A stretch of DNA of 61,953 nt from a virus: IMG/VR virus record IMGVR_UViG_3300045135_003620, positions 1 through 61,953 of that record, one strand, 5' to 3'. The translations under genes were made by a program, and so were the position numbers. This document shows, one piece after another, positions 1-61,953 of the stretch. The notes under the pieces are model-generated. The model made no database searches. It worked only from the letters and a program-made list of their open reading frames with translations, and was not told where the DNA came from. How positions within the stretch are numbered: the stretch's first letter is position 1; each line of letters starts with the position of its first letter.

Positions 1-132
1 CTAATCAATGCGTTTTGATAGCAGCATTGGGTAGCTGAGGGGAATGGAGACAAATTGGTTGATTGGAAAATTATTTGTGGCTGGTGCGTAGGCGTGACGG
101 ATGATTAGCAGTAATTCTTGGTAATTTACCAT
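1..132 (-). CDS. Small hypothetical protein, 43 aa
   Basis: The minus strand has an ATG at 132 and a TAG at 1-3, giving 43 codons that begin MVNYQELLLIIRHAY. An AGGAG lies about 10 nt upstream of the ATG, and an in-frame TGA further upstream shows the ORF cannot begin much earlier. No domain is recognised and there is no long hydrophobic stretch. It is downstream of, and codirectional with, the 442-aa gene but separated by 184 bp in which I see no gene. It could be a real small gene or a chance ORF; the ribosome-binding site is the main support. Confidence 0.4.
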   Translation of the reverse strand: MVNYQELLLIIRHAYAPATNNFPINQFVSIPLSYPMLLSKRID

Positions 133-316
133 GCTGTCCCGTCTCCTATAAAATTGCGGTCAGAACGAATTGACTCGAGATCCCAACAGCGGACGTGCTC
201 TATGAAGCAATTTCCGCAGTTTTACTGACTATAACGCCCGCATTTGTGGCTGATTTGGAGCACAACGGAAAAGTAGTTCAACAACATACATTTGCTATAA
301 TTATTCTCGTTAGCAT

Positions 317-1645
317 TTAATTCATTTCTGGAAGATTATTATCACATCTTTGTGCATTAGAGTGAGCCAGAACTTTCCCTGCGGAAGTAATGGTTAGCAT
401 AGTTGGGATGTTATCCCACCACTCTTTTAGAGCTTTTAAATTAGGTCTTTTTTCCCATTCCTCCATAAATAAATTGATATTTCTTTGTTTTAAACCATTA
501 TCTTGAGAGTAAAGGGAATAAATAGAATTAAGCGCACCTATTTGTTTTTCTGACAATCTAATGGGGGCAACAACTACAGAACCACCTTGTATAAACTGCT
601 GCTGCAGAGAAATGGAATCGATTTGAGCTTTATTGGGGATCGGTATCCTAAAATATTCAGAGTTTAAACTATGCTCAACCAATAGCTGCCTTGGCAAGTC
701 ATTATCATCAAGTATTTTTATCGCAGCCGTAAAATTCTCGGAGTCTTTTTGTATACCCACATCAATGTAGCCAGGCAATGCCTCGGAGTAATATTGCTGG
801 ACTTTCTTTAAGCTTCCAAAAGAGGTCAAGCGAATGGCATTAAGTATATCCAAGTGATCAAGCCATTCATGACCTACTGGTAGTTGGCTATAAATAACCT
901 TTTCAAACAGATCATTTAAAACATCTAAACCCTGATGAATGCCTCCACTAACAGGCAAAAAGCTGTTCACAGCATGAGCCACCGTTAAACCTAGTAAAGC
1001 ATCGTCAGAAATTTTATCCACAATATCTACCGCTAGGCTAATTCCGGCACGAGCTATACGGTTATTCCCTTTTTTAAACCTGTGCACAAGTAACTCTGAT
1101 AAAAGGTCATAATCTGCCGGCCTCTCTGTAGATGCTGCTGCTTTTTGAGCATTGACTAACAACAATTGAAAGCCTGGATCGGAAAACGCCTCTAAAGCAC
1201 CATCGACTTTCTCCATTTTAGGCATGAGACTATTCTCGAAATCAGTAATCCTGCTGTTAGCGATCGCTAATGCATCCTGAGTGTACTCTTGCCTAACCTG
1301 TAGATTCATTTCCTGAAACACCTCCCTCGCGCGTTTTTCGTCAATTCCGACATGCACTACCATGCTCTCAGCCTGCATCTGTTGAGAGCCCTCTCCTGCT
1401 TGTTGTATCCTTTTACTATCTGTGATGTTCTGATCACCACCAGCTTGGTAGTTATGGGAGTAATTTTCAGATTTCTGACTAAGATTCATCTTGGATTTTA
1501 TTTCGTCGCTACTAAATATTTGCGCGAGTAGTGCGCCAAACAAGCCAACCGATGTAACAGCAGGCTCCCAGTCAGGAGTTGTAACCCACCATATCACTGA
1601 TCCTATTAAAGCAACGAAACTTATTATCGCCAGTACTATTCTCAT
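317..1645 (-). CDS. Membrane-anchored protein, LPO_1073/Vpar_1526-like
   Basis: The 442-aa product begins with two hydrophobic segments (about residues 2-21 and 27-44), so it is probably held in the inner membrane by its N terminus. A polar linker follows with a QAGGDQNI motif (about 67-74), then a long predicted alpha-helical cytoplasmic region. The QAGGD-type linker followed by a helical region with AQ/DLLSELL-type segments resembles the LPO_1073/Vpar_1526 family as I recall it; its function is unknown to me. The ATG at 1645 has only a weak ribosome-binding site. It sits at the outer edge of the prophage on the integrase strand, a usual place for accessory or defence cargo, but no catalytic motif supports a role. 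Confidence 0.6.
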   Translation of the reverse strand: MRIVLAIISFVALIGSVIWWVTTPDWEPAVTSVGLFGALLAQIFSSDEIKSKMNLSQKSENYSHNYQAGGDQNITDSKRIQQAGEGSQQMQAESMVVHVGIDEKRAREVFQEMNLQVRQEYTQDALAIANSRITDFENSLMPKMEKVDGALEAFSDPGFQLLLVNAQKAAASTERPADYDLLSELLVHRFKKGNNRIARAGISLAVDIVDKISDDALLGLTVAHAVNSFLPVSGGIHQGLDVLNDLFEKVIYSQLPVGHEWLDHLDILNAIRLTSFGSLKKVQQYYSEALPGYIDVGIQKDSENFTAAIKILDDNDLPRQLLVEHSLNSEYFRIPIPNKAQIDSISLQQQFIQGGSVVVAPIRLSEKQIGALNSIYSLYSQDNGLKQRNINLFMEEWEKRPNLKALKEWWDNIPTMLTITSAGKVLAHSNAQRCDNNLPEMN

Positions 1646-1782
1646 ATTTATCTGCTATTTAAGGAGCGCCGCGTTTATTTGTATAACAGTTTGTTAACGA
1701 CTATCGGACGACCAGTTAATGCATCAAAGACCCCTCCGCAATGTTGACTACGGATCGAAACTAATTTGCAGCTACACCGTAA

Positions 1783-2214
1783 TTACGTTGATCGATTTAA
1801 AAACGGCTGATCTTCCCACAACATAGCCGAATCCACTGCCAACTCAAACAGAGTAACATCATTGAGCAGATTGTCATCCAGAATCGCCTCGATGACCCAA
1901 GGCGCCAGCGTCGTCAGATTGATCATACGGCTCACGTAGCTGGGATCAATGCCCTCAATTTCACCGATTTCCTTGATGCTTCCCACTTCGCGCGACTCAA
2001 ACATTCGCATCCAGCGATACCCGCGCGCCAGTGCTGTTTGTAGCACAGTCGGCTCCTTATCCCATGGCGTACCGATGGTTTCACCCGAGGGAGATCGTAT
2101 TAACTTACGACCATTTCGCCTGCCAATTTGCATGGGTATGCGGAAGCTCAGTTTGCCATCACTGCTTTGATGAACCTCACGCTCACCGGTGATTTTCAGT
2201 TCGATGCGCTTCAT
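1783..2214 (-). CDS. Small ParB-like HTH protein coupled to serine recombinase
   Basis: 143 aa. The N-terminal half is basic and beta-rich (MKRIELKITGEREVH). Residues about 75-115 contain a helix-turn-helix resembling ParB and the C-terminal tail of some larger recombinases (IKEIGEIEGIDPSYVSRMI, then LAPWVIEAIL). The gene overlaps the recombinase stop by 4 bp (ATGA), so the two are translationally coupled. From the context I infer an accessory DNA-binding subunit or directionality factor for the recombinase, encoded separately where other elements fuse it. No catalytic residues are seen. Confidence 0.75.
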   Translation of the reverse strand: MKRIELKITGEREVHQSSDGKLSFRIPMQIGRRNGRKLIRSPSGETIGTPWDKEPTVLQTALARGYRWMRMFESREVGSIKEIGEIEGIDPSYVSRMINLTTLAPWVIEAILDDNLLNDVTLFELAVDSAMLWEDQPFLNRST

Positions 2215-3566
2215 GCTGCATCCTCCTTGTGGCGATCCGTGACAGAGATCAATTCACGGGTGACCGTTTCAAGTCCGTTTAGACGCATCCTCACTTCGAT
2301 TTCGTCATGAGACACAATCACCTTTTCAACGAGGAGCCTGACGATACGATCTTGCTCTGCTGGGAACAGCTCATCCCAAATGGATTCAAGCTGTGTCATG
2401 GCTACCGTCACCTTGGCTTCATCAAGCTGATCATCAAGCTTTATGGCTGACGGGATCATTTGTTCCAACAGCGGCGGGGATCGCATGATTTCACGCAACT
2501 GGGTCAACACAGCTGCCTCAAGTTGCACCGCAGGGAATCTTGCTATTCCGGAGGCCCCGGCAAACTCTTTGGCATCTTGCTGAGGGATGTAATAGCGGTA
2601 GCGCTTGCCGTTCTTTTTCTTGGCTGTACTCCATGGCGACAATGCGCGGCCATCATTACTGAACACAATACCCTTCAACAAAAACGGCACAGTCGATCGC
2701 GTCCGATTCCCTCTAACCCGGCCATTCGTGGCTAAAATGGCGTGTACTGCATCCCACTGATCTTGCTCAATCAATGGTAGATGCTCTCCGTCGTACCATT
2801 TTTCTTTGTGATGAATTTTGCCAAGGTAGACTTGGTTATGGAGGTACTTGTAAATCATACCTTTGTCGATGGGCTTGCCGGGGCGATGACGACCGTCCTG
2901 TGTTGTCCAGGACTTGCTGGTGACATTTTCGAGGCGGAGTTCTTTGACTAATAGCGTTGCCGATCCTAATTCAACAAAGCGGGTAAATATCTGTTGCACC
3001 AACTTGGCTTCAGCTTTGTTGGGAACGAGCCGCCGGTTTTGAACGTCATAGCCCAGAGGTGGAATCCCGCCCATCCATAGGCCTTTGCGTTTACTGGCGG
3101 CAATCTTGTCACGAATACGTTCACCGGTGACCTCTCGCTCGAACTGGGCAAAGGACAATAGGATATTGAGGGTTAGCCTGCCCATTGATGACGTTGTATT
3201 AAACTGCTGTGTCACCGACACAAACGAGACTTTATGCTCATCAAAGATCGCGACCATTTGCGAGAAGTCGGCAAGGCTGCGTGTTAGTCGGTCAATTTTG
3301 TAAACCACAACAATATCAATTCTTCCATCTTGGATATCTCTAAGCAGGCGCTGTAAGCCTGGTCGATCCATTGACCCGCCAGAGTAGGCAGGATCATCGT
3401 AGTCATCTGCGACAGGCACCCATCCTTCATGTCGCTGACTGGAGATATAGGCTTTACCAGCGTCAATTTGAGCATGGATGGAATTGTACTCTTGGTCTAG
3501 GCCTTCCTCGGTGGATTTGCGCGTATAGACTGCACAGCGTTTCTTCTGGACCACTTGCTCGTTCAT
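2211..3566 (-). CDS. Serine recombinase (phage integrase)
   Basis: 451-aa site-specific recombinase. An N-terminal resolvase domain carries the nucleophile Ser18 in YTRKST, then the conserved blocks YSGGSMDRPG and VYKIDRLTRS and the FDTT/ERE region (FAQFEREVTGERIRDKIAASK). A recombinase domain starts with WMGGIPPLGYDV at about 164, and a zinc-ribbon-like region follows, though without an obvious full cysteine set. It is shorter than many large serine integrases. It overlaps the DUF2924 gene upstream by ATGA and the HTH gene downstream by ATGA. Role: integration and excision by double-strand exchange with a covalent phosphoserine intermediate. As the only integrase-type gene seen in the window, it is the likely prophage integrase. 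Confidence 0.92.
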   Translation of the reverse strand: MNEQVVQKKRCAVYTRKSTEEGLDQEYNSIHAQIDAGKAYISSQRHEGWVPVADDYDDPAYSGGSMDRPGLQRLLRDIQDGRIDIVVVYKIDRLTRSLADFSQMVAIFDEHKVSFVSVTQQFNTTSSMGRLTLNILLSFAQFEREVTGERIRDKIAASKRKGLWMGGIPPLGYDVQNRRLVPNKAEAKLVQQIFTRFVELGSATLLVKELRLENVTSKSWTTQDGRHRPGKPIDKGMIYKYLHNQVYLGKIHHKEKWYDGEHLPLIEQDQWDAVHAILATNGRVRGNRTRSTVPFLLKGIVFSNDGRALSPWSTAKKKNGKRYRYYIPQQDAKEFAGASGIARFPAVQLEAAVLTQLREIMRSPPLLEQMIPSAIKLDDQLDEAKVTVAMTQLESIWDELFPAEQDRIVRLLVEKVIVSHDEIEVRMRLNGLETVTRELISVTDRHKEDAA

Positions 3567-4066
3567 TGTTGACCTCCTGTCTTTTTAGTTTTCTTGGGCT
3601 TCGCCGTTTGTTTGAGACCGAAAAACAATGGCCCCGACCAGCGGGTGCCAGTAATAAGCCGTGCGATTTCCGACAAGCTTTTATAGCGGCAATCTCGGTA
3701 TTCAAAGTCGCCATCCAACATGACTTTGACCTGATGGGTTTCCTCTCGGTATTCCCTAATCAGCAATGTGCCTGGCTCCAATGGTTGGGAATCAGATTTA
3801 TCTGCCTTAGGCGCGGTTACCACTAGTAGCTTTTCGATGCGATGCTCATTGCTTTTCAGCAGTTTCGGATTAGTTTTGCGAAATTCATTTTCCTGCAATT
3901 GGTAGCCAAGCCGGCGGACTAAGTAGGGCCGCTTGTTAGTCGGCGGCTCTGATGCAAATAATTCGCGCCATAGATCTTTCAGTTCACCTATTGGCATTAT
4001 CTTTAACTCATAGACTCTGGCGCTGACCGTGTCAGGCAACTTTTCTTGAGGTTTTTTGAGGTTCAT
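3563..4066 (-). CDS. DUF2924 family protein
   Basis: 167 aa, basic. The DUF2924 pattern is visible: ELKDLWRELFASEPP followed by RPYLVRRLGYQLQE, then a C-terminal beta-rich part with GTLLIREYREETHQV and YRDCRYKSLSEIARLITG. The last segment resembles a small DNA-binding or recombinase-associated fold. The family is commonly found directly upstream of serine recombinases in proteobacterial mobile elements, as here, with an ATGA overlap. Biochemical function is unknown; I infer an accessory factor in integration. It ends in a Lys-rich tail (KPKKTKKTGGQQ). Confidence 0.8.
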   Translation of the reverse strand: MNLKKPQEKLPDTVSARVYELKIMPIGELKDLWRELFASEPPTNKRPYLVRRLGYQLQENEFRKTNPKLLKSNEHRIEKLLVVTAPKADKSDSQPLEPGTLLIREYREETHQVKVMLDGDFEYRDCRYKSLSEIARLITGTRWSGPLFFGLKQTAKPKKTKKTGGQQ

Positions 4067-4075
4067 ATCGACTCC

Positions 4076-4279
4076 TTACGGTTGTATAACGTCGTTGGTA
4101 TGAACGCTCTTCTCTAGGCAGAAGCCAAGTTGAACTTCCCTATATCTCGGGTCATTTTTGGGTATTTCTGTATGCTTGGCACGCAGGCGAACAAGGCCGT
4201 TGACCAATACGCCTGCCACTTCGGCGATGCGCTCGGCAGGCTTCATGTTCTCGGGAGGAATGTGTTTGATTTTATGCAT
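4076..4279 (-). CDS. Small hypothetical protein of the integrase operon, 67 aa
   Basis: Begins MHKIKHIPPENMKPAERIAEVAGVL. It lies 9 bp upstream of the DUF2924 gene on the same strand and a suitable Shine-Dalgarno (AGGAG) precedes its ATG. A short amphipathic helix (PAERIAEVAGVLVNGLVRL) is the only structure evident. It is first in the four-gene integration operon. Function not recognised. Confidence 0.6.
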   Translation of the reverse strand: MHKIKHIPPENMKPAERIAEVAGVLVNGLVRLRAKHTEIPKNDPRYREVQLGFCLEKSVHTNDVIQP

Positions 4280-4299
4280 TGGTAGGGGCTCCTAAAAAA

Positions 4300-4320
4300 C
4301 TAACAATCGTTGATTGCTAA
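4300..4320. promoter_or_regulatory. Imperfect dyad, candidate operator of the integrase operon
   Basis: Two 9-bp half-sites flank a 3-bp centre (CTAACAATC GTT GATTGCTAA); the inner five pairs (CAATC/GATTG) are perfect and 7 of 9 match overall. It lies about 20 bp upstream of the first gene of the integration operon, where a repressor would act. Which protein binds is unknown; the XRE repressor is one candidate. Confidence 0.3.
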
Positions 4321-4424
4321 TTTTCCAGAGCCCAAGGGACTTTGACCATGGCGGCACTTTCGCCAAATAAGTAACGCTGGCGGTTACTGCGTAAGAGCCG
4401 CTAATTATTTATCGGGACACGGCT

Positions 4425-5321
4425 CTAATAAGGATTCTGACCATTCCTGATAAAGTGGTCGTAGCTATCCTCTACTAACTCATCTTCAATACTGGCGTCA
4501 TAGCCTGAGTCGACATTAGGCAGTAGTAACAAGGTCAGTATGTAATCGTACTGCTCTGCTGCCACCATCATTTCGGTAAGAATGACATCTGGACGTTCTT
4601 TGGCAAACCAATGGCAAGCCGGAACGGTTTGGCTATCGCCATACGCCGGTATTTCTTCCCGCACAGCAAGCGCCGAAGATGGCAATTCAAAGGTGGATTT
4701 TCTGGTGGCAAAAACGGCACCGGATTTATAAGCCGCATCATTGGATGACGCCCATAACATCATGCCTTCTCGGCTAGCAACTAAAACAGCGCGCTTGGGT
4801 GCAATTTCAATCCAGCGAAGCGCCGCAGCGGTAAGCGATACCCCGTAACGCTCTGCTAGGTGACTGAACAATTCAAAGCTGGGGGGTTCAGCAATGACTT
4901 GGTCTCTGAAATCATCCAAAGGCATCAACAATGTCGCGGCAAACACATCGGCCTCTTTCTCAATGGCAGGATCAACACCACCTGACCCGTTCGCTCCGCC
5001 GCACTCAAACAAGGCTTGTTGTTCACGGTGAAGAATGTAATGACCGAACTCGTGGGCAAGAGTGAAACGTCGCCTTCCTTCGTTAACAGAAGTACTATAG
5101 ACGATCATCCAGCGCGTATTGTCTTTGGATGCTTTGAGCATCCCTTCAAAATCATCAAAGTCTTCACCGACAACCACAGCGATGGGATCAGCACACGTTT
5201 GCTTGGAATACTCTAATGCAACACTTTCCACATCCACAGGAAACCGGTCAGGCCCCAACACCTGATTGAGCATTTTTGAAATCTGATTGGCTGCCTGAGC
5301 CGGACGCTTTGACTTCGCCAT
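4425..5321 (-). CDS. ImmA/IrrE family zinc metallopeptidase
   Basis: About 298 aa. A HEFGH zinc-binding motif at about residues 90-94 (FTLAHEFGHYILH) and a downstream glutamate in EKEADVFAATLLMP provide the three metal ligands typical of COG2856/DUF955. Proteins of this family cleave phage or ICE repressors to trigger derepression, as ImmA does in ICEBs1. Here the gene follows the XRE repressor with a TGATG overlap, so the partner is almost certainly that repressor. I take the ATG at 5321 rather than the TTG one codon upstream. The long C-terminal half (residues about 150-298) has no motif I recognise and could be the sensing part. Confidence 0.88.
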   Translation of the reverse strand: MAKSKRPAQAANQISKMLNQVLGPDRFPVDVESVALEYSKQTCADPIAVVVGEDFDDFEGMLKASKDNTRWMIVYSTSVNEGRRRFTLAHEFGHYILHREQQALFECGGANGSGGVDPAIEKEADVFAATLLMPLDDFRDQVIAEPPSFELFSHLAERYGVSLTAAALRWIEIAPKRAVLVASREGMMLWASSNDAAYKSGAVFATRKSTFELPSSALAVREEIPAYGDSQTVPACHWFAKERPDVILTEMMVAAEQYDYILTLLLLPNVDSGYDASIEDELVEDSYDHFIRNGQNPY

Positions 5322-5635
5322 CAATCAAATGCGTCGATGATTTTCTGCAATTTGACCTTATCTCCGTCAGAAAGTGACTTATATTTACGGAAAAAGGCGA
5401 GATCTTTTACTTCCTGATCCGGTGTCGTTTCAACGGGATTCATCAAATATTCCGTGGTCACTTCCAGTGCTTTCGCCAATCGTGCGATCTTATCTGCAGA
5501 GGGGTTAGGATCTTCCTTGGTTTCCAACTCCCAGAGATAGGCCTTGCTCGATTCGGTCAAAACAGCCAACTTGTCCAAACTCAATTTTTTAGACTTTCTC
5601 AGCTCTTTAATTTTTTTACCCAAGGGCGACGACAC
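5321..5635 (-). CDS. XRE-family transcriptional repressor
   Basis: 104 aa from the GTG at 5635, which has AGGAG about 8 nt upstream; an upstream in-frame GTG (5674) adds 13 residues but lacks a ribosome-binding site. HTH_3 domain at residues about 5-60: IKELRKSKKLSLDKLAVLT then SKAYLWELE, ending DKIARLAKALEV. The tail is acidic and helical. Being paired with an ImmA/IrrE protease and divergent from an operon with a strong promoter, it is the probable lysogeny repressor, acting in the 5636-5839 gap. Confidence 0.88.
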   Translation of the reverse strand: MSSPLGKKIKELRKSKKLSLDKLAVLTESSKAYLWELETKEDPNPSADKIARLAKALEVTTEYLMNPVETTPDQEVKDLAFFRKYKSLSDGDKVKLQKIIDAFD

Positions 5636-5708
5636 TATTTTTCTCCTATTTCCTAGACTTACCAAGTTATCCACAATATATCACCACACAAAACACAAAT
5701 ATACCGTA

Positions 5709-5736
5709 TTGACAAACATTTCTGCCTCTCTAAAAT
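5709..5736 (+). promoter_or_regulatory. Sigma70 promoter, rightward
   Basis: Perfect -35 TTGACA at 5709-5714, 16-bp spacer, -10 TAAAAT at 5731-5736. Start of transcription would be near 5743, about 95 nt before the 405-aa gene. It lies between the divergent XRE gene and that operon and is therefore the likely target of the repressor. A weak TTCG/CGAA dyad follows at 5742-5759. Confidence 0.75.
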
Positions 5737-5839
5737 CAACATTCGTTTGGTGCATCGAACACAATATTTGGGATCGCTTCATGGTGAATTGAAGTGATTG
5801 GCTTACTTGTACCCCACATATTTGGAGAGGGACTTCGTC

Positions 5840-7057
5840 ATGCTAGATGCAGAAAACCTATGTAAACTCATCAGAAAAATACCGCCCGACACGTGCCGGG
5901 CATTCTTAAACAACCACTGTGTAGTAGCGATACCCGAGCTCGATACCAAACAGAATCTAACGCAACAACGCGCCGCGATCAGTTCAGTGCTGACGGCCTT
6001 GAGCATTGCCGAGCGACAACAGATAGAACAAATCGCTGAGAGCATCATTTTGCTATCGGATGCGCTAGGGCGTGACGCACTCGCTAATGTTTGCACAAAA
6101 AATATTAGTGTCGCCAACAAGGCTGTCCTCGATGCTATAAGCAACCAATGCCTCCGTGCCCTGTGGTTCTTCCAGAATGAACACGCCTTGTTCCTTGAAG
6201 CACTCAATGTCCGTCAGGCGGATTCATTCCGGCAGAGTCGAGCATGCTACTCAGGCTTTGTGGCGCCACCGAATCTAGAAATCCACAAGGATGAAGAAGC
6301 ACTAGATGCATTTCACTCGTCGATCGCAGAAAGGCTAGATTGCGCCAAACAAGATGTCGCCATTCAGTTATTTTGCCGACTGCGCGCTGATGCCAAATCT
6401 CACGATGACACGTTGCTTTACCAAGTGAGTATTCATCACAACCTGTCACCCGAGACCATTGAATGCGTCCAAGACAGCGAAGTTGTTGCTAATGACATCA
6501 TCCGCGCGATATCCACGCACATCACCTATGAACCCAATACTGGCCATCTTGAGGTGCTATCAAAAAAACATGAGGACAGAGCACCGATTGCCAGTCTTTT
6601 TGCCGACACGATTTTAGCGGCCCCGTTCGAAGGTCAGTCCATTCCGATAAAACAGTATGATTACCAGAGTTTGGCATCACCCAAGATCTTTAACGTTGCA
6701 GGAGAACCCATTCAATCCGTCAAAGTCACCGAACTAGGTTACGACGGTCGCAAAGGTGGCGCCTCCCTGACAAAAATGAAGCTAAATACCCCAGGAACCA
6801 TCTACCAGCGTGCTCGAGAACTGTATGACGACGATTTCGCGTTTTCAGATCACACGCTCACCTACGCCAAGATCTCAATCAAATTGAAAAAACAAGGTTC
6901 AGAGCGCGCTAGGACCGTGTCGATCATTTTCAGTGGCGAGAACCAATGCAACATCAAAAGTAAGCGAGAGAAAGACCGTGCATTGTGTGATCGCCTATTG
7001 ACCAAATGGGAATTCATCAAGGAGGTCGGTCATGCTGACCAATTTGTTACTGCGTGA
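5840..7057 (+). CDS. Conserved mobile-element protein of unknown function (405 aa)
   Basis: First gene behind the rightward promoter. I use the ATG at 5840, preceded by GGAGAGG; a TTG at 5798 would add 14 residues without a ribosome-binding site. The N-terminal ~150 residues are alpha-helical (MLDAENLCKLIRKIP). The C-terminal half is beta-rich, with a pattern I recall from paired hypothetical proteins of proteobacterial islands: VTELGYDGRKGGASLTKMKL, then SIKLKKQGSERARTVSIIF and GENQCNIK, ending LLTKWEFIKEV. No catalytic motif is seen. The 3' end overlaps the 328-aa gene by 26 bp, so the two probably act together. Confidence 0.7.
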   Translation: MLDAENLCKLIRKIPPDTCRAFLNNHCVVAIPELDTKQNLTQQRAAISSVLTALSIAERQQIEQIAESIILLSDALGRDALANVCTKNISVANKAVLDAISNQCLRALWFFQNEHALFLEALNVRQADSFRQSRACYSGFVAPPNLEIHKDEEALDAFHSSIAERLDCAKQDVAIQLFCRLRADAKSHDDTLLYQVSIHHNLSPETIECVQDSEVVANDIIRAISTHITYEPNTGHLEVLSKKHEDRAPIASLFADTILAAPFEGQSIPIKQYDYQSLASPKIFNVAGEPIQSVKVTELGYDGRKGGASLTKMKLNTPGTIYQRARELYDDDFAFSDHTLTYAKISIKLKKQGSERARTVSIIFSGENQCNIKSKREKDRALCDRLLTKWEFIKEVGHADQFVTA

Positions 7058-8018
7058 TCTTATTCGTCTGTTCGATTACTCGAACGCCGAAATCTCTTCG
7101 GGGGATGGCGAACACACGCAAGGCATACCTGCGTGGACGCTCAAGCGATTTGGACTAACACCCGAGCAACGTGAATATTGGTTCACTCGAGTGGGTTACG
7201 CTGATCACTGTTTTACCTGGTTTTACGATGAGGAAGTCGACGTTGAGGTAGAAGTCGATGATGACACCGGCGGCTATTTTTATCGGAGCCCCGAGAACTA
7301 TAAAATTCATACCATTAGCGAAGATGACATTGCCATTTACGCACCCAACACTGATCTAATCCTGCACACCATCGCCGATTTATTGGACATACCCATGGCG
7401 TTCCGCAGCGGCATCAACAAACCTGCCGTTGAGGACGTGCTTTGGAATTTGGGCAAAATGCGTATTGGTCGTGTTGATATTGATGTGTGGATTGCCAAGG
7501 AGTTTTCGTCCAGCAAACGAGAGGTTTATCACTATTTGGAAAGACCGGAATTACCCGAGCTTGGCATTTTACTGACCTGCGGCGGCCCCGTTTCTGAATT
7601 CACAAGGCGACCAAAGCGTTTTCAGATAGTCAGTCTGCTCGAAATTTTGCCGCCATCATCTGGTGCTGTGACATTTGACAAGCAATCGATCGAAAACATG
7701 GTCTCGCATACTGAATCGTCTGCGCTTACCCATTTATTTCCGGTCAATTTTAATGAATACACAAATGCTTTAACAATTGCCTCAAAAACAGAACCTTGGA
7801 TAATTGGCGGGCCTCGCCAAGCTGCTGCTATCAAATATATGGTTGAACAAGCCCATAAAGGTCGCTGGGAATTGCCAGCATCTGAGATATTGGGAGCAGC
7901 CTATGGAGATCAAAGTATGGGGCGAATTAGGCGAATGCAAGATTTGTTCAAGAGCAATACTTGCTGGAGAAGTTATATAAACAATCCTCGAAAAGGGATC
8001 TGGGGCTTCCTAACCTAA
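7032..8018 (+). CDS. Unknown partner protein with C-terminal winged-helix-like domain (328 aa)
   Basis: The ATG at 7032 has GGAGGT 5 nt upstream, inside the previous gene. The N-terminal part is acidic (DEEVDVEVEVDDDTGG at about 68-83), the middle resembles no family I know, and the last ~70 residues (GGPRQAAAIKYMVEQ to NPRKGIWGFL) look like a small winged helix of the kind that ends in a PAWxxxI...R+G-type wing. Known: genes of this shape recur as a pair with the preceding one in genomic islands. Inferred: a two-protein DNA- or RNA-associated function under repressor control. It converges on the NYN gene with a 23-bp gap. Confidence 0.7.
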   Translation: MLTNLLLRDLIRLFDYSNAEISSGDGEHTQGIPAWTLKRFGLTPEQREYWFTRVGYADHCFTWFYDEEVDVEVEVDDDTGGYFYRSPENYKIHTISEDDIAIYAPNTDLILHTIADLLDIPMAFRSGINKPAVEDVLWNLGKMRIGRVDIDVWIAKEFSSSKREVYHYLERPELPELGILLTCGGPVSEFTRRPKRFQIVSLLEILPPSSGAVTFDKQSIENMVSHTESSALTHLFPVNFNEYTNALTIASKTEPWIIGGPRQAAAIKYMVEQAHKGRWELPASEILGAAYGDQSMGRIRRMQDLFKSNTCWRSYINNPRKGIWGFLT

Positions 8019-8041
8019 TTTATTGGTACGTTTATAGTGAC

Positions 8042-8731
8042 TCACCAGTAGTCCGGCTTTACAGCAGGTTTTTTCTTCGTTGGCAAACGATCGGGGAACT
8101 GGTTGGCTCGCAGTTCTTCAATCGTTATTCTCTTCCTCAGCCAATCTGAATGATTATCTAATGATCCTGGCACCCCTCGTTCAATGCCTTCACGGTGGGG
8201 TAGGATTACACCCAATCGAATGTCGGCGAAATCTTCCCTTAATGCAGCTAACGCTGGCCCCATATCGGTATCGCCCGACACAAGTATAATTTGCTGAATT
8301 CGATCACTCGCGGGCAACATTGATTGTTTGTAGACGGCTCGATACATGCTTAGGGCGATATTTACGTCTGTCTCCTTTTCCTCCAGCTTCCATATATCAA
8401 CTTGATCTTGACGAGATGGAGGTGTGGAGATATCGACAAAACGCGGCGCCTTGGCAGGGTCCAGACGATGCCGGCCCAATATTATTTCTACTCCACTGGC
8501 TTTAAGCGCTCGAATATATGCATCTTGGGCTTCCTTTGATTTGATGCCTTTGGACGCCAACTTAGGAGATACGGGAGCGGTGAAATATTGAAAAGAAACC
8601 GGCTCACAGGCGGGATTTTCAACTCTCGCAATGTGTGTGAGCAATGATGGAATATTCAGCCATTTATATTCTGTATTTGCTAGCAAACCATAGTAAAGAT
8701 TGTAGCCGTCAATAAAAAATGCTGTCCGCAT
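8042..8731 (-). CDS. NYN domain-containing protein (LabA/DUF88 type), putative RNase
   Basis: 229 aa with the PIN-like NYN fold. MRTAFFIDGYNLYYG at the N terminus supplies the first catalytic Asp (FIDGYN), ETDVNIALSMYRAV supplies a second acidic cluster (about 118-125), and ILVSGDTDMGPALA (about 150-162) supplies the SGDTDF-type motif. All expected acidic residues are present. NYN proteins are metal-dependent single-strand ribonucleases in other systems; the substrate here is unknown. It is monocistronic, convergent with the preceding operon, and a terminator-like hairpin lies only 24 bp upstream of its ATG, which suggests attenuation of its expression. Confidence 0.85.
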   Translation of the reverse strand: MRTAFFIDGYNLYYGLLANTEYKWLNIPSLLTHIARVENPACEPVSFQYFTAPVSPKLASKGIKSKEAQDAYIRALKASGVEIILGRHRLDPAKAPRFVDISTPPSRQDQVDIWKLEEKETDVNIALSMYRAVYKQSMLPASDRIQQIILVSGDTDMGPALAALREDFADIRLGVILPHREGIERGVPGSLDNHSDWLRKRITIEELRANQFPDRLPTKKKPAVKPDYW

Positions 8732-8754
8732 TGATTCTTATTCCCCCTGATACG

Positions 8755-8779
8755 AAAAAACCGGCACTAGGCCGGTTTT
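8755..8779 (-). terminator. Intrinsic terminator, leftward
   Basis: Perfect 9-bp stem AAAACCGGC / GCCGGTTTT with a 5-nt loop. On the minus strand the stem runs into six T residues (8755-8760 read as A on plus), so leftward termination is favoured; the rightward side has only four T. Confidence 0.75.
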
Positions 8780-8829
8780 CTCACCCTAACAGCCAGCGAA
8801 CTGAATTACTGCGTACAGGGTTAAGTTGT
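8755..8829 (-). ncRNA. Candidate short leftward RNA (oop-like) or nyn leader
   Basis: A strong leftward promoter (8836-8864) would start transcription near 8829, and the intrinsic terminator at 8755-8779 would stop it after about 75 nt. The predicted RNA has a possible ACCCU/AGGGU pairing around a CAG-UUCG-CUG mini-hairpin and then the terminator stem. No ORF of note lies inside. It could be a free small RNA, comparable in size and position logic to lambda oop, or an attenuated leader of the NYN gene. Inference from sequence signals only. Confidence 0.45.
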
Positions 8830-8835
8830 GTATGA

Positions 8836-8864
8836 ATAATAGGTAAATTTTAGTCCTTCGTCAA
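8836..8864 (-). promoter_or_regulatory. Sigma70 promoter, leftward
   Basis: Read on the minus strand: -35 TTGACG (8864-8859), a 17-bp spacer, -10 TATTAT (8841-8836). It points toward the terminator at 8755-8779 and the NYN gene beyond it. Confidence 0.65.
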
Positions 8865-8885
8865 TACCGGCCCTAATTTCTCATT

Positions 8886-8951
8886 CCCCCCATCAGCCCC
8901 CCCCATCATGTGGGCTGACGCCCCCCCATACACCAAACCAAACTGACGTCA
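8886..8951. repeat. C-run cluster with inverted repeat upstream of early operon
   Basis: Three cytosine runs (6 at 8886-8891, 8 at 8897-8904, 7 at 8921-8927) and a perfect TCAGCCC/GGGCTGA inverted repeat (8893-8899 and 8912-8918). A TGACGTCA palindrome follows at 8944-8951. The cluster lies 30-95 bp before the first early gene and may hold early-promoter control elements; I could not identify a convincing rightward -10/-35 pair here. Confidence 0.4.
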
Positions 8952-8981
8952 CGTTTTCGCAATAACCGATAGGAGAACCCC

Positions 8982-9194
8982 GTGAACGTCAAACACATCA
9001 ATCAAACAGAACTCTCCGAGCGCTGGCAGATCAGCGCCCGGACTTTAGAACGCTGGCGCAAAGAAGGTATTGGGCCGGTTTATCTCAAGATGCATGGTCG
9101 CGTGACTTACCGAGAGGAAGACATTCTCGCCTACGAGGGTGGCTGCCTTCGCAAAAGCACTTCCGAATACGCCGACGAAGGAGACCTCGCATGA
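8982..9194 (+). CDS. Excisionase/AlpA-like HTH protein
   Basis: 70 aa from the GTG at 8982, which has AGGAG 6 nt upstream. A MerR/HTH_17-type domain fills the protein: LSERWQISARTLERWRKEGI, then a wing GPVYLKMHGRVTYREEDILAYE. Such small proteins act as excisionases or transcription activators. It is the first gene of the early operon and overlaps the next by ATGA. Which of the two roles applies cannot be told from sequence. Confidence 0.7.
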   Translation: MNVKHINQTELSERWQISARTLERWRKEGIGPVYLKMHGRVTYREEDILAYEGGCLRKSTSEYADEGDLA

Positions 9195-9670
9195 ACCTTA
9201 AACACATCAACGACATCATTCGTACCCCAGTGAGCACGCTGGCCGAGATGTCAGGCGACTCACTGTTTCGCCTCAAAACCGAAGTGAGCGATCAATTGGC
9301 CATTACCAAGGCACTGAACGAGCACATCGATCGCGTGTTGGATTACCGCTACGGCGAGCGCGCCCAACAACACCGTCTAGATGCCGGCAAAGACACCGGG
9401 GTCGTTCACTTCGACGATGGTGAGGTGCGAATTTCTGCTGACCTACCCAAGCGTATTACCTGGGACCAGAAGCAGCTCACAGAGATCGCACGACGCATTG
9501 CTGACAGTGGGGAAGACCCAACCCAGTACATAGACATCAGCTACAAGGTATCCGAGAGCAAGTACACCAATTGGCCGGATTCTTTGCAGTCGTCCTTTGC
9601 TGGCGCGCGCACTCTCAAAACAGGCAAGCCGACCTTCCGTTTAGCTTTGCTTGGAGGGGCACAATCATGA
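9191..9670 (+). CDS. Conserved phage protein, early operon (159 aa)
   Basis: N-terminal helical region (LAEMSGDSLFRLKTEVSDQL, possible coiled coil, residues about 15-55), then a conserved C-terminal block (KRITWDQKQLTEIARRIADS, YIDISYKVSESKYTNWP, ARTLKTGKPTFRL) that I recall from many proteobacterial phages next to a Sak4-like ATPase. Function unknown. Its start mirrors the previous gene (MNLKHIN versus MNVKHIN). It overlaps the next gene by 4 bp. Confidence 0.7.
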   Translation: MNLKHINDIIRTPVSTLAEMSGDSLFRLKTEVSDQLAITKALNEHIDRVLDYRYGERAQQHRLDAGKDTGVVHFDDGEVRISADLPKRITWDQKQLTEIARRIADSGEDPTQYIDISYKVSESKYTNWPDSLQSSFAGARTLKTGKPTFRLALLGGAQS

Positions 9671-10539
9671 GCCTTCCCATTATCTCAGCAGACCAACGCC
9701 TAGCCGAGAAGCGAGGCATCAAGGGCTGCATCTTCGGCAAGAGCGGCATCGGTAAAACTTCACTGCTTTGGACACTGGATGCTCAAAGCACCTTATTCTT
9801 TGACCTCGAGGCTGGTGATCTCGCTATCGAGGGCTGGAGCGGCGACAGCATTCGCCCTAAAACTTGGCCTGAGTGTCGCGACTTTGCCGTGTTCATTGGC
9901 GGTCCGAATCCCGCACTGCGTGACGATCAGGTCTACAGCCAAAGTCACTACGACGCGGTTTGCGAGCGTTTCGGCAATCCTACGGAACTCGATCGCTACG
10001 AAACCATCTTCATCGACTCCATCACGGTTGCAGGACGTTTGTGTTTTCAGTGGTGCAAAGGTCAACCACAGGCATTTAGTGAGCGCAGCGGCAAACCCGA
10101 CATGCGTGGAGCGTATGGCCTACACGGTCAGGAAATGATCGCGTGGCTGACCCATTTACAGCACACCCGCAACAAGAACATTTGGTTCGTTGGCATCCTC
10201 GATGAGCGCATCGACGACTACAACCGCAAGGTGTTCTCGCCGCAAATCGATGGTTCCAAAACCGGCTTAGAGTTGCCTGGCATTGTCGATCAGGTCATTG
10301 CCATGGCCGAGCTTAAAGACGAAGACGGCAATCCGTTTCGCGCCTTTATCAACCATACGCTGAACCAGTGGGGCTATCCCGCCAAGGATCGCAGTGGTCG
10401 ACTCGACGCCATTGAGGAACCCCACCTCGGTCGTTTGATGGCCAAGATCAAAAGCCCTGCAGTTCCTGCGCCACAACGCTTGCAGTTTACCAACCCAACA
10501 CCCGCACAAGACAACACTGATACAGGAGAAGCCCTATGA
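9667..10539 (+). CDS. Sak4-like RecA-fold ATPase (AAA_24)
   Basis: 290 aa from the ATG at 9667, preceded by GGAGG; an upstream in-frame start exists but lies inside the previous gene. Walker A GKSGIGKT at residues 24-31, Walker B-like TIFIDSITV at about 115-123. Phage Sak4 proteins anneal or exchange single strands and act with a phage SSB, whose gene follows here with ATGA overlap. The C-terminal ~40 residues are Pro/Ala-rich and probably disordered. Expected role: single-strand annealing/recombination during phage DNA replication. Confidence 0.75.
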   Translation: MSLPIISADQRLAEKRGIKGCIFGKSGIGKTSLLWTLDAQSTLFFDLEAGDLAIEGWSGDSIRPKTWPECRDFAVFIGGPNPALRDDQVYSQSHYDAVCERFGNPTELDRYETIFIDSITVAGRLCFQWCKGQPQAFSERSGKPDMRGAYGLHGQEMIAWLTHLQHTRNKNIWFVGILDERIDDYNRKVFSPQIDGSKTGLELPGIVDQVIAMAELKDEDGNPFRAFINHTLNQWGYPAKDRSGRLDAIEEPHLGRLMAKIKSPAVPAPQRLQFTNPTPAQDNTDTGEAL

Positions 10540-11168
10540 GCCTCTGGAATGATTTTAACAACGCTGAAGATCAGCAATCCTTTGATGTAATCCCCAAGGG
10601 CACCATCGCCCGGGTCCGCATGACTATTAAGCCCGGCGGCATTGACGATGCAAGCCAAGGTTGGACGGGGGGTTACGCGACCCAAAGCACCATGACCGGT
10701 TCGGTGTATTTGAATTGTGAGTTCGTGGTCACCGATGGACCCTACGCCAAACGCAAGGTCTGGAGTCTGATTGGACTCGAGAGCCCCAAAGGACCCGAGT
10801 GGGCCAACATGGGACGGAGCTTCGTCAAAGGCATGCTGAACTCGGCACGCGGTTTACACCCCAATGACAACTCCCCTAAGGCGCAGCAACTGCGTCGTAT
10901 CTCCGGCTTTGCTGATCTGGAAGGTATCGAGTTCGTCGCCAAGATCGACGTCGACAAAGACCAAAACGGTGAGATGAAAAACGTCATCAAGTCGGCTGTC
11001 ACACCCGATCAAAAGGGCTATGCCGAGGCGATGGAGACTGTACCCACAGCAGCTGCGGCAGTTCAGGCAACCTTTGCGCCGGTGTCACCTTCGGCACCTG
11101 TGAGTTCAGTACCAGCGTCCTCATCAGCACCGGCGGTACCTAGTGGTCGTCCCGCTTGGGCGCAGTAA
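10536..11168 (+). CDS. Probable ssDNA-binding protein of the Sak4 system
   Basis: 210 aa. The first ~150 residues are beta-rich and aromatic-containing, as expected for an OB-like fold (GTIARVRMTIKPGGID, GSVYLNCEFVVTDGPYAKR, KVWSLIGL). A low-complexity Ala/Pro/Ser tail (about 165-205) ends in RPAWAQ, reminiscent of SSB linkers with a short conserved tip. Position directly after the Sak4-like gene supports the call. The family resembles DUF669-type phage proteins; the assignment is by context and general shape. Confidence 0.6.
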   Translation: MSLWNDFNNAEDQQSFDVIPKGTIARVRMTIKPGGIDDASQGWTGGYATQSTMTGSVYLNCEFVVTDGPYAKRKVWSLIGLESPKGPEWANMGRSFVKGMLNSARGLHPNDNSPKAQQLRRISGFADLEGIEFVAKIDVDKDQNGEMKNVIKSAVTPDQKGYAEAMETVPTAAAAVQATFAPVSPSAPVSSVPASSSAPAVPSGRPAWAQ

Positions 11169-11180
11169 GGGGTTAGCACG

Positions 11181-12854
11181 ATGATTCTTCGTCCCCGTCA
11201 AAAAGTCTTTGTTGAGCGCTGTGTTTCAGCGCTTGAAAGGCATAACAACACCTTGGGGGTGGCTCCGACAGGTTGTGGCAAAACGGTAATGCTGTCGGCT
11301 ACTGCGGGGCGAATGATCGGTGACACCGACACCAAAGTCTGTGTACTGGCGCATCGTGACGAACTGACATCTCAGAACGAGTCCAAGTTCCGCCGGGTTA
11401 ATCCCGGCGTGAGCACCTCAGTTTATGATGCCAAACAGAAGTCATGGTCGGGGCAAACCACCTTTGCCATGGTGCAAACTCTGTCGCAGCCTCGCAACAT
11501 GGATCAGATGCCAACACTGGATCTGTTAGTCATTGATGAGGCTCATCATGCGGCTGCCCCCAGCTATCGACATGTGATCGACACCGCACTGCAACTCAAC
11601 CCAAAGTTAAAAGTCCTTGGCGTTACCGCCACGCCCAATCGAGGTGATGGTAAAGGTTTGCGCCCGGTGTTCAGCAATGTAGCCGATCAGATCAGTTTGG
11701 CAGAGCTTATTCATTCCGGTCATCTGGTACCGCCTCGCACCTTTGTAGTGGATGTCGGCACGCAGGAAGCACTTTCACAAGTCAAACGCAGTGCCGATGA
11801 TTTTGACATGCACGAAGTCGATGCCATCATGAACCGGACTGTCGTTAACGACGCTGTAGTCAAGCACTGGCAAACCCATGCTGGCAAACGCAAAACGGTG
11901 GTGTTCTGCTCAACCATGGACCACGCTGACAATGTGGCGAGGACTTTTCGTCAAGCAGGTGTGTCGAGTGCAGTCATTCATGGCGCGCTCACCAAGGCAC
12001 AACGCAAGGATGCACTGGAACACTTTGCCTCAGGTAAAGCTCAGGTCATCGTTAACGTGTCTGTCCTCACAGAGGGATGGGATCACCCACCCGTCGATTG
12101 CGTGGTTTTACTGCGCCCCAGTTCATACAAATCCACTCTGATTCAAATGGTCGGCCGCGGCCTGCGCATCGTTGATCCTGAGGAGTACCCCAGTGTCCGT
12201 AAGTCAGACTGCATCGTGTTGGACTTCGGTACTAGCACACTGATTCACGGATCGCTGGAACAGGAGGCTAACCTAGACGGTCACGAGGGCACCGGTCAGG
12301 CGCCAACCAAACAATGCCCCGAGTGTGAGGCAGAAGTGCCGCTCTCGGCGATGGAATGCGCATTGTGTGGTTACGTGTGGGAGCGCGATGACAGCATGGC
12401 TAAGACCGAACTCACCGAGTTCGTCATGTCTGAGGTCGATCTGCTCAAGCGCTCATCTTTCCGCTGGTGTGATCTCTTCAGTGACGACACCGCCATGATG
12501 GCCACCGGCTTTGAGGCATGGGCCGGTGTGTTCTATCTGAACGGCTACTGGTACGCCATTGGAGGCGGTAAAAAGCTTGGCGTTCATTTGTTGTCCATCG
12601 GCGAGCGAACGCTGGGACTTGCCGCCGCAGACGACTGGCTCAACGAACACGAGAGTGAGGAAACCGCGCGTAAAACACGCTCCTGGTTAAACCAGTCACC
12701 CACGCAGCCCCAGTTCAAATTTTTACCCAAACACTGCCAGCACGACTTTGGCTTAACACGCTATCAAGCGTCGTGTCTGATCACCTTCCGCTTCAACAAG
12801 GCAGCGATCCAATCCCGGATCTTTGCCGCCGATCGCACTCGGAAGGTGGCCTGA
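11181..12854 (+). CDS. SF2 DEAD/DEAH-box helicase, RadD-like
   Basis: 557 aa, near the size of E. coli RadD. Motif I APTGCGKT (about 28-35), motif II DEAH (about 119-122), motif III TATPNR, motif VI QMVGRGLR, then a four-cysteine zinc ribbon CPECEAEV...CALCGY (about 379-397) and a ~150-residue C-terminal domain. RadD-type enzymes promote branch processing of recombination intermediates and interact with SSB. Within this operon it likely drives recombination-linked replication. The stop and the next start overlap as TGATG. Confidence 0.85.
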   Translation: MILRPRQKVFVERCVSALERHNNTLGVAPTGCGKTVMLSATAGRMIGDTDTKVCVLAHRDELTSQNESKFRRVNPGVSTSVYDAKQKSWSGQTTFAMVQTLSQPRNMDQMPTLDLLVIDEAHHAAAPSYRHVIDTALQLNPKLKVLGVTATPNRGDGKGLRPVFSNVADQISLAELIHSGHLVPPRTFVVDVGTQEALSQVKRSADDFDMHEVDAIMNRTVVNDAVVKHWQTHAGKRKTVVFCSTMDHADNVARTFRQAGVSSAVIHGALTKAQRKDALEHFASGKAQVIVNVSVLTEGWDHPPVDCVVLLRPSSYKSTLIQMVGRGLRIVDPEEYPSVRKSDCIVLDFGTSTLIHGSLEQEANLDGHEGTGQAPTKQCPECEAEVPLSAMECALCGYVWERDDSMAKTELTEFVMSEVDLLKRSSFRWCDLFSDDTAMMATGFEAWAGVFYLNGYWYAIGGGKKLGVHLLSIGERTLGLAAADDWLNEHESEETARKTRSWLNQSPTQPQFKFLPKHCQHDFGLTRYQASCLITFRFNKAAIQSRIFAADRTRKVA

Positions 12855-13198
12855 TGCTGTGCGCGATATGCGGCCGAGAGGGCCGAGGCTTCTGTTGGGT
12901 CACTCCCCATCGCAAAGGCATCCAGCGAGCGTTCAAGCGCTTCTGCTCGATGGCCTGCCAAAGTGTTCACCTACAACGATACAAAGCTACAGGAGGTCAT
13001 GTGATTGATCCTACCCATAACGAAAAAGCCGCGGTGTTAGCGGTACTGCCCATCCTCGGTGACTACGTCGCCGGCATTGGCATGGAAAAACCGCTCGCGG
13101 ACTACAGCCGTGAGCAAATCCTTCAACTCATCGAAGTGGTCCTCGACGGCTATTTCGAACATCTACGTCTTTTGACGTCAGATGACATCCCATTTTGA
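12854..13198 (+). CDS. DUF6511-like zinc-binding phage protein
   Basis: 114 aa from the ATG at 12854 that overlaps the helicase stop. The N-terminal half has CAICGREGRGFCW and then FKRFCSMACQ, a possible Zn site with four or more cysteines. The C-terminal half contains PILGDYVAGIGMEKPLADYS, REQILQLIEVV and an ending DDIPF, matching the DUF6511 pattern as I remember it. Function unknown; consistently in replication/recombination operons. Confidence 0.7.
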   Translation: MLCAICGREGRGFCWVTPHRKGIQRAFKRFCSMACQSVHLQRYKATGGHVIDPTHNEKAAVLAVLPILGDYVAGIGMEKPLADYSREQILQLIEVVLDGYFEHLRLLTSDDIPF

Positions 13199-13208
13199 GG
13201 AGATGATT

Positions 13209-13967
13209 ATGCTGGACTTTAATTCATCCAACACACTCAGCGATCGCATCACGGCCTTCATCGACGAGGGACTGGCCAAGGTACGGGATAATGAAACACC
13301 TCGTGACTATCTGGGCGCGTCTCGCTTAGGCGTTAGCTGCGATCGCGCACTGCAATACGAATACCTCAACGCGCCAGTCGATCCCGGTAAGGAGTTTTCA
13401 GGCAAAACGCTTCGAATCTTTGAGGCCGGTCACGTGTTTGAGGACCTCGCCATCAAGTGGCTGCGTGATGCTGGCTTTACGCTGTACACCGAGACTGCAG
13501 ACGGCGGGCAATTTGGTTTCTCTGCCGCCAACGGGCGACTCAAAGGTCATATCGATGGCGTGATTGCTGACGCGCCTCACGAACTCAGCATGAGCTTTCC
13601 CATACTATGGGAGTGCAAGAGTCTCAACGACAAGTCGTGGAAAGATACCGTCAAAAAAGGCGTGACGATATCCAAACCGATCTATGCCACCCAGATGGCG
13701 ATCTATCAGGCGTACATGGAAGCGGACATTCCGGGCATTTCGGACAATCCTGCGCTGTTCACCGCCATCAACAAAGACACCGCCGAGATTTACTTTGAGT
13801 TAGTGCCGTTTAATGGCGAGTTAGCACAAAAGGCCTCTGACCGGGGTGTGCGTATATTAGATGCCTGTGAGGCCCACGAGTTGTTGCCCCGCGCCGCGAC
13901 TGATCCATGTCACTTCACCTGCAAGTTCTGCGCATGGCAGGACCGTTGTTGGGGAGGTGAACGATGA
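13209..13967 (+). CDS. Cas4/AddB-like PD-(D/E)XK Fe-S exonuclease
   Basis: 252 aa from the ATG at 13209 with GAGGAG 6 nt upstream. RecB-family nuclease motifs: GHIDG with Asp116, ECK with Glu135-Lys137, and Q162xxxY166. Four cysteines can hold an iron-sulfur cluster as in Cas4: Cys44, then Cys238, Cys241 and Cys247 in CKFCAWQDRC. Cas4-type nucleases degrade or trim DNA ends. There is no CRISPR array or other cas gene nearby, so this is a phage replication/recombination nuclease supplying single strands to the Sak4-like protein. Confidence 0.8.
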   Translation: MLDFNSSNTLSDRITAFIDEGLAKVRDNETPRDYLGASRLGVSCDRALQYEYLNAPVDPGKEFSGKTLRIFEAGHVFEDLAIKWLRDAGFTLYTETADGGQFGFSAANGRLKGHIDGVIADAPHELSMSFPILWECKSLNDKSWKDTVKKGVTISKPIYATQMAIYQAYMEADIPGISDNPALFTAINKDTAEIYFELVPFNGELAQKASDRGVRILDACEAHELLPRAATDPCHFTCKFCAWQDRCWGGER

Positions 13968-16111
13968 GCAATATCGTCTGGCTCGACTTTAACGATGCGG
14001 CGGATCAGATCAGTGATGACCTGCCGCCCAAGCTGACCACTCACGAGCTGAAGCAGAGGCTACTGGAACGTCTACCTAGCGTCCTCCACAGTTTGTTGCC
14101 ACAAGGAAGCACCCGCGGCACGCAATACTTTGTGGGTGACCTAGACGGTAATCGCGGCAAGAGTCTGGTGATTGAACTCGCCGGACCTAAGGCCGGTATG
14201 TGGATCGACTTTGCGACCAATGACCGTGGCGATATTCTTGATTTGTGGGGACAGACTCGCGGCTTTAATCGGCACAGTCAATTCCCGGAGTTGATTGAGG
14301 ATGTGAGTACATGGCTCGGTGAACCCACAACACAATACTCACCACCTAAGCCACAGCCCAAAGTACCCACGGATGATCTCGGCCAGTACAGCCACAAGTG
14401 GGACTACACCGATGCCAACGGCAAACTGATCGCGTGCGTGTACCGCTACGACACGCCTGAGGGCAAAGAGTACCGCCCTTGGGATGTGCTGGCGCGCAAG
14501 ATGGCCGCACCCAATCCACGCCCACTTTACAATCAGCCCGCACTCGGCAAAGCCAAAACCGTGGTTTTGGTCGAAGGCGAAAAGGCCGCTGACGCACTCA
14601 TCTCTGCGGGCATTGTGGCCACCACGGCTATGAACGGTGCGAGTGCACCCGCCGACAAAACTGACTGGTCACCCTTAGCTGGCAAGCATGTCGTGATCTG
14701 GCCCGACAACGACCAGGCCGGTAAAGACTATGCCAAGTCCGCCGCTCAGGCCTGTGTGGCGGCCAAAGCCGAAAGTGTTGAGATTTTGACCATACCAGCA
14801 CATCTTCCCGAGAAATGGGATGCGGCTGATGCGGTAGCCGAGGGGATGGACTGTCATGAAGCACTAGCCAATGCCGATCGTGAAATCATCAAAGGCCAAG
14901 CCGAAAAAACCACCTCATCTAAACTGGATATCCGCGCATGGAACGCCGCGCAACGATTTGTGGGAACACCACCCACGCGTCAATGGTTAGTTGAGGGGAT
15001 TTTCCCACGGGCTCAGGCAGCATTGATTGCCGCGGCCGGCGGTGTCGGCAAATCGTTTCTGCTGCTCTCATTGGCGAGAGAAGTGGCCGCCTATGACGGT
15101 AGTGCGCTCAACGCCCCGGTGTTGTTCGGTGGCAAGTTATCCGGTTCAGGAACGACCGTATATATCACCGCCGAAGACGACGCCATTGAGACCCACACCC
15201 GACTACGAGCGTTAGGTTCGATTCCCGACAGACTCTATGTCGTTCCACTACCCGATGCTGGTGGTGCCATGCCACTCTTTGCACCCGACACCGTCAGAAA
15301 AGGCGCGCCAACGACGACCGATGTTTGGGGGGATCTGGAACATCAATTTCAGGCAATGCCTGATCTGTGCGTGATCATACTCGATCCACTACAACCTTTG
15401 TGCGCACTCGACTTGAACGTACCGGAGAACGCACAGTTCGTCTGTTCTCGCCTAGCCGCTTTAGCAGCTACTACGGGCGCCTCAGTCATTGTCTCACACC
15501 ACTTTGCCAAGCGTGAGGCATCTAGCCCAGAGCAGGCCAGAGAGGCTATCAGAGGATCTGGCGGACTGGTCGATGGTGTCCGTGCGGTGTATGCCTTGTG
15601 GCACCCCAAGGAGGACTACGCCAGAAAGATCTGTGAGCAACTCAAAGAGTCCTTTGAACGCAACCGCGTGGTGATGGGTGGTGTTGTTAAGGCCAATGGG
15701 CGCGCAAATTTGCGGGTGACAACGTTTCTGCGCGACACCTCAGGCTTGTTAGTCGACAACACGCACCGACTACTCCATGGCGACGATGACGCTGAGCATC
15801 TACTTCAAGAGCTTGTTTACGCCATAGCGAGGGCTGCACGCGAAGGAAAGCCCTATACCAAGACCGCTAGCAACGGTGTTCATGAGCGTCGAAATGAGCT
15901 CCCAGAGGCCTTCCATGACATGGGAAAACATCGTCTCACCGGGATGATCGACTCCCTACTCAACCAAAAAAGATTAGTCCGAGCTGTGGCCCAAGGATCC
16001 AAATCAGTGAAGTGGTTAGACGTTCCTGACGGACCTATTGCACTGGGTCAAGCCGAGTTCACATTGGGTCATTTGACCCACTCAACCGAGGACAAATCCC
16101 ATGACAATTAA
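13964..16111 (+). CDS. TOPRIM primase-RecA-type helicase (phage replication protein)
   Basis: 715 aa. N-terminal region (about 30-130) resembles a primase-associated fold. The TOPRIM domain at about 200-275 carries VVLVEGEKAADAL and WPDNDQAGKDY. A RepA/AAA_25-type ATPase at about 340-600 has Walker A AAGGVGKSFLLL (about 357), VYITAEDDAIE and VIILDPLQPL; VIVSHHFAKR follows. The C-terminal 100 residues look like a winged-helix region. It probably primes and unwinds at the phage origin, for which a candidate follows directly. ATGA overlap with the nuclease gene. Confidence 0.85.
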   Translation: MSNIVWLDFNDAADQISDDLPPKLTTHELKQRLLERLPSVLHSLLPQGSTRGTQYFVGDLDGNRGKSLVIELAGPKAGMWIDFATNDRGDILDLWGQTRGFNRHSQFPELIEDVSTWLGEPTTQYSPPKPQPKVPTDDLGQYSHKWDYTDANGKLIACVYRYDTPEGKEYRPWDVLARKMAAPNPRPLYNQPALGKAKTVVLVEGEKAADALISAGIVATTAMNGASAPADKTDWSPLAGKHVVIWPDNDQAGKDYAKSAAQACVAAKAESVEILTIPAHLPEKWDAADAVAEGMDCHEALANADREIIKGQAEKTTSSKLDIRAWNAAQRFVGTPPTRQWLVEGIFPRAQAALIAAAGGVGKSFLLLSLAREVAAYDGSALNAPVLFGGKLSGSGTTVYITAEDDAIETHTRLRALGSIPDRLYVVPLPDAGGAMPLFAPDTVRKGAPTTTDVWGDLEHQFQAMPDLCVIILDPLQPLCALDLNVPENAQFVCSRLAALAATTGASVIVSHHFAKREASSPEQAREAIRGSGGLVDGVRAVYALWHPKEDYARKICEQLKESFERNRVVMGGVVKANGRANLRVTTFLRDTSGLLVDNTHRLLHGDDDAEHLLQELVYAIARAAREGKPYTKTASNGVHERRNELPEAFHDMGKHRLTGMIDSLLNQKRLVRAVAQGSKSVKWLDVPDGPIALGQAEFTLGHLTHSTEDKSHDN

Positions 16112-16439
16112 GCACCAAATTCACCTAAGTGTTTCCCGGTTTCCCGGTTTCCCGCTGGGAAACACTTGCCCGGGAAACGCTTTTATCTATTTAAAATCAA
16201 CAGGTTATAGACTTCCCAGCAAAACCGTTTCCCACCCCTTCTGGGAAGCCAAAAAACCCAATAAAATCAATTCATTACCGGTTTCCCGGCTTTTCCTCTC
16301 TACGAGAGAGAGAGTGAGCATTGGGAATGCTCATCTCTCGTTGGTGTTTGGTGGGTTTGGGAAGTGGGATAAATCGCACCTAAAAATTAACCCTGCCCAA
16401 GATAAAAAATTTGCGCAACGGGAGGTCGTCGATGAGTAA
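16101..16439 (+). CDS. Doubtful ORF (112 aa) across the repeat region
   Basis: The ATG at 16101 has a plausible GAGG upstream and overlaps the primase stop, so gene callers may report it. However, most of its sequence is dictated by GTTTCCCG repeats and a hairpin (giving SRFPGFPLG and similar), it lacks recognisable domains and it overlaps the RuvC-like start. I think the segment is non-coding, but translation cannot be excluded. Confidence 0.25.
   Translation: MTIKHQIHLSVSRFPGFPLGNTCPGNAFIYLKSTGYRLPSKTVSHPFWEAKKPNKINSLPVSRLFLSTRERVSIGNAHLSLVFGGFGKWDKSHLKINPAQDKKFAQREVVDE
16131..16288 (+). repeat. GTTTCCCR repeat array, candidate replication origin iterons
   Basis: Three perfect tandem GTTTCCCG copies at 16131-16138, 16139-16146 and 16147-16154. 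Inverted copies follow at 16156-16163 (TGGGAAAC) and 16171-16178 (CGGGAAAC). Direct copies follow at 16227-16234 (GTTTCCCA) and 16281-16288 (GTTTCCCG). Seven copies in about 160 bp, with AT-rich segments between them (around 16181-16200 and 16250-16275), immediately after the primase-helicase gene. Confidence 0.55.
16310..16339 (+). repeat. Strong hairpin in the candidate origin
   Basis: Perfect 8-bp stem TGAGCATT (16315-16322) / AATGCTCA (16326-16333) around a GGG loop, extended by 5 further pairs GAGAG/CTCTC across a one-base bulge at 16334. No T-run follows, so it is not a classical terminator. Possible single-strand initiation structure or RNA element ahead of the resolvase gene. Confidence 0.55.
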
Positions 16440-16905
16440 CTCAACCATCCTCGCACTCGACCTTGGCACACAAACCGGTTGGGCAGTGTCGACTTTCGAC
16501 AAAACCATCATCAGCGGCAGCGAATCGTTCAAGCCTAGTCGATTCGAAGGCGGTGGTATGCGCTACCTGCGATTCAAACGTTGGCTTACCGAGCTGAAGA
16601 GTCACACCGATGGAATCGATGCGGTGTACTTCGAGGAAGTCCGTCGGCACGCCGGAGTGGATGCCGCCCATGCCTACGGCGGGTTCATGGCTCACCTAAC
16701 CGCGTGGTGTGAACACCATGAGATTCCCTACCAAGGTGTGCCCGTTGGCACCATCAAAAAACACGCCACCGGCAAAGGCAACGCCGGCAAAGACCAAATG
16801 ATTCAAGCCGCCCAGCAACGTGGGCATCAACCCGCCGATGACAACGAGGCCGACGCCATCGCCTTGCTGTACTGGGCCATCGATACACTGGAGGTATCAC
16901 CATGA
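16432..16905 (+). CDS. RuvC-like Holliday junction resolvase
   Basis: 157 aa from the ATG at 16432 (GGGAGG upstream). RNase H fold: strand 1 ILALDLGTQTGWA with Asp10, central AVYFEEV acidic residue (about 68-69), and the C-terminal DDNEADAIALLYWA with the paired acidic residues. These are the expected RuvC metal ligands. It would resolve branched replication and recombination intermediates before packaging. ATGA overlap with the next gene. Confidence 0.85.
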   Translation: MSNSTILALDLGTQTGWAVSTFDKTIISGSESFKPSRFEGGGMRYLRFKRWLTELKSHTDGIDAVYFEEVRRHAGVDAAHAYGGFMAHLTAWCEHHEIPYQGVPVGTIKKHATGKGNAGKDQMIQAAQQRGHQPADDNEADAIALLYWAIDTLEVSP

Positions 16906-17114
16906 AAACACCTGAAAACCGCTACCGCTGCCCACTAGGACGGCTACAACCCAAGGATAAACCCGACCCTGAGATCGTTAAGAAACAGGGCTGGAAGGAA
17001 CAACACATCCTGGTTATCTCGCCTGAGGATGACCGGCTCGACTGGTACGAACAACAACTGCTGCGCAACATCGGCAATCGCCTCTACGGAGACCAGGGGG
17101 TGCGCCATGGCTGA
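16902..17114 (+). CDS. Small conserved phage protein, 70 aa
   Basis: Begins MKTPENRYRCPLGRLQPKDK and contains GWKEQHILVISPEDDRLDWYE followed by QQLLRNIGNRLYG. No domain recognised; single cysteine. It is coupled to the resolvase by ATGA and overlaps the DUF6362 gene by 8 bp, so it is part of the early operon. Confidence 0.65.
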   Translation: MKTPENRYRCPLGRLQPKDKPDPEIVKKQGWKEQHILVISPEDDRLDWYEQQLLRNIGNRLYGDQGVRHG

Positions 17115-17478
17115 GTGGACCAACGAGAAAGTCGCAGCGCGTTTCATGGAGGCGGCCAAGACGGCACACCGACTGCCACCGGTCACCGTCCAGGGCTACT
17201 TCAACGCTTGGCCTGAGTTCAAACGTATGCCCTGGGAGAACCTCGGGGCCGAGCCTGAGCCCATACGATTGCCACCCACACCTGAGGCCGTTGATCGCAT
17301 GCTAGAGACCATGCAGTGGGTATTGTGGCTTGAGGAGGAACAACGCCACCTGATCTGGATGCGAGCCGAGAGGAAGCGTTGGCGAGACATCTGCGCACGC
17401 TTTGGCTGCAATCGGACCACAGCTTGGCGGCGATGGAAGGCGGCGCTAGAGGCGGTTGCTGGCGAACTCAAGCATTAA
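17107..17478 (+). CDS. DUF6362 family HTH protein
   Basis: 123 aa from the ATG at 17107; an ORF extension upstream is only overlap with the previous gene. Typical blocks are visible: RLPPVTVQGYFNAWPEFKRMP, LPPTPEAVDRMLETMQWV and a C-terminal HTH WRDICARFGCNRTTAWRRWK. The last segment is a sigma-like or homeodomain-like HTH. Last gene of the early operon, followed by terminators, so it may be a late-gene regulator; that is inference. Confidence 0.75.
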   Translation: MAEWTNEKVAARFMEAAKTAHRLPPVTVQGYFNAWPEFKRMPWENLGAEPEPIRLPPTPEAVDRMLETMQWVLWLEEEQRHLIWMRAERKRWRDICARFGCNRTTAWRRWKAALEAVAGELKH

Positions 17479-17627
17479 AAAAACAAATAGTTTTAAGGTA
17501 TTTTCCAACAATTAAACGCTGCTGCGTACGCGTGACGGTTATTGCGAAAACACTATTAAAATCAACATGAAACACTTTCGCCGTTTTAGTGTATTATTAG
17601 TTCTAATCTCACCAGAACTCACTTCAG

Positions 17628-17654
17628 AGGCCGCGCTAACCCCGTGGCCTTTTT
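17628..17654 (+). terminator. Intrinsic terminator after the early operon
   Basis: AGGCC (17628-17632) pairs with GGCCT (17646-17650), with extra CG pairing inside, followed by five T residues. It would end the early transcript after the DUF6362 gene, or be bypassed by antitermination. Confidence 0.6.
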
Positions 17655-17733
17655 CATTTACGGCTATTGCGGAGGATTGACGGCTAATGAATACCAATGA
17701 GGAGGCGACTCCTGCGGGTCAATGCGAAAAGTT

Positions 17734-17780
17734 GACGGGTCCTTCCGGCCAATAAGTACTGCGGGGGGCGCGAGCGCAGC
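17734..17780 (+). other. Candidate cosN (cohesive-end nicking site)
   Basis: CGGGTCCTTCCGGCC is followed about 12 bp later by a G-run and GCGCGAGCGC (GCGGGGGGCGCGAGCGCAGC). Lambda-type phages carry a similar GGGTCCTTTCCGG-like stretch just before the G-rich cosN sequence. The terminase here is of the lambda A/Nu1 type, which cuts at cos. Exact nick positions cannot be given. In lambda the small terminase gene starts about 0.2 kb downstream; here it is 3.9 kb away, which weakens the case. Confidence 0.4.
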
Positions 17781-17809
17781 ATTCCGATAGCGTCTGCCCC
17801 GAAAAACAG

Positions 17810-17847
17810 GTTACCACCCATACAAGTTACCACCTGCGGTTACCACC
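17810..17847 (+). repeat. Three GTTACCACC direct repeats
   Basis: Exact 9-bp copies at 17810-17818, 17826-17834 and 17839-17847, spaced 16 and 13 bp start to start. They lie just downstream of the cos-like block, where lambda has its R sites bound by gpNu1. They may equally be sites for a regulator. Confidence 0.6.
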
Positions 17848-17862
17848 ATACCGCACTCCTTT

Positions 17863-17888
17863 GCCTGCCATCCCCTGCAGGCCTTTTT
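17863..17888 (+). terminator. Intrinsic terminator before the M15 peptidase gene
   Basis: Perfect GCCTGC (17863-17868) / GCAGGC (17877-17882) stem with 8-nt loop, followed by CTTTTT. It sits 20 bp before the next ATG, so it could act as an attenuator for the downstream operon. Confidence 0.6.
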
Positions 17889-17908
17889 ATTCATAACCGG
17901 ACGACTAC

Positions 17909-18358
17909 ATGATTTTAAGCCAACACTTCGAGCTGGCCGAGTTTCTCGTGTCAGAAACTGCCGCGCGCCTCGGTATCAGCAACGAACCCAGTGACGAGGT
18001 GATCGTCAATCTGCGCAAGCTGTGCAACGAGGTACTCGAACCCCTGCGCGTCAATCTTGCCCGTCCGGTGATTATTACCTCCGGCTATCGATCAGCCGAG
18101 TTGAACCATGCTATTGGTGGCAGCTTTACCAGCCACCACATGATCGGCCGCGCCGCCGACATCATCGTCCCCGGCTTGCCACCCATCGAGGTGTGCCGAC
18201 ACATCGAATCTATGGAGTTGCCTTGCAGCCAAATCATCCATGAGTTTGGTCGCTGGACCCACGTCAGCGTTGCCGATGGTCACAGTGAGCAGCAAGTGTT
18301 TACCGCACGCCACGAGAACGGTGCGACGATTTACGAGCGAGGACTGCATCATGTCTGA
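17909..18358 (+). CDS. Peptidase M15_3 family protein, probable endolysin
   Basis: 149 aa. The M15A zinc site is complete: SGYRSAELN (about 58-66), SHHMIGRAADI with His77 and Asp84, and WTHVS with His118. The protein lacks a signal peptide or transmembrane segment. Such single-domain D-Ala-D-Ala carboxypeptidase-like proteins are frequent phage lysins that cut peptidoglycan cross-links, and they need a holin for export. The two holin candidates are 32 kb downstream. The last 8 bp overlap the methyltransferase gene. Confidence 0.82.
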   Translation: MILSQHFELAEFLVSETAARLGISNEPSDEVIVNLRKLCNEVLEPLRVNLARPVIITSGYRSAELNHAIGGSFTSHHMIGRAADIIVPGLPPIEVCRHIESMELPCSQIIHEFGRWTHVSVADGHSEQQVFTARHENGATIYERGLHHV

Positions 18359-19637
18359 GCCTTGGTTGTCGCAAAGCATCGAGGCGTGGCCGACCAGCAA
18401 GTTAACTCCCTATGCGCGCAACGCGAGAACACACTCGGCTGATCAAGTCTCGCAGATCGCTGCGTCGATCGTTGAGTTTGGATTTACCAATCCCATTCTG
18501 GCAGGCTCCGATGGCATCATCGTAGCGGGCCATGGACGATTGGCCGCTGCCCAAAAGCTCGGACTGGATACGGTTCCGGTAGTGGTCCTTGATCACTTGA
18601 GCCCAGCGCAACGCAAAGCGCTGATCATCGCCGATAACAAAATCGCTGCCAACGCGGGCTGGGATGAAGAACTGCTTCGCATCGAATTGCAGGATTTATT
18701 GGAGGACGGTTACAACCTCGACCTCGTTGGCTTTGATCCCGATGAACTGGCCGACATTCTCGCTGGAGAAGAGCCTGATATCTCAGGCCTAGGTGATGAA
18801 GATACCGCTCCAGAAGTGGCTGACACCATCATTTCAACACCCGGTGATGTTTGGATCATGGGCAAACACAGACTTCTCTGCGGTGACTCCACCGATGCGG
18901 CTAACTACGAGATCCTGATGGCGGGGGCACCTGCGAACCTTATCTTTTGTGATCCGCCTTACAACGTGGACTATGCCAATACCGCCAAAGACAAACAGCG
19001 TGGCACCCATCGACCCATTATGAACGATAACCTAGGTGATGGATTCTATGACTTCTTGCTCGCGGCATTTAAACCGATGCTGGCTCATTGCGAGGGAGGC
19101 GTGTACATCGCCATGTCATCGAGTGAGCTTGATACTCTGCAGGCAGCCTTTCGCGAAGCCGGCGGCAAATGGTCTACGTTTATCATTTGGGCCAAGAACA
19201 CATTCACCCTTGGCCGTGCTGACTACCAACGGCAGTATGAGCCCATCTTGTACGGCTGGCCAGAAGGCAAAAACCGTCACTGGTGTGGCGCCCGAGATCA
19301 AGGCGACGTATGGAACATCAAGAAGCCTGCTAAGAACGATCTGCACCCCACGATGAAACCCGTGGAGTTAGTCGAGCGCGCCATCCGCAACTCAAGCCGC
19401 CCCGGCGATGTGGTACTCGATTCGTTTGGTGGTTCTGGCACTACTTTAATCGCTGCAGAGAAAACGGGACGCCAGGCTCGCCTCATTGAGCTTGACCCCA
19501 AATACGCCGATGTCATCGTTCGGCGCTGGCAAACCTACAGTGGCGGTCAAGCAACGCGAGAAAGCGACGGTGCAGTGTTTGATGAATTGCAAGGTGAGAC
19601 CATCATCGACTCGACGGCCTCCGCCGAATATCTTTAA
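18351..19637 (+). CDS. ParB-domain DNA methyltransferase (beta class)
   Basis: 428 aa from the ATG at 18351. N-terminal ParB/sulfiredoxin-like domain (about 10-110) with LTPYARNARTHS, FGFTNPILAG, GHGRLAAAQKLG and DNKIAAN. The methyltransferase domain has DPPYNVDY at about 200 (motif IV) before DSFGGSGTT at about 357 (motif I), the beta-class order of N6-adenine or N4-cytosine enzymes. No restriction endonuclease is adjacent, so it is an orphan enzyme, probably protecting phage DNA from host restriction. Its stop interlocks with that of yhaV on the other strand. Confidence 0.88.
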   Translation: MSEPWLSQSIEAWPTSKLTPYARNARTHSADQVSQIAASIVEFGFTNPILAGSDGIIVAGHGRLAAAQKLGLDTVPVVVLDHLSPAQRKALIIADNKIAANAGWDEELLRIELQDLLEDGYNLDLVGFDPDELADILAGEEPDISGLGDEDTAPEVADTIISTPGDVWIMGKHRLLCGDSTDAANYEILMAGAPANLIFCDPPYNVDYANTAKDKQRGTHRPIMNDNLGDGFYDFLLAAFKPMLAHCEGGVYIAMSSSELDTLQAAFREAGGKWSTFIIWAKNTFTLGRADYQRQYEPILYGWPEGKNRHWCGARDQGDVWNIKKPAKNDLHPTMKPVELVERAIRNSSRPGDVVLDSFGGSGTTLIAAEKTGRQARLIELDPKYADVIVRRWQTYSGGQATRESDGAVFDELQGETIIDSTASAEYL

Positions 19638-20140
19638 AAAAACAAACTAGAATCTTTAGCGATTTGGTTCAATCGGTCTAAGCCACCTTGCGCCTCATCA
19701 AGCAACTGGGCCCAATCATCAGGCGGATGGCCGGACTGCAACATTTTTTCAAAAACTCTGTAGGCATCCGATTTGCTGCCGTAGGCGCGCTTATTCTTCT
19801 CATCATTGACCCATGCGTACACAATAATTTTCGAGGCTGAATCAAAGCGAAAAAAGAGTCGGTACTGTTGGAAAAACTTCGCTCGGAACCAATGTTTATG
19901 CTCAGCTCCAAGCGTATTACCCTGACGATACTCCGGCAAAGAGGGGTCTTGAGGTATCACCTCAAATGCCAGTTTTGAAATAGCAGCGAGGCGTTTACTA
20001 CTATTTTTTTTGACGAAATTCTCAGGGTCCTTCTTTCGAAGCTCTTCAGTTTTTGAAATCAGAATATCTAGCTCATCGAGAAACAGCGGATGAACATAAA
20101 TTGTCCAGCCGTGTACAACCAAATTGGATTTTTCAGACAA
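19634..20140 (-). CDS. yhaV: Type II toxin, YhaV family
   Basis: 168 aa. The family pattern is clear: VVHGWTIYVHPLFLDELD at the N terminus, RLAAISKLAFEVIPQDPS, and the RelE-like core HKHWFRAKFFQQYRLFFRF, IIVYAWVNDEKNKRAYGSKSDAY, FEKMLQSGHPPDDW. YhaV is a ribonuclease of the RelE superfamily. The cognate PrlF antitoxin gene is directly upstream with a 2-bp gap. The stop codon shares TTAA with the convergent methyltransferase stop. Confidence 0.9.
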   Translation of the reverse strand: MSEKSNLVVHGWTIYVHPLFLDELDILISKTEELRKKDPENFVKKNSSKRLAAISKLAFEVIPQDPSLPEYRQGNTLGAEHKHWFRAKFFQQYRLFFRFDSASKIIVYAWVNDEKNKRAYGSKSDAYRVFEKMLQSGHPPDDWAQLLDEAQGGLDRLNQIAKDSSLFF

Positions 20141-20142
20141 AA

Positions 20143-20472
20143 CTATTCGTCCTCATCATCCAACGGGGCATCAAGGTCAACTTCAATACCACCGACCAGC
20201 CCTTGGATTCGAGAAGCCAGTTCCGGCGTTGCTGCTCTGAGGCGCTCTGGATGTCGTTGAATATCATTCGCCAAGAACGATAGGAAGCTGCCTAAAACGG
20301 GATCCTGATCGTTCATATCAGCACGGGACAATAAAACGCTACCATCAGGCTGAATGGTATAACGGATTTTTTCACGCTTACCCAGGTGCAATGCTTTACG
20401 CACGGCATCAGGAACTGTTGTTTGATAACGGTCAGTCAACGTAGATTCGGTAATCAATAAGGAATTCGCCAT
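20143..20472 (-). CDS. prlF: Type II antitoxin, SohA/PrlF family
   Basis: 109 aa. N-terminal AbrB/SpoVT-like swapped-hairpin domain (LLITESTLTDRYQTTVPDAV, LGKREKIRYTIQPDGSVLL). The acidic C terminus (DLDAPLDDEDE) and the FLANDIQRHPERL segment match PrlF-type antitoxins. It binds and neutralises YhaV and normally represses its own promoter; see the inverted repeat just upstream of its ATG. Confidence 0.88.
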   Translation of the reverse strand: MANSLLITESTLTDRYQTTVPDAVRKALHLGKREKIRYTIQPDGSVLLSRADMNDQDPVLGSFLSFLANDIQRHPERLRAATPELASRIQGLVGGIEVDLDAPLDDEDE

Positions 20473-20474
20473 GT

Positions 20475-20534
20475 TGCATTACTCCGCAATGTATCTTTTT
20501 AATAAAAGGTAATGCATTTGCATTGCCGTGTCAA
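20475..20534 (-). promoter_or_regulatory. prlF-yhaV promoter and operator
   Basis: On the minus strand a perfect -35 TTGACA (20534-20529), a 17-bp spacer and -10 TACCTT (20511-20506). Two exact 8-bp inverted half-sites, TGCATTAC at 20475-20482 and GTAATGCA at 20509-20516 on plus, flank the start region; one overlaps the -10 element and the other lies next to the prlF ATG. This fits autorepression by PrlF/YhaV. Confidence 0.65.
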
Positions 20535-20538
20535 TGTC

Positions 20539-20793
20539 TTAGAGTTCTCGAATCCCGGCCAGTACCAACCGCAGCACCGCATTATGCCAACCGGCTCGGT
20601 AAACACACTCACCGAGCTTTCGGTCATTGCGAAGCGACACAACCAGATCCGGTAACTCAGCCTGCATGGCCTTATAGACCCGTTGTTTAGTCGACGTATC
20701 GACCATAGCAAATCTCGGCATCAGCTCAGTCAGTGACGCTATGCCGGCACTGAGTAAGGGGTCAGTAATTTCTGCTTTAAGAACGGCATTCAT
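20539..20793 (-). CDS. Hypothetical phage protein (84 aa)
   Basis: Start chosen at the ATG at 20793 with GGAG 7 nt upstream; a GTG two codons earlier overlaps that ribosome-binding site. Predicted all-helical protein with ELMPRFAMVDTSTKQRVYKAM, DLVVSLRNDRKLGECVYRAGW and a hydrophobic end. No family recognised. Third gene counted leftward in a minus-strand island between methyltransferase and terminase. Confidence 0.6.
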   Translation of the reverse strand: MNAVLKAEITDPLLSAGIASLTELMPRFAMVDTSTKQRVYKAMQAELPDLVVSLRNDRKLGECVYRAGWHNAVLRLVLAGIREL

Positions 20794-20795
20794 GG

Positions 20796-21092
20796 TCACT
20801 CTCCTGGTGATTTAAGGATGCGGTAGGTGCGATCAGCGCCTTCGGATTTAACCGACTCAATCTGTAAGCCGAGTCGCTTCTTGAGGGTGCCTGACATCGC
20901 ACCTCTCACCGTGTGTTGTTGCCAGCCAGTGGCTTCCATGAGCTCGGCAATACTCGCCCCCTCGGGTCGCTTGAGTAGGGCAATCATCTGTTGCTGTTTA
21001 CTCCTCGACTTGGATGCTTTGATTGGCTTTAGTGATTTCGGTTGAACGAACACCGGAATATCATCAACATCAAGTTTGCTTAAATCAGACAT
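20796..21092 (-). CDS. DUF3489 family protein
   Basis: 98 aa from the ATG at 21092 (GAGG 7 nt upstream). The DUF3489 winged-helix pattern is visible: SKQQQMIALLKRPEGASIAE, LMEATGWQQHTVRGAMSGTL, KKRLGLQIESVKS, DRTYRI. It is presumably a DNA-binding regulator. Cotranscribed with its neighbours on the minus strand. Confidence 0.85.
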   Translation of the reverse strand: MSDLSKLDVDDIPVFVQPKSLKPIKASKSRSKQQQMIALLKRPEGASIAELMEATGWQQHTVRGAMSGTLKKRLGLQIESVKSEGADRTYRILKSPGE

Positions 21093-21100
21093 CAGGCACC

Positions 21101-21379
21101 TCACATAAACATCGTTGAAGCCGGCGCAACCTGCGCGACAGGCGTCAGCGGTCCGGATTTATTGGTGCGTGGTTTGGTCATCCGCCGATCGGCGCGACGC
21201 CCCGCATCAAAGGCGGCGAGCAGGGCCTGCTTGAGGCTCCAGACACTGACCTCGTGGAAGTCGAGGCTATCGCTATTGCGTGTTTCAAGGGACTCGATTG
21301 CCAAGTGGTCTTGAGCAATAAACTCCAGTAGCAGGTCGATCTCGGGCTGGGACAGTGTGGGTATTTTCTTGAGTGACAT
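21101..21379 (-). CDS. DUF6900-like phage protein
   Basis: 92 aa. The block IESLETRNSDSLDFHEVSVW followed by SLKQALLAAFDAGR matches the DUF6900 pattern as I remember it, a small protein common in phages and plasmids with no known function. The preceding HTH-like segment and the basic C-terminal tail (RRADRRMTKPRTNK) suggest nucleic-acid contact. Nine bp upstream of the DUF3489 start. Confidence 0.7.
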   Translation of the reverse strand: MSLKKIPTLSQPEIDLLLEFIAQDHLAIESLETRNSDSLDFHEVSVWSLKQALLAAFDAGRRADRRMTKPRTNKSGPLTPVAQVAPASTMFM

Positions 21380-21412
21380 AATTGATACTCCGTTGGTGGA
21401 TTGTGCGTTGAT

Positions 21413-21625
21413 TTACTCAGCGTGCTCGCCTTCACCGAAGGTAAAGTCGACAATGATTTGCAGTTGTTCCTCGATGTAGCCAAGCGAGCCGGCATCACCC
21501 CAGGTGACCTTGTCAGGATCCGTATCAAAATGGTTATCGCTGGCTTCTTGCAGACGTTTAAGCATCGCATCGATGTGATGTTTGCGGGCTAGGAAGGCGC
21601 TCAGGGCTTGGTCTTTATTGGTCAT
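21413..21625 (-). CDS. Hypothetical phage protein (70 aa)
   Basis: Acidic small protein with an N-terminal helix (DQALSAFLARKHHIDAMLKRL) and a conserved-looking middle (FDTDPDKVTWGDAGSLGYIE). No family recognised. First gene of the leftward island; its promoter must lie in 21626-21733, where I see no clear consensus. Confidence 0.6.
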   Translation of the reverse strand: MTNKDQALSAFLARKHHIDAMLKRLQEASDNHFDTDPDKVTWGDAGSLGYIEEQLQIIVDFTFGEGEHAE

Positions 21626-21733
21626 GTTAGCTGGTCCGTGATGTGCTTAACGTGATGACATGTACGCTTCCTTCGGGATGCTTATCAACTCAATTCTGCT
21701 TAATTTCAATCAACAACACAGTTGGACAGGTCT

Positions 21734-22285
21734 ATGGGAATTTCCATACGGGCCTATGCGCGCCATCGCGGCGTGTCGCATGTAGCGGTCAAAAAGGCCA
21801 TCGACACTGGCCGAATTACACCGCTGTCCGATGGCACCATCGACCCCGAAACAGCCGACCGAGAGTGGGCTCAAAACACAACAACACCGCGTAGCAAGGC
21901 GGCGACCGAGACTGCTAAAAAACTGCAGCAACCCGCGCCGACCATCATGCGCACACAGGAACCCACAGAGTCATTCGTGGGTACGCCATCGACCAGCACA
22001 TCGTTGGTACAGGCCCGCACGGCTAACGAAGTCGTTAAAGCGCAAACCAACAAGATCCGTCTGGCGCAGCTTAAGGGTGAACTGGTCGATCGTTCGCAAG
22101 CGGTCGCCCATGTATTCAAACTGGCGCGAGCCGAGCGCGATGCTTGGTTGAATTGGCCGGCGCGTGTTTCTTCGCAAATGGCCGCTGAGCTTGGTGTGGA
22201 TTCGCATCTCATGCACGTCACCCTTGAGAAAGCGGTGCGAGAACAATTGATCGATTTGGGCGATCTCAAACCCAAGGTGGACTAG
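21734..22285 (+). CDS. Terminase small subunit, Nu1-like
   Basis: 183 aa from the ATG at 21734, preceded by GGACAGG; the TTG at 21722 overlaps that site. N-terminal winged HTH (ISIRAYARHRGVSHVAVKKAI) like lambda gpNu1, a disordered Thr/Pro/Ser linker (about 45-90), then a helical part (ANEVVKAQTNKIRLAQLKGEL, then ERDAWLNWPARV) that should contact the large subunit. It recognises the packaging start site. First gene of the late operon, 2 bp before the large subunit. Confidence 0.85.
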   Translation: MGISIRAYARHRGVSHVAVKKAIDTGRITPLSDGTIDPETADREWAQNTTTPRSKAATETAKKLQQPAPTIMRTQEPTESFVGTPSTSTSLVQARTANEVVKAQTNKIRLAQLKGELVDRSQAVAHVFKLARAERDAWLNWPARVSSQMAAELGVDSHLMHVTLEKAVREQLIDLGDLKPKVD

Positions 22286-22287
22286 CC

Positions 22288-24252
22288 ATGACCGATTTTT
22301 ATGATGGCTGGGAAGCCATAGAGCAAGCCTGGTCGGAAGGATTAACGCCCGATCCATTGCTGACCGTGTCCGAGTGGGCAGACACCCACAGAATATTATC
22401 TAGCAAAGCAGCTTCCGAGCCGGGTCGCTGGCGAACCAGTCGCACACCGTATCTGCAAGAGATTATGGATTGCCTGTCACCCATGTCACCTGTTGAACGT
22501 GTGGTGTTTATGAAAGGTGCGCAGGTAGGCGGTACTGAGATGGGCCTTAACTGGATAGGCTACGTCATCAACCACGCCCCTGGTCCGATGATGGCTGTGT
22601 GGCCCACGGTAGAGATGGCCAAGCGGGCCTCCAAACAACGCATCGATGCGCTGATTGAAGAAAGTCCTGCGATCAAAGAACGGATTGCACCAGCGCGCAG
22701 TCGCGATGCGGGGAACACGATCCTGAGTAAAGAATTCAATGGTGGCGTAGTGGTGATGACCGGTGCTAACAGCGCGGTCGGTCTTCGCTCCATGCCGGTA
22801 CGCTACTTGTTTCTCGATGAAGTTGATGGTTATCCCCTCGACGTTGAAGGCGAAGGCGATGCCATTTCGCTAGCTGAAGCACGGACACGCACCTTTGCAC
22901 GTCGCAAGATGCTGATTGTCTCAACACCAACGCTGGCTGGCGTCAGCGCAATTGAACGCGAATACGAGTCGAGCGACCAACGGCGTTACTTTCTACCTTG
23001 CCCGCATTGCGAACACCGTCAATGGTTGCGCTTTGAACAACTGCGTTGGGAGCGGGGTCAACCGGAAACCGCACAATACATCTGCGAATCTTGTAGCAAA
23101 GGCATTGCTGAACACCACAAAACAACGATGCTTTCCCAAGGTGAGTGGCGCGCCTGTGCACCCGAGCAATCGGGTCGCACGGCAGGATTTCATCTCAGTA
23201 GTTTATACAGCCCCGTTGGCTGGCGCAGCTGGGCCGAAATCGCTGCAGCATGGGAGCTGGCGGCTATATCCGAGAGTCGATCCACCTCGGCCATCAAAAC
23301 CTTTAAAAACACCGAACTTGGGGAAACCTGGGTTGAAGAAGGTGAATCCCCCGACTGGCAGCGCTTGCTGGAGCGTCGGGAGGACTATCGAATCGGCACC
23401 ATACCAGAGGGCGGCATATTGTTGACCGCCGGTGCCGACATCCAAAAAGATCGCATCGAAGTGTCCGTTTGGGCATTCGGGCGCAACAAGGCGAGTTGGT
23501 TAGTCGAGCACCGTATTCTGATGGGCGATACCGCCCGCAACGAAGTGTGGTCGGAACTGGGACAACTACTCGGCGAACGCTGGACCCACAGCAGCGGCAA
23601 TCTCATCGACCTGAAACGATTGGCCATTGATACCGGCTTTGCCACTCAAGAGGCCTACAGTTTTGTACGCAAGCTGCGCAACCCTAAAGTCATCCCAGTT
23701 AAAGGGGTGCCTAGAGGGGCTGCACTGATCGGCACGCCATCTGCGGTGGATGCCAACCAGAGTGGCAAGAAGCTGCGCCGCGGAGTGAAAGTATTTCCCG
23801 TCGCCGGCGGCATTGCCAAGTTAGAGCTCTACAACAACCTGCGCAAAACACCGGATATCGATGAAGTTACGGGTGAACTCACTTACCCCGACGGTTATGT
23901 GCATCTACCCAAGGTTGATGCCGAGTATCTGCAACAGCTGTGTGCCGAGCAATTGGTGACCAAGCGTGACCGTAACGGCTTCGCCAAACGCGAATGGCAA
24001 AAGATGCGCGAGCGCAACGAAGCGCTGGACTGTTATGTCTACGCCAGAGCTGCGGCTACCTCGGCAGGTTTGGATCGATTTGAAGAGCGGCACTGGATTG
24101 AGCTGGAATTGCAATTGGGCATCCGGCACAAGCCGCAAGAAATCGAAGTCCAGACACTGGAAGTGGAGCCGAGCGTCGACGATACGCAGATCACCAGCAA
24201 CAAAATCCCAAGGCAACCACGCAAGATAGTTCGAAGTCGCTGGCTGACCTAA
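22288..24252 (+). CDS. Terminase large subunit, GpA family
   Basis: 654 aa, close to lambda gpA (641). Packaging ATPase: Walker A-like MKGAQVGGTE (about 75-84) and Walker B YLFLDEVDGYP (about 172-182). A CxxC...CxxC zinc ribbon (PCPHCEHRQW, YICESCSKG) lies at about 233-271, and the nuclease domain begins GADIQKDRIEVSVW (about 381) and includes ALDCYVYARAA near 580. It translocates DNA into the procapsid and makes the cohesive ends. Confidence 0.95.
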   Translation: MTDFYDGWEAIEQAWSEGLTPDPLLTVSEWADTHRILSSKAASEPGRWRTSRTPYLQEIMDCLSPMSPVERVVFMKGAQVGGTEMGLNWIGYVINHAPGPMMAVWPTVEMAKRASKQRIDALIEESPAIKERIAPARSRDAGNTILSKEFNGGVVVMTGANSAVGLRSMPVRYLFLDEVDGYPLDVEGEGDAISLAEARTRTFARRKMLIVSTPTLAGVSAIEREYESSDQRRYFLPCPHCEHRQWLRFEQLRWERGQPETAQYICESCSKGIAEHHKTTMLSQGEWRACAPEQSGRTAGFHLSSLYSPVGWRSWAEIAAAWELAAISESRSTSAIKTFKNTELGETWVEEGESPDWQRLLERREDYRIGTIPEGGILLTAGADIQKDRIEVSVWAFGRNKASWLVEHRILMGDTARNEVWSELGQLLGERWTHSSGNLIDLKRLAIDTGFATQEAYSFVRKLRNPKVIPVKGVPRGAALIGTPSAVDANQSGKKLRRGVKVFPVAGGIAKLELYNNLRKTPDIDEVTGELTYPDGYVHLPKVDAEYLQQLCAEQLVTKRDRNGFAKREWQKMRERNEALDCYVYARAAATSAGLDRFEERHWIELELQLGIRHKPQEIEVQTLEVEPSVDDTQITSNKIPRQPRKIVRSRWLT

Positions 24253-24279
24253 TTCATTTCAACGTTAGAGGAAAACCCC

Positions 24280-24771
24280 ATGAGTTTACAAACCCGCATT
24301 GAGAGTTTGGTGGTTCGACTCGCCCAAGAGTTTAACGCCATCAACAGCAAAACTGGCAGTCTCGCAAGTCTGACGACTACCGATAAAACCAGCCTAGTTT
24401 CAGCCATCAACGAGCTGCAAACTGCGCTAGGTACACTGACCAGCATCGACGATGCCAATGTAGATCTGAGTACCACCTACTCCTCATCCAAAATTGTCAC
24501 GCTGCTGGACGCCCTCAAGGCTGAAATCTTAGGTGGCGCTGATGCAGCCTACGACACACTTCTCGAAATTCAGCAATTGCTGCAGGACGGTACTACTGGT
24601 CTTGATGCTTTGTTGGCATCTATCAACAAACGGGTACGCTTTGATGCGGCACAAACGCTGACTGCAGAAGAGCAGGCCCTAGCTCGCACCAATATCGGTG
24701 CAGTAGCGGCCAGTGACGTCGGCAATACCGATACTGACTTCGTCGTGATCTTTGAGGCATCGTTGACCTAA
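24280..24771 (+). CDS. Fibre-like structural protein (163 aa)
   Basis: Starts with a helical segment (LQTRIESLVVRLAQEFNAI). Motifs common in trimeric tail fibres follow: KIVTLLDALKAEI, DAAYDTLLEIQQLL, KRVRFDAAQTLTAEEQ, ALARTNIGAVA. Yet it is located between terminase and head connector, not with the tail-tip genes. It overlaps the next gene by TAATG. Probably forms an extended trimeric shaft with the next protein as its tip; function otherwise unknown. Confidence 0.6.
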   Translation: MSLQTRIESLVVRLAQEFNAINSKTGSLASLTTTDKTSLVSAINELQTALGTLTSIDDANVDLSTTYSSSKIVTLLDALKAEILGGADAAYDTLLEIQQLLQDGTTGLDALLASINKRVRFDAAQTLTAEEQALARTNIGAVAASDVGNTDTDFVVIFEASLT

Positions 24772-25163
24772 TGAATCTGGTCGCGCGCATCGCTTCACTG
24801 ACCTCACGTATTGGCACTGAGGTGAAAAGCAAGATCACCGCTTCACACCCTGGTGTCGCAAAAGCTTGGGTGTGCTTTGGCGCGGTCGATACCCAAATGC
24901 TTATCCGTCGGGCGTTCAATGTCGCAAGCGTCACGCGTTTGGACAAGGGCCGCTACCGCATCAATTTCACCCAACCGATGCCCGATGCGAACTACTGTTT
25001 CACTGCCACCGCGCGAAGCGCCCGTGATAACGGTCAACAGCAAATCGCCATTGTGCGTGCAACGGCCGACCAAAAAACCACCCAATTCGTCGATCTTATA
25101 GTAGCCAGTAGTACTGCGGCCTTTGACGACTCCACCGAAATCAACCTCGTGGTATTTCACTGA
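24771..25163 (+). CDS. Fibre-tip-like beta domain protein (130 aa)
   Basis: From about residue 28 the sequence follows a beta-sandwich domain often found at the C terminus of phage tail fibres: KAWVCFGAVDTQMLIRRAFN, VASVTRLDKGRYRINFTQPM, DANYCFTATA, and a final strand TEINLVVFH. Here it is a separate short protein. It is coupled to the shaft-like gene upstream (TAATG) and to gpW downstream (TGATG). Confidence 0.6.
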   Translation: MNLVARIASLTSRIGTEVKSKITASHPGVAKAWVCFGAVDTQMLIRRAFNVASVTRLDKGRYRINFTQPMPDANYCFTATARSARDNGQQQIAIVRATADQKTTQFVDLIVASSTAAFDDSTEINLVVFH

Positions 25164-25384
25164 TGGCCTACTCACAAGAACAACTCGAAGCATTGGAACG
25201 TGCCCTCGCTACCGGCGAGCGTCGCGTGACGTTTCAGGATAAAACCATCGAATACCGTACCGTCGATGAACTGCAATCAGCCATCCAAACCGTTCGCAAA
25301 GGTTTGTTGAAACAAGCCGAAGAAACGGGCTTGTGGCCCGGATCACCTCGACAAATCCGCCTCACCAGCAGTAAAGGATTTTAA
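25163..25384 (+). CDS. Head-tail connector protein, gpW-like
   Basis: 73 aa (lambda gpW is 68). Typical pattern: YSQEQLEALERALATGERRV, TFQDKTIEYRTVDEL, then helix QSAIQTVRKGL. It sits between the terminase block and the portal as in lambda. gpW plugs the portal after DNA packaging to allow tail joining. Two bp before the portal gene start. Confidence 0.8.
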   Translation: MAYSQEQLEALERALATGERRVTFQDKTIEYRTVDELQSAIQTVRKGLLKQAEETGLWPGSPRQIRLTSSKGF

Positions 25385-25386
25385 TC

Positions 25387-26868
25387 GTGGCGTGGTTTAA
25401 AACTATCCGCAAAGGTCTGTTTGGCGGCAAAACTACACCCACCTACGATGGCGTGGGTGGTGGCAGGCGTTCACTCTCATGGTTGGTTGGAAATCCCGGT
25501 GCTGTTGCGGCACTGACCTTTAGCCAGAATGAACTGCGCGCCAAAAGTCGTGATCTGGTTCGACGCAATCCCTGGGCGGCCGCAGGCGTCGAAGCCTTCG
25601 TGGCCAACGCCATCGGTACCGGCATCAAGCCCCAATCGATGCACAAAGATAACGCCGTGCGTGAAAGCATCCATGCCCTTTGGTGGAGTTGGTGCGAGGA
25701 AGCCGACAGTGCAGGTCTCACCGACTTCTATGGTCTGCAGAGCCTTGCATGCCGTGCCATGTTAGAAGGTGGCGAATGCCTGATTCGGCTTCGTTACCGA
25801 CAGGAGAAAGATGGCTTGCCGGTAGGACTTCAATTGCAGTTACTTGAGCCCGAACACTTACCCATCAATCTCAATAAAGATCTGCCCTCAGGCAATGTGA
25901 TTCGCGCCGGGATCGAGTTCGACAAAATCGGTCGACGCGTGGCCTATCACCTTTACAAACTGCATCCTGGCGATGGTACGTTGGCACCGATGTCCGGTGC
26001 AGGAAATCGTAATACCAGTATTGATACCGTGCGTGTTAAAGCCGACGAAGTCATCCATCTTTACCGACCACTGCGTCCCGGACAAATCCGCGGTGAACCC
26101 TGGCTAGCGCGAGCCTTGGTCAAACTCAATGAACTGGACCAATACGATGATGCCGAGTTGGTGCGCAAGAAAACCGCCGCCATGTTTGCAGGCTTCATCA
26201 CTCGTATGAATCCCGAGGACAATCTCCTAGGCGAAGGATTACCCGATGCTCATGGCGCAGCTTTGGCAGGTTTAGAGCCCGGCACCATGCAAATACTCGA
26301 GCCGGGCGAAGACATCAAATTCAGCCAACCCGCTGATGTGGGTGCCTCCTACTCGGACTTTTTACGCAATCAGTTTCGGGCAGTAGCAGCCGCCATGGGC
26401 ATCACCTATGAAATGCTCACCGGTGATCTCACACAGGTGAACTACTCATCAATTCGCGCAGGACTTCTTGAGTTTCGTAGGCGTTGCGAGTCAATCCAAC
26501 ACAGCGTGATCGTGCATCAACTCTGTCGCCCTATATGGAAAGCGTGGATGAACCAAGCGGTGCTCGAGGGCAAGCTACAACTTCCCCAGTACGCTGATCA
26601 ACCGCACACCTATCAAATGGTGAAGTGGATTCCACAAGGTTGGCAGTGGGTGGATCCCAAGAAAGAATTTGATGCCATGCTGACGGCCATTCGGGCGGGC
26701 CTTATGAGTCGCTCCGAAGCGATCTCTGCCTTCGGATATGACGCCGAGGACATTGATCAAGAGATCGCCGCCGACAACCAACGGGCCGATGACTTGGAAC
26801 TGATGTTTGACTCTGATCCACGTCAGGATGCGAACCGACGTGCAAGTAGCAACACGACGAGTCGTTAA
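25387..26868 (+). CDS. Phage portal protein, lambda gpB family
   Basis: 493 aa. Starts at GTG 25387. Conserved lambda-portal blocks are seen: SRDLVRRNPWAAAGVEAFV, GLQLQLLEPEHLP, VIHLYRPLRPGQIRGEPWLA, LEPGTMQILEPGEDIKFSQP and YEMLTGDLTQVNYSSIRAGLL, followed by WIPQGWQWVDPKKE. It forms the dodecameric portal at one capsid vertex. The last codons overlap the stop of an antisense RelE-type gene. The C-terminal tail is Arg/Ser/Asn rich. Confidence 0.93.
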   Translation: MAWFKTIRKGLFGGKTTPTYDGVGGGRRSLSWLVGNPGAVAALTFSQNELRAKSRDLVRRNPWAAAGVEAFVANAIGTGIKPQSMHKDNAVRESIHALWWSWCEEADSAGLTDFYGLQSLACRAMLEGGECLIRLRYRQEKDGLPVGLQLQLLEPEHLPINLNKDLPSGNVIRAGIEFDKIGRRVAYHLYKLHPGDGTLAPMSGAGNRNTSIDTVRVKADEVIHLYRPLRPGQIRGEPWLARALVKLNELDQYDDAELVRKKTAAMFAGFITRMNPEDNLLGEGLPDAHGAALAGLEPGTMQILEPGEDIKFSQPADVGASYSDFLRNQFRAVAAAMGITYEMLTGDLTQVNYSSIRAGLLEFRRRCESIQHSVIVHQLCRPIWKAWMNQAVLEGKLQLPQYADQPHTYQMVKWIPQGWQWVDPKKEFDAMLTAIRAGLMSRSEAISAFGYDAEDIDQEIAADNQRADDLELMFDSDPRQDANRRASSNTTSR

Positions 26869-27143
26869 CGCTTCAAGTCGCGATAAAAGTTTTCGTGGGG
26901 ACCGATCGCTTCTAAATAAATTAACCGCGGCTGTTCATCCAAGGTGTAACCCAAAAGATACTGTTGACTTCCACTGTAGAATTTGTGAACTCGAAGCTGC
27001 GCCAAGTCACCTTTTTTCTGCTCGCCAAGCTCAGGATCTTTTGCAATCTCTTGTACTTCAATATCAACGTCAGCTTGGACATTTTTCTTCAGCTTTTTAT
27101 AGACGCGAGAAAACCTTCGCGTCTGAAGTACTTCCCACGTCAT
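26865..27143 (-). CDS. RelE/ParE-superfamily toxin
   Basis: 92 aa: WEVLQTRRFSRVYKKLKKNV, QADVDIEVQEIAKDPELGEQK, LRVHKFYSGSQQYLLGYTLD, and an ending PHENFYRDLKR. This is the RelE/ParE fold with basic C terminus. Its stop codon interlocks with the portal stop as TTAA. The antitoxin gene overlaps upstream by 4 bp. It is an antisense insertion in the middle of the head operon. Confidence 0.82.
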   Translation of the reverse strand: MTWEVLQTRRFSRVYKKLKKNVQADVDIEVQEIAKDPELGEQKKGDLAQLRVHKFYSGSQQYLLGYTLDEQPRLIYLEAIGPHENFYRDLKR

Positions 27144-27364
27144 GACTTGGATGACGGGATAAAGGGCGTCGCCTCGCTGCGTGGTTCAGACATTGCCATC
27201 AATGATTCAGCAATGAAATCAGCAGGCAAATCGGGGTTATCCAAAGCCGCTCTGCCGACTTTAGCCCAAAACTCTAATTGACCCTGTACGGTACGAAACT
27301 CTGCTTTCGCCGCAGAACGCGCTTGATTGACCAATTCGTCATCAAGCCTAACTGAAATGCTCAT
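27140..27364 (-). CDS. Antitoxin, ParD-like
   Basis: 74 aa from the ATG at 27364 (perfect AGGAGG upstream). Ribbon-helix-helix start SISVRLDDELVNQARSAAK, then FRTVQGQLEFWAKVGRAALD as in the ParD-like antitoxin group, and a disordered tail. An extended -10 (TGCTACAAT, minus strand, 27398-27390) lies just upstream. Overlaps the toxin gene by ATGA. Confidence 0.75.
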   Translation of the reverse strand: MSISVRLDDELVNQARSAAKAEFRTVQGQLEFWAKVGRAALDNPDLPADFIAESLMAMSEPRSEATPFIPSSKS

Positions 27365-27421
27365 AAACACCTCCTATGTATTTACCACAATTGTAGCAAA
27401 CCAAAAAGGAATCTGCCATTG

Positions 27422-28684
27422 ATGTATTTAACGCACCTCGCGTCCCGACTATTCGGTACGCCGCTTCTGATCGCCCGTCCAAAACTGGACGTTATTTTGT
27501 CGGTACTGGGGCCGCGGTTAGGATTGCCCGACACCCAAACCAAACTGGCACTGCCACCTACGCGAGCAACTAAACCCACTCAACCAGGCATTGCTGTGAT
27601 TCCGGTCTACGGCACCTTGGTCAAACGCACGCTAGGGCTCGAAGCGGCCTCAGGGCTGACATCTTATGCTCAGATTTCCGAAGACATTGATGCCGCACTC
27701 AAAGACTCTGCAGTTGACGGCATTCTGCTCGATATTGACTCACCGGGCGGTGAAGCTTCGGGGGTCTTTGAGTTGGCCGAGCACATTCGCAAAGCCTCGG
27801 AAACCAAACCCGTCTGGGCGCACGCCAATGATTCTGCCTTATCAGCGGCCTATGCCATCGCTGCTGCTGCCAATCGCATCACTTTATCCAAAACCGCTGG
27901 TGTCGGCTCGATTGGGGTCATTGCCCTGCATGTCGATCAATCGCAACACGATGCCAAAGAAGGCCTGACTTACACCGCGATTTACGCCGGAAGCCACAAG
28001 AACGATTTGTCGCCTCATCAGCCACTGACCGAATCGGCCCATGATGCGCTGCAAAGCGAAGTCGATCGGCTGTACGGGATGTTTGTCTCGCAGGTAGCCG
28101 AGATGCGAAGCCTTGATCCTAAGAAAGTGATCGGTACCGAAGCCGGTCTGTTTTTTGGTGATAACGCCATTGAGTCAGGACTCGCCGATGACGTCGGTAC
28201 GTTTGAACAAACCTTAGCTGCCTTTGCTGAAACGCTCAAGGCGACAAAAGTCCTTCACAGCAAAGCACGTGCCTCACCCGCATCGCAGAACAATCCCATT
28301 TCACTTTCTCAGACTCATATACAGGAGTGCCTTATGCACGATACCGATGACACCGTGGTAGCCGACGAGGTTACTGAAACACCAGAAACACCCGCACTTA
28401 AACCTGAGGCTGTTGCACAAACCATTTCGACACCGAAGCCCATGGATACTCGTGCTGAAGCCCACGCGATTGCCGAGCTTTGCTTACTCGCTGGCCAACC
28501 ACAACGCACCGCAGAGTTCCTCGCCAGTGGCATGACCCAAGCTCAGGTGCGAACCACCTTGATCGAAGCGCGCGCTCAACAACCCGAGATTCAATCCCAC
28601 ATTACCGCCGAGGCCAGTACCCAAAGTCAGGAGACCAACAACCTGCTAATGGCCGCCACCCAAAAATTGACCCACAAGGAGTAA
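27422..28684 (+). CDS. S49 capsid maturation protease with C-terminal scaffold
   Basis: 420 aa from the ATG at 27422 (a TTG one codon earlier is also possible; AAGGA upstream serves both). ClpP/SppA-like fold: IPVYGTLVKRT, ILLDIDSPGGEASG, DSALSAAYAIAAAANRI with the catalytic Ser at about 141, GVGSIGVIALHVD, and IYAGSHKNDLSP with the catalytic Lys at about 193. The C-terminal ~115 residues are acidic and Gln/Thr/Ala-rich, as in scaffold domains. Equivalent to lambda gpC, which cleaves scaffold and portal in the procapsid. Confidence 0.9.
   Translation: MYLTHLASRLFGTPLLIARPKLDVILSVLGPRLGLPDTQTKLALPPTRATKPTQPGIAVIPVYGTLVKRTLGLEAASGLTSYAQISEDIDAALKDSAVDGILLDIDSPGGEASGVFELAEHIRKASETKPVWAHANDSALSAAYAIAAAANRITLSKTAGVGSIGVIALHVDQSQHDAKEGLTYTAIYAGSHKNDLSPHQPLTESAHDALQSEVDRLYGMFVSQVAEMRSLDPKKVIGTEAGLFFGDNAIESGLADDVGTFEQTLAAFAETLKATKVLHSKARASPASQNNPISLSQTHIQECLMHDTDDTVVADEVTETPETPALKPEAVAQTISTPKPMDTRAEAHAIAELCLLAGQPQRTAEFLASGMTQAQVRTTLIEARAQQPEIQSHITAEASTQSQETNNLLMAATQKLTHKE
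28334..28684 (+). CDS. Nested scaffolding protein (Nu3-like), internal start
   Basis: An in-frame ATG at 28334 inside the protease gene has AGGAG 7 nt upstream (CAGGAGTGCCTTATG), a better site than that of the full gene. The 116-aa product (MHDTDDTVVADEVTETPETP onward) is the acidic, helix-rich scaffold region only. Lambda makes gpNu3 in exactly this way from the 3' end of gene C. Seen: the start signals. Inferred: separate translation. Confidence 0.7.
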   Translation: MHDTDDTVVADEVTETPETPALKPEAVAQTISTPKPMDTRAEAHAIAELCLLAGQPQRTAEFLASGMTQAQVRTTLIEARAQQPEIQSHITAEASTQSQETNNLLMAATQKLTHKE

Positions 28685-28687
28685 CCC

Positions 28688-29062
28688 ATGGCCGCACTAC
28701 GCGAACCTATGAATTTGGGCGATCTGCTCAAATACGAAGCCCCCAACCTGTACTCCCGTGATGTTGCCACGGTGGCCGCAGGACAAAACCTGACCCTCGG
28801 TACGGTCGTTGCCCGCGATGCCACGGACAAGCTGGTAGCGCTTGATCCCACCGCCGTGGACTCAGCCGCGGTTGCAGTCGGTGTGTTGGCTTTTGATATC
28901 GACGCCACACTGATCGATCGAGCCGATGCGATCTTGATTGCCCGTCATTCCATTGTCGCCAGCCATGCATTGACCTGGCCTGCGGCGATTACCGCTGAAG
29001 AACAAACCATCGCCATTAACCAACTCACTGCAGCGGGCGTGCTTGTCCGTCAAGCGGCCTAA
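28688..29062 (+). CDS. Head decoration protein, gpD-like
   Basis: 124 aa (lambda gpD 110). Matches the family: YEAPNLYSRDVATVAAGQNL, LGTVVARDATDKLVALDP, AVAVGVLAFDIDAT, ADAILIARHSIVASHALTW. Trimers stabilise the expanded capsid at threefold positions. Placed between scaffold and major capsid genes as in lambda. Confidence 0.88.
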   Translation: MAALREPMNLGDLLKYEAPNLYSRDVATVAAGQNLTLGTVVARDATDKLVALDPTAVDSAAVAVGVLAFDIDATLIDRADAILIARHSIVASHALTWPAAITAEEQTIAINQLTAAGVLVRQAA

Positions 29063-29076
29063 CGAGGACTCAATCC

Positions 29077-30078
29077 ATGCAGAACCTTTTTGATAATCCT
29101 GCCTTCTCGATGGCGGCCATGACCGCTGCCATCAACATCGTGCCGAACCGCTATGGTCGGGTCGGTGAACTGAACCTGTTTCCGTCCAAACCTGTTCGCA
29201 CACGCCAGATCATCGTGGAAGAACGCAACGGCGTCTTAAACTTGCTACCCACCATGCCACCGGGTGCGCCCGGCACGGTCGGTACCCGTGGTAAACGGGC
29301 ACTGCGCTCCTTTGTGGTACCGCATATTCCCCACGATGATGTGGTATTGCCCGAGGAAGTGATGGGCCTTCGCGCCTTCGGCTCGGAATCCGAGATGGAA
29401 GCCTTGGCCTCTGTCATGGCTCGTCACTTGGAAACCATGCGCAATAAGCACGCGATTACCTTGGAGCACCTGCGTATGGGGGCTCTCAAAGGCATCATCC
29501 TGGACGCTGACGGTTCGACTTTGTATGACCTCTACGATGAGTTTGATATCACACCCAAAACCATTGGGTTTGAATTAGGCTCAGCAACCACCAAGGTCAA
29601 AGAGAAATGTATCGACGTACTGCGCCACATGGAGGATAACCTCAAAGGCGAGTACATGAGCGGTGTCCATGTGTTGTGCTCTCCCGAGTTCTTCACGGCC
29701 CTGACCAGCCACGCCAAGATCGAAAAAGTCTACGAGAACTGGCAGCAAGGTATCGTGTTGATGAATGACGTGCGTGCCGGTTTCACCTTTGGTGGTATTA
29801 CCTTTGAGGAGTACCGCGGTCAGGCGACTGATGCCGATGGCAATGTGCGTCGCTTTATCGCCGCTGGTGAAGCCCATGCGTTCCCCACCGGAACCATTGA
29901 TACCTTTGGTACTTACTTCTCGCCCGCGGACTTCAACGAGACCGTCAACACCCTGGGACAGGAGCTCTACGCCAAACAGCAACCTCGCAAGTTTGAACGT
30001 GGCACCGACCTGCACACCCAGTCGAACCCCTTGCCGATGTGTCACCGCCCCGGTGTCCTCGTCAAATTGACGGTGTAA
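29077..30078 (+). CDS. Major capsid protein, gpE family
   Basis: 333 aa (lambda gpE 341). Typical blocks: FSMAAMTAAINIVPNRYGRV, LFPSKPVRTRQIIVEERNG, RSFVVPHIPHDDVVLPEEV, ITLEHLRMGALKGIILDADG, EFFTALTSHAKIEKVYENW, FTFGGITFEEYRG, AHAFPTGTIDTFGTYFSPAD. HK97-fold shell protein. Strong ribosome-binding site (GAGGA). Confidence 0.95.
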   Translation: MQNLFDNPAFSMAAMTAAINIVPNRYGRVGELNLFPSKPVRTRQIIVEERNGVLNLLPTMPPGAPGTVGTRGKRALRSFVVPHIPHDDVVLPEEVMGLRAFGSESEMEALASVMARHLETMRNKHAITLEHLRMGALKGIILDADGSTLYDLYDEFDITPKTIGFELGSATTKVKEKCIDVLRHMEDNLKGEYMSGVHVLCSPEFFTALTSHAKIEKVYENWQQGIVLMNDVRAGFTFGGITFEEYRGQATDADGNVRRFIAAGEAHAFPTGTIDTFGTYFSPADFNETVNTLGQELYAKQQPRKFERGTDLHTQSNPLPMCHRPGVLVKLTV

Positions 30079-30081
30079 TCA

Positions 30082-30414
30082 ATGAGTGCGCCGACGGCCA
30101 TTCAGCAACACATAGCCGCTCTGTATCGGGCGGCCGAAGGTGCTGGCCTGTTGTCGACTTGTGTGTGGCAGCGCCCTGAATACCAGGGTGCCTTGCCACC
30201 ACCTGAGAGTCATGCGGTGGGTTTTCGGGCACCCGATGAATCTATCCTCGATGGTTTGAGTCTCTCAACCGAGTACACCATGACCTACCCTGACACCGCC
30301 TTTTTGGACTTGGCACCCCAAGCCATCGTAGCGGTCGATGGGCGTAGTTTTCAGGTACGACAAGTGCGATCAGGCGGTGATGGTGAGCGCATTGCTACGC
30401 TGATAAGGGTTTAA
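30082..30414 (+). CDS. Head-tail joining protein candidate (gpFII position)
   Basis: 110 aa, four bp after the capsid gene. Visible are TPAIQQ-like helix (AIQQHIAALYRAAEG) and a beta-rich second half (STEYTMTYPDTAFLDL, FQVRQVRSGGDGERIATLI), the shape of head-tail stopper proteins. Position after gpE corresponds to lambda FI/FII. The assignment is mainly by position. Confidence 0.55.
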   Translation: MSAPTAIQQHIAALYRAAEGAGLLSTCVWQRPEYQGALPPPESHAVGFRAPDESILDGLSLSTEYTMTYPDTAFLDLAPQAIVAVDGRSFQVRQVRSGGDGERIATLIRV

Positions 30415-30416
30415 CC

Positions 30417-30860
30417 ATGGATATCTCGATCCGTGAACAAATCCTGCAGCGGATGCTGACGATTCTTGAACCAGTGGCCACGAGTAATAGCGCGACTATC
30501 CATCGCTCACCGACTGTCGCCCTGACTCGAGAGCAATGTCCTGCCTTAGTCCTGTTTCCGGAGGCTGAAGCCGTTGTACAAAAAGCCAACGATCGACTGG
30601 TTCGCGAGCTCACAGTAAAAATTGTGGCTTTGGCTCGCGCTGTTCCGCCACAAGCCCCCGAAACCCTCGCCGATCAACTGATGACACAAGCCCATCGGGC
30701 GCTGTTTAACGATCGTAACCTCGGTGGACTCATTTTGAGTTTGCAGGAGGAGTCCTGCGATTGGGATGTGGAAGATGCCGATGCCATAGCGGCCGCCATT
30801 CCCGTCACGTATCGGCTGACCTACCGCACTCACCAACACGATATTGCCCTGCAAGGATAA
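30417..30860 (+). CDS. Tail terminator/minor tail U-like protein
   Basis: 147 aa. Alpha-beta pattern of a tail terminator: an N-terminal helix (IREQILQRMLTILEPVA), strand QCPALVLFPEAEAV, strand ELTVKIVALAR, helix LADQLMTQAHRALFND, strands SCDWDVEDAD and IPVTYRLTYRTHQ. In lambda gpU caps the tail tube. Position between the stopper candidate and tail tube supports it. Confidence 0.65.
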   Translation: MDISIREQILQRMLTILEPVATSNSATIHRSPTVALTREQCPALVLFPEAEAVVQKANDRLVRELTVKIVALARAVPPQAPETLADQLMTQAHRALFNDRNLGGLILSLQEESCDWDVEDADAIAAAIPVTYRLTYRTHQHDIALQG

Positions 30861-30864
30861 CTCC

Positions 30865-31068
30865 ATGCCTCAAATTATTTTAAACCAAGCCCATACCCAC
30901 GCGGGTGTGGCCTACGCTGCTGGCAAGCGACTCGAGGTCGACACCACCACCGCTGAGTGGTTGGTTGAACAAGGCGTTGCCCGACTGAAAACAGCATCAT
31001 CAACAACCGCCAGCACCAACACTGACACTGATACCAAAACTGCTACCCGCAAGGATTCCCAATCATGA
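30865..31068 (+). CDS. DUF7210-like small tail-region protein
   Basis: 67 aa from the ATG at 30865 just after the previous stop. Shows the short repeat-like DUF7210 pattern: HTHAGVAYAAGKRLEVDTTT, AEWLVEQGVARL, followed by a Thr/Ser/Asp tail. Function unknown; common immediately upstream of tail tube genes. ATGA overlap with the tube gene. Confidence 0.65.
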   Translation: MPQIILNQAHTHAGVAYAAGKRLEVDTTTAEWLVEQGVARLKTASSTTASTNTDTDTKTATRKDSQS

Positions 31069-31817
31069 GTACCTATGCTTCCTTTCAAGGCCGAGTGTAT
31101 CTCGGCAAACGCGATACTGACGGGAATCCCCTCGATGTTCGCTCACCCGGCAATGTTGCCGAACTAAAACTGGCGCTTAAAACCGATGTGCTAGAACACT
31201 ATGAAAGCCAAAGTGGTCAACGCACGTTGGACCACCGAATGGTGAAACAAAAGTCGGCGACCGTGATGCTAACCATCGAGGAATTCACCAAGGAAAACCT
31301 CGCTCTTGCCTTGTACGGCACCCATGTCGTGGGTGAACCGGGTACTGTCACCGATGAACCCATTGGTGGTGCTACACCCGTTGTGGGCGATCGTTACTTC
31401 TTGGCTCACCCCAAAGTATCGAGCCTGGTTGTCACCGACTCTGCTGGTACACCTGCGACATTGACGCTTGGCACGCATTACACCGCAGATACTGACTTTG
31501 GTGCGATTCAGTTCTTGGATACCACAGGCTTTACCGCACCCTTCAAAGCCAGTTATGCCTACGGTGTGGCGACCGAAATTGGCATCTTCACCCAAGCACT
31601 GCCGGAGCGTTATCTGCGCCTCGAGGGGATCAACACTGCCCAAGACAACGCCAAGGTCCTAGTTGAGCTCTATCGGGTAGCCTTTGATCCACTCAAAGAG
31701 ATCTCGTTTATCTCGGACGACTACAATAAATTTGAATTGGAAGGCTCACTGTTAGCGGATAGCACCAAACCGTTTGATGCCGTACTCGGTCAGTTTGGCC
31801 GCATTGTGCAGTTGTAA
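31065..31817 (+). CDS. Major tail tube protein
   Basis: 250 aa. The beta-rich tube pattern is visible: FQGRVYLGKRDTDGNPLDV, GNVAELKLALKTDVLEHYES, a central Ig-like insertion (ASPATLTLGTHYTA type strands around residues 125-165), and a last part with FDPLKEISFISDDYNKFELEG ending GQFGRIVQL. Hexameric rings polymerise on the tape measure. Confidence 0.85.
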   Translation: MSTYASFQGRVYLGKRDTDGNPLDVRSPGNVAELKLALKTDVLEHYESQSGQRTLDHRMVKQKSATVMLTIEEFTKENLALALYGTHVVGEPGTVTDEPIGGATPVVGDRYFLAHPKVSSLVVTDSAGTPATLTLGTHYTADTDFGAIQFLDTTGFTAPFKASYAYGVATEIGIFTQALPERYLRLEGINTAQDNAKVLVELYRVAFDPLKEISFISDDYNKFELEGSLLADSTKPFDAVLGQFGRIVQL

Positions 31818-31828
31818 GGAGCTAAACC

Positions 31829-32221
31829 ATGAGTGATCTCGATAAATTAGTCCCTGCGACCTCTGAGCTGACATTGAATGGTGAAACCATTTCGGTAAGT
31901 CCGCTGCGTGTCGGTCAAATGCCAGCCTTTCTGCGCGTACTCGCCCCGGTGATGAAGCAAATCACCGACGAGGGTGTGGATTGGTTATCACTGTTCGGTG
32001 AGCGCGGAGAGGATCTTCTGCGAGCCGTCGCGATTGCGATAAACAAACCGCAAAAATGGGTAGATGATTTAGCCGCAGACGAGGCCATTTTACTTGCCGC
32101 CAAAGTCATCGAGGTGAATGCCGATTTTTTTACCCGGACAGTGCTACCTCGACTGGATGGCCTGTTCACCCAGGTCGGGAAGGTCACCAGCAAGGATGGT
32201 TCGACGCCATCCAAGTCCTGA
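31829..32221 (+). CDS. Tail assembly chaperone, G-like
   Basis: 130 aa: TSELTLNGETISVSPLRVG, FLRVLAPVMKQITDEGVDWL, LLRAVAIAINKPQKWVDDLA, KVIEVNADFFTRTVLPRL. In siphoviruses this position is taken by a chaperone that coats the tape measure before tube polymerisation. It is followed by an overlapping frame with no good start, so a longer G-T fusion is probably made by frameshifting (see next entry). Confidence 0.75.
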   Translation: MSDLDKLVPATSELTLNGETISVSPLRVGQMPAFLRVLAPVMKQITDEGVDWLSLFGERGEDLLRAVAIAINKPQKWVDDLAADEAILLAAKVIEVNADFFTRTVLPRLDGLFTQVGKVTSKDGSTPSKS

Positions 32222-32409
32222 TTGATCATGGCCACCATTTTACTGACATCCTCCATTACACCCTAGCGCAGATGAATGCCTTTTTGGCCGCCATTGAGCG
32301 CCAGCAACGTCAACAGGATGCGAAGTGGCTGAGTCTGATTACACTGGCCAGTCGAGGTGATCCTAAGCAAGTGGATAAAATCCTCGATCGGCTCTCAGGC
32401 CTATTATGA
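32197..32409 (+). CDS. Frameshift extension of the tail chaperone (T-like)
   Basis: An open frame, -1 relative to the G-like gene, encodes WFDAIQVLIDHGHHFTDILH and LAAIERQQRQQDAKWLSLI, ending just inside the next gene (ATGA overlap). It lacks an upstream ATG, GTG or TTG before the conserved-looking part; the first ATG (32272) would cut off half. The -1 frame is open from the T7 run at 32125-32131 onward. Candidate slip sites are T7 (GAT TTT TTT) and GGGAAGG near 32177. Coordinates give the part distinct from the G frame. Confidence 0.6.
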   Translation, partial: WFDAIQVLIDHGHHFTDILHYTLAQMNAFLAAIERQQRQQDAKWLSLITLASRGDPKQVDKILDRLSGLL

Positions 32410-33050
32410 AAATCCATATCACACTCGACAGCGTTAAGGCCAAAGCTCACCTGCGCCAATGGGGCGGTGAGTTTCGCACCAAGATGCAAAAGACCGTAGT
32501 GCGTGCCATTGCCACTGAAGCACGCGAGATTCGTGAAGATGTGCGAGAGCATGTCGGGGCTAACCTCAGTGTAGCTCGCAAATCGTTTCTGAGGGGCTTT
32601 ACCGCACGCGCCTTGGATGGTGACAAGAACCGTTTGCCCGCGCTGTATGTCGGATCACGCATCCCGTGGTCGGGCATGCATGAGCAAGGTGGCAGCATTA
32701 ACAAGCGCATGCTGATTCCTGTGAATGGCCGTGTCGGTCGCAAACGCTTCAAGCAACAAGTCACCGAACTAATGCGTGGCGGCAACGCTTTCTTTGTTAA
32801 AAACAGCAAAGGCAACTTGGTGCTGATGGCTGAAAACCAAAAGGAATTCGATCGTCCCTTGCGGAAGTTTAAAAGTCACCATCGCAAGACCACTGGCACC
32901 AAACGATTAAAACGTGGCGAAGCTATTCCGATTGCGGTACTCGTCCCCCGCGTCATGCTCAAAAAGCGCCTCAACGTAGAACGCCTCGTCAATAACCGTA
33001 TCCCCAAACTATCACAACGCATTGAAGATTTTATCGCCACCCTTGAATAG
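32406..33050 (+). CDS. Minor tail/tail completion protein, DUF6441-like
   Basis: 214 aa, very basic. Helical start (VRAIATEAREIREDVREHV), then LSVARKSFLRGFTARA, central strand set around MHEQGGSINKRMLIPVNGRV and VLMAENQKEFDRPLR, and a C-terminal helix. It resembles DUF6441/gpZ-type proteins that lie between chaperones and tape measure or complete the tail; the family call is tentative. Confidence 0.5.
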   Translation: MKIHITLDSVKAKAHLRQWGGEFRTKMQKTVVRAIATEAREIREDVREHVGANLSVARKSFLRGFTARALDGDKNRLPALYVGSRIPWSGMHEQGGSINKRMLIPVNGRVGRKRFKQQVTELMRGGNAFFVKNSKGNLVLMAENQKEFDRPLRKFKSHHRKTTGTKRLKRGEAIPIAVLVPRVMLKKRLNVERLVNNRIPKLSQRIEDFIATLE

Positions 33051-33066
33051 GAAATTTTGTTAACCC

Positions 33067-36000
33067 ATGGCTAAACGCATCTCCATACTGATTGCACTCG
33101 ATGCCGCCGATGAGGGCTTAAAGAAAGCCATCAATGACGCCGGCAAGTCGATGGACGATTTGTCCTCTAGTGCGCGCGCCGCTGGCGACAAGACGGCGCA
33201 AGGTATGGCTGATGTCAAAGCGGGTGTGGCGGCCTTTGGTGATCAGGTCTCCAAGGCCAAAACCCAACTGCTCGCCTTTTTAACCATCAACTGGGCAGCG
33301 GGCAAAGTCCAAGAAATAGTGCAAATTGCCGATGCGTGGAACTCCATGGCGGCACGTCTGAAACTCGCTACCGCCGGCCAACAGGAATTCATCACCGCCC
33401 AAGAACGGCTGTTTGATATCGCCCAGCGCATCGGTGTACCGATACAAGAAATGGCGACGCTATACGGCAAACTGCAACTCGCAGTACGCCAACTGGGTGG
33501 TGAACAGGAACAAGCCTTTCAACTGACAGAGAGTATCTCTCAGGCCTTACGCATCTCAGGCTCATCCGCGACCGAAGCTCAATCCGCATTACTTCAATTT
33601 GGGCAAGCCCTGTCGGCAGGCGTTTTACGTGGTGAAGAATTTAACTCGGTGGTTGAAAACTCACCCCGTCTGGCCCGAGCGCTCGCTGATGGTTTGAACG
33701 TCCCAATCGGACGGCTTCGCAAAATGGCCGAAGAAGGCAAGCTCACCGCCGATGTCGTGGTTGGTGCCTTGATGAGCCAAAAGGACACACTGGAGCAAGA
33801 GTATTCCCAACTTCCGGCGACCGTATCGCAGGCTTATACACGGCTTGAGAATGCCTTTGGTCAGTGGGTCAGTCGCGTCGATGAGGCCACCGGATTCAGT
33901 CAAAAGCTGGCCGAGGCCATGACCTGGTTAGCTGAAAACATCGATACTGTGATGGCCGCTCTAAAGATATTAATGGAAGCGGGTTTGATGGTACTCACAT
34001 ATCGGTTAATACCCGCACTCATTACCGCCTGGCAAACGGTCGGTGCAGCAGCGGTTACCGCAGCGACGACTGCAAAGGCTGCATGGGCCACAGCCAATTT
34101 GAGTGTATCGGCCGCTACTGCTAGCGTCGGCTTGCTCAACACGGCCTTTGCAGCACTCAGCGCATTTTTAGTGGGTTGGGAAATCGGCACATGGCTATCG
34201 GACAAGTTTGAGATCGTCCGTAAAGCCGGCGTGTTCATGGTCGAAGTGCTGATGAAGGGTATTGAGGAGATGCAGTACCGTTGGGAAGCCTTCGCAGCGG
34301 TGTTTACCTCCGACACCATTGATGAAGCGACGGCTCGTCACGAGCAACGCTTGAACGACATGAACGGCATCTTTGCACAAATGTACGCCGAAGCCGAAGG
34401 TGCCACCGGTGCGGCGACAGACGCAATGAATGCCGCCGGTGATGCTGCTGAGGCCATCGCCAAACGGCTCGATGCGGTTCGCCAAGGTACTCAAGAAGCG
34501 GTTGGCCGGGGCGTTGAAGCCTTGCGTGACACGCTGGGCAAACTCAACACCCGCATCGGCGAAGTCGAGAAAACCATTTCGCAAGCCAATGGGGTGATTA
34601 GCTCAGCCACGGCCAGTATGGCTCAGGCCTATAAAACACTGACGGACGATGTTGCCACTGCCATGACAGAACAAGTCGATGCGGTGAAAGCACGCTTTGA
34701 AGTAGAAAAAGCCGAATTAGAACTTTCCAGTCAATCGCAGAAAACCAAGATACGCGAAGCCACTGAACTTCTCACCGACAGTCTCGATGAGCAAACGCAA
34801 CTGCGCCAGCAAGCCAGTGACAAAACACTGCGGTTGATCGACGAGGAGTCACAAGCACGCATTGAAGCAGCCAGTCGCCAAGGCGATACCGAGCAGGAGC
34901 GAAGCGCCAATGTACAGCGAGTGGAAAACGATATACTCGCCACCAAACGCCAAACCCTGCAGATTGCCATCGACGAATACCGTCAACACATCGACGCCTT
35001 AAACGATGAAGCGAACCGGCATTTAACCGAAATCCAACGCATCGAAGAACAAAAACGCCTGCTGTCTATGTCGACAGAAGAACGCATTCGCGAAATTCAA
35101 CGCCAAGGCATGAGCGACTTCGAGGCCAACGAAGATCGCAAGAAACAAATTCAGGAATACCAGGCCGAAGCACGCAGACTTCTAGCGGCTGGTGAGTTCG
35201 ACGAAGCCAAGAAATTCGCTCAAAAGGCCATGGATCTGGCGGCACAAGTCGCCACCACCCAAACCAGCGAAGCCAAACGTGCCGCCGATACCCGCACACG
35301 ATCAGAGCAAGATTTTAGCCGAGTGGTACAACTGGAATCCCAAGCGCGGGATGCTTCGCGCCGCGGGGAGTTCGACCGCGCCCGTGACTTGATGCAGCAG
35401 GCGGATAATCTGCGCGCCGATATCCACGACAAGACCCGCTCGGCGGATCAAGAAATCGTCAGCAGTAAGCGTGACGTCAATAACGCTATTGATGCCATAC
35501 GCGCCTCCGAGGATTTATTGAGCCGCGCTCTTGATGGCGAAGGACAGGCTCATCGATCTGCGGCGCAAGAGGCGATTTCGGCACGTCAGGATATCCAAAC
35601 CACACTGACCCAAACCGAAAATCAAGTCGATGACTTGAGTCAGCAACTAGCCAAAGGTATGGCCATTACCTTAACGGCGGACAGTTCCAAATTCACCCAA
35701 GCACTATCCGACCTTGATAGCGCGCTTGCAGAAAAGTCCTATCTATTGGATGTGCAGGCCGATCTCAGTCAAGCTGAAAAAACGCTTGAAGAGTACGAGC
35801 AAAAACTCAAAGCCGGTGAAACACTTCCTGTTGAAGCCAAGATTGAGGTGGAGAACGCCAAGGCTACCCTTGAGCAATTTAAAACCTACGCCAAGGAAAG
35901 TGGTCGTGTGGATCTACAAGTCAGTGTCGATAAAGCACAAGCCGCTATTGGCAACGTTGAACGGCAAATCACCGCACTTAACCGTATCGAAACCAAATCG

Positions 36001-37065
36001 CGCCATGCGATTCTAACCAATGCCCGAACAGCAAGAAGTGAAATCAATTCACTCAACAACGCCAATACCTCGAGTACCCACACCATCTATGTGCGGCGGG
36101 TTGAAACCAATGCCAGTGGCGGTGTTGTGGGTGAAGGAATCAATCATACCAATGTGCGCGCCTATAATACTGGTGGTGAGGTATCACCATTATTTCCCCG
36201 CATGAATAGCGGTAAAGTCCCAGGTTCCGGTGATCAAGACACCGTACCAAGAACGCTCAACAGCGGAGCCTTTGTGTTACGCAAAGCTGCGGTGAAGAAA
36301 TACGGCATGGAACAACTCAGACACTTTGCTACCGGCGGGTTTGTTTCACGCCTAACTGGCAATAGCGCCCCGATCAAAAAGAACCGCCAAGTGTTCGAGG
36401 CCCAGAAGATGATCGAACTGGGCATGAAAGGCATTGACCAATACGTTACGTGGCTACAACGACGCTACGGTGCACACGCGAGTCCACGGCTGCGTTGGAA
36501 TACCATGCAAAGCTACAACGAACGTGCGGTGAATGATCGCCGTACCTTACAGAAGCTCGTGGGTCGCAAAGAACTCACTACGAACGAACAACAGCAACTG
36601 CAATCCATTACCGAAACATGGCGTAAAGCGATGGCCAAGCCTTTGTCATGGGGTAAGGACTTCGAACGCGATCTGCTCGATTACATGGAACAACACCAAG
36701 GCGAGTTCTTTCGTCGTGGAGGCATAGCACCTTCCGATACCGTGCCGGCCATGCTGACACCGGGCGAATATGTGGTGAGCAAAGGTGCGGTCAACCAATA
36801 CGGCGCAGACTTCTTTGCCACCATTAACAATCTATCGATGCCGGCTCAGGCCATCGCTCAACGTGTTCAGGGCTTTGCCACCGGCGGATTGGTGAATGCC
36901 ATGGCATCGCCCTTAGGTCGCCCCGAATGGGCAAACAACACGCCAGCACGAACGGTTCGGGTCGAATTGGTCTCAGGCGATCGCAAGGTCAGTGCATCCA
37001 TCGATGCCCGCGATGAAAACCAGTTTCTGCAATTACTCAGTGCCGCCAAAGCGCGCTCCATTTAA
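33067..37065 (+). CDS. Tail tape measure protein
   Basis: 1332 aa. N-terminal tape-measure domain (about 60-270: WNSMAARLKLATAGQQEF, LYGKLQLAVRQLGG, ARALADGLNVPIGRLRKMAE), hydrophobic segments at about 285-375, then a long coiled coil rich in Gln, Glu and Arg (about 450-1000). Two copies of a DTVP-x(3)-LxxGxxVxxK-x-A-VxxYG motif lie near 1057 and 1224, each followed by ATGGF/ATGGL. Family rule of about 0.15 nm per residue suggests a tail near 200 nm. Largest gene of the window. Confidence 0.93.
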   Translation: MAKRISILIALDAADEGLKKAINDAGKSMDDLSSSARAAGDKTAQGMADVKAGVAAFGDQVSKAKTQLLAFLTINWAAGKVQEIVQIADAWNSMAARLKLATAGQQEFITAQERLFDIAQRIGVPIQEMATLYGKLQLAVRQLGGEQEQAFQLTESISQALRISGSSATEAQSALLQFGQALSAGVLRGEEFNSVVENSPRLARALADGLNVPIGRLRKMAEEGKLTADVVVGALMSQKDTLEQEYSQLPATVSQAYTRLENAFGQWVSRVDEATGFSQKLAEAMTWLAENIDTVMAALKILMEAGLMVLTYRLIPALITAWQTVGAAAVTAATTAKAAWATANLSVSAATASVGLLNTAFAALSAFLVGWEIGTWLSDKFEIVRKAGVFMVEVLMKGIEEMQYRWEAFAAVFTSDTIDEATARHEQRLNDMNGIFAQMYAEAEGATGAATDAMNAAGDAAEAIAKRLDAVRQGTQEAVGRGVEALRDTLGKLNTRIGEVEKTISQANGVISSATASMAQAYKTLTDDVATAMTEQVDAVKARFEVEKAELELSSQSQKTKIREATELLTDSLDEQTQLRQQASDKTLRLIDEESQARIEAASRQGDTEQERSANVQRVENDILATKRQTLQIAIDEYRQHIDALNDEANRHLTEIQRIEEQKRLLSMSTEERIREIQRQGMSDFEANEDRKKQIQEYQAEARRLLAAGEFDEAKKFAQKAMDLAAQVATTQTSEAKRAADTRTRSEQDFSRVVQLESQARDASRRGEFDRARDLMQQADNLRADIHDKTRSADQEIVSSKRDVNNAIDAIRASEDLLSRALDGEGQAHRSAAQEAISARQDIQTTLTQTENQVDDLSQQLAKGMAITLTADSSKFTQALSDLDSALAEKSYLLDVQADLSQAEKTLEEYEQKLKAGETLPVEAKIEVENAKATLEQFKTYAKESGRVDLQVSVDKAQAAIGNVERQITALNRIETKSRHAILTNARTARSEINSLNNANTSSTHTIYVRRVETNASGGVVGEGINHTNVRAYNTGGEVSPLFPRMNSGKVPGSGDQDTVPRTLNSGAFVLRKAAVKKYGMEQLRHFATGGFVSRLTGNSAPIKKNRQVFEAQKMIELGMKGIDQYVTWLQRRYGAHASPRLRWNTMQSYNERAVNDRRTLQKLVGRKELTTNEQQQLQSITETWRKAMAKPLSWGKDFERDLLDYMEQHQGEFFRRGGIAPSDTVPAMLTPGEYVVSKGAVNQYGADFFATINNLSMPAQAIAQRVQGFATGGLVNAMASPLGRPEWANNTPARTVRVELVSGDRKVSASIDARDENQFLQLLSAAKARSI

Positions 37066-37079
37066 AAAGAATACAGACG

Positions 37080-37487
37080 ATGCAATTAACCAACCTTTCT
37101 ACCAATGAGCAGTTAACCCTGCCCGACGATCTGATCTGGCAGGACGAGTACAACTGGGCGCCCACGTTATCAAATGTGTCCTACACCATTACCGGGGCAA
37201 TGATTGTTCAGTCAGCTGCAAAACAAACGGGTCGTCACATCAGCTTAGTGGGACCTGCCGACATGGCATGGGTCACGCGCGCCACCATTGAAACACTGCA
37301 TGACTGGGCAAGTATCACCCTCAGCGATACCGACGGACGCTATCAATTAACCCTGAGCGATGGCCGCCAATTCAACGTGGCTTTTCGGCACGACGATACA
37401 CCGGTGGAGGCCGAGCCCGTACTTGGTATTGCCGCCAAATCCGACCAGGACTATTACCGCCTAACCCTACGTTTACTGGAGCTCTAA
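37080..37487 (+). CDS. Distal-tail-like minor tail protein (135 aa)
   Basis: Beta-rich: LPDDLIWQDEYNWAPTLSNV, SYTITGAMIVQSAAKQTGRH, DMAWVTRATIETLHDWAS, YQLTLSDGRQFNVAFRHDD. Position directly after the tape measure and before the tip genes matches distal tail or lambda gpM/L-type proteins. No firmer family assigned. Confidence 0.6.
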   Translation: MQLTNLSTNEQLTLPDDLIWQDEYNWAPTLSNVSYTITGAMIVQSAAKQTGRHISLVGPADMAWVTRATIETLHDWASITLSDTDGRYQLTLSDGRQFNVAFRHDDTPVEAEPVLGIAAKSDQDYYRLTLRLLEL

Positions 37488-37488
37488 C

Positions 37489-40400
37489 ATGCCGATTCAA
37501 TCCGGCGACGTCAAACTACTTAAATCAGCCGTCATGGCGGATGTGCCAGAAGGCGGTAATGCGCCAACCGGCAATGTCATTGAAGATGGAGTTTCTAACG
37601 CCATTTTTCCTGACATATCCGAACTGGACCGGGCCGGTGGTCGCGTCAACTTACGCAAAACCTTCTTATCGGTACAGACGGATGATACCGACACGTATTT
37701 CGGTGCCAACGTGATTGTGGCAGAACCTCCTGCGGATCCTCGGGTCAGTGTTAGCTTGTTCTCGACCGAAAAGACCTTCGATACCCGCTCGCAGGCCCAA
37801 ACCCGTATCGAGGCCTATCTCAACAAGGGCCCTGAATGGGCTGGCTACTTGTTTGAGAACCATATCGCCGGTCAGCGGGTGGTTCAGTTATTTCAACGCG
37901 TCACGGCAGCCATCCCCAACGTGGGCCAAACGCTCGTATTGATTCAGGACGAAGGGTTAAGTACCGAACAGGAACAATACATCCGCGCCACTTCCGTATC
38001 GGTCGTTGAACGCACCTTTACCTACAACGAAGATCAGGACTATCAGGCCAATATAGTCACTCTGGAAATCAGTGATGCCCTTCGTTATGACTTTACCGGC
38101 TCACCGCCATCGCGCCTGTTTACGAGAGCCAATGGCAGCACTAAAACCCGCGATACCGTAGTGGCCGATGCAGGCACCTATGTCGGTGTGGTGCCCTTAA
38201 CCCAAGCGGCTAATTTAGGTGACTTCACTATCAAGGGCGAGTCGATTTATACCCAACTGGTGCCGAGTGCCCAGACGGAAACGCCGATTTCTTTTGTGCC
38301 ACCGTACTCCGCAGCGGGGCTTCCCGTGCCCGGTGCAGAAGCACTCACTTACACGGCAAGTCATAACTGGACGACAAGTCTGAACTTTAATCTACCCGGT
38401 GGTTGTCTGCCCGGATCATTCAGCATGACGACCAATGGCATTACCGTCTTTGATGATGCCGGGATTCTAAAAACTACCAGCGGAGTGATTGGGACCATCG
38501 ATTATGCTAACGGCATTCTCGTGTTGAACTCCGGGACCATGTCGGGAAGCAAGCAGATTACCTACACACCGGCCGCACAAATACTGCGCGCGCCGCAAAG
38601 CTCTGAGATTCCAGTAACCCCAGAATCACGCAGTCAGTCCTATGTCGGCACCATCATTCCCACCGCACAACCGAGCACCTTTTCCATCAGTTACATGGCT
38701 CAGGGTCGTTGGTATGTTTTAGCCGATGCGGGTAACGGATCTCTCAAAGGTCTGGATGCCAGTTACGGCGCCGGGACCTACAACAAAGACACCGGTGCAT
38801 TTGTGGTGACGTTGGGCGCACTTCCAGATGTGGGTAGTTCGTTGATCCTCAACTGGAACGTGCCAACACAAGAAACTGCACAACCCAGAACCACATTATC
38901 GGCATCGCAAACCATCACTCTGACACCACCTGAAGGACAATCCGTTCAACCGGGCTCATTGTCGATAAGTTGGGAATACAACGGCACCCAAACCGCCAGC
39001 GCACAAACCGATGGGGTATTGATCGGCTCTGCCTCAGGTGAGTTGAGCGTGGGTCAAAGCACACTGACCTTTGCACCCAACGTGCTACCTAATGTTGGCA
39101 CATTACTGACTATTGACTACACGGCAGGGCCTAAACAAGAGGATAGCTTTGCGCATCCCTCTCGAGACGGAAATGGACAATTACCTGTCACCGCAACGCT
39201 TGGTTCCATCGAGCCCGGGTCGTTAGAGGTGGAGTGGAATACCCTGACCGACGAGACCGTGCTGGGCTTGTATACCATCACCCAATTACGCGAAATGGGT
39301 ATCGGGTTGTCATCGGGTGTCTGGGTTGATCCCACCCAAATTGCTCGCGATGATGGAAACGGTAACGTGATCTTGAATGACACTATCGTGGGCAGTGTTA
39401 ACTACGGTACCGGTGAGGTCATCTTTCAACCCGATACTGAAATAAAAATACCTCGCCCTCAATACAGTGCTCAACGAATTGGATTTAGCAGCAGAGGATG
39501 GCAACACCGTTTGAACTACAGTGGCATCACCTATGTTAGCGCGCCATCCTTATACCCCAACGACGAAAGCGGCTACGTCAAACTCCGCTACAACAGCCCA
39601 GGTTCAACCTCCGCACACAGTGAAACTATCGAGTTTCAGCCAAGCTTTCGCTTAGTCGAAGGGGTTAACGCGCAAATTATTCCAGGCTCGATCATCTTGG
39701 CAGCCAACAATGCAGAACCCTGGGGCGATAACAGCCAAGGCACCTTACGCGAGAACTCCAGTAACGGTTGGATTACCCGTGGCAACGTCAACTACCTGTC
39801 GGGTGAGGTAGCTCTTACCTCATGGTTGGCTGGCATGACCAACAGTCTGCAACGTGCCAGCTGTGTTACCACCGTGGGCGAGAACATCTCCAGTGAATAT
39901 GTGTTTAGAACGGGCGCTGCACCGTTACGCCCAGGCTCGCTCTCCATTCAATACGCTCGTGCCGATGGCGGTACCCAAAGTGTTACAGCCAATATCGATG
40001 GCACCATTGAAGCGACGGGTGTCACCGGCTCGGTTGACTATGAAAGCGGCCTCGTGCGTATTGCCTTTGGCACCGTCGTGGTCGCAGCTGGTAATGAGGA
40101 CGAACCTTGGTTTGATGCCAGCAACGTGGATGAGAATGGCGACATCTTCAAACCCGAACCGGTCGCGGCATCCACTGTGCGCTACAGTGCCGTCGCCTAC
40201 AGTTACCTACCACTGGACGCTGATCTTCTGGGGATAGATCCCGTGCGATTGCCCAGCGATGGCAGAGTCCCGATCTTTCGGCCCGGCGGTTTTGCGGTCG
40301 TTGGCCATACGGGCAAAATCACAGCCTCTGTGAGTAATGGTATGACAGTGGATTGCAGTCGGGTCCGTCTGTCACGGGTTCGAGTTGTCGATACTAATGG

Positions 40401-41091
40401 TGCCGTCATCAATACGGGTTATACAACGGATCTTGAGGCGGGCACGGTCACTTTTACTGATGTGACGGGTTACATTCAGCCAGTCACGATTGAACACCGC
40501 GTCGAAGACATGGCCGTGGTTCGTGACGTACAGATCAATGGCGAGATCAGCTTCACCCGAGCCATCACCCACGACTATCCGTTAGCCGATATCGGCGATC
40601 CCAAGTCGGGCAGTTTTGTGGCAAGCGCTCTCATCGCAGGCGATCTGTTTGCACGAGTAAACTTAGTGTTCGACCAAGCCTCATGGAATGGCAATTGGTC
40701 GGATGATTTGTCAGGCACTGCTGCAACAGCCACGTTTAACAACACCCAATACCCTATTCAGGTCACCAACCGCGGTGCATTAACCGAGCGTTGGATCGTG
40801 CGCTTTACCAATAGCACATCGTTTGAGGTGATTGGTGAAAACGTCGGCGTCATTGCCACGGGTAATACCAGCACTGATTGCTCACCCATTAACCCGGCAA
40901 CTGGCGTGCCTTACTTTTACCTACCCGCTCTCGGCTGGGGTACGGGTTGGGCCACGGGCAATGTGCTGCGGTTTAACACCATTGGCGCCCAATTTCCTGT
41001 ATGGGTCGCCCGCACAGTACAACAAGGCCCCGAGACCGTTCCTGATGATGCTTTCACCTTGCTGCTACGCGGCGATGTCGATACACCCTGA
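37489..41091 (+). CDS. Large repeat-containing tail-tip protein (1200 aa)
   Basis: N-terminal ~270 residues look unique (FLSVQTDDTDTYFGANVIVA). After that at least six related beta modules occur, each starting [LI]-x-PGS-[LF]-x-[IVM] or P-S-T-F and continuing with a G-x-[VI]-[ND]-Y-x-[ST]-G type strand; starts are near residues 303, 394, 487, 576, 733 and 814. The C-terminal part (about 900-1200) has further strands (GFAVVGHTGKITASVSNG). No enzymatic motif. It is probably a tail-tip or baseplate component with Ig-like repeats. Confidence 0.7.
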   Translation: MPIQSGDVKLLKSAVMADVPEGGNAPTGNVIEDGVSNAIFPDISELDRAGGRVNLRKTFLSVQTDDTDTYFGANVIVAEPPADPRVSVSLFSTEKTFDTRSQAQTRIEAYLNKGPEWAGYLFENHIAGQRVVQLFQRVTAAIPNVGQTLVLIQDEGLSTEQEQYIRATSVSVVERTFTYNEDQDYQANIVTLEISDALRYDFTGSPPSRLFTRANGSTKTRDTVVADAGTYVGVVPLTQAANLGDFTIKGESIYTQLVPSAQTETPISFVPPYSAAGLPVPGAEALTYTASHNWTTSLNFNLPGGCLPGSFSMTTNGITVFDDAGILKTTSGVIGTIDYANGILVLNSGTMSGSKQITYTPAAQILRAPQSSEIPVTPESRSQSYVGTIIPTAQPSTFSISYMAQGRWYVLADAGNGSLKGLDASYGAGTYNKDTGAFVVTLGALPDVGSSLILNWNVPTQETAQPRTTLSASQTITLTPPEGQSVQPGSLSISWEYNGTQTASAQTDGVLIGSASGELSVGQSTLTFAPNVLPNVGTLLTIDYTAGPKQEDSFAHPSRDGNGQLPVTATLGSIEPGSLEVEWNTLTDETVLGLYTITQLREMGIGLSSGVWVDPTQIARDDGNGNVILNDTIVGSVNYGTGEVIFQPDTEIKIPRPQYSAQRIGFSSRGWQHRLNYSGITYVSAPSLYPNDESGYVKLRYNSPGSTSAHSETIEFQPSFRLVEGVNAQIIPGSIILAANNAEPWGDNSQGTLRENSSNGWITRGNVNYLSGEVALTSWLAGMTNSLQRASCVTTVGENISSEYVFRTGAAPLRPGSLSIQYARADGGTQSVTANIDGTIEATGVTGSVDYESGLVRIAFGTVVVAAGNEDEPWFDASNVDENGDIFKPEPVAASTVRYSAVAYSYLPLDADLLGIDPVRLPSDGRVPIFRPGGFAVVGHTGKITASVSNGMTVDCSRVRLSRVRVVDTNGAVINTGYTTDLEAGTVTFTDVTGYIQPVTIEHRVEDMAVVRDVQINGEISFTRAITHDYPLADIGDPKSGSFVASALIAGDLFARVNLVFDQASWNGNWSDDLSGTAATATFNNTQYPIQVTNRGALTERWIVRFTNSTSFEVIGENVGVIATGNTSTDCSPINPATGVPYFYLPALGWGTGWATGNVLRFNTIGAQFPVWVARTVQQGPETVPDDAFTLLLRGDVDTP

Positions 41092-41102
41092 GATAACAAC
41101 CC

Positions 41103-42368
41103 ATGACTGACCTAAGCGTTAAATACTTCAACTCCGGTATGGCCGGTGCCCCTCAGGTATCGAATAACTGGGGCGATCTCGTCACTATGTTAGATGCCTG
41201 CCTGATCAATGGTTTTAACCTCAAGGCGATTGATAGCCTGACTTATGCCGACGGGATTGCTACCGCCACGATCACCACAGGGCATGCGTACCAAGTCGGG
41301 CAGATTCTTAACATCGATGGTGCTACCCAAGCGGAATATAACGGTGAACATCGTGTGATTGGCACCACGGCTACAACCTTCACCTATGCGATTTCCGGGT
41401 CGCCAGCATCACCGGCAACCACAACAACCAGTCTCAGTGCGATGGTGTCGCCACTGGGTTGGGAAACGCCATTTACTGGAACAAATAAACGTGCCTATCG
41501 AAGCAAAAATCCACAGTCCCCCGGTAATATGCTGCTTATCGATGATGGCATCAAAGCGAATGAGTATGCTGATACTTGGGCGAAATGGGCCAACGTCGGC
41601 ATTGTTGAAGGCATGGCGGATATCGACACCATTGTCGGTAGCCAAGCGCCCTTTGATGCCAGTAAACCCACCCAAAACTGGCAACAGTGGGAAGCCAACC
41701 AATGGGGCTGGTTCAAGTGGTATCACGCCCAGCAATCCGGTTACGACATTTACGGCGATGGCGGTGGCGGCGATCGCAACTGGGTGCTCATCGGTGATGA
41801 TCGCCTGTTCTATTTGTTTATCACCAACCAAAAAGACTACAACTGGTATGGTCGTAATTTTTATTGTTTCGGCGACATCGAAAGCTTTAAGCCGGGTGAT
41901 CGTTACCATACCGTGCTGTGTGCCGATGACCACTACTGGTCCAATAACAACTATTCCAGCTACCCCGGTCAATACAACGGCTATGGCTTGACCCACACCT
42001 TGAACTGGAACGGCAAAGCAATGCTTCGCAACCATACCCAAGTTGGTAATTACATCCGCTGGGGTGTGACCTCACTGAACACAGGAAACAACCAACAGAT
42101 TTGTGGGCGAGGTAATTTACCCTTCCCCAATGGCGCTGATTACAGCCTGTGGCTCATGCCAACTTTCGTACGCCAAGAAGATGGTCACATGCGTGGCACC
42201 ATGCCGGGTATGCACTGGATGCATCAAGACCGACCTTATAGCGACCAGACCATTATCGACAATGTGGTCGGCCAACCCGACAAGCAATTTGTATTAGTGC
42301 GAACCCAATACAGTTCCGATAGCGAAGGTGCCCAAGTGGCGTTCGATATCACCGGGCCTTGGCGGTAA
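41103..42368 (+). CDS. Phage structural protein of the tail tip (421 aa)
   Basis: Starts MTDLSVKYFNSGMAGAPQVS. An early beta segment (residues about 50-110: TATITTGHAYQVGQILNIDG, TTATTFTYAISG) resembles domains seen in other phage tip proteins. The centre is rich in Trp, Tyr, Asn and Gly (WGWFKWYHAQQSGYDIYGDG) and could be a carbohydrate-contacting surface. No catalytic motif recognised. Twelve bp after the large repeat protein gene. Confidence 0.65.
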   Translation: MTDLSVKYFNSGMAGAPQVSNNWGDLVTMLDACLINGFNLKAIDSLTYADGIATATITTGHAYQVGQILNIDGATQAEYNGEHRVIGTTATTFTYAISGSPASPATTTTSLSAMVSPLGWETPFTGTNKRAYRSKNPQSPGNMLLIDDGIKANEYADTWAKWANVGIVEGMADIDTIVGSQAPFDASKPTQNWQQWEANQWGWFKWYHAQQSGYDIYGDGGGGDRNWVLIGDDRLFYLFITNQKDYNWYGRNFYCFGDIESFKPGDRYHTVLCADDHYWSNNNYSSYPGQYNGYGLTHTLNWNGKAMLRNHTQVGNYIRWGVTSLNTGNNQQICGRGNLPFPNGADYSLWLMPTFVRQEDGHMRGTMPGMHWMHQDRPYSDQTIIDNVVGQPDKQFVLVRTQYSSDSEGAQVAFDITGPWR

Positions 42369-42370
42369 CG

Positions 42371-43462
42371 ATGACGACCTTACTTTTACCTAAACTAGGT
42401 ACCAACAATACCCAGCCCTTTGATAACAATTTCACCGTATCCAAAGATGGCAATCCATGGGGTGATGGCGGCGCTGATACCTTCGATGGTACCCAAGGCG
42501 CACAAGTGTCATCGCCTAATGGCTGGGTAAGATTGGGGGAAAACACTTACACCACACCCGATGGCTCCATCGATGTTAGCAAAGCACTCGGCAGTGATGC
42601 TGTAGATCTCGGTGTGTACTCAGGCTGGGCTATCAAAGGTATCTGGGTGTGTGAGATAGAACTCGGTCACGAACCCATTGAGCCACTGGATCTGCGGTTT
42701 TACTGCAACACCGGCTACGACGGTGCCAACGCCACAGGCATGGTGACAAAATCATTCGAGATTGATGGCATCACGTATGAGCTCAAAACCGTATGGAGTA
42801 CCAATAGCACACAAGATGGTTGGCCCACCACGGGCGAAACCCAATTGACGGTCACAGTCGTGCCGTACTTAGCTGAACACAACCTTCCGGGCGCTAACGA
42901 TTTCGACTTCAGCCGCACCAACGACTCAGTGACTCACTATCTCAACAATTTGTCCCGTGGCGCCACACTCTACATCCAATGGGGCAAGGTGAATGTGGCC
43001 GATGTTCAAGACTGGATCATTGCGGATCTGGTTGCCTCTGACGAGTTTGACCAAGCACCCCATGAACGTACCTTGTTGGTGAATACCGCACCCGACGCTC
43101 AATGTAAATCGCTTGGTTTAGAACGGAGCCCCAACTCAGCGTTATGGAATAACGGCGAAGGCTATGCCTACAGATACCGAACAGGAAAACTTGCAGCGAG
43201 AAACATCTACTTCGGTGGCAATGGCATGATTGAGGGTACTATCAAAGCTAAAGGGACACCCAATGAGCCCTTGACTAGAAAGGTCCAGCTCTACAATGCC
43301 AATACCAATCTGTTAGTGGCTGAAACATGGAGTGATGCCCAAGGGTTGTATCGCTTTGACCACCTGGATAGTGATCAGCACTACAACGTCATGAGCCACG
43401 ACTACACCGGCCATTATCGCAGTGTCATTGCCAATGATCTCAAGCCCGTGGTGGTTACATGA
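42371..43462 (+). CDS. Tail protein with C-terminal carboxypeptidase-regulatory-like domain
   Basis: 363 aa from the ATG at 42371 (a TTG four codons earlier lies inside the previous gene). The middle is beta-rich without known family. From about residue 285 a CarboxypepD_reg-like domain is visible: IEGTIKAKGTPNEPLTRKVQ, LVAETWSDAQGLYRFDHLD, YNVMSHDYTGHYRSVI. The same domain type is found in the 804-aa protein downstream. ATGA-type overlap with the next gene. Confidence 0.65.
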   Translation: MTTLLLPKLGTNNTQPFDNNFTVSKDGNPWGDGGADTFDGTQGAQVSSPNGWVRLGENTYTTPDGSIDVSKALGSDAVDLGVYSGWAIKGIWVCEIELGHEPIEPLDLRFYCNTGYDGANATGMVTKSFEIDGITYELKTVWSTNSTQDGWPTTGETQLTVTVVPYLAEHNLPGANDFDFSRTNDSVTHYLNNLSRGATLYIQWGKVNVADVQDWIIADLVASDEFDQAPHERTLLVNTAPDAQCKSLGLERSPNSALWNNGEGYAYRYRTGKLAARNIYFGGNGMIEGTIKAKGTPNEPLTRKVQLYNANTNLLVAETWSDAQGLYRFDHLDSDQHYNVMSHDYTGHYRSVIANDLKPVVVT

Positions 43463-43854
43463 CCATTGCACTGAGTGACGCACATCAGGTCATCCGACTG
43501 GAAGCGACCCGCAGTTTTTTAGATCGTGGCATGTTAAATGCCAGACTGCGACTTTACGGTGGCACACGCCCCAATACCCCAGAAGAAACGCCGAACAGTG
43601 TCATGCTAGCAGAGGTGCAACTGACCAAACCCTGCGGTAATGTCACAGGACTCACCCTCACCCTGACCCCCCTATCCAATGCCTTAATCACCCAAAGCGG
43701 CATAGTGACCTGGGCACGACTGGTGAACGGTGAAGAAACCACGGTACTGGATCTCGATTGTAGCGAAACCGACGCCGGCGGCGATATTCAACTACCCCAA
43801 ACCCAACTCTATGCCGGTGGCTACGCCTACCTATCAGCCGCCAAACTTAGCTAA
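43459..43854 (+). CDS. Hypothetical tail-tip protein (131 aa)
   Basis: Beta-rich: ATRSFLDRGMLNARLRLYGG, SVMLAEVQLTKPCGNVTGL, IVTWARLVNGEETTVLDLDC, LYAGGYAYLSAAKLS at the end. No family recognised. Cotranslated with the preceding gene by a 4-bp overlap, followed by a 160-bp structured gap. Confidence 0.6.
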   Translation: MTIALSDAHQVIRLEATRSFLDRGMLNARLRLYGGTRPNTPEETPNSVMLAEVQLTKPCGNVTGLTLTLTPLSNALITQSGIVTWARLVNGEETTVLDLDCSETDAGGDIQLPQTQLYAGGYAYLSAAKLS

Positions 43855-43880
43855 ACCAACAATTCCATCTACCAAACTAA

Positions 43881-43998
43881 GCCCGTTTTGATTCCCGGCA
43901 GTTCAAGGCGTCGGCGCACGGAAAATGTGAGCGTATGAATAATACGTGACCATTTGAGTACGACGACAACGCCGAAATGTCGACGAAGATAAGCGGGC
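43881..43998 (+). other. Nested RNA-structure element ahead of the 142-aa tail gene
   Basis: Inside a 161-bp gap of the tail operon, four pairings are correctly nested: GCCCGTTT (43881-43888) with AAGCGGGC (43991-43998, one GU); GGCGTCG (43907-43913) with CGAC-AA-CGCC (43964-43973); AAATG (43923-43927) with CATTT (43951-43955); and CGTAT (43932-43936) with ATACG (43942-43946). The ribosome-binding site of the next gene begins about 7 nt after the outer stem. It looks like a structured leader in mRNA; no T-run, so not a terminator. Confidence 0.5.
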
Positions 43999-44015
43999 GA
44001 AAACGGAGTATTACT

Positions 44016-44441
44016 ATGGCAAACAACTTATACGACAAAGGCCGCCAGCGCTTTCTGGAAGCCCAACTCAACTGGCTCACCGCTGACCTCAAAGTGGTCA
44101 TGCTCGATACGGATGTGTACACCTTCGATGGTACTCACGAGTTCTATGACAGTATTCCTGCCGAGGCCCGCATTAGTTCACCGAGCACCCTAGTAAACAA
44201 AACCAGTTTCAACGGTGCCGCTGATGCCGATGATGTGACCTTCGCGGCCGTCAGTGGCCCGTCGATTGAGGCACTACTGATCTATCAGGAAATCCTCGAT
44301 GTCGATGGGGTCACCCCCAACGATAGCGCCTCACCCTTGATTGCTTACATCGATACCGCAACTGGTCTACCCATCACCCCCAACGGCGGTGACATCATCG
44401 TCACTTGGGACAACGGTGTTAACAAGATTTTCCGACTCTAG
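44016..44441 (+). CDS. Conserved phage tail-region protein (141 aa)
   Basis: Start at ATG 44016 (GGAG 7 nt upstream); an earlier in-frame ATG at 43977 lies within the structured leader. Contains MANNLYDKGRQRFLEAQLNW, LKVVMLDTDVYTFD, RISSPSTLVNKTSF, ALLIYQEILDVDG, PLIAYIDTATGLPITPNGGD and IIVTWDNGVNKIFRL, a pattern I recall from many marine phages. Probably a tail-tip adaptor; function unproven. Confidence 0.75.
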   Translation: MANNLYDKGRQRFLEAQLNWLTADLKVVMLDTDVYTFDGTHEFYDSIPAEARISSPSTLVNKTSFNGAADADDVTFAAVSGPSIEALLIYQEILDVDGVTPNDSASPLIAYIDTATGLPITPNGGDIIVTWDNGVNKIFRL

Positions 44442-44446
44442 GACTC

Positions 44447-46861
44447 ATGCTCATGACGGCTCCAGCACGCTATTGGCGCATTCAATTTCGAAGCGTCAAC
44501 ACCTACAACTACGCACAGCTCGGCATCAATCATTTGCGCCTGTTCGCCAAAGACGGCTCTGAACTCACCGCGGCACCCAATACGCCATTGCTTTCCACGG
44601 TATTGAATAACAACCTGCTCAATACCACCAGCTTCCCGCTGGAAAATCTGATTGACGGTGACGATCAAACTTCATGTGCCTTCAACTGGCCAGGGTATCG
44701 CACCACAACCACATGGCGTGCTGTAGATTTTGATTTTGGTGCAGGCAATGCCGTGTTAGTTGACTACCTTTTGGTGAATGTCACTGACACCGACTACAAC
44801 GGCAACAGCATTATTGCAGCCGAATCCATCGACTGGTTGATCCAATCTTCCGATGACAATGTGACGTGGGTATCTCAGTCGATGCAGTATCGTCCGGTAC
44901 GACAGGTCAACACCGATTATCGTATCGCAGCGTCAGTGACATCCGACTTATATCCCATCCCTAGTCGAGATTTGCTCGGCGGTGACGGCGGTATTTACGG
45001 CATCGTGTCGGAAGATGGTGTGGCGATGCCCAATCGACCTGTGCTTTTGTTTGAGCGCGAAACTTTTTACAAAATCGGCTACACCACCACGGACGAAAAC
45101 GGCGGCTACGCATTCAATGGGCTCAACCGCAATAACGAATACTTGGTCATGTCGGTAGATCCCTCAGGACCTCCCTACAAGAACGCGCTTGTGTGGGACC
45201 GCATCAAACCCATCAACACCAAAGGCAACCTTGGCCCACAATCGGCCTTTTGGGCGCGTCGTATTCGTGATCCTAATCTTGGCGGGGTGGTATCGTTTGC
45301 GGATTTCCTCGACAGTGTCGCTTACGATTTTTTCAGAGGTAACGTACTGGGCAGAGAACGACTGTACAGTACCTACCACTCGGTCTTTGTCGGATACGAT
45401 TTTGCACAAACCACTGCTGCCGATGGCTCATTGAAGTTCATCAAATCCAACCGTACCGAAGCCGACATCGGCAATGGGCTGACCCTATTCCCGGGGCTTG
45501 GTACCTTTACTGGGAGTAATAATGCCAGTGTTCCGGATAACTACGCCAATCTGACATTTGAGTTTATCTTTCAGGCGCCACAATCCAATGAAAGCTCACT
45601 CATCTTTGTTTGGGCAGGCCGGCGTGATTCCGACGATGCCACCATGTACGGCTATGACAGTTATTACGGCTATCACATGCGCGCCACCGGACCAACGTTA
45701 GAGGTCACCACCACGGAAATGAACGTGCGCTTTCCACTGAGTGCGCGCAAGAGGACAGATCCAAGAATCACGTCGCCCGTGGTCGCTGGAGAGCTCTATC
45801 ATGTGATGATCGCCTACACTGAAAACCAAAGTATCGAACTGTATGTGAATGGGGTTCAAACTGGCATTGCCGATATTACGGGGGCAGGACGTTTGTGGGG
45901 GCATACCCAATCCACCAAGCTCTTTGAAGACTGGGACAACACCAACCGTGTGTCAGGTGGTGCTTACAAAGAAGCCGCGATTCGACGCTTGGATATGCTC
46001 TACATCGGCGGTACCGGCCACGGCTATGCATCCTCTAACGATGAGAGGTACAACCTTCCGCCGGGATTTGGTGGTGCGGTGGCCTTTGCTGGCATCTATG
46101 GCCGAACCTTTACCGAAACAGAGGTTCAGCAATTTTACGATGCTTACGCCAACACCGATAACCATGTAGTGTTGCCACAACAATCAGGCTATATGGCAGA
46201 AGTCGAAGCAGACAATCCTTCGTTCTATGTTAGATTGAATGACCTGACGCCACCTCAGCGAATCGATACCTTACTGGGGCACCGTGATTATCGTGCGACC
46301 TACGAGACGGGTACAGAGTTTAACAGCGCGCCTTTTGTTTCTGGCTCGCCCAGTATTACCACCAGTAATGGCGGTGTATTTTGTGAACGCGTGGATATTC
46401 CCAGCACCTTTACCGTGGAATGCTTTGTGCGCTTTGACTCACTGGTTGGCACCCAGCGATTATTTCTAACCCGCAAGTACAACAGCAGCGCGTTTATTTA
46501 TCTCTCGATGATTGATGGCGCATTATCCCTGTCAGTGAACGATCGATCAGGTACAACGACCACACAGCCATTTCCAGTAACGCTCGCCACTGACACCGAC
46601 TACCACGTGGTTGTCCAATACGATCCATGGGAATTAAAAGCTACTCGTCTTTATCTCAATGGGGTATTGGCCAGTGAACTCCCGGCTTCGGCCATCCCGA
46701 ACAACATTGATGTGGATTGGCTGGGCATTGGCGTGAACGTATCAAGTACAGGACCCAGTTATTCAGAGCGAGTACAGGGGCAAATGGCTGAATTTGCGAT
46801 CTACAACTACATCGTTCCAGCAGAGCGTATAGCTGCGCACTACGCCTCTCGTAACGCCTAA
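44447..46861 (+). CDS. Receptor-binding candidate with discoidin- and LamG-like domains (804 aa)
   Basis: Domain order: an F5/8 type C (discoidin)-like N-terminal domain (about 5-165: RYWRIQFRSVNTYNYAQLGI, SFPLENLIDGDD); a CarboxypepD_reg-like domain (about 183-240: IYGIVSEDGVAMPNRPVLLF, TTDENGGYAFNGL); a LamG/ConA-like lectin domain (about 330-560); and a second at about 640-795 (FTVECFVRFDSLVG, YHVVVQYDPWELKATRLYLN). All are sugar- or surface-binding folds, so this is the best candidate for host adsorption. ATG at 44447 or 44453. Confidence 0.75.
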   Translation: MLMTAPARYWRIQFRSVNTYNYAQLGINHLRLFAKDGSELTAAPNTPLLSTVLNNNLLNTTSFPLENLIDGDDQTSCAFNWPGYRTTTTWRAVDFDFGAGNAVLVDYLLVNVTDTDYNGNSIIAAESIDWLIQSSDDNVTWVSQSMQYRPVRQVNTDYRIAASVTSDLYPIPSRDLLGGDGGIYGIVSEDGVAMPNRPVLLFERETFYKIGYTTTDENGGYAFNGLNRNNEYLVMSVDPSGPPYKNALVWDRIKPINTKGNLGPQSAFWARRIRDPNLGGVVSFADFLDSVAYDFFRGNVLGRERLYSTYHSVFVGYDFAQTTAADGSLKFIKSNRTEADIGNGLTLFPGLGTFTGSNNASVPDNYANLTFEFIFQAPQSNESSLIFVWAGRRDSDDATMYGYDSYYGYHMRATGPTLEVTTTEMNVRFPLSARKRTDPRITSPVVAGELYHVMIAYTENQSIELYVNGVQTGIADITGAGRLWGHTQSTKLFEDWDNTNRVSGGAYKEAAIRRLDMLYIGGTGHGYASSNDERYNLPPGFGGAVAFAGIYGRTFTETEVQQFYDAYANTDNHVVLPQQSGYMAEVEADNPSFYVRLNDLTPPQRIDTLLGHRDYRATYETGTEFNSAPFVSGSPSITTSNGGVFCERVDIPSTFTVECFVRFDSLVGTQRLFLTRKYNSSAFIYLSMIDGALSLSVNDRSGTTTTQPFPVTLATDTDYHVVVQYDPWELKATRLYLNGVLASELPASAIPNNIDVDWLGIGVNVSSTGPSYSERVQGQMAEFAIYNYIVPAERIAAHYASRNA

Positions 46862-46887
46862 ATACCCCATAACGATCTGGAGACTGT

Positions 46888-49725
46888 ATGGCTAGCGCAC
46901 GCCCCGTCGCAGGCGCAGGCCTTGGCGATCAATATAAATTCGGACTAGCAAACACCACCAACGCTGCAGCGACCATCGCACCACTCGGGTGGGATACCCG
47001 TCGAGTTCCGATCACAGGCTCGGTGTATTACACAGACCAAAATGGCGCAGCGGTATGGTTTGCCTTTGAAGGCGACTACGACTCACCCAACAACCTCAAT
47101 GCAGCGTTTACCTTTGGTGGTTCGTCAGGTGTTACCGACGCTGGCATTAAGCGCCTAACAGGCTTTGGCATTGCAGATATTGCCAATCAGGCAACATCTA
47201 TCTCAACACAAGGCAGGGACTTTCATGCCATGGGGCGCACTCGGGCCTGGCACACAACCACCGATTCGAAGGAGACAGAGGCAGGTAAGACCGACCTCCG
47301 CTTTGATAGCCTATATCTGGTACCACCTATCGGTAATACCGCCTTTTACTTTGGTGGCACCATGGTGGTTGCCGCGGCCGGTTGTGGACACGTTGAACAA
47401 TTTGGTGACATTGCGGATATTCGCAAACCGCTCCAAATTAATCCCGAGGGATGGAGGTCACAAGGTACGTTTGGCAACCCTCGAATGGGGGACCAACCGG
47501 CAGTCACGTTCAGTTTTGACGGGGTAACCGCCGGAACCTCACCCAAGAACGTTGCCTTTGATTTTGGACTCGACAAATCGGCCACCCTGACAGCGGGAAA
47601 CCAAGCTCAATTTGGCGTTACTGCCCTACGCAACAGTGCGCAAAGCCTCGCTGTACTGGGTAGCGAATTTACTCGATATGGACAAGCCCTGTGCTTCGAT
47701 ATCAACAGCAATGGTGCCACTGCCCATTTTGGCTTTGCTCAAAGTTATTCATTACCGCCATCAGCGCTTAACACTCCGTTTTACTTTGCGTGGGAAAGTC
47801 GCGCGATAACCGAAGGTTGGCAAAGCGAACAATGGGGTGAGCCGTACACATGGCTATTCCATAGCTTTGCTGATCCGGCTGGATGGCGTGCCACCAAGTT
47901 TGGCAACACCCATATTGAAAACTGGGCAGAGTTTGCGGCAACGCCGGTGGGAATTCCACCGGCCGGCATGGGCGCACCTAAACTTGAAATTGCGCCGCGC
48001 TACATTCTGACCTTACGAGCCGATTTACCCAGTTTAAACAGCCTAACAGCGGACATTACCTATCAATCTAAAGCTGAACGCCCGACAGTAGGCGAGCAAA
48101 CAACCAGTTGGCAGAGCACATCAACCAACGACAGCATTCAGCCACAACGTCAGCAAGATGCACATCGTTTACCGGCTGGATGGAATGGCCAATGGTACAA
48201 AACCAAGGGCAGCAGTAGTGGGATAACACATCCTCTGCCGCAGGTACTAACTACCGATAATATCCACTTAAATCAGCCCTACGAGAGTGCTAACTGGAAT
48301 CATCAAAGTAGAACGTTTACTCAACAAGATGCAACTAGCCTGTGGCTACAAAAAGACCATCACCAGAGAAATGCTCAGAGGAACGTCTCAGCAATCGACT
48401 TTGAACAACAAGACGGTATTCGAACCAATCGGCGTTATCAGGCTATCTGGAACATTGGCAGACCTCAGGCATTCGTTCAGCACTACCGCTACCAAATGGC
48501 TATGCCTCTGCCGAAAGGATGGCGAACTTTATTTCAAGCTTGTTGTGTTCCACCAATCGGAACCACACGAATTGCTGTAACCGAGCTCGAGCAACCGGAT
48601 AGCTGTTACTTACTTAGCACGGATTTGGTGTTTTCCAAACTGAGCTCAGTTAGCACCCAATTATTGTTTTTGTGCGACACCGCGGAAGTCGAATCGCCGA
48701 CCGTCGGCACACTCATCATCCCGATTCAGAAGGTCTACATCGTGTTAAACAACGTCAATTTAATGAGAGCCAGCGATCAAACCCTGGTGCCAACCTACAC
48801 CATGTCATTAAGCCTAGATGCCGGATCATGGGCATGGGGATTTGAGGCTTCACTACCGGGTGTTGCACAAGGCTTAGTCGAGCCGACCGCTGATGATCCT
48901 GTGGAACTCATTGCTAACGTCAATGGAACTGCGTTTCGTGTACTTGCCGAATCTCTCAATCGAGAACGGGTATTTGGTGAAACACGGATCCGTGTATCTG
49001 GGCGTAGTAAACATGCACTATTAGATACGCCTTACGCCCCCATCCTTAGTTTTAACAACACGACTGATCGCAGTCATCAACAATTGTTTGATGATGTACT
49101 CCAGGTCAATGGTGTGCCACTGGGTTGGCAAATCGACTACGGGCTGGAAAGCTGGAATGTGCCGCTGAGTGCTTTCGCTCATCAAGGTACCTACATCAGT
49201 GCGCTAGCTGCGTTAGCCAAAGCCGGTGGCGCCTATCTGCTACCCGATACTCAGCAGAACTTGTTTAAGGTTCTGCCACGTTACCCGGCTACACCATGGA
49301 ATTGGGGCGACATAACCCCTGATGTTGTACTGCCGATCGATGCTGTTAGCCGTGAGTCGATTAGCTGGAAGGACAAGCCAGCCTACAACCGCGTTTATGT
49401 GAGCGGTGAAGGTCAAGGCATCTTAGGTCAAGTGACTCGAAGTGGAACCGCTGGCGATATCCTTGCTCCGATGGTCACGGATAGCCTGATCACAACTGCG
49501 GCGGCAGCTCGCCAACGAGGGCTAGCCATACTTTCAGATACAGGCCGGCAGCTCGAAATGGGACTCAAATTACCCGTTCTACCAACCACTGGAATTATCC
49601 AGCCAGGGGCTTTTGTTCAGTATGACGATGATGGCACTAGCTCAATCGGCCTCGTGCGATCAACCCACATCGATGTCGGCCTACCCGACGTTTTTCAAAC
49701 GCTAGGAGTGGAATGCCATGCGTAA
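46888..49725 (+). CDS. Tail hub-like protein with aromatic N-terminal repeats (945 aa)
   Basis: The N-terminal ~320 residues contain several [FY]-x-F strand motifs before a turn (VWFAFEGDY, AAFTFGG, TAFYFGG, VTFSFDG, VAFDFG). The C-terminal ~330 residues (from about 615) have VYIVLNNVNLMRASDQTLVP, RVLAESLNRERVFGETRIRV, LFDDVLQVNGVPLGWQIDYG, YISALAALAKAGGAYLLPD and VSRESISWKDKPAYNRVYVS. This suits a hub protein such as gp27/gpD-type. Coupled to the next gene by 8 bp overlap. Confidence 0.65.
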   Translation: MASARPVAGAGLGDQYKFGLANTTNAAATIAPLGWDTRRVPITGSVYYTDQNGAAVWFAFEGDYDSPNNLNAAFTFGGSSGVTDAGIKRLTGFGIADIANQATSISTQGRDFHAMGRTRAWHTTTDSKETEAGKTDLRFDSLYLVPPIGNTAFYFGGTMVVAAAGCGHVEQFGDIADIRKPLQINPEGWRSQGTFGNPRMGDQPAVTFSFDGVTAGTSPKNVAFDFGLDKSATLTAGNQAQFGVTALRNSAQSLAVLGSEFTRYGQALCFDINSNGATAHFGFAQSYSLPPSALNTPFYFAWESRAITEGWQSEQWGEPYTWLFHSFADPAGWRATKFGNTHIENWAEFAATPVGIPPAGMGAPKLEIAPRYILTLRADLPSLNSLTADITYQSKAERPTVGEQTTSWQSTSTNDSIQPQRQQDAHRLPAGWNGQWYKTKGSSSGITHPLPQVLTTDNIHLNQPYESANWNHQSRTFTQQDATSLWLQKDHHQRNAQRNVSAIDFEQQDGIRTNRRYQAIWNIGRPQAFVQHYRYQMAMPLPKGWRTLFQACCVPPIGTTRIAVTELEQPDSCYLLSTDLVFSKLSSVSTQLLFLCDTAEVESPTVGTLIIPIQKVYIVLNNVNLMRASDQTLVPTYTMSLSLDAGSWAWGFEASLPGVAQGLVEPTADDPVELIANVNGTAFRVLAESLNRERVFGETRIRVSGRSKHALLDTPYAPILSFNNTTDRSHQQLFDDVLQVNGVPLGWQIDYGLESWNVPLSAFAHQGTYISALAALAKAGGAYLLPDTQQNLFKVLPRYPATPWNWGDITPDVVLPIDAVSRESISWKDKPAYNRVYVSGEGQGILGQVTRSGTAGDILAPMVTDSLITTAAAARQRGLAILSDTGRQLEMGLKLPVLPTTGIIQPGAFVQYDDDGTSSIGLVRSTHIDVGLPDVFQTLGVECHA

Positions 49726-49945
49726 CTTGTATCAAGAGTTTCAAAACCTCATACCACAGCCAGTTTTACAAGTCGGGACCGTCCAATCAGTGAGCGGAAA
49801 CATCGCGACAGTCAGGCTGCCAGGCGGTGACACCTTGATCGCTAGAGGCGCCGATTCAAACTTAATCAATCAAAAGGTCTTCGTTAAAAGCAACGTCATT
49901 GAAGGCCTAGCACCTAATCTACCCACCGAAATTATCGAAATTTAA
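49718..49945 (+). CDS. Small OB-fold-like tail-tip protein (75 aa)
   Basis: Contains PVLQVGTVQSVSGNIATVRL, PGGDTLIARGADSNL and QKVFVKSNVIEGLAPNLP, a compact beta-barrel pattern as in gpV/gp5-type OB domains or membrane-piercing tips. It follows the hub gene, and in baseplates such OB proteins sit on the hub. Function inferred. Confidence 0.6.
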   Translation: MRNLYQEFQNLIPQPVLQVGTVQSVSGNIATVRLPGGDTLIARGADSNLINQKVFVKSNVIEGLAPNLPTEIIEI

Positions 49946-49955
49946 AGAGGTCACT

Positions 49956-50246
49956 ATGGTAAACCATCAAGACAAAGACACCACCATCCAACTGCGCCTC
50001 GAGGATTTCGATGCGATTTTGGAACAAGCCGCAGAAAGAGGCGCAGAACGCTGCCTTGCACACATAGGCCTTGAGAACGGCCATGCCGCTCGCGACATTC
50101 GGGAACTACGCGACCTTCTCGATGTATGGCGCGAAGCCAGGAAAACAGCATGGCAAACCACCATCAAAGTCATTACCACCGGTATTCTAGCAACAGCGCT
50201 CGTGGGCATCGCTATCAAACTGAAACTCATGGGAGGTTCACAATGA
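49956..50246 (+). CDS. DUF6127-like single-TM protein, possible lysis protein
   Basis: 96 aa. Helical cytoplasmic part (IQLRLEDFDAILEQAAERGA, REARKTAWQTTIK) then one transmembrane segment at about residues 74-92 (VITTGILATALVGIAIKL). Good ribosome-binding site (AGAGG). Resembles DUF6127. Could be a holin partner or antiholin because it sits with a three-TM-type protein at the end of the late operon. Four-bp overlap with the next gene. Confidence 0.65.
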   Translation: MVNHQDKDTTIQLRLEDFDAILEQAAERGAERCLAHIGLENGHAARDIRELRDLLDVWREARKTAWQTTIKVITTGILATALVGIAIKLKLMGGSQ

Positions 50247-50719
50247 TTGAGACACTGCTTGGAGGGCTAATGGGCGGTGCATTCCGATTGACGCCTGAGA
50301 TCCTCAAATGGATCGACCGCAAAGGCGAAAGATCTCATGAATTAGCCATTCAGGACAAAAACCTCGAACTGGAAAAACTACGTTCATCTACAGCCATGAG
50401 TGAGGCTGCAACCAAGGCTCGTGCCGCACAGCACACCGAAGCCATCAATACACTCAACTCTGCGGTTACCTCACAAGGCACCGTCACCGGCATTAAATGG
50501 GCAGATGCGCTATCCTGTAGTGTGCGCCCAATCATCACCTATTGGTTTATGGCTTTGTACTGCGCAGCCAAAACGGCAATGTTTTTAGCTTCCACTAAAA
50601 CTGGCGTCGACTGGACCACCGCGATTGAACACAGCTGGACTGAATCAGACCAAGCACTCTGGGCAGGGGTACTAAATTTTTGGTTTTTGGGCCGTGTGTT
50701 TGACAAACAGAGCTGCTAA
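50243..50719 (+). CDS. Holin candidate (158 aa)
   Basis: Starts at ATG 50243 (GGGAGG upstream). N-terminal hydrophobic segment (IETLLGGLMGGAFRL), a charged coiled-coil (KGERSHELAIQDKNLELEKL) and two C-terminal hydrophobic segments (RPIITYWFMALYCAAKTAMF, LWAGVLNFWFLGRVF). The layout matches a group of putative phage holins with late-gene position. It would permit access of the M15 peptidase to the cell wall. Last gene of the prophage. Confidence 0.65.
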   Translation: MIETLLGGLMGGAFRLTPEILKWIDRKGERSHELAIQDKNLELEKLRSSTAMSEAATKARAAQHTEAINTLNSAVTSQGTVTGIKWADALSCSVRPIITYWFMALYCAAKTAMFLASTKTGVDWTTAIEHSWTESDQALWAGVLNFWFLGRVFDKQSC

Positions 50720-50746
50720 GACTGGATTTTAATCTCGAATCTGGTC

Positions 50747-50783
50747 GCAGTAGGGTTTTTCAAAGATTATTATATGGTAAAAT
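50747..50783 (+). promoter_or_regulatory. Candidate ops-like element and promoter before the polysaccharide genes
   Basis: GCAGTAGGGTT at 50747-50757 matches 8 of 11 positions of the E. coli ops sequence GCGGTAGCGTG used by RfaH. A weak promoter, TTTTCA (50757) with 15-bp spacer to TAAAAT (50778-50783), follows. The ops must be transcribed to work, so it would need a start upstream, such as read-through from the phage late operon. Speculative. Confidence 0.25.
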
Positions 50784-50849
50784 TTCATTTTCGTTAATCG
50801 TATTTCGTGATATGGCGAATTTCATAACTTAAGATTAAAAGGATGTTTT

Positions 50850-51833
50850 ATGCATTTAGTTATTGGTGGCAGTGGTTTTATCGGCACACGTTTGTGCAAA
50901 CGATTAACAAATGCAAACACAAAATTCACCATCATCGATAAATCGGTTAGTAAGACATTTCCTGAACAAACCAATGTCTGTGACATCAGAAATAAAAATG
51001 ATTTACTTCAAATAGAAACTGATGCAACAGTAATTATCAATCTGGCTGCAGAGCACCGAGATGATGTTCGCCCAAAATCGCTTTACGATGAAGTAAACGT
51101 TATGGGCTCGCAACATGTTTGCGAGCTAGCCGAAGCAAAAGGGATAAACAAAATTATATTCACTAGTTCCGTTGCGGTTTATGGATTCGCCGAACGAGGA
51201 ACTGATGAAAACGGAAGAATTAATCCCTTTAATGATTACGGAAGGACTAAATACGAAGCCGAATTAATTTATAAAAAATGGCAAGAAAAAGATCCTGAAA
51301 ACCGAACATTAGTGATTGTGCGGCCAACCGTAGTATTCGGTGAGCAGAATCGGGGCAATGTGTACAACCTATTAAGACAAATTGCATCCGGCAAATTTGT
51401 TATGATCGGTGACGGAAAAAATAGAAAGTCTATGGCATATGTTGAAAATATAGCTTGTTTTATTGAATATTCAGAAAACATGGATCCAGGTGTTCACATA
51501 TACAACTACATAGATAAACCCGATTTCGATATGAACTCACTAATTATTCGAGTTAGGAAATCACTTGGACAAGAGGGAAAGGTTGGGCCAAAAATTCCGT
51601 ACTGGCTTGGTATGATGGCGGGCTATGGCTTCGACCTAATCGCCAAACTGTCTGGAAAGAGCCTTCCAATAAGCTCTATCCGTATCCAGAAATTCTGCAA
51701 AGATTCAGTATACAATACAGCCGTCGAAACAACTGGCTTTATAGCACCTGTTAATTTACAGACAGCAATCGACAACACCATAGACTATGAGTTTGTATCA
51801 AAGAATAAAGGTGAAGTTTTTTACACAGAGTAG
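50850..51833 (+). CDS. NAD-dependent epimerase/dehydratase (extended SDR)
   Basis: 327 aa. Rossmann motif GGSGFIGTRLC at 6-16, INLAAEHRD, FTSSVAVYGF and catalytic Tyr-Lys in DYGRTKYEAE (YxxxK). The C-terminal part ends in helices with a possible short hydrophobic segment (IPYWLGMMAGYGFDLIAKL). It acts on a nucleotide sugar; the exact substrate (for example a UDP-HexNAc) is not determinable. First gene of the AT-rich polysaccharide region, 25 bp before galE. Confidence 0.82.
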   Translation: MHLVIGGSGFIGTRLCKRLTNANTKFTIIDKSVSKTFPEQTNVCDIRNKNDLLQIETDATVIINLAAEHRDDVRPKSLYDEVNVMGSQHVCELAEAKGINKIIFTSSVAVYGFAERGTDENGRINPFNDYGRTKYEAELIYKKWQEKDPENRTLVIVRPTVVFGEQNRGNVYNLLRQIASGKFVMIGDGKNRKSMAYVENIACFIEYSENMDPGVHIYNYIDKPDFDMNSLIIRVRKSLGQEGKVGPKIPYWLGMMAGYGFDLIAKLSGKSLPISSIRIQKFCKDSVYNTAVETTGFIAPVNLQTAIDNTIDYEFVSKNKGEVFYTE

Positions 51834-51858
51834 TCTTAAAAAATAAGGTAATTCAAAT

Positions 51859-52875
51859 ATGTATATTCTTATTACAGGTGGAACAGGGTATATTGGATCT
51901 CATACAGCCGTTCAACTACTAAACGCCGGATACAATGTAATCATTTTAGATAGCTTAATTAATTCAAGTGAAATTGTTATTCAGCGTATTGAGGAAATTA
52001 CAGGAAAACAACCTGTATTTATTAGAGGTGACGTTAGAGATTCCTCACTACTGGAAAGTCTTTTTACTAAATACACAATCAGTGCCGTAATTCACTTTGC
52101 TGGATTAAAAGCGGTTGGAGAAAGTAATCTCAAACCTCTTATGTATTACGATGCCAACGTAAATGGCTCGATTCAACTAATACATGCCATGGCAAAATCA
52201 GGTGTTAAGAAACTAGTCTTCAGTTCCTCCGCCACAGTTTACGGTGAAGAAGCACCAATACCATATATTGAAACGACAAGGCGTGGAACCCCTTCCAGTC
52301 CATACGGCGCATCAAAAGCTATAGTAGAACAAATCTTAACAGACTTAGCAGAATCAGATTCTGATTGGTCGATAGTTCTACTACGTTATTTTAATCCTAT
52401 CGGAGCGCACCCCTCAGGAAAAATCGGTGAAGACCCGAAGGGTATACCAAATAATTTAATGCCGTTTATATCACAGGTAGCAATAGGTAAACGGGAAAAA
52501 CTGACAATATTCGGAAACGACTATACCACGAAAGATGGTACATGTGAGCGTGACTATCTACATATTCTAGATCTTGCGAATGGACATCTTTACTCATTAG
52601 AGAAACTCAACAAACATGGCTTAAGTATATTTAACCTGGGAACAGGGAAACCAGCATCTGTTCTCGAGATGGTCAAAGCCTTTGAAATCGTAAATAGAAT
52701 CGAAATTCCATATGAAATTAGCGCACGAAGAGAAGGTGATCTACCAGCGTTTTGGGCTGACTGTAATAAAGCAAGGATCGAATTAAACTGGTCAGCAACA
52801 CACACAATAGACGATATGATGAGAGACACATGGAATTGGCAAATAAAAAACCCGAATGGATATGAGCCTGATTAA
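51859..52875 (+). CDS. galE: UDP-glucose 4-epimerase
   Basis: 338 aa, standard GalE length. NAD motif GGTGYIGSHTAVQLL (residues 7-21), DVRD, IHFAGLKAVGES, FSSSATVYGE, catalytic SPYGASKAIVE, the RYFNPIGAHPSG motif, GTCERDYLHILDLANGH and IFNLGTGKPASVLEMV. It interconverts UDP-Glc and UDP-Gal, providing UDP-Gal for the galactopyranose mutase encoded at the right end. Confidence 0.95.
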   Translation: MYILITGGTGYIGSHTAVQLLNAGYNVIILDSLINSSEIVIQRIEEITGKQPVFIRGDVRDSSLLESLFTKYTISAVIHFAGLKAVGESNLKPLMYYDANVNGSIQLIHAMAKSGVKKLVFSSSATVYGEEAPIPYIETTRRGTPSSPYGASKAIVEQILTDLAESDSDWSIVLLRYFNPIGAHPSGKIGEDPKGIPNNLMPFISQVAIGKREKLTIFGNDYTTKDGTCERDYLHILDLANGHLYSLEKLNKHGLSIFNLGTGKPASVLEMVKAFEIVNRIEIPYEISARREGDLPAFWADCNKARIELNWSATHTIDDMMRDTWNWQIKNPNGYEPD

Positions 52876-52893
52876 TCTGAACCAAATCAGATT
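52874..52893 (+). terminator. Hairpin at the galE stop, possible terminator
   Basis: Perfect 7-bp inverted repeat AATCTGA / TCAGATT with a 6-nt loop beginning inside the galE stop codon. No T-run follows, so termination strength is doubtful. It lies between convergent operons; the remaining 52894-53046 is AT-rich with no gene seen. Confidence 0.35.
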
Positions 52894-53046
52894 GATATTA
52901 GCTAATAGTAACTTTGCCAAAATTCTTTGATTGAATTTTTAAAAAATCGCATAACCAGAAATGATGAAAAAATTAAGATATAATTTAAGCATCGATGAAA
53001 CCACACATAAGATAAGCCATATCACATATAACAATAATAAAGCCTT

Positions 53047-53832
53047 TCAATTATTCTTAAGTTTACTTATTGCAATAAGCCGGTCATTAAAAGTGGAATA
53101 CAATCCATTATCAGATATGAAATTATGGATATGACTGTAAAGTATAAATGACGATTTAGAAAAAATTAAATATTTGAATGACATATTTCTAAAATAATTT
53201 TTTAACTGCGAATAAACAAGTGAATCTTTACTTGACCTAAAACCAAGAAAACAAAGTGGTCGTGAATCAATAACATAATTTCCGTTAAATTCACAAATAA
53301 AACTTCCAGATCTAACTACATTAAAATCGAACACATCCGGCAATTTTCCAGGCACACGATTAGCTGGAAATACAATATATCGAGTTGAAATTAAGGGTAT
53401 TTTCTTCATGCATTCTAAATCGAACTGTGACAGCTCTGACGTCAAACTAGGATCACAAAGACTATAATCAATATGAAAATATGTATGGGAAACTAAAACA
53501 TAATTATTCTTAGAAAGGAAATGCAATACATCCGAAGAAAGTTGAAAATCACGTCTTTCTAATAATCGATATTGGCATTTAAGTTGATCGCATATTAATT
53601 TATTATTTTTACATATTTCCAAAGCCTTAATAATATTATGCTTGGCGCGCTCAGTTTCATCGAACAAAAGCCCAACACAGGCAAAAGAAGCCTTTATAGA
53701 ATTAGTGGAAAGTATTTCTACAACATTTATTAAACTCTCATGCAACGCGTCCTTGGTAACATGATTATAAGGAAGTCCGTATGGAGCAAGTCCGAATGCT
53801 CCTTCAAAATCAAATTGTACATGAACTGACAT
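53047..53832 (-). CDS. Polysaccharide deacetylase-like protein
   Basis: About 261 aa from the ATG at 53832 with GAGA upstream; a start 10 codons earlier overlaps the previous gene more. NodB-like features: HVQFDFEGAFG at the N terminus (acidic motif 1, with D-F-E in place of the usual TFDDG), VSHTYFHIDYS (HTxxH motif 2, metal-binding histidines), and YIVFPANRVPG (motif 3). It may remove acetyl groups from a sugar of the polysaccharide. Last gene of the leftward operon. Confidence 0.65.
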   Translation of the reverse strand: MSVHVQFDFEGAFGLAPYGLPYNHVTKDALHESLINVVEILSTNSIKASFACVGLLFDETERAKHNIIKALEICKNNKLICDQLKCQYRLLERRDFQLSSDVLHFLSKNNYVLVSHTYFHIDYSLCDPSLTSELSQFDLECMKKIPLISTRYIVFPANRVPGKLPDVFDFNVVRSGSFICEFNGNYVIDSRPLCFLGFRSSKDSLVYSQLKNYFRNMSFKYLIFSKSSFILYSHIHNFISDNGLYSTFNDRLIAISKLKNN

Positions 53833-54772
53833 ATATTTCTCTTTTACATTCAATAGGCACATGGATATCGACTTTCATGCGATTAACAATGCCCTCTGTT
53901 AGGGCATGAGAAGACCTATATTTTTGAATGGCATTGTGAAAACCAGCAGAACTACTATCAAAAACAAAAGGACACCAATCCATACCGGGGACTTTATCAT
54001 GAATAGCAAGTTTTCCATAAGATAGTGCCTCAGCAGCAACATCACAAAAGCCTTCGAAATCTGATAAGCACACCACGCAATCTATAGCTCTATAAATATC
54101 TTCTTTATCATTAACAAATCCATGGTCTATAATTTTATTTCTTAGGTTATCAGGAATATCCATACCAAGTCCAAAAACATGATATTCATATAAATTGGGA
54201 AATTTACTTTCAAGCTCCGAACATAGAACAAGATATTTTAAAAAGCCTTTCCTACTCTCTCGCCTCCCAACGAACGCAATTTTTATGGGTAATTCTGAAG
54301 TCAAATTAAGATCAATCCAAGGAAAATTGTAGTTATATACGCCAAAATATTTATTGTTTATCATTTTATATTTGGAAAAAAAACGAAAGACAAATGAATA
54401 ATTTACAATAATGGGCGAAACGAGAACAAATTTATTACAAAAAAGGCAATTCACAAACTCAATGATATTACCAATAAAACGATAGATAGGAATGCGACTG
54501 CAACTTAAGCTACCGTGACATACATAAATAGATTTTTTCCTGTATAAACGACATAGAATTAATGAAAAGAATGCCCCGCCCGTAGTATGACATTGAATAG
54601 TTGCTGAATCAGGAAGTGATCTTATAAAATTAGCAAGTTTTTTTAGGGAAGAAATGCTGAAAGAAAATAACGAGATGTCCTCAGCTTCATCAAAAGAAAA
54701 CTTATGATCAATATTGTAATCATGTAAGTAACGTTGCCTGTAAAGGCCATGAGGGAAAACTACGTAAATCAA
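53810..54772 (-). CDS. Glycosyltransferase, GT-B fold (GT4-like)
   Basis: 320 aa, short for the family. The C-terminal half carries the nucleotide-sugar site: IKIAFVGRRESRKGFLKYL (about 160-180), YRAIDCVVCLSDFEGFCDVA then EALSYGK (ExxxxGxP-like motif, with EGFCDVAAEALSYG). The N-terminal half has HTTGGAFFSLILCRL and YVCHGS. Adds one sugar to the repeat unit; donor not known. Overlaps the sulfotransferase-like gene upstream by 4 bp. Confidence 0.8.
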   Translation of the reverse strand: MIYVVFPHGLYRQRYLHDYNIDHKFSFDEAEDISLFSFSISSLKKLANFIRSLPDSATIQCHTTGGAFFSLILCRLYRKKSIYVCHGSLSCSRIPIYRFIGNIIEFVNCLFCNKFVLVSPIIVNYSFVFRFFSKYKMINNKYFGVYNYNFPWIDLNLTSELPIKIAFVGRRESRKGFLKYLVLCSELESKFPNLYEYHVFGLGMDIPDNLRNKIIDHGFVNDKEDIYRAIDCVVCLSDFEGFCDVAAEALSYGKLAIHDKVPGMDWCPFVFDSSSAGFHNAIQKYRSSHALTEGIVNRMKVDIHVPIECKREIYVSSCTI

Positions 54773-55347
54773 AACACGCTCCTTAAAAAGGCATAAAATC
54801 TAAAGATAAAAGGCGGCAAATTTAAAGTACTATTTAAGGAACTAGATCTATTAGCATGTTGCTTATCTGGTAGAAAATGAACGCTAGGGAATAAAGCCTT
54901 CAAATCGTCTGTAGACGAATTCACATAACAAAATTCAAAAGTCTCATAGTGTGCTTTTAAAACTGACCAATTATTTTCAACAAGATTTTCCTGTTCAACA
55001 ACAAATTTATTTGTAACAGGACGTACTCTCTCTTCCAACTTTATTAAGGATTCTTTCCAACTTTTATTATCGCGTGAGAGCCGTACAAAAACAGTGTTAT
55101 CGAAAAGAACACTATTTTGTAAAATAAATTTTATTGAACAGGAGTCGTGTAAAATATCAGGGCATATAACTAGATTGTACTTTTTGAGAACACGATTGAA
55201 AGGAATGGCTGATAAAAATGTGCGCGGTGAAACAACATTCTTATCCTTGTTACTCATGCCAACTTGAAGGCCAAATGATGTAGTACCTGTTCGGCGCGGG
55301 CCTACAACAACATATTGCTTTACAGCATCGTGTCTAATATCACTCAT
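54769..55347 (-). CDS. Sulfotransferase-like protein (192 aa)
   Basis: N-terminal P-loop-like 5' phosphosulfate-binding loop: YVVVGPRRTGTTSFGLQVG (residues 12-30). A further segment FDNTVFVRLSRDNKSWKESLI resembles the 3' phosphate-binding region (R..S..) of PAPS-dependent sulfotransferases. It is shorter than most. ATGA overlap with its neighbour. Substrate unknown; likely a sugar of the surface polysaccharide. Confidence 0.55.
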   Translation of the reverse strand: MSDIRHDAVKQYVVVGPRRTGTTSFGLQVGMSNKDKNVVSPRTFLSAIPFNRVLKKYNLVICPDILHDSCSIKFILQNSVLFDNTVFVRLSRDNKSWKESLIKLEERVRPVTNKFVVEQENLVENNWSVLKAHYETFEFCYVNSSTDDLKALFPSVHFLPDKQHANRSSSLNSTLNLPPFIFRFYAFLRSVF

Positions 55348-56018
55348 TTATTAAAAATCTCTCTACAAAACATTAATTCTTGTTCACTGAATTTATAACG
55401 GACTTTCATTTGATTTGAGGAAAGTTTCTTATCATCACAATACGGTACGTCAACAAACTCGCAAAAAGCAGCTAATCCGTCCTCTAAGTAAAAATAATTT
55501 TCAGCATGCATGCCGATTTTGTCCAAAAGAACATCGGTTTCGATAAAATGTTTATCATTATATAGTCCATTTGTTCTATATAATTTAGATTCCTTAAGCT
55601 TAATTACAAAATCTTTGAAACCAAGACCTAGTGGTAAATTAAACTGAGAAAATGCGATAGCCTTTGATAAAGTATTGGGGTTTAAATATTTTTTGGTAAA
55701 CCCTGATTGGACTCTGGCACAGTAAGACCTATCAAGAACCGCGTCAATTTTTTCGATATTCTTTAAGTCATCAGGATAAATAACACTTACGTTTGATCTC
55801 GAGCATAACCAAATAAAACTCGAACTTGCACAAAGTGGGGATAGAAAAAGATATTTACCGTTAACCAATACAACATTTCTTCTTAAATCACATGTTGGAC
55901 GTGGTATAAATGAAAAAATTCTTCGTACAAATTGATATTTAATAATTTTTGGAGATACCCTGATGTCCAAAACAAATTTAACTAATATATTTCGTAGATA
56001 TTGTTTCATATTCCTCAT
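55344..56018 (-). CDS. Sulfotransferase_2-like protein (224 aa)
   Basis: The strand-loop KYLFLSPLCASSSFIWLC (about residue 55) resembles the PKCASTS-type PAPS loop of Sulfotransfer_2 proteins, and the end (HAENYFYLEDGLAAFCEFVD, YKFSEQELMFCREIFNK) resembles their C-terminal ED...FL-type region. It lacks a clear lysine in the loop, so activity is uncertain. It overlaps the sulfotransferase gene upstream by 41 bp. Sits between two other sulfotransferase-like genes. Confidence 0.5.
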   Translation of the reverse strand: MRNMKQYLRNILVKFVLDIRVSPKIIKYQFVRRIFSFIPRPTCDLRRNVVLVNGKYLFLSPLCASSSFIWLCSRSNVSVIYPDDLKNIEKIDAVLDRSYCARVQSGFTKKYLNPNTLSKAIAFSQFNLPLGLGFKDFVIKLKESKLYRTNGLYNDKHFIETDVLLDKIGMHAENYFYLEDGLAAFCEFVDVPYCDDKKLSSNQMKVRYKFSEQELMFCREIFNK

Positions 56019-56793
56019 CCATTTTTGAAATCCAATCAGGTTTATTTATAATCTTTTGGCTTTTCAGATATGGGCTTCTCTGTAGCGATTTCATTTTATT
56101 CAAATATCCAAACGAATATTTAATACCAAAGAATTTTTTAACCGAAAACAAAATATCAATAAGCTTGGGTATGAACAAAAATCGCACTGAACCGCTTTTA
56201 TTAGCAGAAGGCAGACTAAAAGATTCAACATTAAGATCGATAAATTTAAGTATTTCTCGAACCACTTTATCTTGATCAGAACGAAGATCTTCGTATCTGT
56301 AAATAAAAACTGAATCTTGTTTTGTATGTCTTCTTAGGTGATCAAGTCTTATAAATTGATCAAGCAATGTCCGGTAATCACACCAGAATGGATATGGTCC
56401 ATCTCCTTGACCAGACTCTACAATTTCACTTAAGTTCTTTGTTTTTTCGTATCCTTCGACTTGATTCTGATTGAATAAGCTCTCAAAAAGTGAAGATGGT
56501 TTTCGTATACCAATTATAATCTTGTAATTATTAATATTTTGTATAGACTTTATAAACTCATTCGAGTAAATGTAGTGGGTAGAGCCATCAACGACGATCA
56601 TATCTTCTGATTTATTTAACCAGTTATTATTGTATTCTTGTTTTGGCACTCTTCGTCGAATTGGTATATCCGGAGATAACGAAGCTGGTTCCTTGATACT
56701 ATTACATACAAGTTCACTATCAGTGAAGGAACTTATCAAATCATATAAAGAAGTAGTTGCTGTTTTAGGAAATCCTGCGATAAAAATCATCAT
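55978..56793 (-). CDS. Sulfotransferase domain protein (271 aa)
   Basis: Clear family pattern: IFIAGFPKTATTSLYDLIS (PAPS 5' loop with Lys at 10), IIIGIRKPSSLFESLFNQ (3' phosphate-binding Arg and Ser), then FIYRYEDLRSDQDKVVREIL with KFIDL. Matches bacterial heparan/NodH-type sulfotransferases. It would transfer sulfate from PAPS to a glycan hydroxyl or amine. Overlaps the upstream flippase-like gene by 29 bp. Confidence 0.85.
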   Translation of the reverse strand: MMIFIAGFPKTATTSLYDLISSFTDSELVCNSIKEPASLSPDIPIRRRVPKQEYNNNWLNKSEDMIVVDGSTHYIYSNEFIKSIQNINNYKIIIGIRKPSSLFESLFNQNQVEGYEKTKNLSEIVESGQGDGPYPFWCDYRTLLDQFIRLDHLRRHTKQDSVFIYRYEDLRSDQDKVVREILKFIDLNVESFSLPSANKSGSVRFLFIPKLIDILFSVKKFFGIKYSFGYLNKMKSLQRSPYLKSQKIINKPDWISKMDEEYETISTKYIS

Positions 56794-57967
56794 ATATTTG
56801 ATACGCCCTCAAAACTATTCGTAGTGAAATTACAATCGATAACCATGATAAAAAAATTGGGTTATCATTTTTTATTACATAATAAAGACAAACGAAAATT
56901 AACATAATAAGTACCCATTTATTCATTCTAATATCATGTACCAAAAAATGTATAAGTGGAAAACCTGTAAATAAGACCAACCATGTTAATATTTCTAACG
57001 AAAATTTACCGTCAACATGATATGAAATGACGGTGCTAAACAATAACCCTAACCCCCCGACAGCATACTGGATAAATTCGAATCGCCTAATGATATTTAA
57101 ATTTGCTTCTGGATTATTATGTATACTTATTTTTGAGATAAGAGAGCCACTAAGAAACTGATTGATTAAGAGTGGCAAATAATATATATACGAGTTTAAT
57201 ATCATCCCCTTGGAGAATTCTGTCGCTTGCAAGAAAGGCTGCATTTGTAAATAAAACATTAATATATTTACAAGATACCACGATGCGTCACTAGAACTAG
57301 TATTATTATTCGATACAGGTTTCAAATGCTTATGTAAATTACCAGTATTTTTAATTAAAAATACAAACAAAAAAAACATTAAACCTACTATAAATACTGA
57401 AAAAGCAAATAATTCATTTTGATTAGAATTTCGAAAGTTTTGATCAATTAAATATTGTACTGTTAAAATATTCAAAAGCCATAAAATTAAAAGACCCCAA
57501 GGCCTTATAATGAATTCAAAAATAGCCGCAATTTTTTGTGAATCCGAATACTTAAATAACTGCGACAGTTTCGTTAAGGTAATAAATGAGCTCGCGTACA
57601 GCACAATCAATAAAACATCAAATAACTGCCTAGTAGAAATAATATATGTTAGAAACAAGCTCAAGACGATGAATTTTATCTTCACCAAATTTATAGATGA
57701 TTTACCGTAGAATGAGATTATATTTGTTAAGGCGCCAGCCACGATTAAAACGATGACGTTGGAGAACCAATATACCGAGTTATAAAGCGCAGATTCTTGT
57801 CGTCCGAAAGTTATCTCGATTAAATATACAGTGATAGCTATACCTAATACAGATGCAGACTTGGAGAGCACTCGTACTATCAGTAATTTATTCAAATCGT
57901 TATGAAAAAGTTTCGAAAACAATTGATTTATACTCTTCAAAATTGGTAGACCGCGGTATATATCCAC
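56765..57967 (-). CDS. Wzx-like flippase/polysaccharide membrane protein (400 aa)
   Basis: About ten hydrophobic segments, e.g. LIVRVLSKSASVLGIAITVY, NVIVLIVAGALTNIISFYG, FIVLSLFLTYIIS, VFIVGLMFFLFVFLI, LTWLVLFTGFPLIHFLV and WVLIMLIFVCLYYVI. The MATE/MOP topology and position between glycosyltransferase and sulfotransferase genes suggest export of the lipid-linked repeat unit. Sequence conservation of Wzx is low, so the call rests on topology and context. Overlaps the preceding gene by 68 bp. Confidence 0.6.
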   Translation of the reverse strand: MDIYRGLPILKSINQLFSKLFHNDLNKLLIVRVLSKSASVLGIAITVYLIEITFGRQESALYNSVYWFSNVIVLIVAGALTNIISFYGKSSINLVKIKFIVLSLFLTYIISTRQLFDVLLIVLYASSFITLTKLSQLFKYSDSQKIAAIFEFIIRPWGLLILWLLNILTVQYLIDQNFRNSNQNELFAFSVFIVGLMFFLFVFLIKNTGNLHKHLKPVSNNNTSSSDASWYLVNILMFYLQMQPFLQATEFSKGMILNSYIYYLPLLINQFLSGSLISKISIHNNPEANLNIIRRFEFIQYAVGGLGLLFSTVISYHVDGKFSLEILTWLVLFTGFPLIHFLVHDIRMNKWVLIMLIFVCLYYVIKNDNPIFLSWLSIVISLRIVLRAYQIYDDFYRRIS

Positions 57968-58769
57968 GCATATCTATTAATCGTCTATCTAGGTCCTGCT
58001 CATCACCCAAGTTAACAAGCTCATCATCGTTGAAAAAAAACCTATTAATATCACTATTGTATGCTAAAACCTTTGTATTAGAAGCCGAAGCTTCTAGCAA
58101 AACCATTGGCATCATCTCGTAGTTGTTATGAGCTGTATAAATAAGAAGGTCAAAAGTAGAGTAAATCTCCTGTACATTTGTTAAAGTATCATGTATACAT
58201 ATATCCAAATTTTCTCTGGCTATCATCTCTCTTAAATCTTTTAGTCCAGGACCATTACAAACCATATGAAATGAAACTTCTAAATTTTTATTTCGTCGAA
58301 CTAGTTCTACGAAATGCTCCCAGTTTTTCCCTGGTTTGATTGAGCCAACCCAACCTATTCTGTGACACAATTCATTTGTCTTTATAGGTTTAAATGGTGG
58401 CACTGAGTTATATATTTCCTTACAATTACAAGGAAATTTAAAATCTCTACGCCCTACTGGACCGACAAAACATATAGTAACGTTGAATAATGTTGTAAAC
58501 CAAATCAATATCCTTTTTATTAGATTGTACCTAAAATGATAGAAAAAATATTTTTTATTCTTTGAAAAAAGCAGCTTGAAATTGATTAACATTCTTAGAG
58601 AATGCACTGCAATTTTGTCATCATTTCGAATATCTTCTTCATTTATACCCTGAGCTTTTGAGTAATATATTTTATTATCGATATTTCGAGATGTTAATAT
58701 ATCTGAAATAAGTTGAGCAACCCTCTCAGCTCCACCGTTATCTGGATTTTCAAGAATTTGAATAACCAT
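57900..58769 (-). CDS. Glycosyltransferase, GT4-like (289 aa)
   Basis: GT-B enzyme with N-terminal NPDNGGAERVAQLISDIL (the GGAER signature of GT4), then RIGWVGSIKPGKNWEHFVEL, VCNGPGLKDLREMI, STFDLLIYTAHNNYEMMPMV and LLEASAS (E-x7-E-like motif, with EMMPMVLLEA). Short because the N-terminal domain is reduced. Transfers one sugar in repeat-unit assembly. Confidence 0.8.
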   Translation of the reverse strand: MVIQILENPDNGGAERVAQLISDILTSRNIDNKIYYSKAQGINEEDIRNDDKIAVHSLRMLINFKLLFSKNKKYFFYHFRYNLIKRILIWFTTLFNVTICFVGPVGRRDFKFPCNCKEIYNSVPPFKPIKTNELCHRIGWVGSIKPGKNWEHFVELVRRNKNLEVSFHMVCNGPGLKDLREMIARENLDICIHDTLTNVQEIYSTFDLLIYTAHNNYEMMPMVLLEASASNTKVLAYNSDINRFFFNDDELVNLGDEQDLDRRLIDMRGYIPRSTNFEEYKSIVFETFS

Positions 58770-59838
58770 AACCTTCCTTCTTGTTAAAATATATATATAT
58801 CAAAACTGGTACAAAGATCATTTTGAGACGAAATAAATTCCCGTAATTTGTTGCAAATGGTATATTTACAATTAGGTAGATAATTGCTGAATATAACGCG
58901 AACCTTGCACCATTTGAAATCACAGTGTTACGCACCATTAATTTAATAACAATATATGATATAATTAACGATTCAATTCCGTATACCATAGTGGCTAACT
59001 TTATATCTGTTAACCAGGGCCCAACAAGAACAGACCATGATTGTATAAAAATGCGCTCTATAATTGGTTTTGAAAAGAGAGCTCCACCCCCTATGTGACT
59101 TGCAGATACTTCAGCCGTTCTATCATATCTCGCCTCGATAAAGTTACTTAATCCTTCTACACTTCCAATTCCTAATAAACCAGGTATTAAGCTGAGAATA
59201 GGAATTGACATAGCTAGACCTAATGGAAGATATCGTGATAAATCAGATAGGTTCATCCGCACATTTTTAATAGAATAAGCTAACAACAGTATCGGAAAAA
59301 ACTCAGGCCTTGAAACAATTAATAAAATTGAGAATACAAAAATTAGACAAACACGCAAGTACCGATGAGTATATATATAAGACATATATATATACAATAG
59401 GCAAGTAGCCATGAACATATCACGCAGCACTGTTAATGAAAAATAAAACACAGAAGTGAAACAAAGTAATAACGAAATCGAACGCCAGCCGTTTAGCGCT
59501 AAAATACAAACTATATTTATATACAGTACAATATTTAGAACATTAAACTCATACCAACTCTCTGATACAAACGAAGCCGGTAATAATAGAGCACCATAAG
59601 CCCTAAATGTTCCAAATACATCTCTTCCCGAAGCTATTGACTCGATAAACAATTCGGCATATTTTATTTCAATTAATCCACTACTCCGCAGATAAAAACC
59701 GATAAAAAATAGAAGCGGTGAAATCGCGAAAAAAAACGAGAAAAGATAAAAGTAGTTATCGCGCCTGAAATTTCTGTAGCAGATTAAGTTGAACGAAATT
59801 ATCAATGTAAAATATATGATCGAGGAACTATATCCCAC
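58750..59838 (-). CDS. Wzy-like O-antigen/polysaccharide polymerase (EpsG-like)
   Basis: 362 aa with about nine or ten transmembrane segments (IIYFTLIISFNLICY, FFAISPLLFFIGFYL, ISLLLCFTSVFYFSLTVL, VCLIFVFSILLIVSR) and a large periplasmic loop (about 205-265), the usual Wzy/EpsG shape. LRDMFMATCLLYIYMSY and VSRPEFFPILLLAY fit the EpsG-like pattern (an R-D-M/R-P-E pair). It would polymerise repeat units in the periplasm. Overlaps neighbours by 11-20 bp. Confidence 0.65.
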   Translation of the reverse strand: MGYSSSIIYFTLIISFNLICYRNFRRDNYFYLFSFFFAISPLLFFIGFYLRSSGLIEIKYAELFIESIASGRDVFGTFRAYGALLLPASFVSESWYEFNVLNIVLYINIVCILALNGWRSISLLLCFTSVFYFSLTVLRDMFMATCLLYIYMSYIYTHRYLRVCLIFVFSILLIVSRPEFFPILLLAYSIKNVRMNLSDLSRYLPLGLAMSIPILSLIPGLLGIGSVEGLSNFIEARYDRTAEVSASHIGGGALFSKPIIERIFIQSWSVLVGPWLTDIKLATMVYGIESLIISYIVIKLMVRNTVISNGARFALYSAIIYLIVNIPFATNYGNLFRLKMIFVPVLIYIYFNKKEGYGYSNS

Positions 59839-60916
59839 TTAAATATTTCCACTTTTCTAAGAGTTTATTCGCGTTAAAGTTTCTGTTATAGAAATCCCTA
59901 ACATCAGAACTACTAATTTTAGCTAATTTTTCAAAAGGTGATTCATTGAGCGAATCGAGTGGAGTCGTGTAAACAGGCGAATTTTCAAACATTTGAAAAT
60001 ATTTCCCTCCTCCAATTCCAGTAGTTACTACTGGAATTCCATATTGCAATGCTTCTAATATTATTAGATCAAAATAACTCACCCTATTCGGAACACATAA
60101 TATATCGATTTTATCAAAAAATCTTTTTATATCTGATTCCCATCCTAAATAATCAAGATTATCCGAATCTAAAGTTTCCAGTACTCCACCACCTACTGAC
60201 TTAAACGATAAATTATGTTTATTTTTTGCTAGCTCAACAAATATGTCATAACCCTTGTCCTTATTCATACGGCCAGCATATCCAATCACAATCTTTTCTG
60301 ATTTTTTACCGTCACTTTTTGTCTCATTATCAATATTTATGATCGACGCAATTTCGCAAATTTGCTTATTTTCAAACGAGTATTCATAAGCATGAAGACT
60401 ATCTTTACATGGCGCAACTATAAAATCTGACCTTTCATAGGACTTATATTCATATTTTTTCAGCATTGCCAATAAAATTGGCATTTTTGTGCCATAATAT
60501 GACTCATAATTTGCGACTATCTCTTTATACAATGGCAATGGAGAGTGACACATTAATCCAATTTTTTTATTATTCCTTATTAAAGATGCATATTTTATAA
60601 AATTAAACTGACCATGAATAACATATACATCAGCTTCTGGGATTTTGTGGCTTCCTGTACGTATGTACTTTTTCCACAAGTTTATAAATAAGATTACCTG
60701 AAATATAAATCCTGTTTTATGTAACAAATAACGTTTTGCATATGCGTGAAATTTTCTATTATGTAGCCCAGGTTTTGGCGTTGATTGACGTTCTTTTTCA
60801 GACCAAAATGCAATATTTTTTTCATTTAGATTTTTACACACATTTCGCAAATTATAGCAATAACCCCGAGGCCCCCCACCTGGACCCATTTCGTTAACAA
60901 TATGCAACACCTTCAT
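59828..60916 (-). CDS. Glycosyltransferase, GT4 family (362 aa)
   Basis: N-terminal domain VLHIVNEMGPGGGPRGYCYN. C-terminal domain with IVIGYAGRMNKDKGYDIFVE (nucleotide loop), LGWESDIKRFFDKIDILCVP, then DLIILEALQYGIPVVTTGIG, the EX7E motif with Glu in ILEALQYG. Full-length GT4. Its start overlaps the glf stop by 1 bp, indicating coupled translation. Confidence 0.88.
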   Translation of the reverse strand: MKVLHIVNEMGPGGGPRGYCYNLRNVCKNLNEKNIAFWSEKERQSTPKPGLHNRKFHAYAKRYLLHKTGFIFQVILFINLWKKYIRTGSHKIPEADVYVIHGQFNFIKYASLIRNNKKIGLMCHSPLPLYKEIVANYESYYGTKMPILLAMLKKYEYKSYERSDFIVAPCKDSLHAYEYSFENKQICEIASIINIDNETKSDGKKSEKIVIGYAGRMNKDKGYDIFVELAKNKHNLSFKSVGGGVLETLDSDNLDYLGWESDIKRFFDKIDILCVPNRVSYFDLIILEALQYGIPVVTTGIGGGKYFQMFENSPVYTTPLDSLNESPFEKLAKISSSDVRDFYNRNFNANKLLEKWKYLSGI

Positions 60917-61953
60917 TACAATTCCTCGGCAAATTTTTTGGAAACACTTAATGCATTTGAGACTGCTTGATGCATATCAATATATGCGTAGAGTCCGCAT
61001 CGACCTATAAATGTACATTTGTTATTTGGAATTTCTGCGTATTTTTTATATTTTTCTCGATTTATTCCTGAAATATCCTTTACAGGATAATACCTCTCAA
61101 AATTATTATCTTCGTACGGAACAGGCTTTTCAAAGGTTAATATCGTTTCGTATGTATTTTCTCCATGCCCAGGATACCTTTTCCACTCAGTAACTCGTGT
61201 ATACGGCCCATCATTTGTCAAATTGGTAGTAGGTACCTGCATCGCATAAGGTACAGGTAGGGTTATGTTTTCAAACTTTATCGAACGATACGGAAGCTTG
61301 CCATATATGAAATCGTAGTATTCATCTATCGGCATTGAGTTGAATACATGATCATAGAGACGTTCATCGTTTTCACGATTGAACGACTTCTCTAAGGTCA
61401 CTGTGATATTGCAATGATCGAGAATATTTTCAAACATTTTCGTGTATCCGTCTTTCGGCATAGCTTGAAACGCATCGTTAGGAAAGTAATATTCGTTATC
61501 ATCGTCACGTATTGGTACTCGATTTATTATACTTTTATCTAATTCCTCCAACTCAACCCCCCACATTTTCTTTGTGTATGGTCGGTAAAATATGTCGACT
61601 ATATTTTCTATGCCAACCATTTTCGCGGTTTCATTGTTAGGGGGTATTGTTGCTAATCGACCATCACATAACATACCTTTAACTCTATGTTTGTACGGCA
61701 CCCATTCTGTAAACCTAGAAAGCCAATCAACTACTTTCATGTTACTTGTGTGAAAGATGTGTGGTCCGTATTTGTGTACACGAATACCATTCTCCGATAT
61801 ATAATCAAAACAGTTCCCTGCTATATGGTTTCGCTTATCAATTACAGTAACTTTATAGTTGTACTCTGCAAGCACTCGTGCAACAACTGCACCGCTTATT
61901 CCAGCACCAACTACCAATATAGATAACGACCTGTTTTTCATTTCTATGCTCAT
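60916..61953 (-). CDS. glf: UDP-galactopyranose mutase
   Basis: 345 aa; the first codon coincides with the window edge, so an upstream extension cannot be excluded; an internal ATG (61941) is an alternative. FAD motif ILVVGAGISGAVVARVLAE and VIDKRNHIAGNCFDY at the N terminus, then YGPHIFHTSN, YKHRVKGMLCDG, RPYTKKMWGVELEELD, TRVTEWKRYPGH and a C-terminal IGRCGLYAYIDMHQAV. All are typical of bacterial Glf. It converts UDP-Galp, which galE can supply, to UDP-Galf, so the polysaccharide should contain galactofuranose. First gene of the leftward operon seen here. Confidence 0.95.
   Translation of the reverse strand: MSIEMKNRSLSILVVGAGISGAVVARVLAEYNYKVTVIDKRNHIAGNCFDYISENGIRVHKYGPHIFHTSNMKVVDWLSRFTEWVPYKHRVKGMLCDGRLATIPPNNETAKMVGIENIVDIFYRPYTKKMWGVELEELDKSIINRVPIRDDDNEYYFPNDAFQAMPKDGYTKMFENILDHCNITVTLEKSFNRENDERLYDHVFNSMPIDEYYDFIYGKLPYRSIKFENITLPVPYAMQVPTTNLTNDGPYTRVTEWKRYPGHGENTYETILTFEKPVPYEDNNFERYYPVKDISGINREKYKKYAEIPNNKCTFIGRCGLYAYIDMHQAVSNALSVSKKFAEEL

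Follow-up and report, generated by a model that had tools for sequence, protein, structure and literature searches.

Organization of the promoter-RNA-NYN locus

The window, by which we mean the whole 61,953-nucleotide stretch of viral DNA analyzed here (IMG/VR record IMGVR_UViG_3300045135_003620), is a phage with terminase, portal, major head, and tape measure genes. Its minus strand carries, in order, a sigma-70-type promoter (8864-8836; -35 TTGACG at 8864-8859, a 17-nt spacer, and -10 TATTAT at 8841-8836), the segment ACAACUUAACCCUGUACGCAGUAAUUCAGUUCGCUGGCUGUUAGGGUGAG, and a terminator hairpin with its U-tract (8779-8755). Transcription is predicted to start at approximately 8829, yielding a predicted structured small RNA of about 75 nt (about 8829-8755, annotated as 8754-8829) that we propose as an RNA antitoxin. 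The intrinsic terminator (8782-8754) reads AAAACCGGC (8779-8771), CTAGT, GCCGGTTTT (8765-8757); its stem has a perfect 9-bp core, or 12 bp counting flanking pairs, its loop is CUAGU in the transcript, and four of the six T at 8760-8755 lie inside the stem. Beyond it stand a Shine-Dalgarno-like AGGGGG (8748-8743) and the gene of a 229-aa NYN-domain (PIN-like) ribonuclease (8731-8042), the proposed toxin, whose ATG (8731-8729) begins about 23 nt past 8754. The RNA and NYN are encoded on one strand, and no gene lies opposite the RNA. As the terminator separates the promoter from the NYN gene, read-through would set NYN expression, unless there is a second promoter.

The promoter, the perfect 9-bp stem with six T, and an NYN start just past the terminator had all been named in an original prediction, and each was found. 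Taken alone, however, the promoter was at chance level: 4 kb of the region held 4 promoter-like sites versus 4.3 expected, the one at 8864-8836 being the best of the 4. The hairpin at 8779-8757 was not among the predictions of a terminator scan of the window. Because promoter matches in this region were at chance level, conservation was taken as the deciding evidence. Promoter and terminator by themselves are not beyond chance; the whole unit is conserved. Its most informative part, a structured core at 8821-8783 upstream of the terminator, was missing from the original prediction.

Conservation and structure of the RNA

Relatives of the NYN protein were confirmed by tblastn and taken from viral contigs and genomes. 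Approximately 40 close homologues from gamma- and betaproteobacteria had the same RNA 15-40 nt ahead of the start codon, with the consensus ACRACUYAnCCC(U)..GCAGCGAUUCAGUUCGCUGGC..AGGGUGAARAAACCGGC-loop-GCCGGUUUUUUCG, and the RNA was present upstream in almost all NYN relatives above approximately 40% identity. Only two clear exceptions lacked it: in one the gene abutted the end of its contig (L048), and in the other NYN was truncated at its N terminus (L050). Sequence upstream of the promoter was largely unrelated from locus to locus, and the RNA-NYN contexts, which included prophages, chromosomes, and plasmids, were unrelated to each other. The promoter -10 ended 4-5 nt ahead of the start of the RNA model in 35 of 44 homologous loci, and this spacing pins down where the 5' end of the RNA is predicted.

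The window RNA folded at -31.3 kcal/mol (z = -4.7), a value equaled by 0 of 200 shuffles. Stem P1 (8821-8783) pairs 8821-8817 with 8787-8783, with an inner extension of 8815-8813 with 8790-8788, and encloses hairpin P2 (8811-8794), in which 8811-8806 pair with 8799-8794 around the conserved hexaloop UUCAGU (8805-8800; UUMAGU or minor variants across homologues). A covariance model built on 18 close sequences then picked up more divergent groups; it matched the window at 8752-8831 with 95.5 bits, the window being one of the model's own sequences. Where the model also matched the complementary strand of such a site, the match represented the palindromic terminator. Among 90 distinct sequences, in alignments fitted to the structure and hence biased toward it, 93.9% of cells were paired and both-side changes occurred in 18 of 29 pairs; 0 of 500 shuffles were as high, and slid registers reached at most 58%. 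All eight pairs of P1 changed on both sides, P2 was paired in 93% of cells with both-side changes in five of its six pairs, and the covariation of both was also visible by eye. The terminator was paired in 99% of cells in homologues. Covariation was also computed on an earlier alignment of 49 sequences. A putative pseudoknot between 5'-ACU and the loop AGU was compatible with the sequences, pairing in 94% of cells; it was nearly invariant, and changes of the loop G to A were mostly uncompensated. A search of Rfam with the whole window and relatives returned no family at gathering score for the RNA, and the sub-threshold matches were terminator-like. The discrete RNA of about 75 nt with its own promoter and terminator, as originally predicted, is thus strongly supported by conservation, covariation, and the spacing of the -10.

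In 300 genomes of one genus, most matches to the RNA model preceded NYN, and a reverse search with the NYN protein, in which coordinates were compared with the RNA-model matches, placed the RNA directly upstream of 37 of 37 intact full-length close NYN genes. At 15 of the 52 RNA places there was no intact NYN, through frameshift, early stop, deletion, or total absence; these RNAs kept P1, P2, and the terminator, and usually the promoter too. Two of the 15 (G177 and G027) had a divergent RNA variant ahead of another gene. An RNA outlasting its NYN gene is the pattern expected of an antitoxin, and may be partly explicable by mutational target size, as an 80-nt RNA is set against a 690-nt gene. 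A search of viral sequences with the RNA pattern alone led to L123 and L124, both with NYN, while a second viral search with the Pseudomonas-type RNA gave no matches.

RNA copies ahead of other genes were observed. One locus (L021) had a second copy (3987-4069, 73.7 bits) approximately 1 kb upstream of its RNA-NYN unit, with U-A in place of C-G in the putative pseudoknot, preceding an ORF of nuclease-like appearance (HNH-like by eye). In two genomes, a divergent RNA variant with promoter-like sequence and terminator (L180, 1449-1527; L181, 1426-1501) preceded an unrelated, uncharacterised ORF (approximately 171 aa in L181).

The NYN protein and its wider family

The window protein matched Pfam NYN (E=2.8e-8) and, over residues 2-222, the PADLOC profile HEC-09 (E=1.9e-24). 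Its AlphaFold2 model had a pLDDT of 92, and the best structural neighbours found by Foldseek were the NYN ribonuclease domain of MARF1; the modeled fold is NYN/PIN-like and not that of ToxN/AbiQ. A PDB search with the protein sequence found no relative. An alignment of 34 homologues showed no change at residues D8, D122, and D154, which by motif are the counterparts of the catalytic aspartates in a CRISPR-associated NYN ribonuclease (PMC11346440). In plasmid records including OW969600.1 and OW849292.1, the NYN protein was labelled 6-hydroxy-3-succinoylpyridine 3-monooxygenase HspA, which is probably a propagated misannotation. One homologue (L112, 2992-3963) had a C-terminal Xre/MbcA/ParS antitoxin domain fused to NYN, with a related RNA upstream.

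The original prediction considered it unusual for a structured RNA to precede a nuclease gene; we agree, and the pairing recurs across the NYN family. A terminator-like hairpin was found within 130 nt upstream of 83 of 117 NYN homologues from many phyla versus 21 of 963 control ORFs (p~1e-75, with homologues that are non-independent and control ORFs that are mechanical). The window RNA is one unit with no tandem array. Ahead of two distant NYN genes (L116 and L120), by contrast, stood an RNA array of four units of 29-33 nt plus a terminator, with unit spacings of 33, 33, and 29 in L116, and two further loci (L113 and L118) had a looser array of two GCGAUUAAGUUACGC hairpins whose loop is that of the window family. 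The array-bearing loci were on small enterobacterial plasmids, those of L116 (954-1081) and L120 being ColE1-type miniplasmids from Klebsiella and Escherichia. When RNAs upstream of very distant NYN genes were aligned, they reached only 45% identity, and a single common family was rejected: the layout was shared while the sequence was not. We lean slightly toward the view that NYN ribonucleases act as toxins throughout a broad RNA-neutralised toxin-antitoxin class found in phages, plasmids, and several bacterial phyla. The small RNAs, either one structured unit or a tandem array, would belong to several unrelated families, and each would be flanked by a promoter and a terminator immediately ahead of the gene.

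Phage context and mobility

Sibling phages shared a gene order of a capP-like gene, a capH-like gene, two genes, a slot, an HTH gene, and the 9191 gene, the slot being defined as the interval between homologues of window 7032-8018 and 8982-9194. NYN was absent from the viral contigs with the window's gene order. Their slots instead held an HI1420-type antidote (TIGR02684; L187 and L188), a Doc toxin (DOC_P1; L206), a YafO toxin (L192), or a YjaZ-like protein (L186). Because siblings keep toxin-antitoxin parts in this slot and not NYN, the RNA-NYN unit most likely arrived as a moron, at a site that these phages use for toxin-antitoxin genes. Elsewhere, the unit adjoined integrases or sat on plasmids whose sizes ran from a few kb to hundreds of kb, and in one case (L058) it was inside a type I restriction locus, directly upstream of hsdR. 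In PLSDB, 434 plasmid records contained NYN homologues; Klebsiella accounted for about half of the records, and the smallest plasmids were 3.5-5 kb.

Other features of the window were observed. At 4425-5674 on the minus strand, a CapP-like protease (PADLOC capP E=5.9e-65) and an adjacent CapH-like HTH protein (capH E=3.2e-31) take the position expected of a phage repressor, and the pair is kept in sibling phages. C-rich repeats (CCCCCCATC..) at 8880-8981 lie ahead of an early gene at 8982; at this position siblings have CCGTACATC repeats, possibly operators or iterons. Near the left end is a 442-aa protein of the LPO_1073/Vpar_1526 family (317-1645, minus strand).

Proposed module and alternative explanations

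Our findings suggested that this segment is probably a self-contained type III-like toxin-antitoxin module carried as a phage moron, with an NYN ribonuclease as toxin and the RNA as its antidote. Support at the level of sequence came from the conserved unit, the RNA structure, the NYN linkage, the intact active site, the distant tandem arrays, and the toxin-antitoxin slot.

For transcription, RNA-protein binding, toxicity, inhibition, and trigger, we infer the following scheme. The promoter would yield an abundant folded RNA of about 75 nt with a 5' ACRACU tail, P1, P2 with the loop UUMAGU, and the terminator hairpin. Polymerase that occasionally ran past the terminator would produce a longer mRNA and allow low-level translation of the NYN ribonuclease, so that the RNA would be in excess over the toxin at a ratio set by read-through, as in ToxIN. 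The RNA would bind the NYN protein and keep the enzyme inactive, like ToxI on ToxN. If transcription or the element itself were lost, as by phage takeover or plasmid loss, the RNA would decay and the ribonuclease would be freed to cut RNA of the cell or the phage, and growth or infection would stop.

The attenuation of NYN offered in the original prediction survived in part, as the terminator does separate promoter from gene at all intact close loci, and the weak GTG or TTG start codons of most close homologues are consistent with tight control of expression. The RNA might then be no more than a cis-acting leader, with terminator read-through governed by NYN or some other factor bound to P1/P2, and with no trans-acting antitoxin. 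We consider this unlikely, as it leaves unaccounted for the RNAs that persist without NYN, the tandem arrays ahead of distant NYN genes, the toxin-antitoxin slot, and the mobility of the unit. In addition, the terminator and P1/P2 are non-overlapping, and a competing antiterminator was not seen in an unsystematic look. Nor was there a conserved leader peptide: ATG was absent from 81 of 99 RNAs, and the terminator loop length varied by single bases. Attenuation alone explained less than the type III-like module.

Alternatively, NYN could be a ribonucleoprotein defence effector that uses the RNA as cofactor, guide, or sensor and is active as a complex with it, for example in recognising phage RNA. 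The exposed loop UUMAGU is conserved, the protein belongs to the PADLOC candidate defence family HEC-09, and a CRISPR-associated NYN ribonuclease acts on RNA in a defence setting (PMC11346440). However, the RNA was retained after NYN loss, no variable guide-like segment was found in its alignment, and the slot is common to ordinary toxin-antitoxin modules, leaving such an effector improbable.

The original prediction also likened the RNA to that of lambda oop, an antisense RNA. That the RNA works by base-pairing, as an oop-like phage regulator or a type I antisense antitoxin, with the downstream NYN coincidental, is very improbable despite the similar length, promoter, and terminator, as the RNA is on the NYN strand with no gene opposite, its linkage to NYN holds on phages, plasmids, and chromosomes, NYN is missing here in sibling phages, and complementarity to its own NYN start region was not beyond controls (-21.0 kcal/mol versus -20.3 swapped and -20.6 shuffled); the likeness to oop is not supported.

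If the type III-like module is correct, the NYN/PIN-like ribonuclease fold would enter the small set of RNA-held toxins, and the common hypothetical "NYN domain-containing protein" would gain a function. In the one genus that was sampled, roughly one genome in eight had a close NYN homologue. The module would also explain plasmids and prophages with a ribonuclease gene but no obvious protein antitoxin, give PADLOC HEC-09 its missing RNA partner, and provide single-unit RNA antitoxins that are easily tested. In the open-access literature searched, no account of an NYN toxin paired with an RNA antitoxin was found, and an earlier description elsewhere is possible. The comparative set allows the RNA to be searched for in existing small-RNA data.

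Comparison with known systems

The window NYN and the tandem-repeat homologue L116 both matched HEC-09 (the latter with E=2.2e-34), although the PADLOC entry is of a protein only, and we found no RNA partner described for it in the open-access literature searched. In a correlation study of Pseudomonas, HEC-09 was associated with phage susceptibility, not resistance (PMC12447246). The CRISPR-associated NYN ribonuclease is similar in its domain and corresponding catalytic aspartates; however, it is a type III CRISPR accessory that is Mn-dependent and of relaxed specificity, and an RNA antitoxin was not described for it (PMC11346440).

The closest layout was that of type III toxin-antitoxin systems (ToxIN, CptIN, TenpIN, and AbiQ), which are mobile and likewise have a promoter, an RNA, a Rho-independent terminator, and a ribonuclease gene on one strand. 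The array-terminator-ribonuclease layout is the working definition of such loci, and the Rho-independent terminator that it places between RNA and toxin gene was present in the window (PMC5086642). The tandem repeats of approximately 33 nt in the distant homologue L116 are a further likeness. In contrast, the window toxin is NYN/PIN-like while theirs have the ToxN/AbiQ fold, the close NYN family has a single RNA unit while the described antitoxins are arrays, and their antitoxin RNA is pseudoknotted while the pseudoknot of the NYN-linked RNA is putative. That 0.8 of a repeat was insufficient in AbiQ (PMC5086642) counts, with the single unit in the window, against the module that we prefer. Membership in the ToxN family was excluded by the NYN fold (Pfam NYN; MARF1 by Foldseek) and the single-copy window RNA. 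We use the label "type III-like" because the locus departs from the described families in two defining features, the toxin fold and the array.

Two systems outside the ToxN family offered further parallels. AbiF-RCd22 of a Clostridioides difficile prophage is also a prophage nuclease gene behind its own RNA with promoter and terminator, and its RNA of approximately 100-130 nt behaves as a type III antitoxin (PMC12373285); it differs in having two RNA motifs and an Abi_2/HEPN protein unrelated to NYN. In AvcID, the toxin is a deoxycytidylate deaminase and no terminator is predicted between RNA and toxin gene, but a non-ToxN enzyme is likewise inhibited directly by an RNA antitoxin, and the system is activated when phage halts host transcription (PMC10511110).
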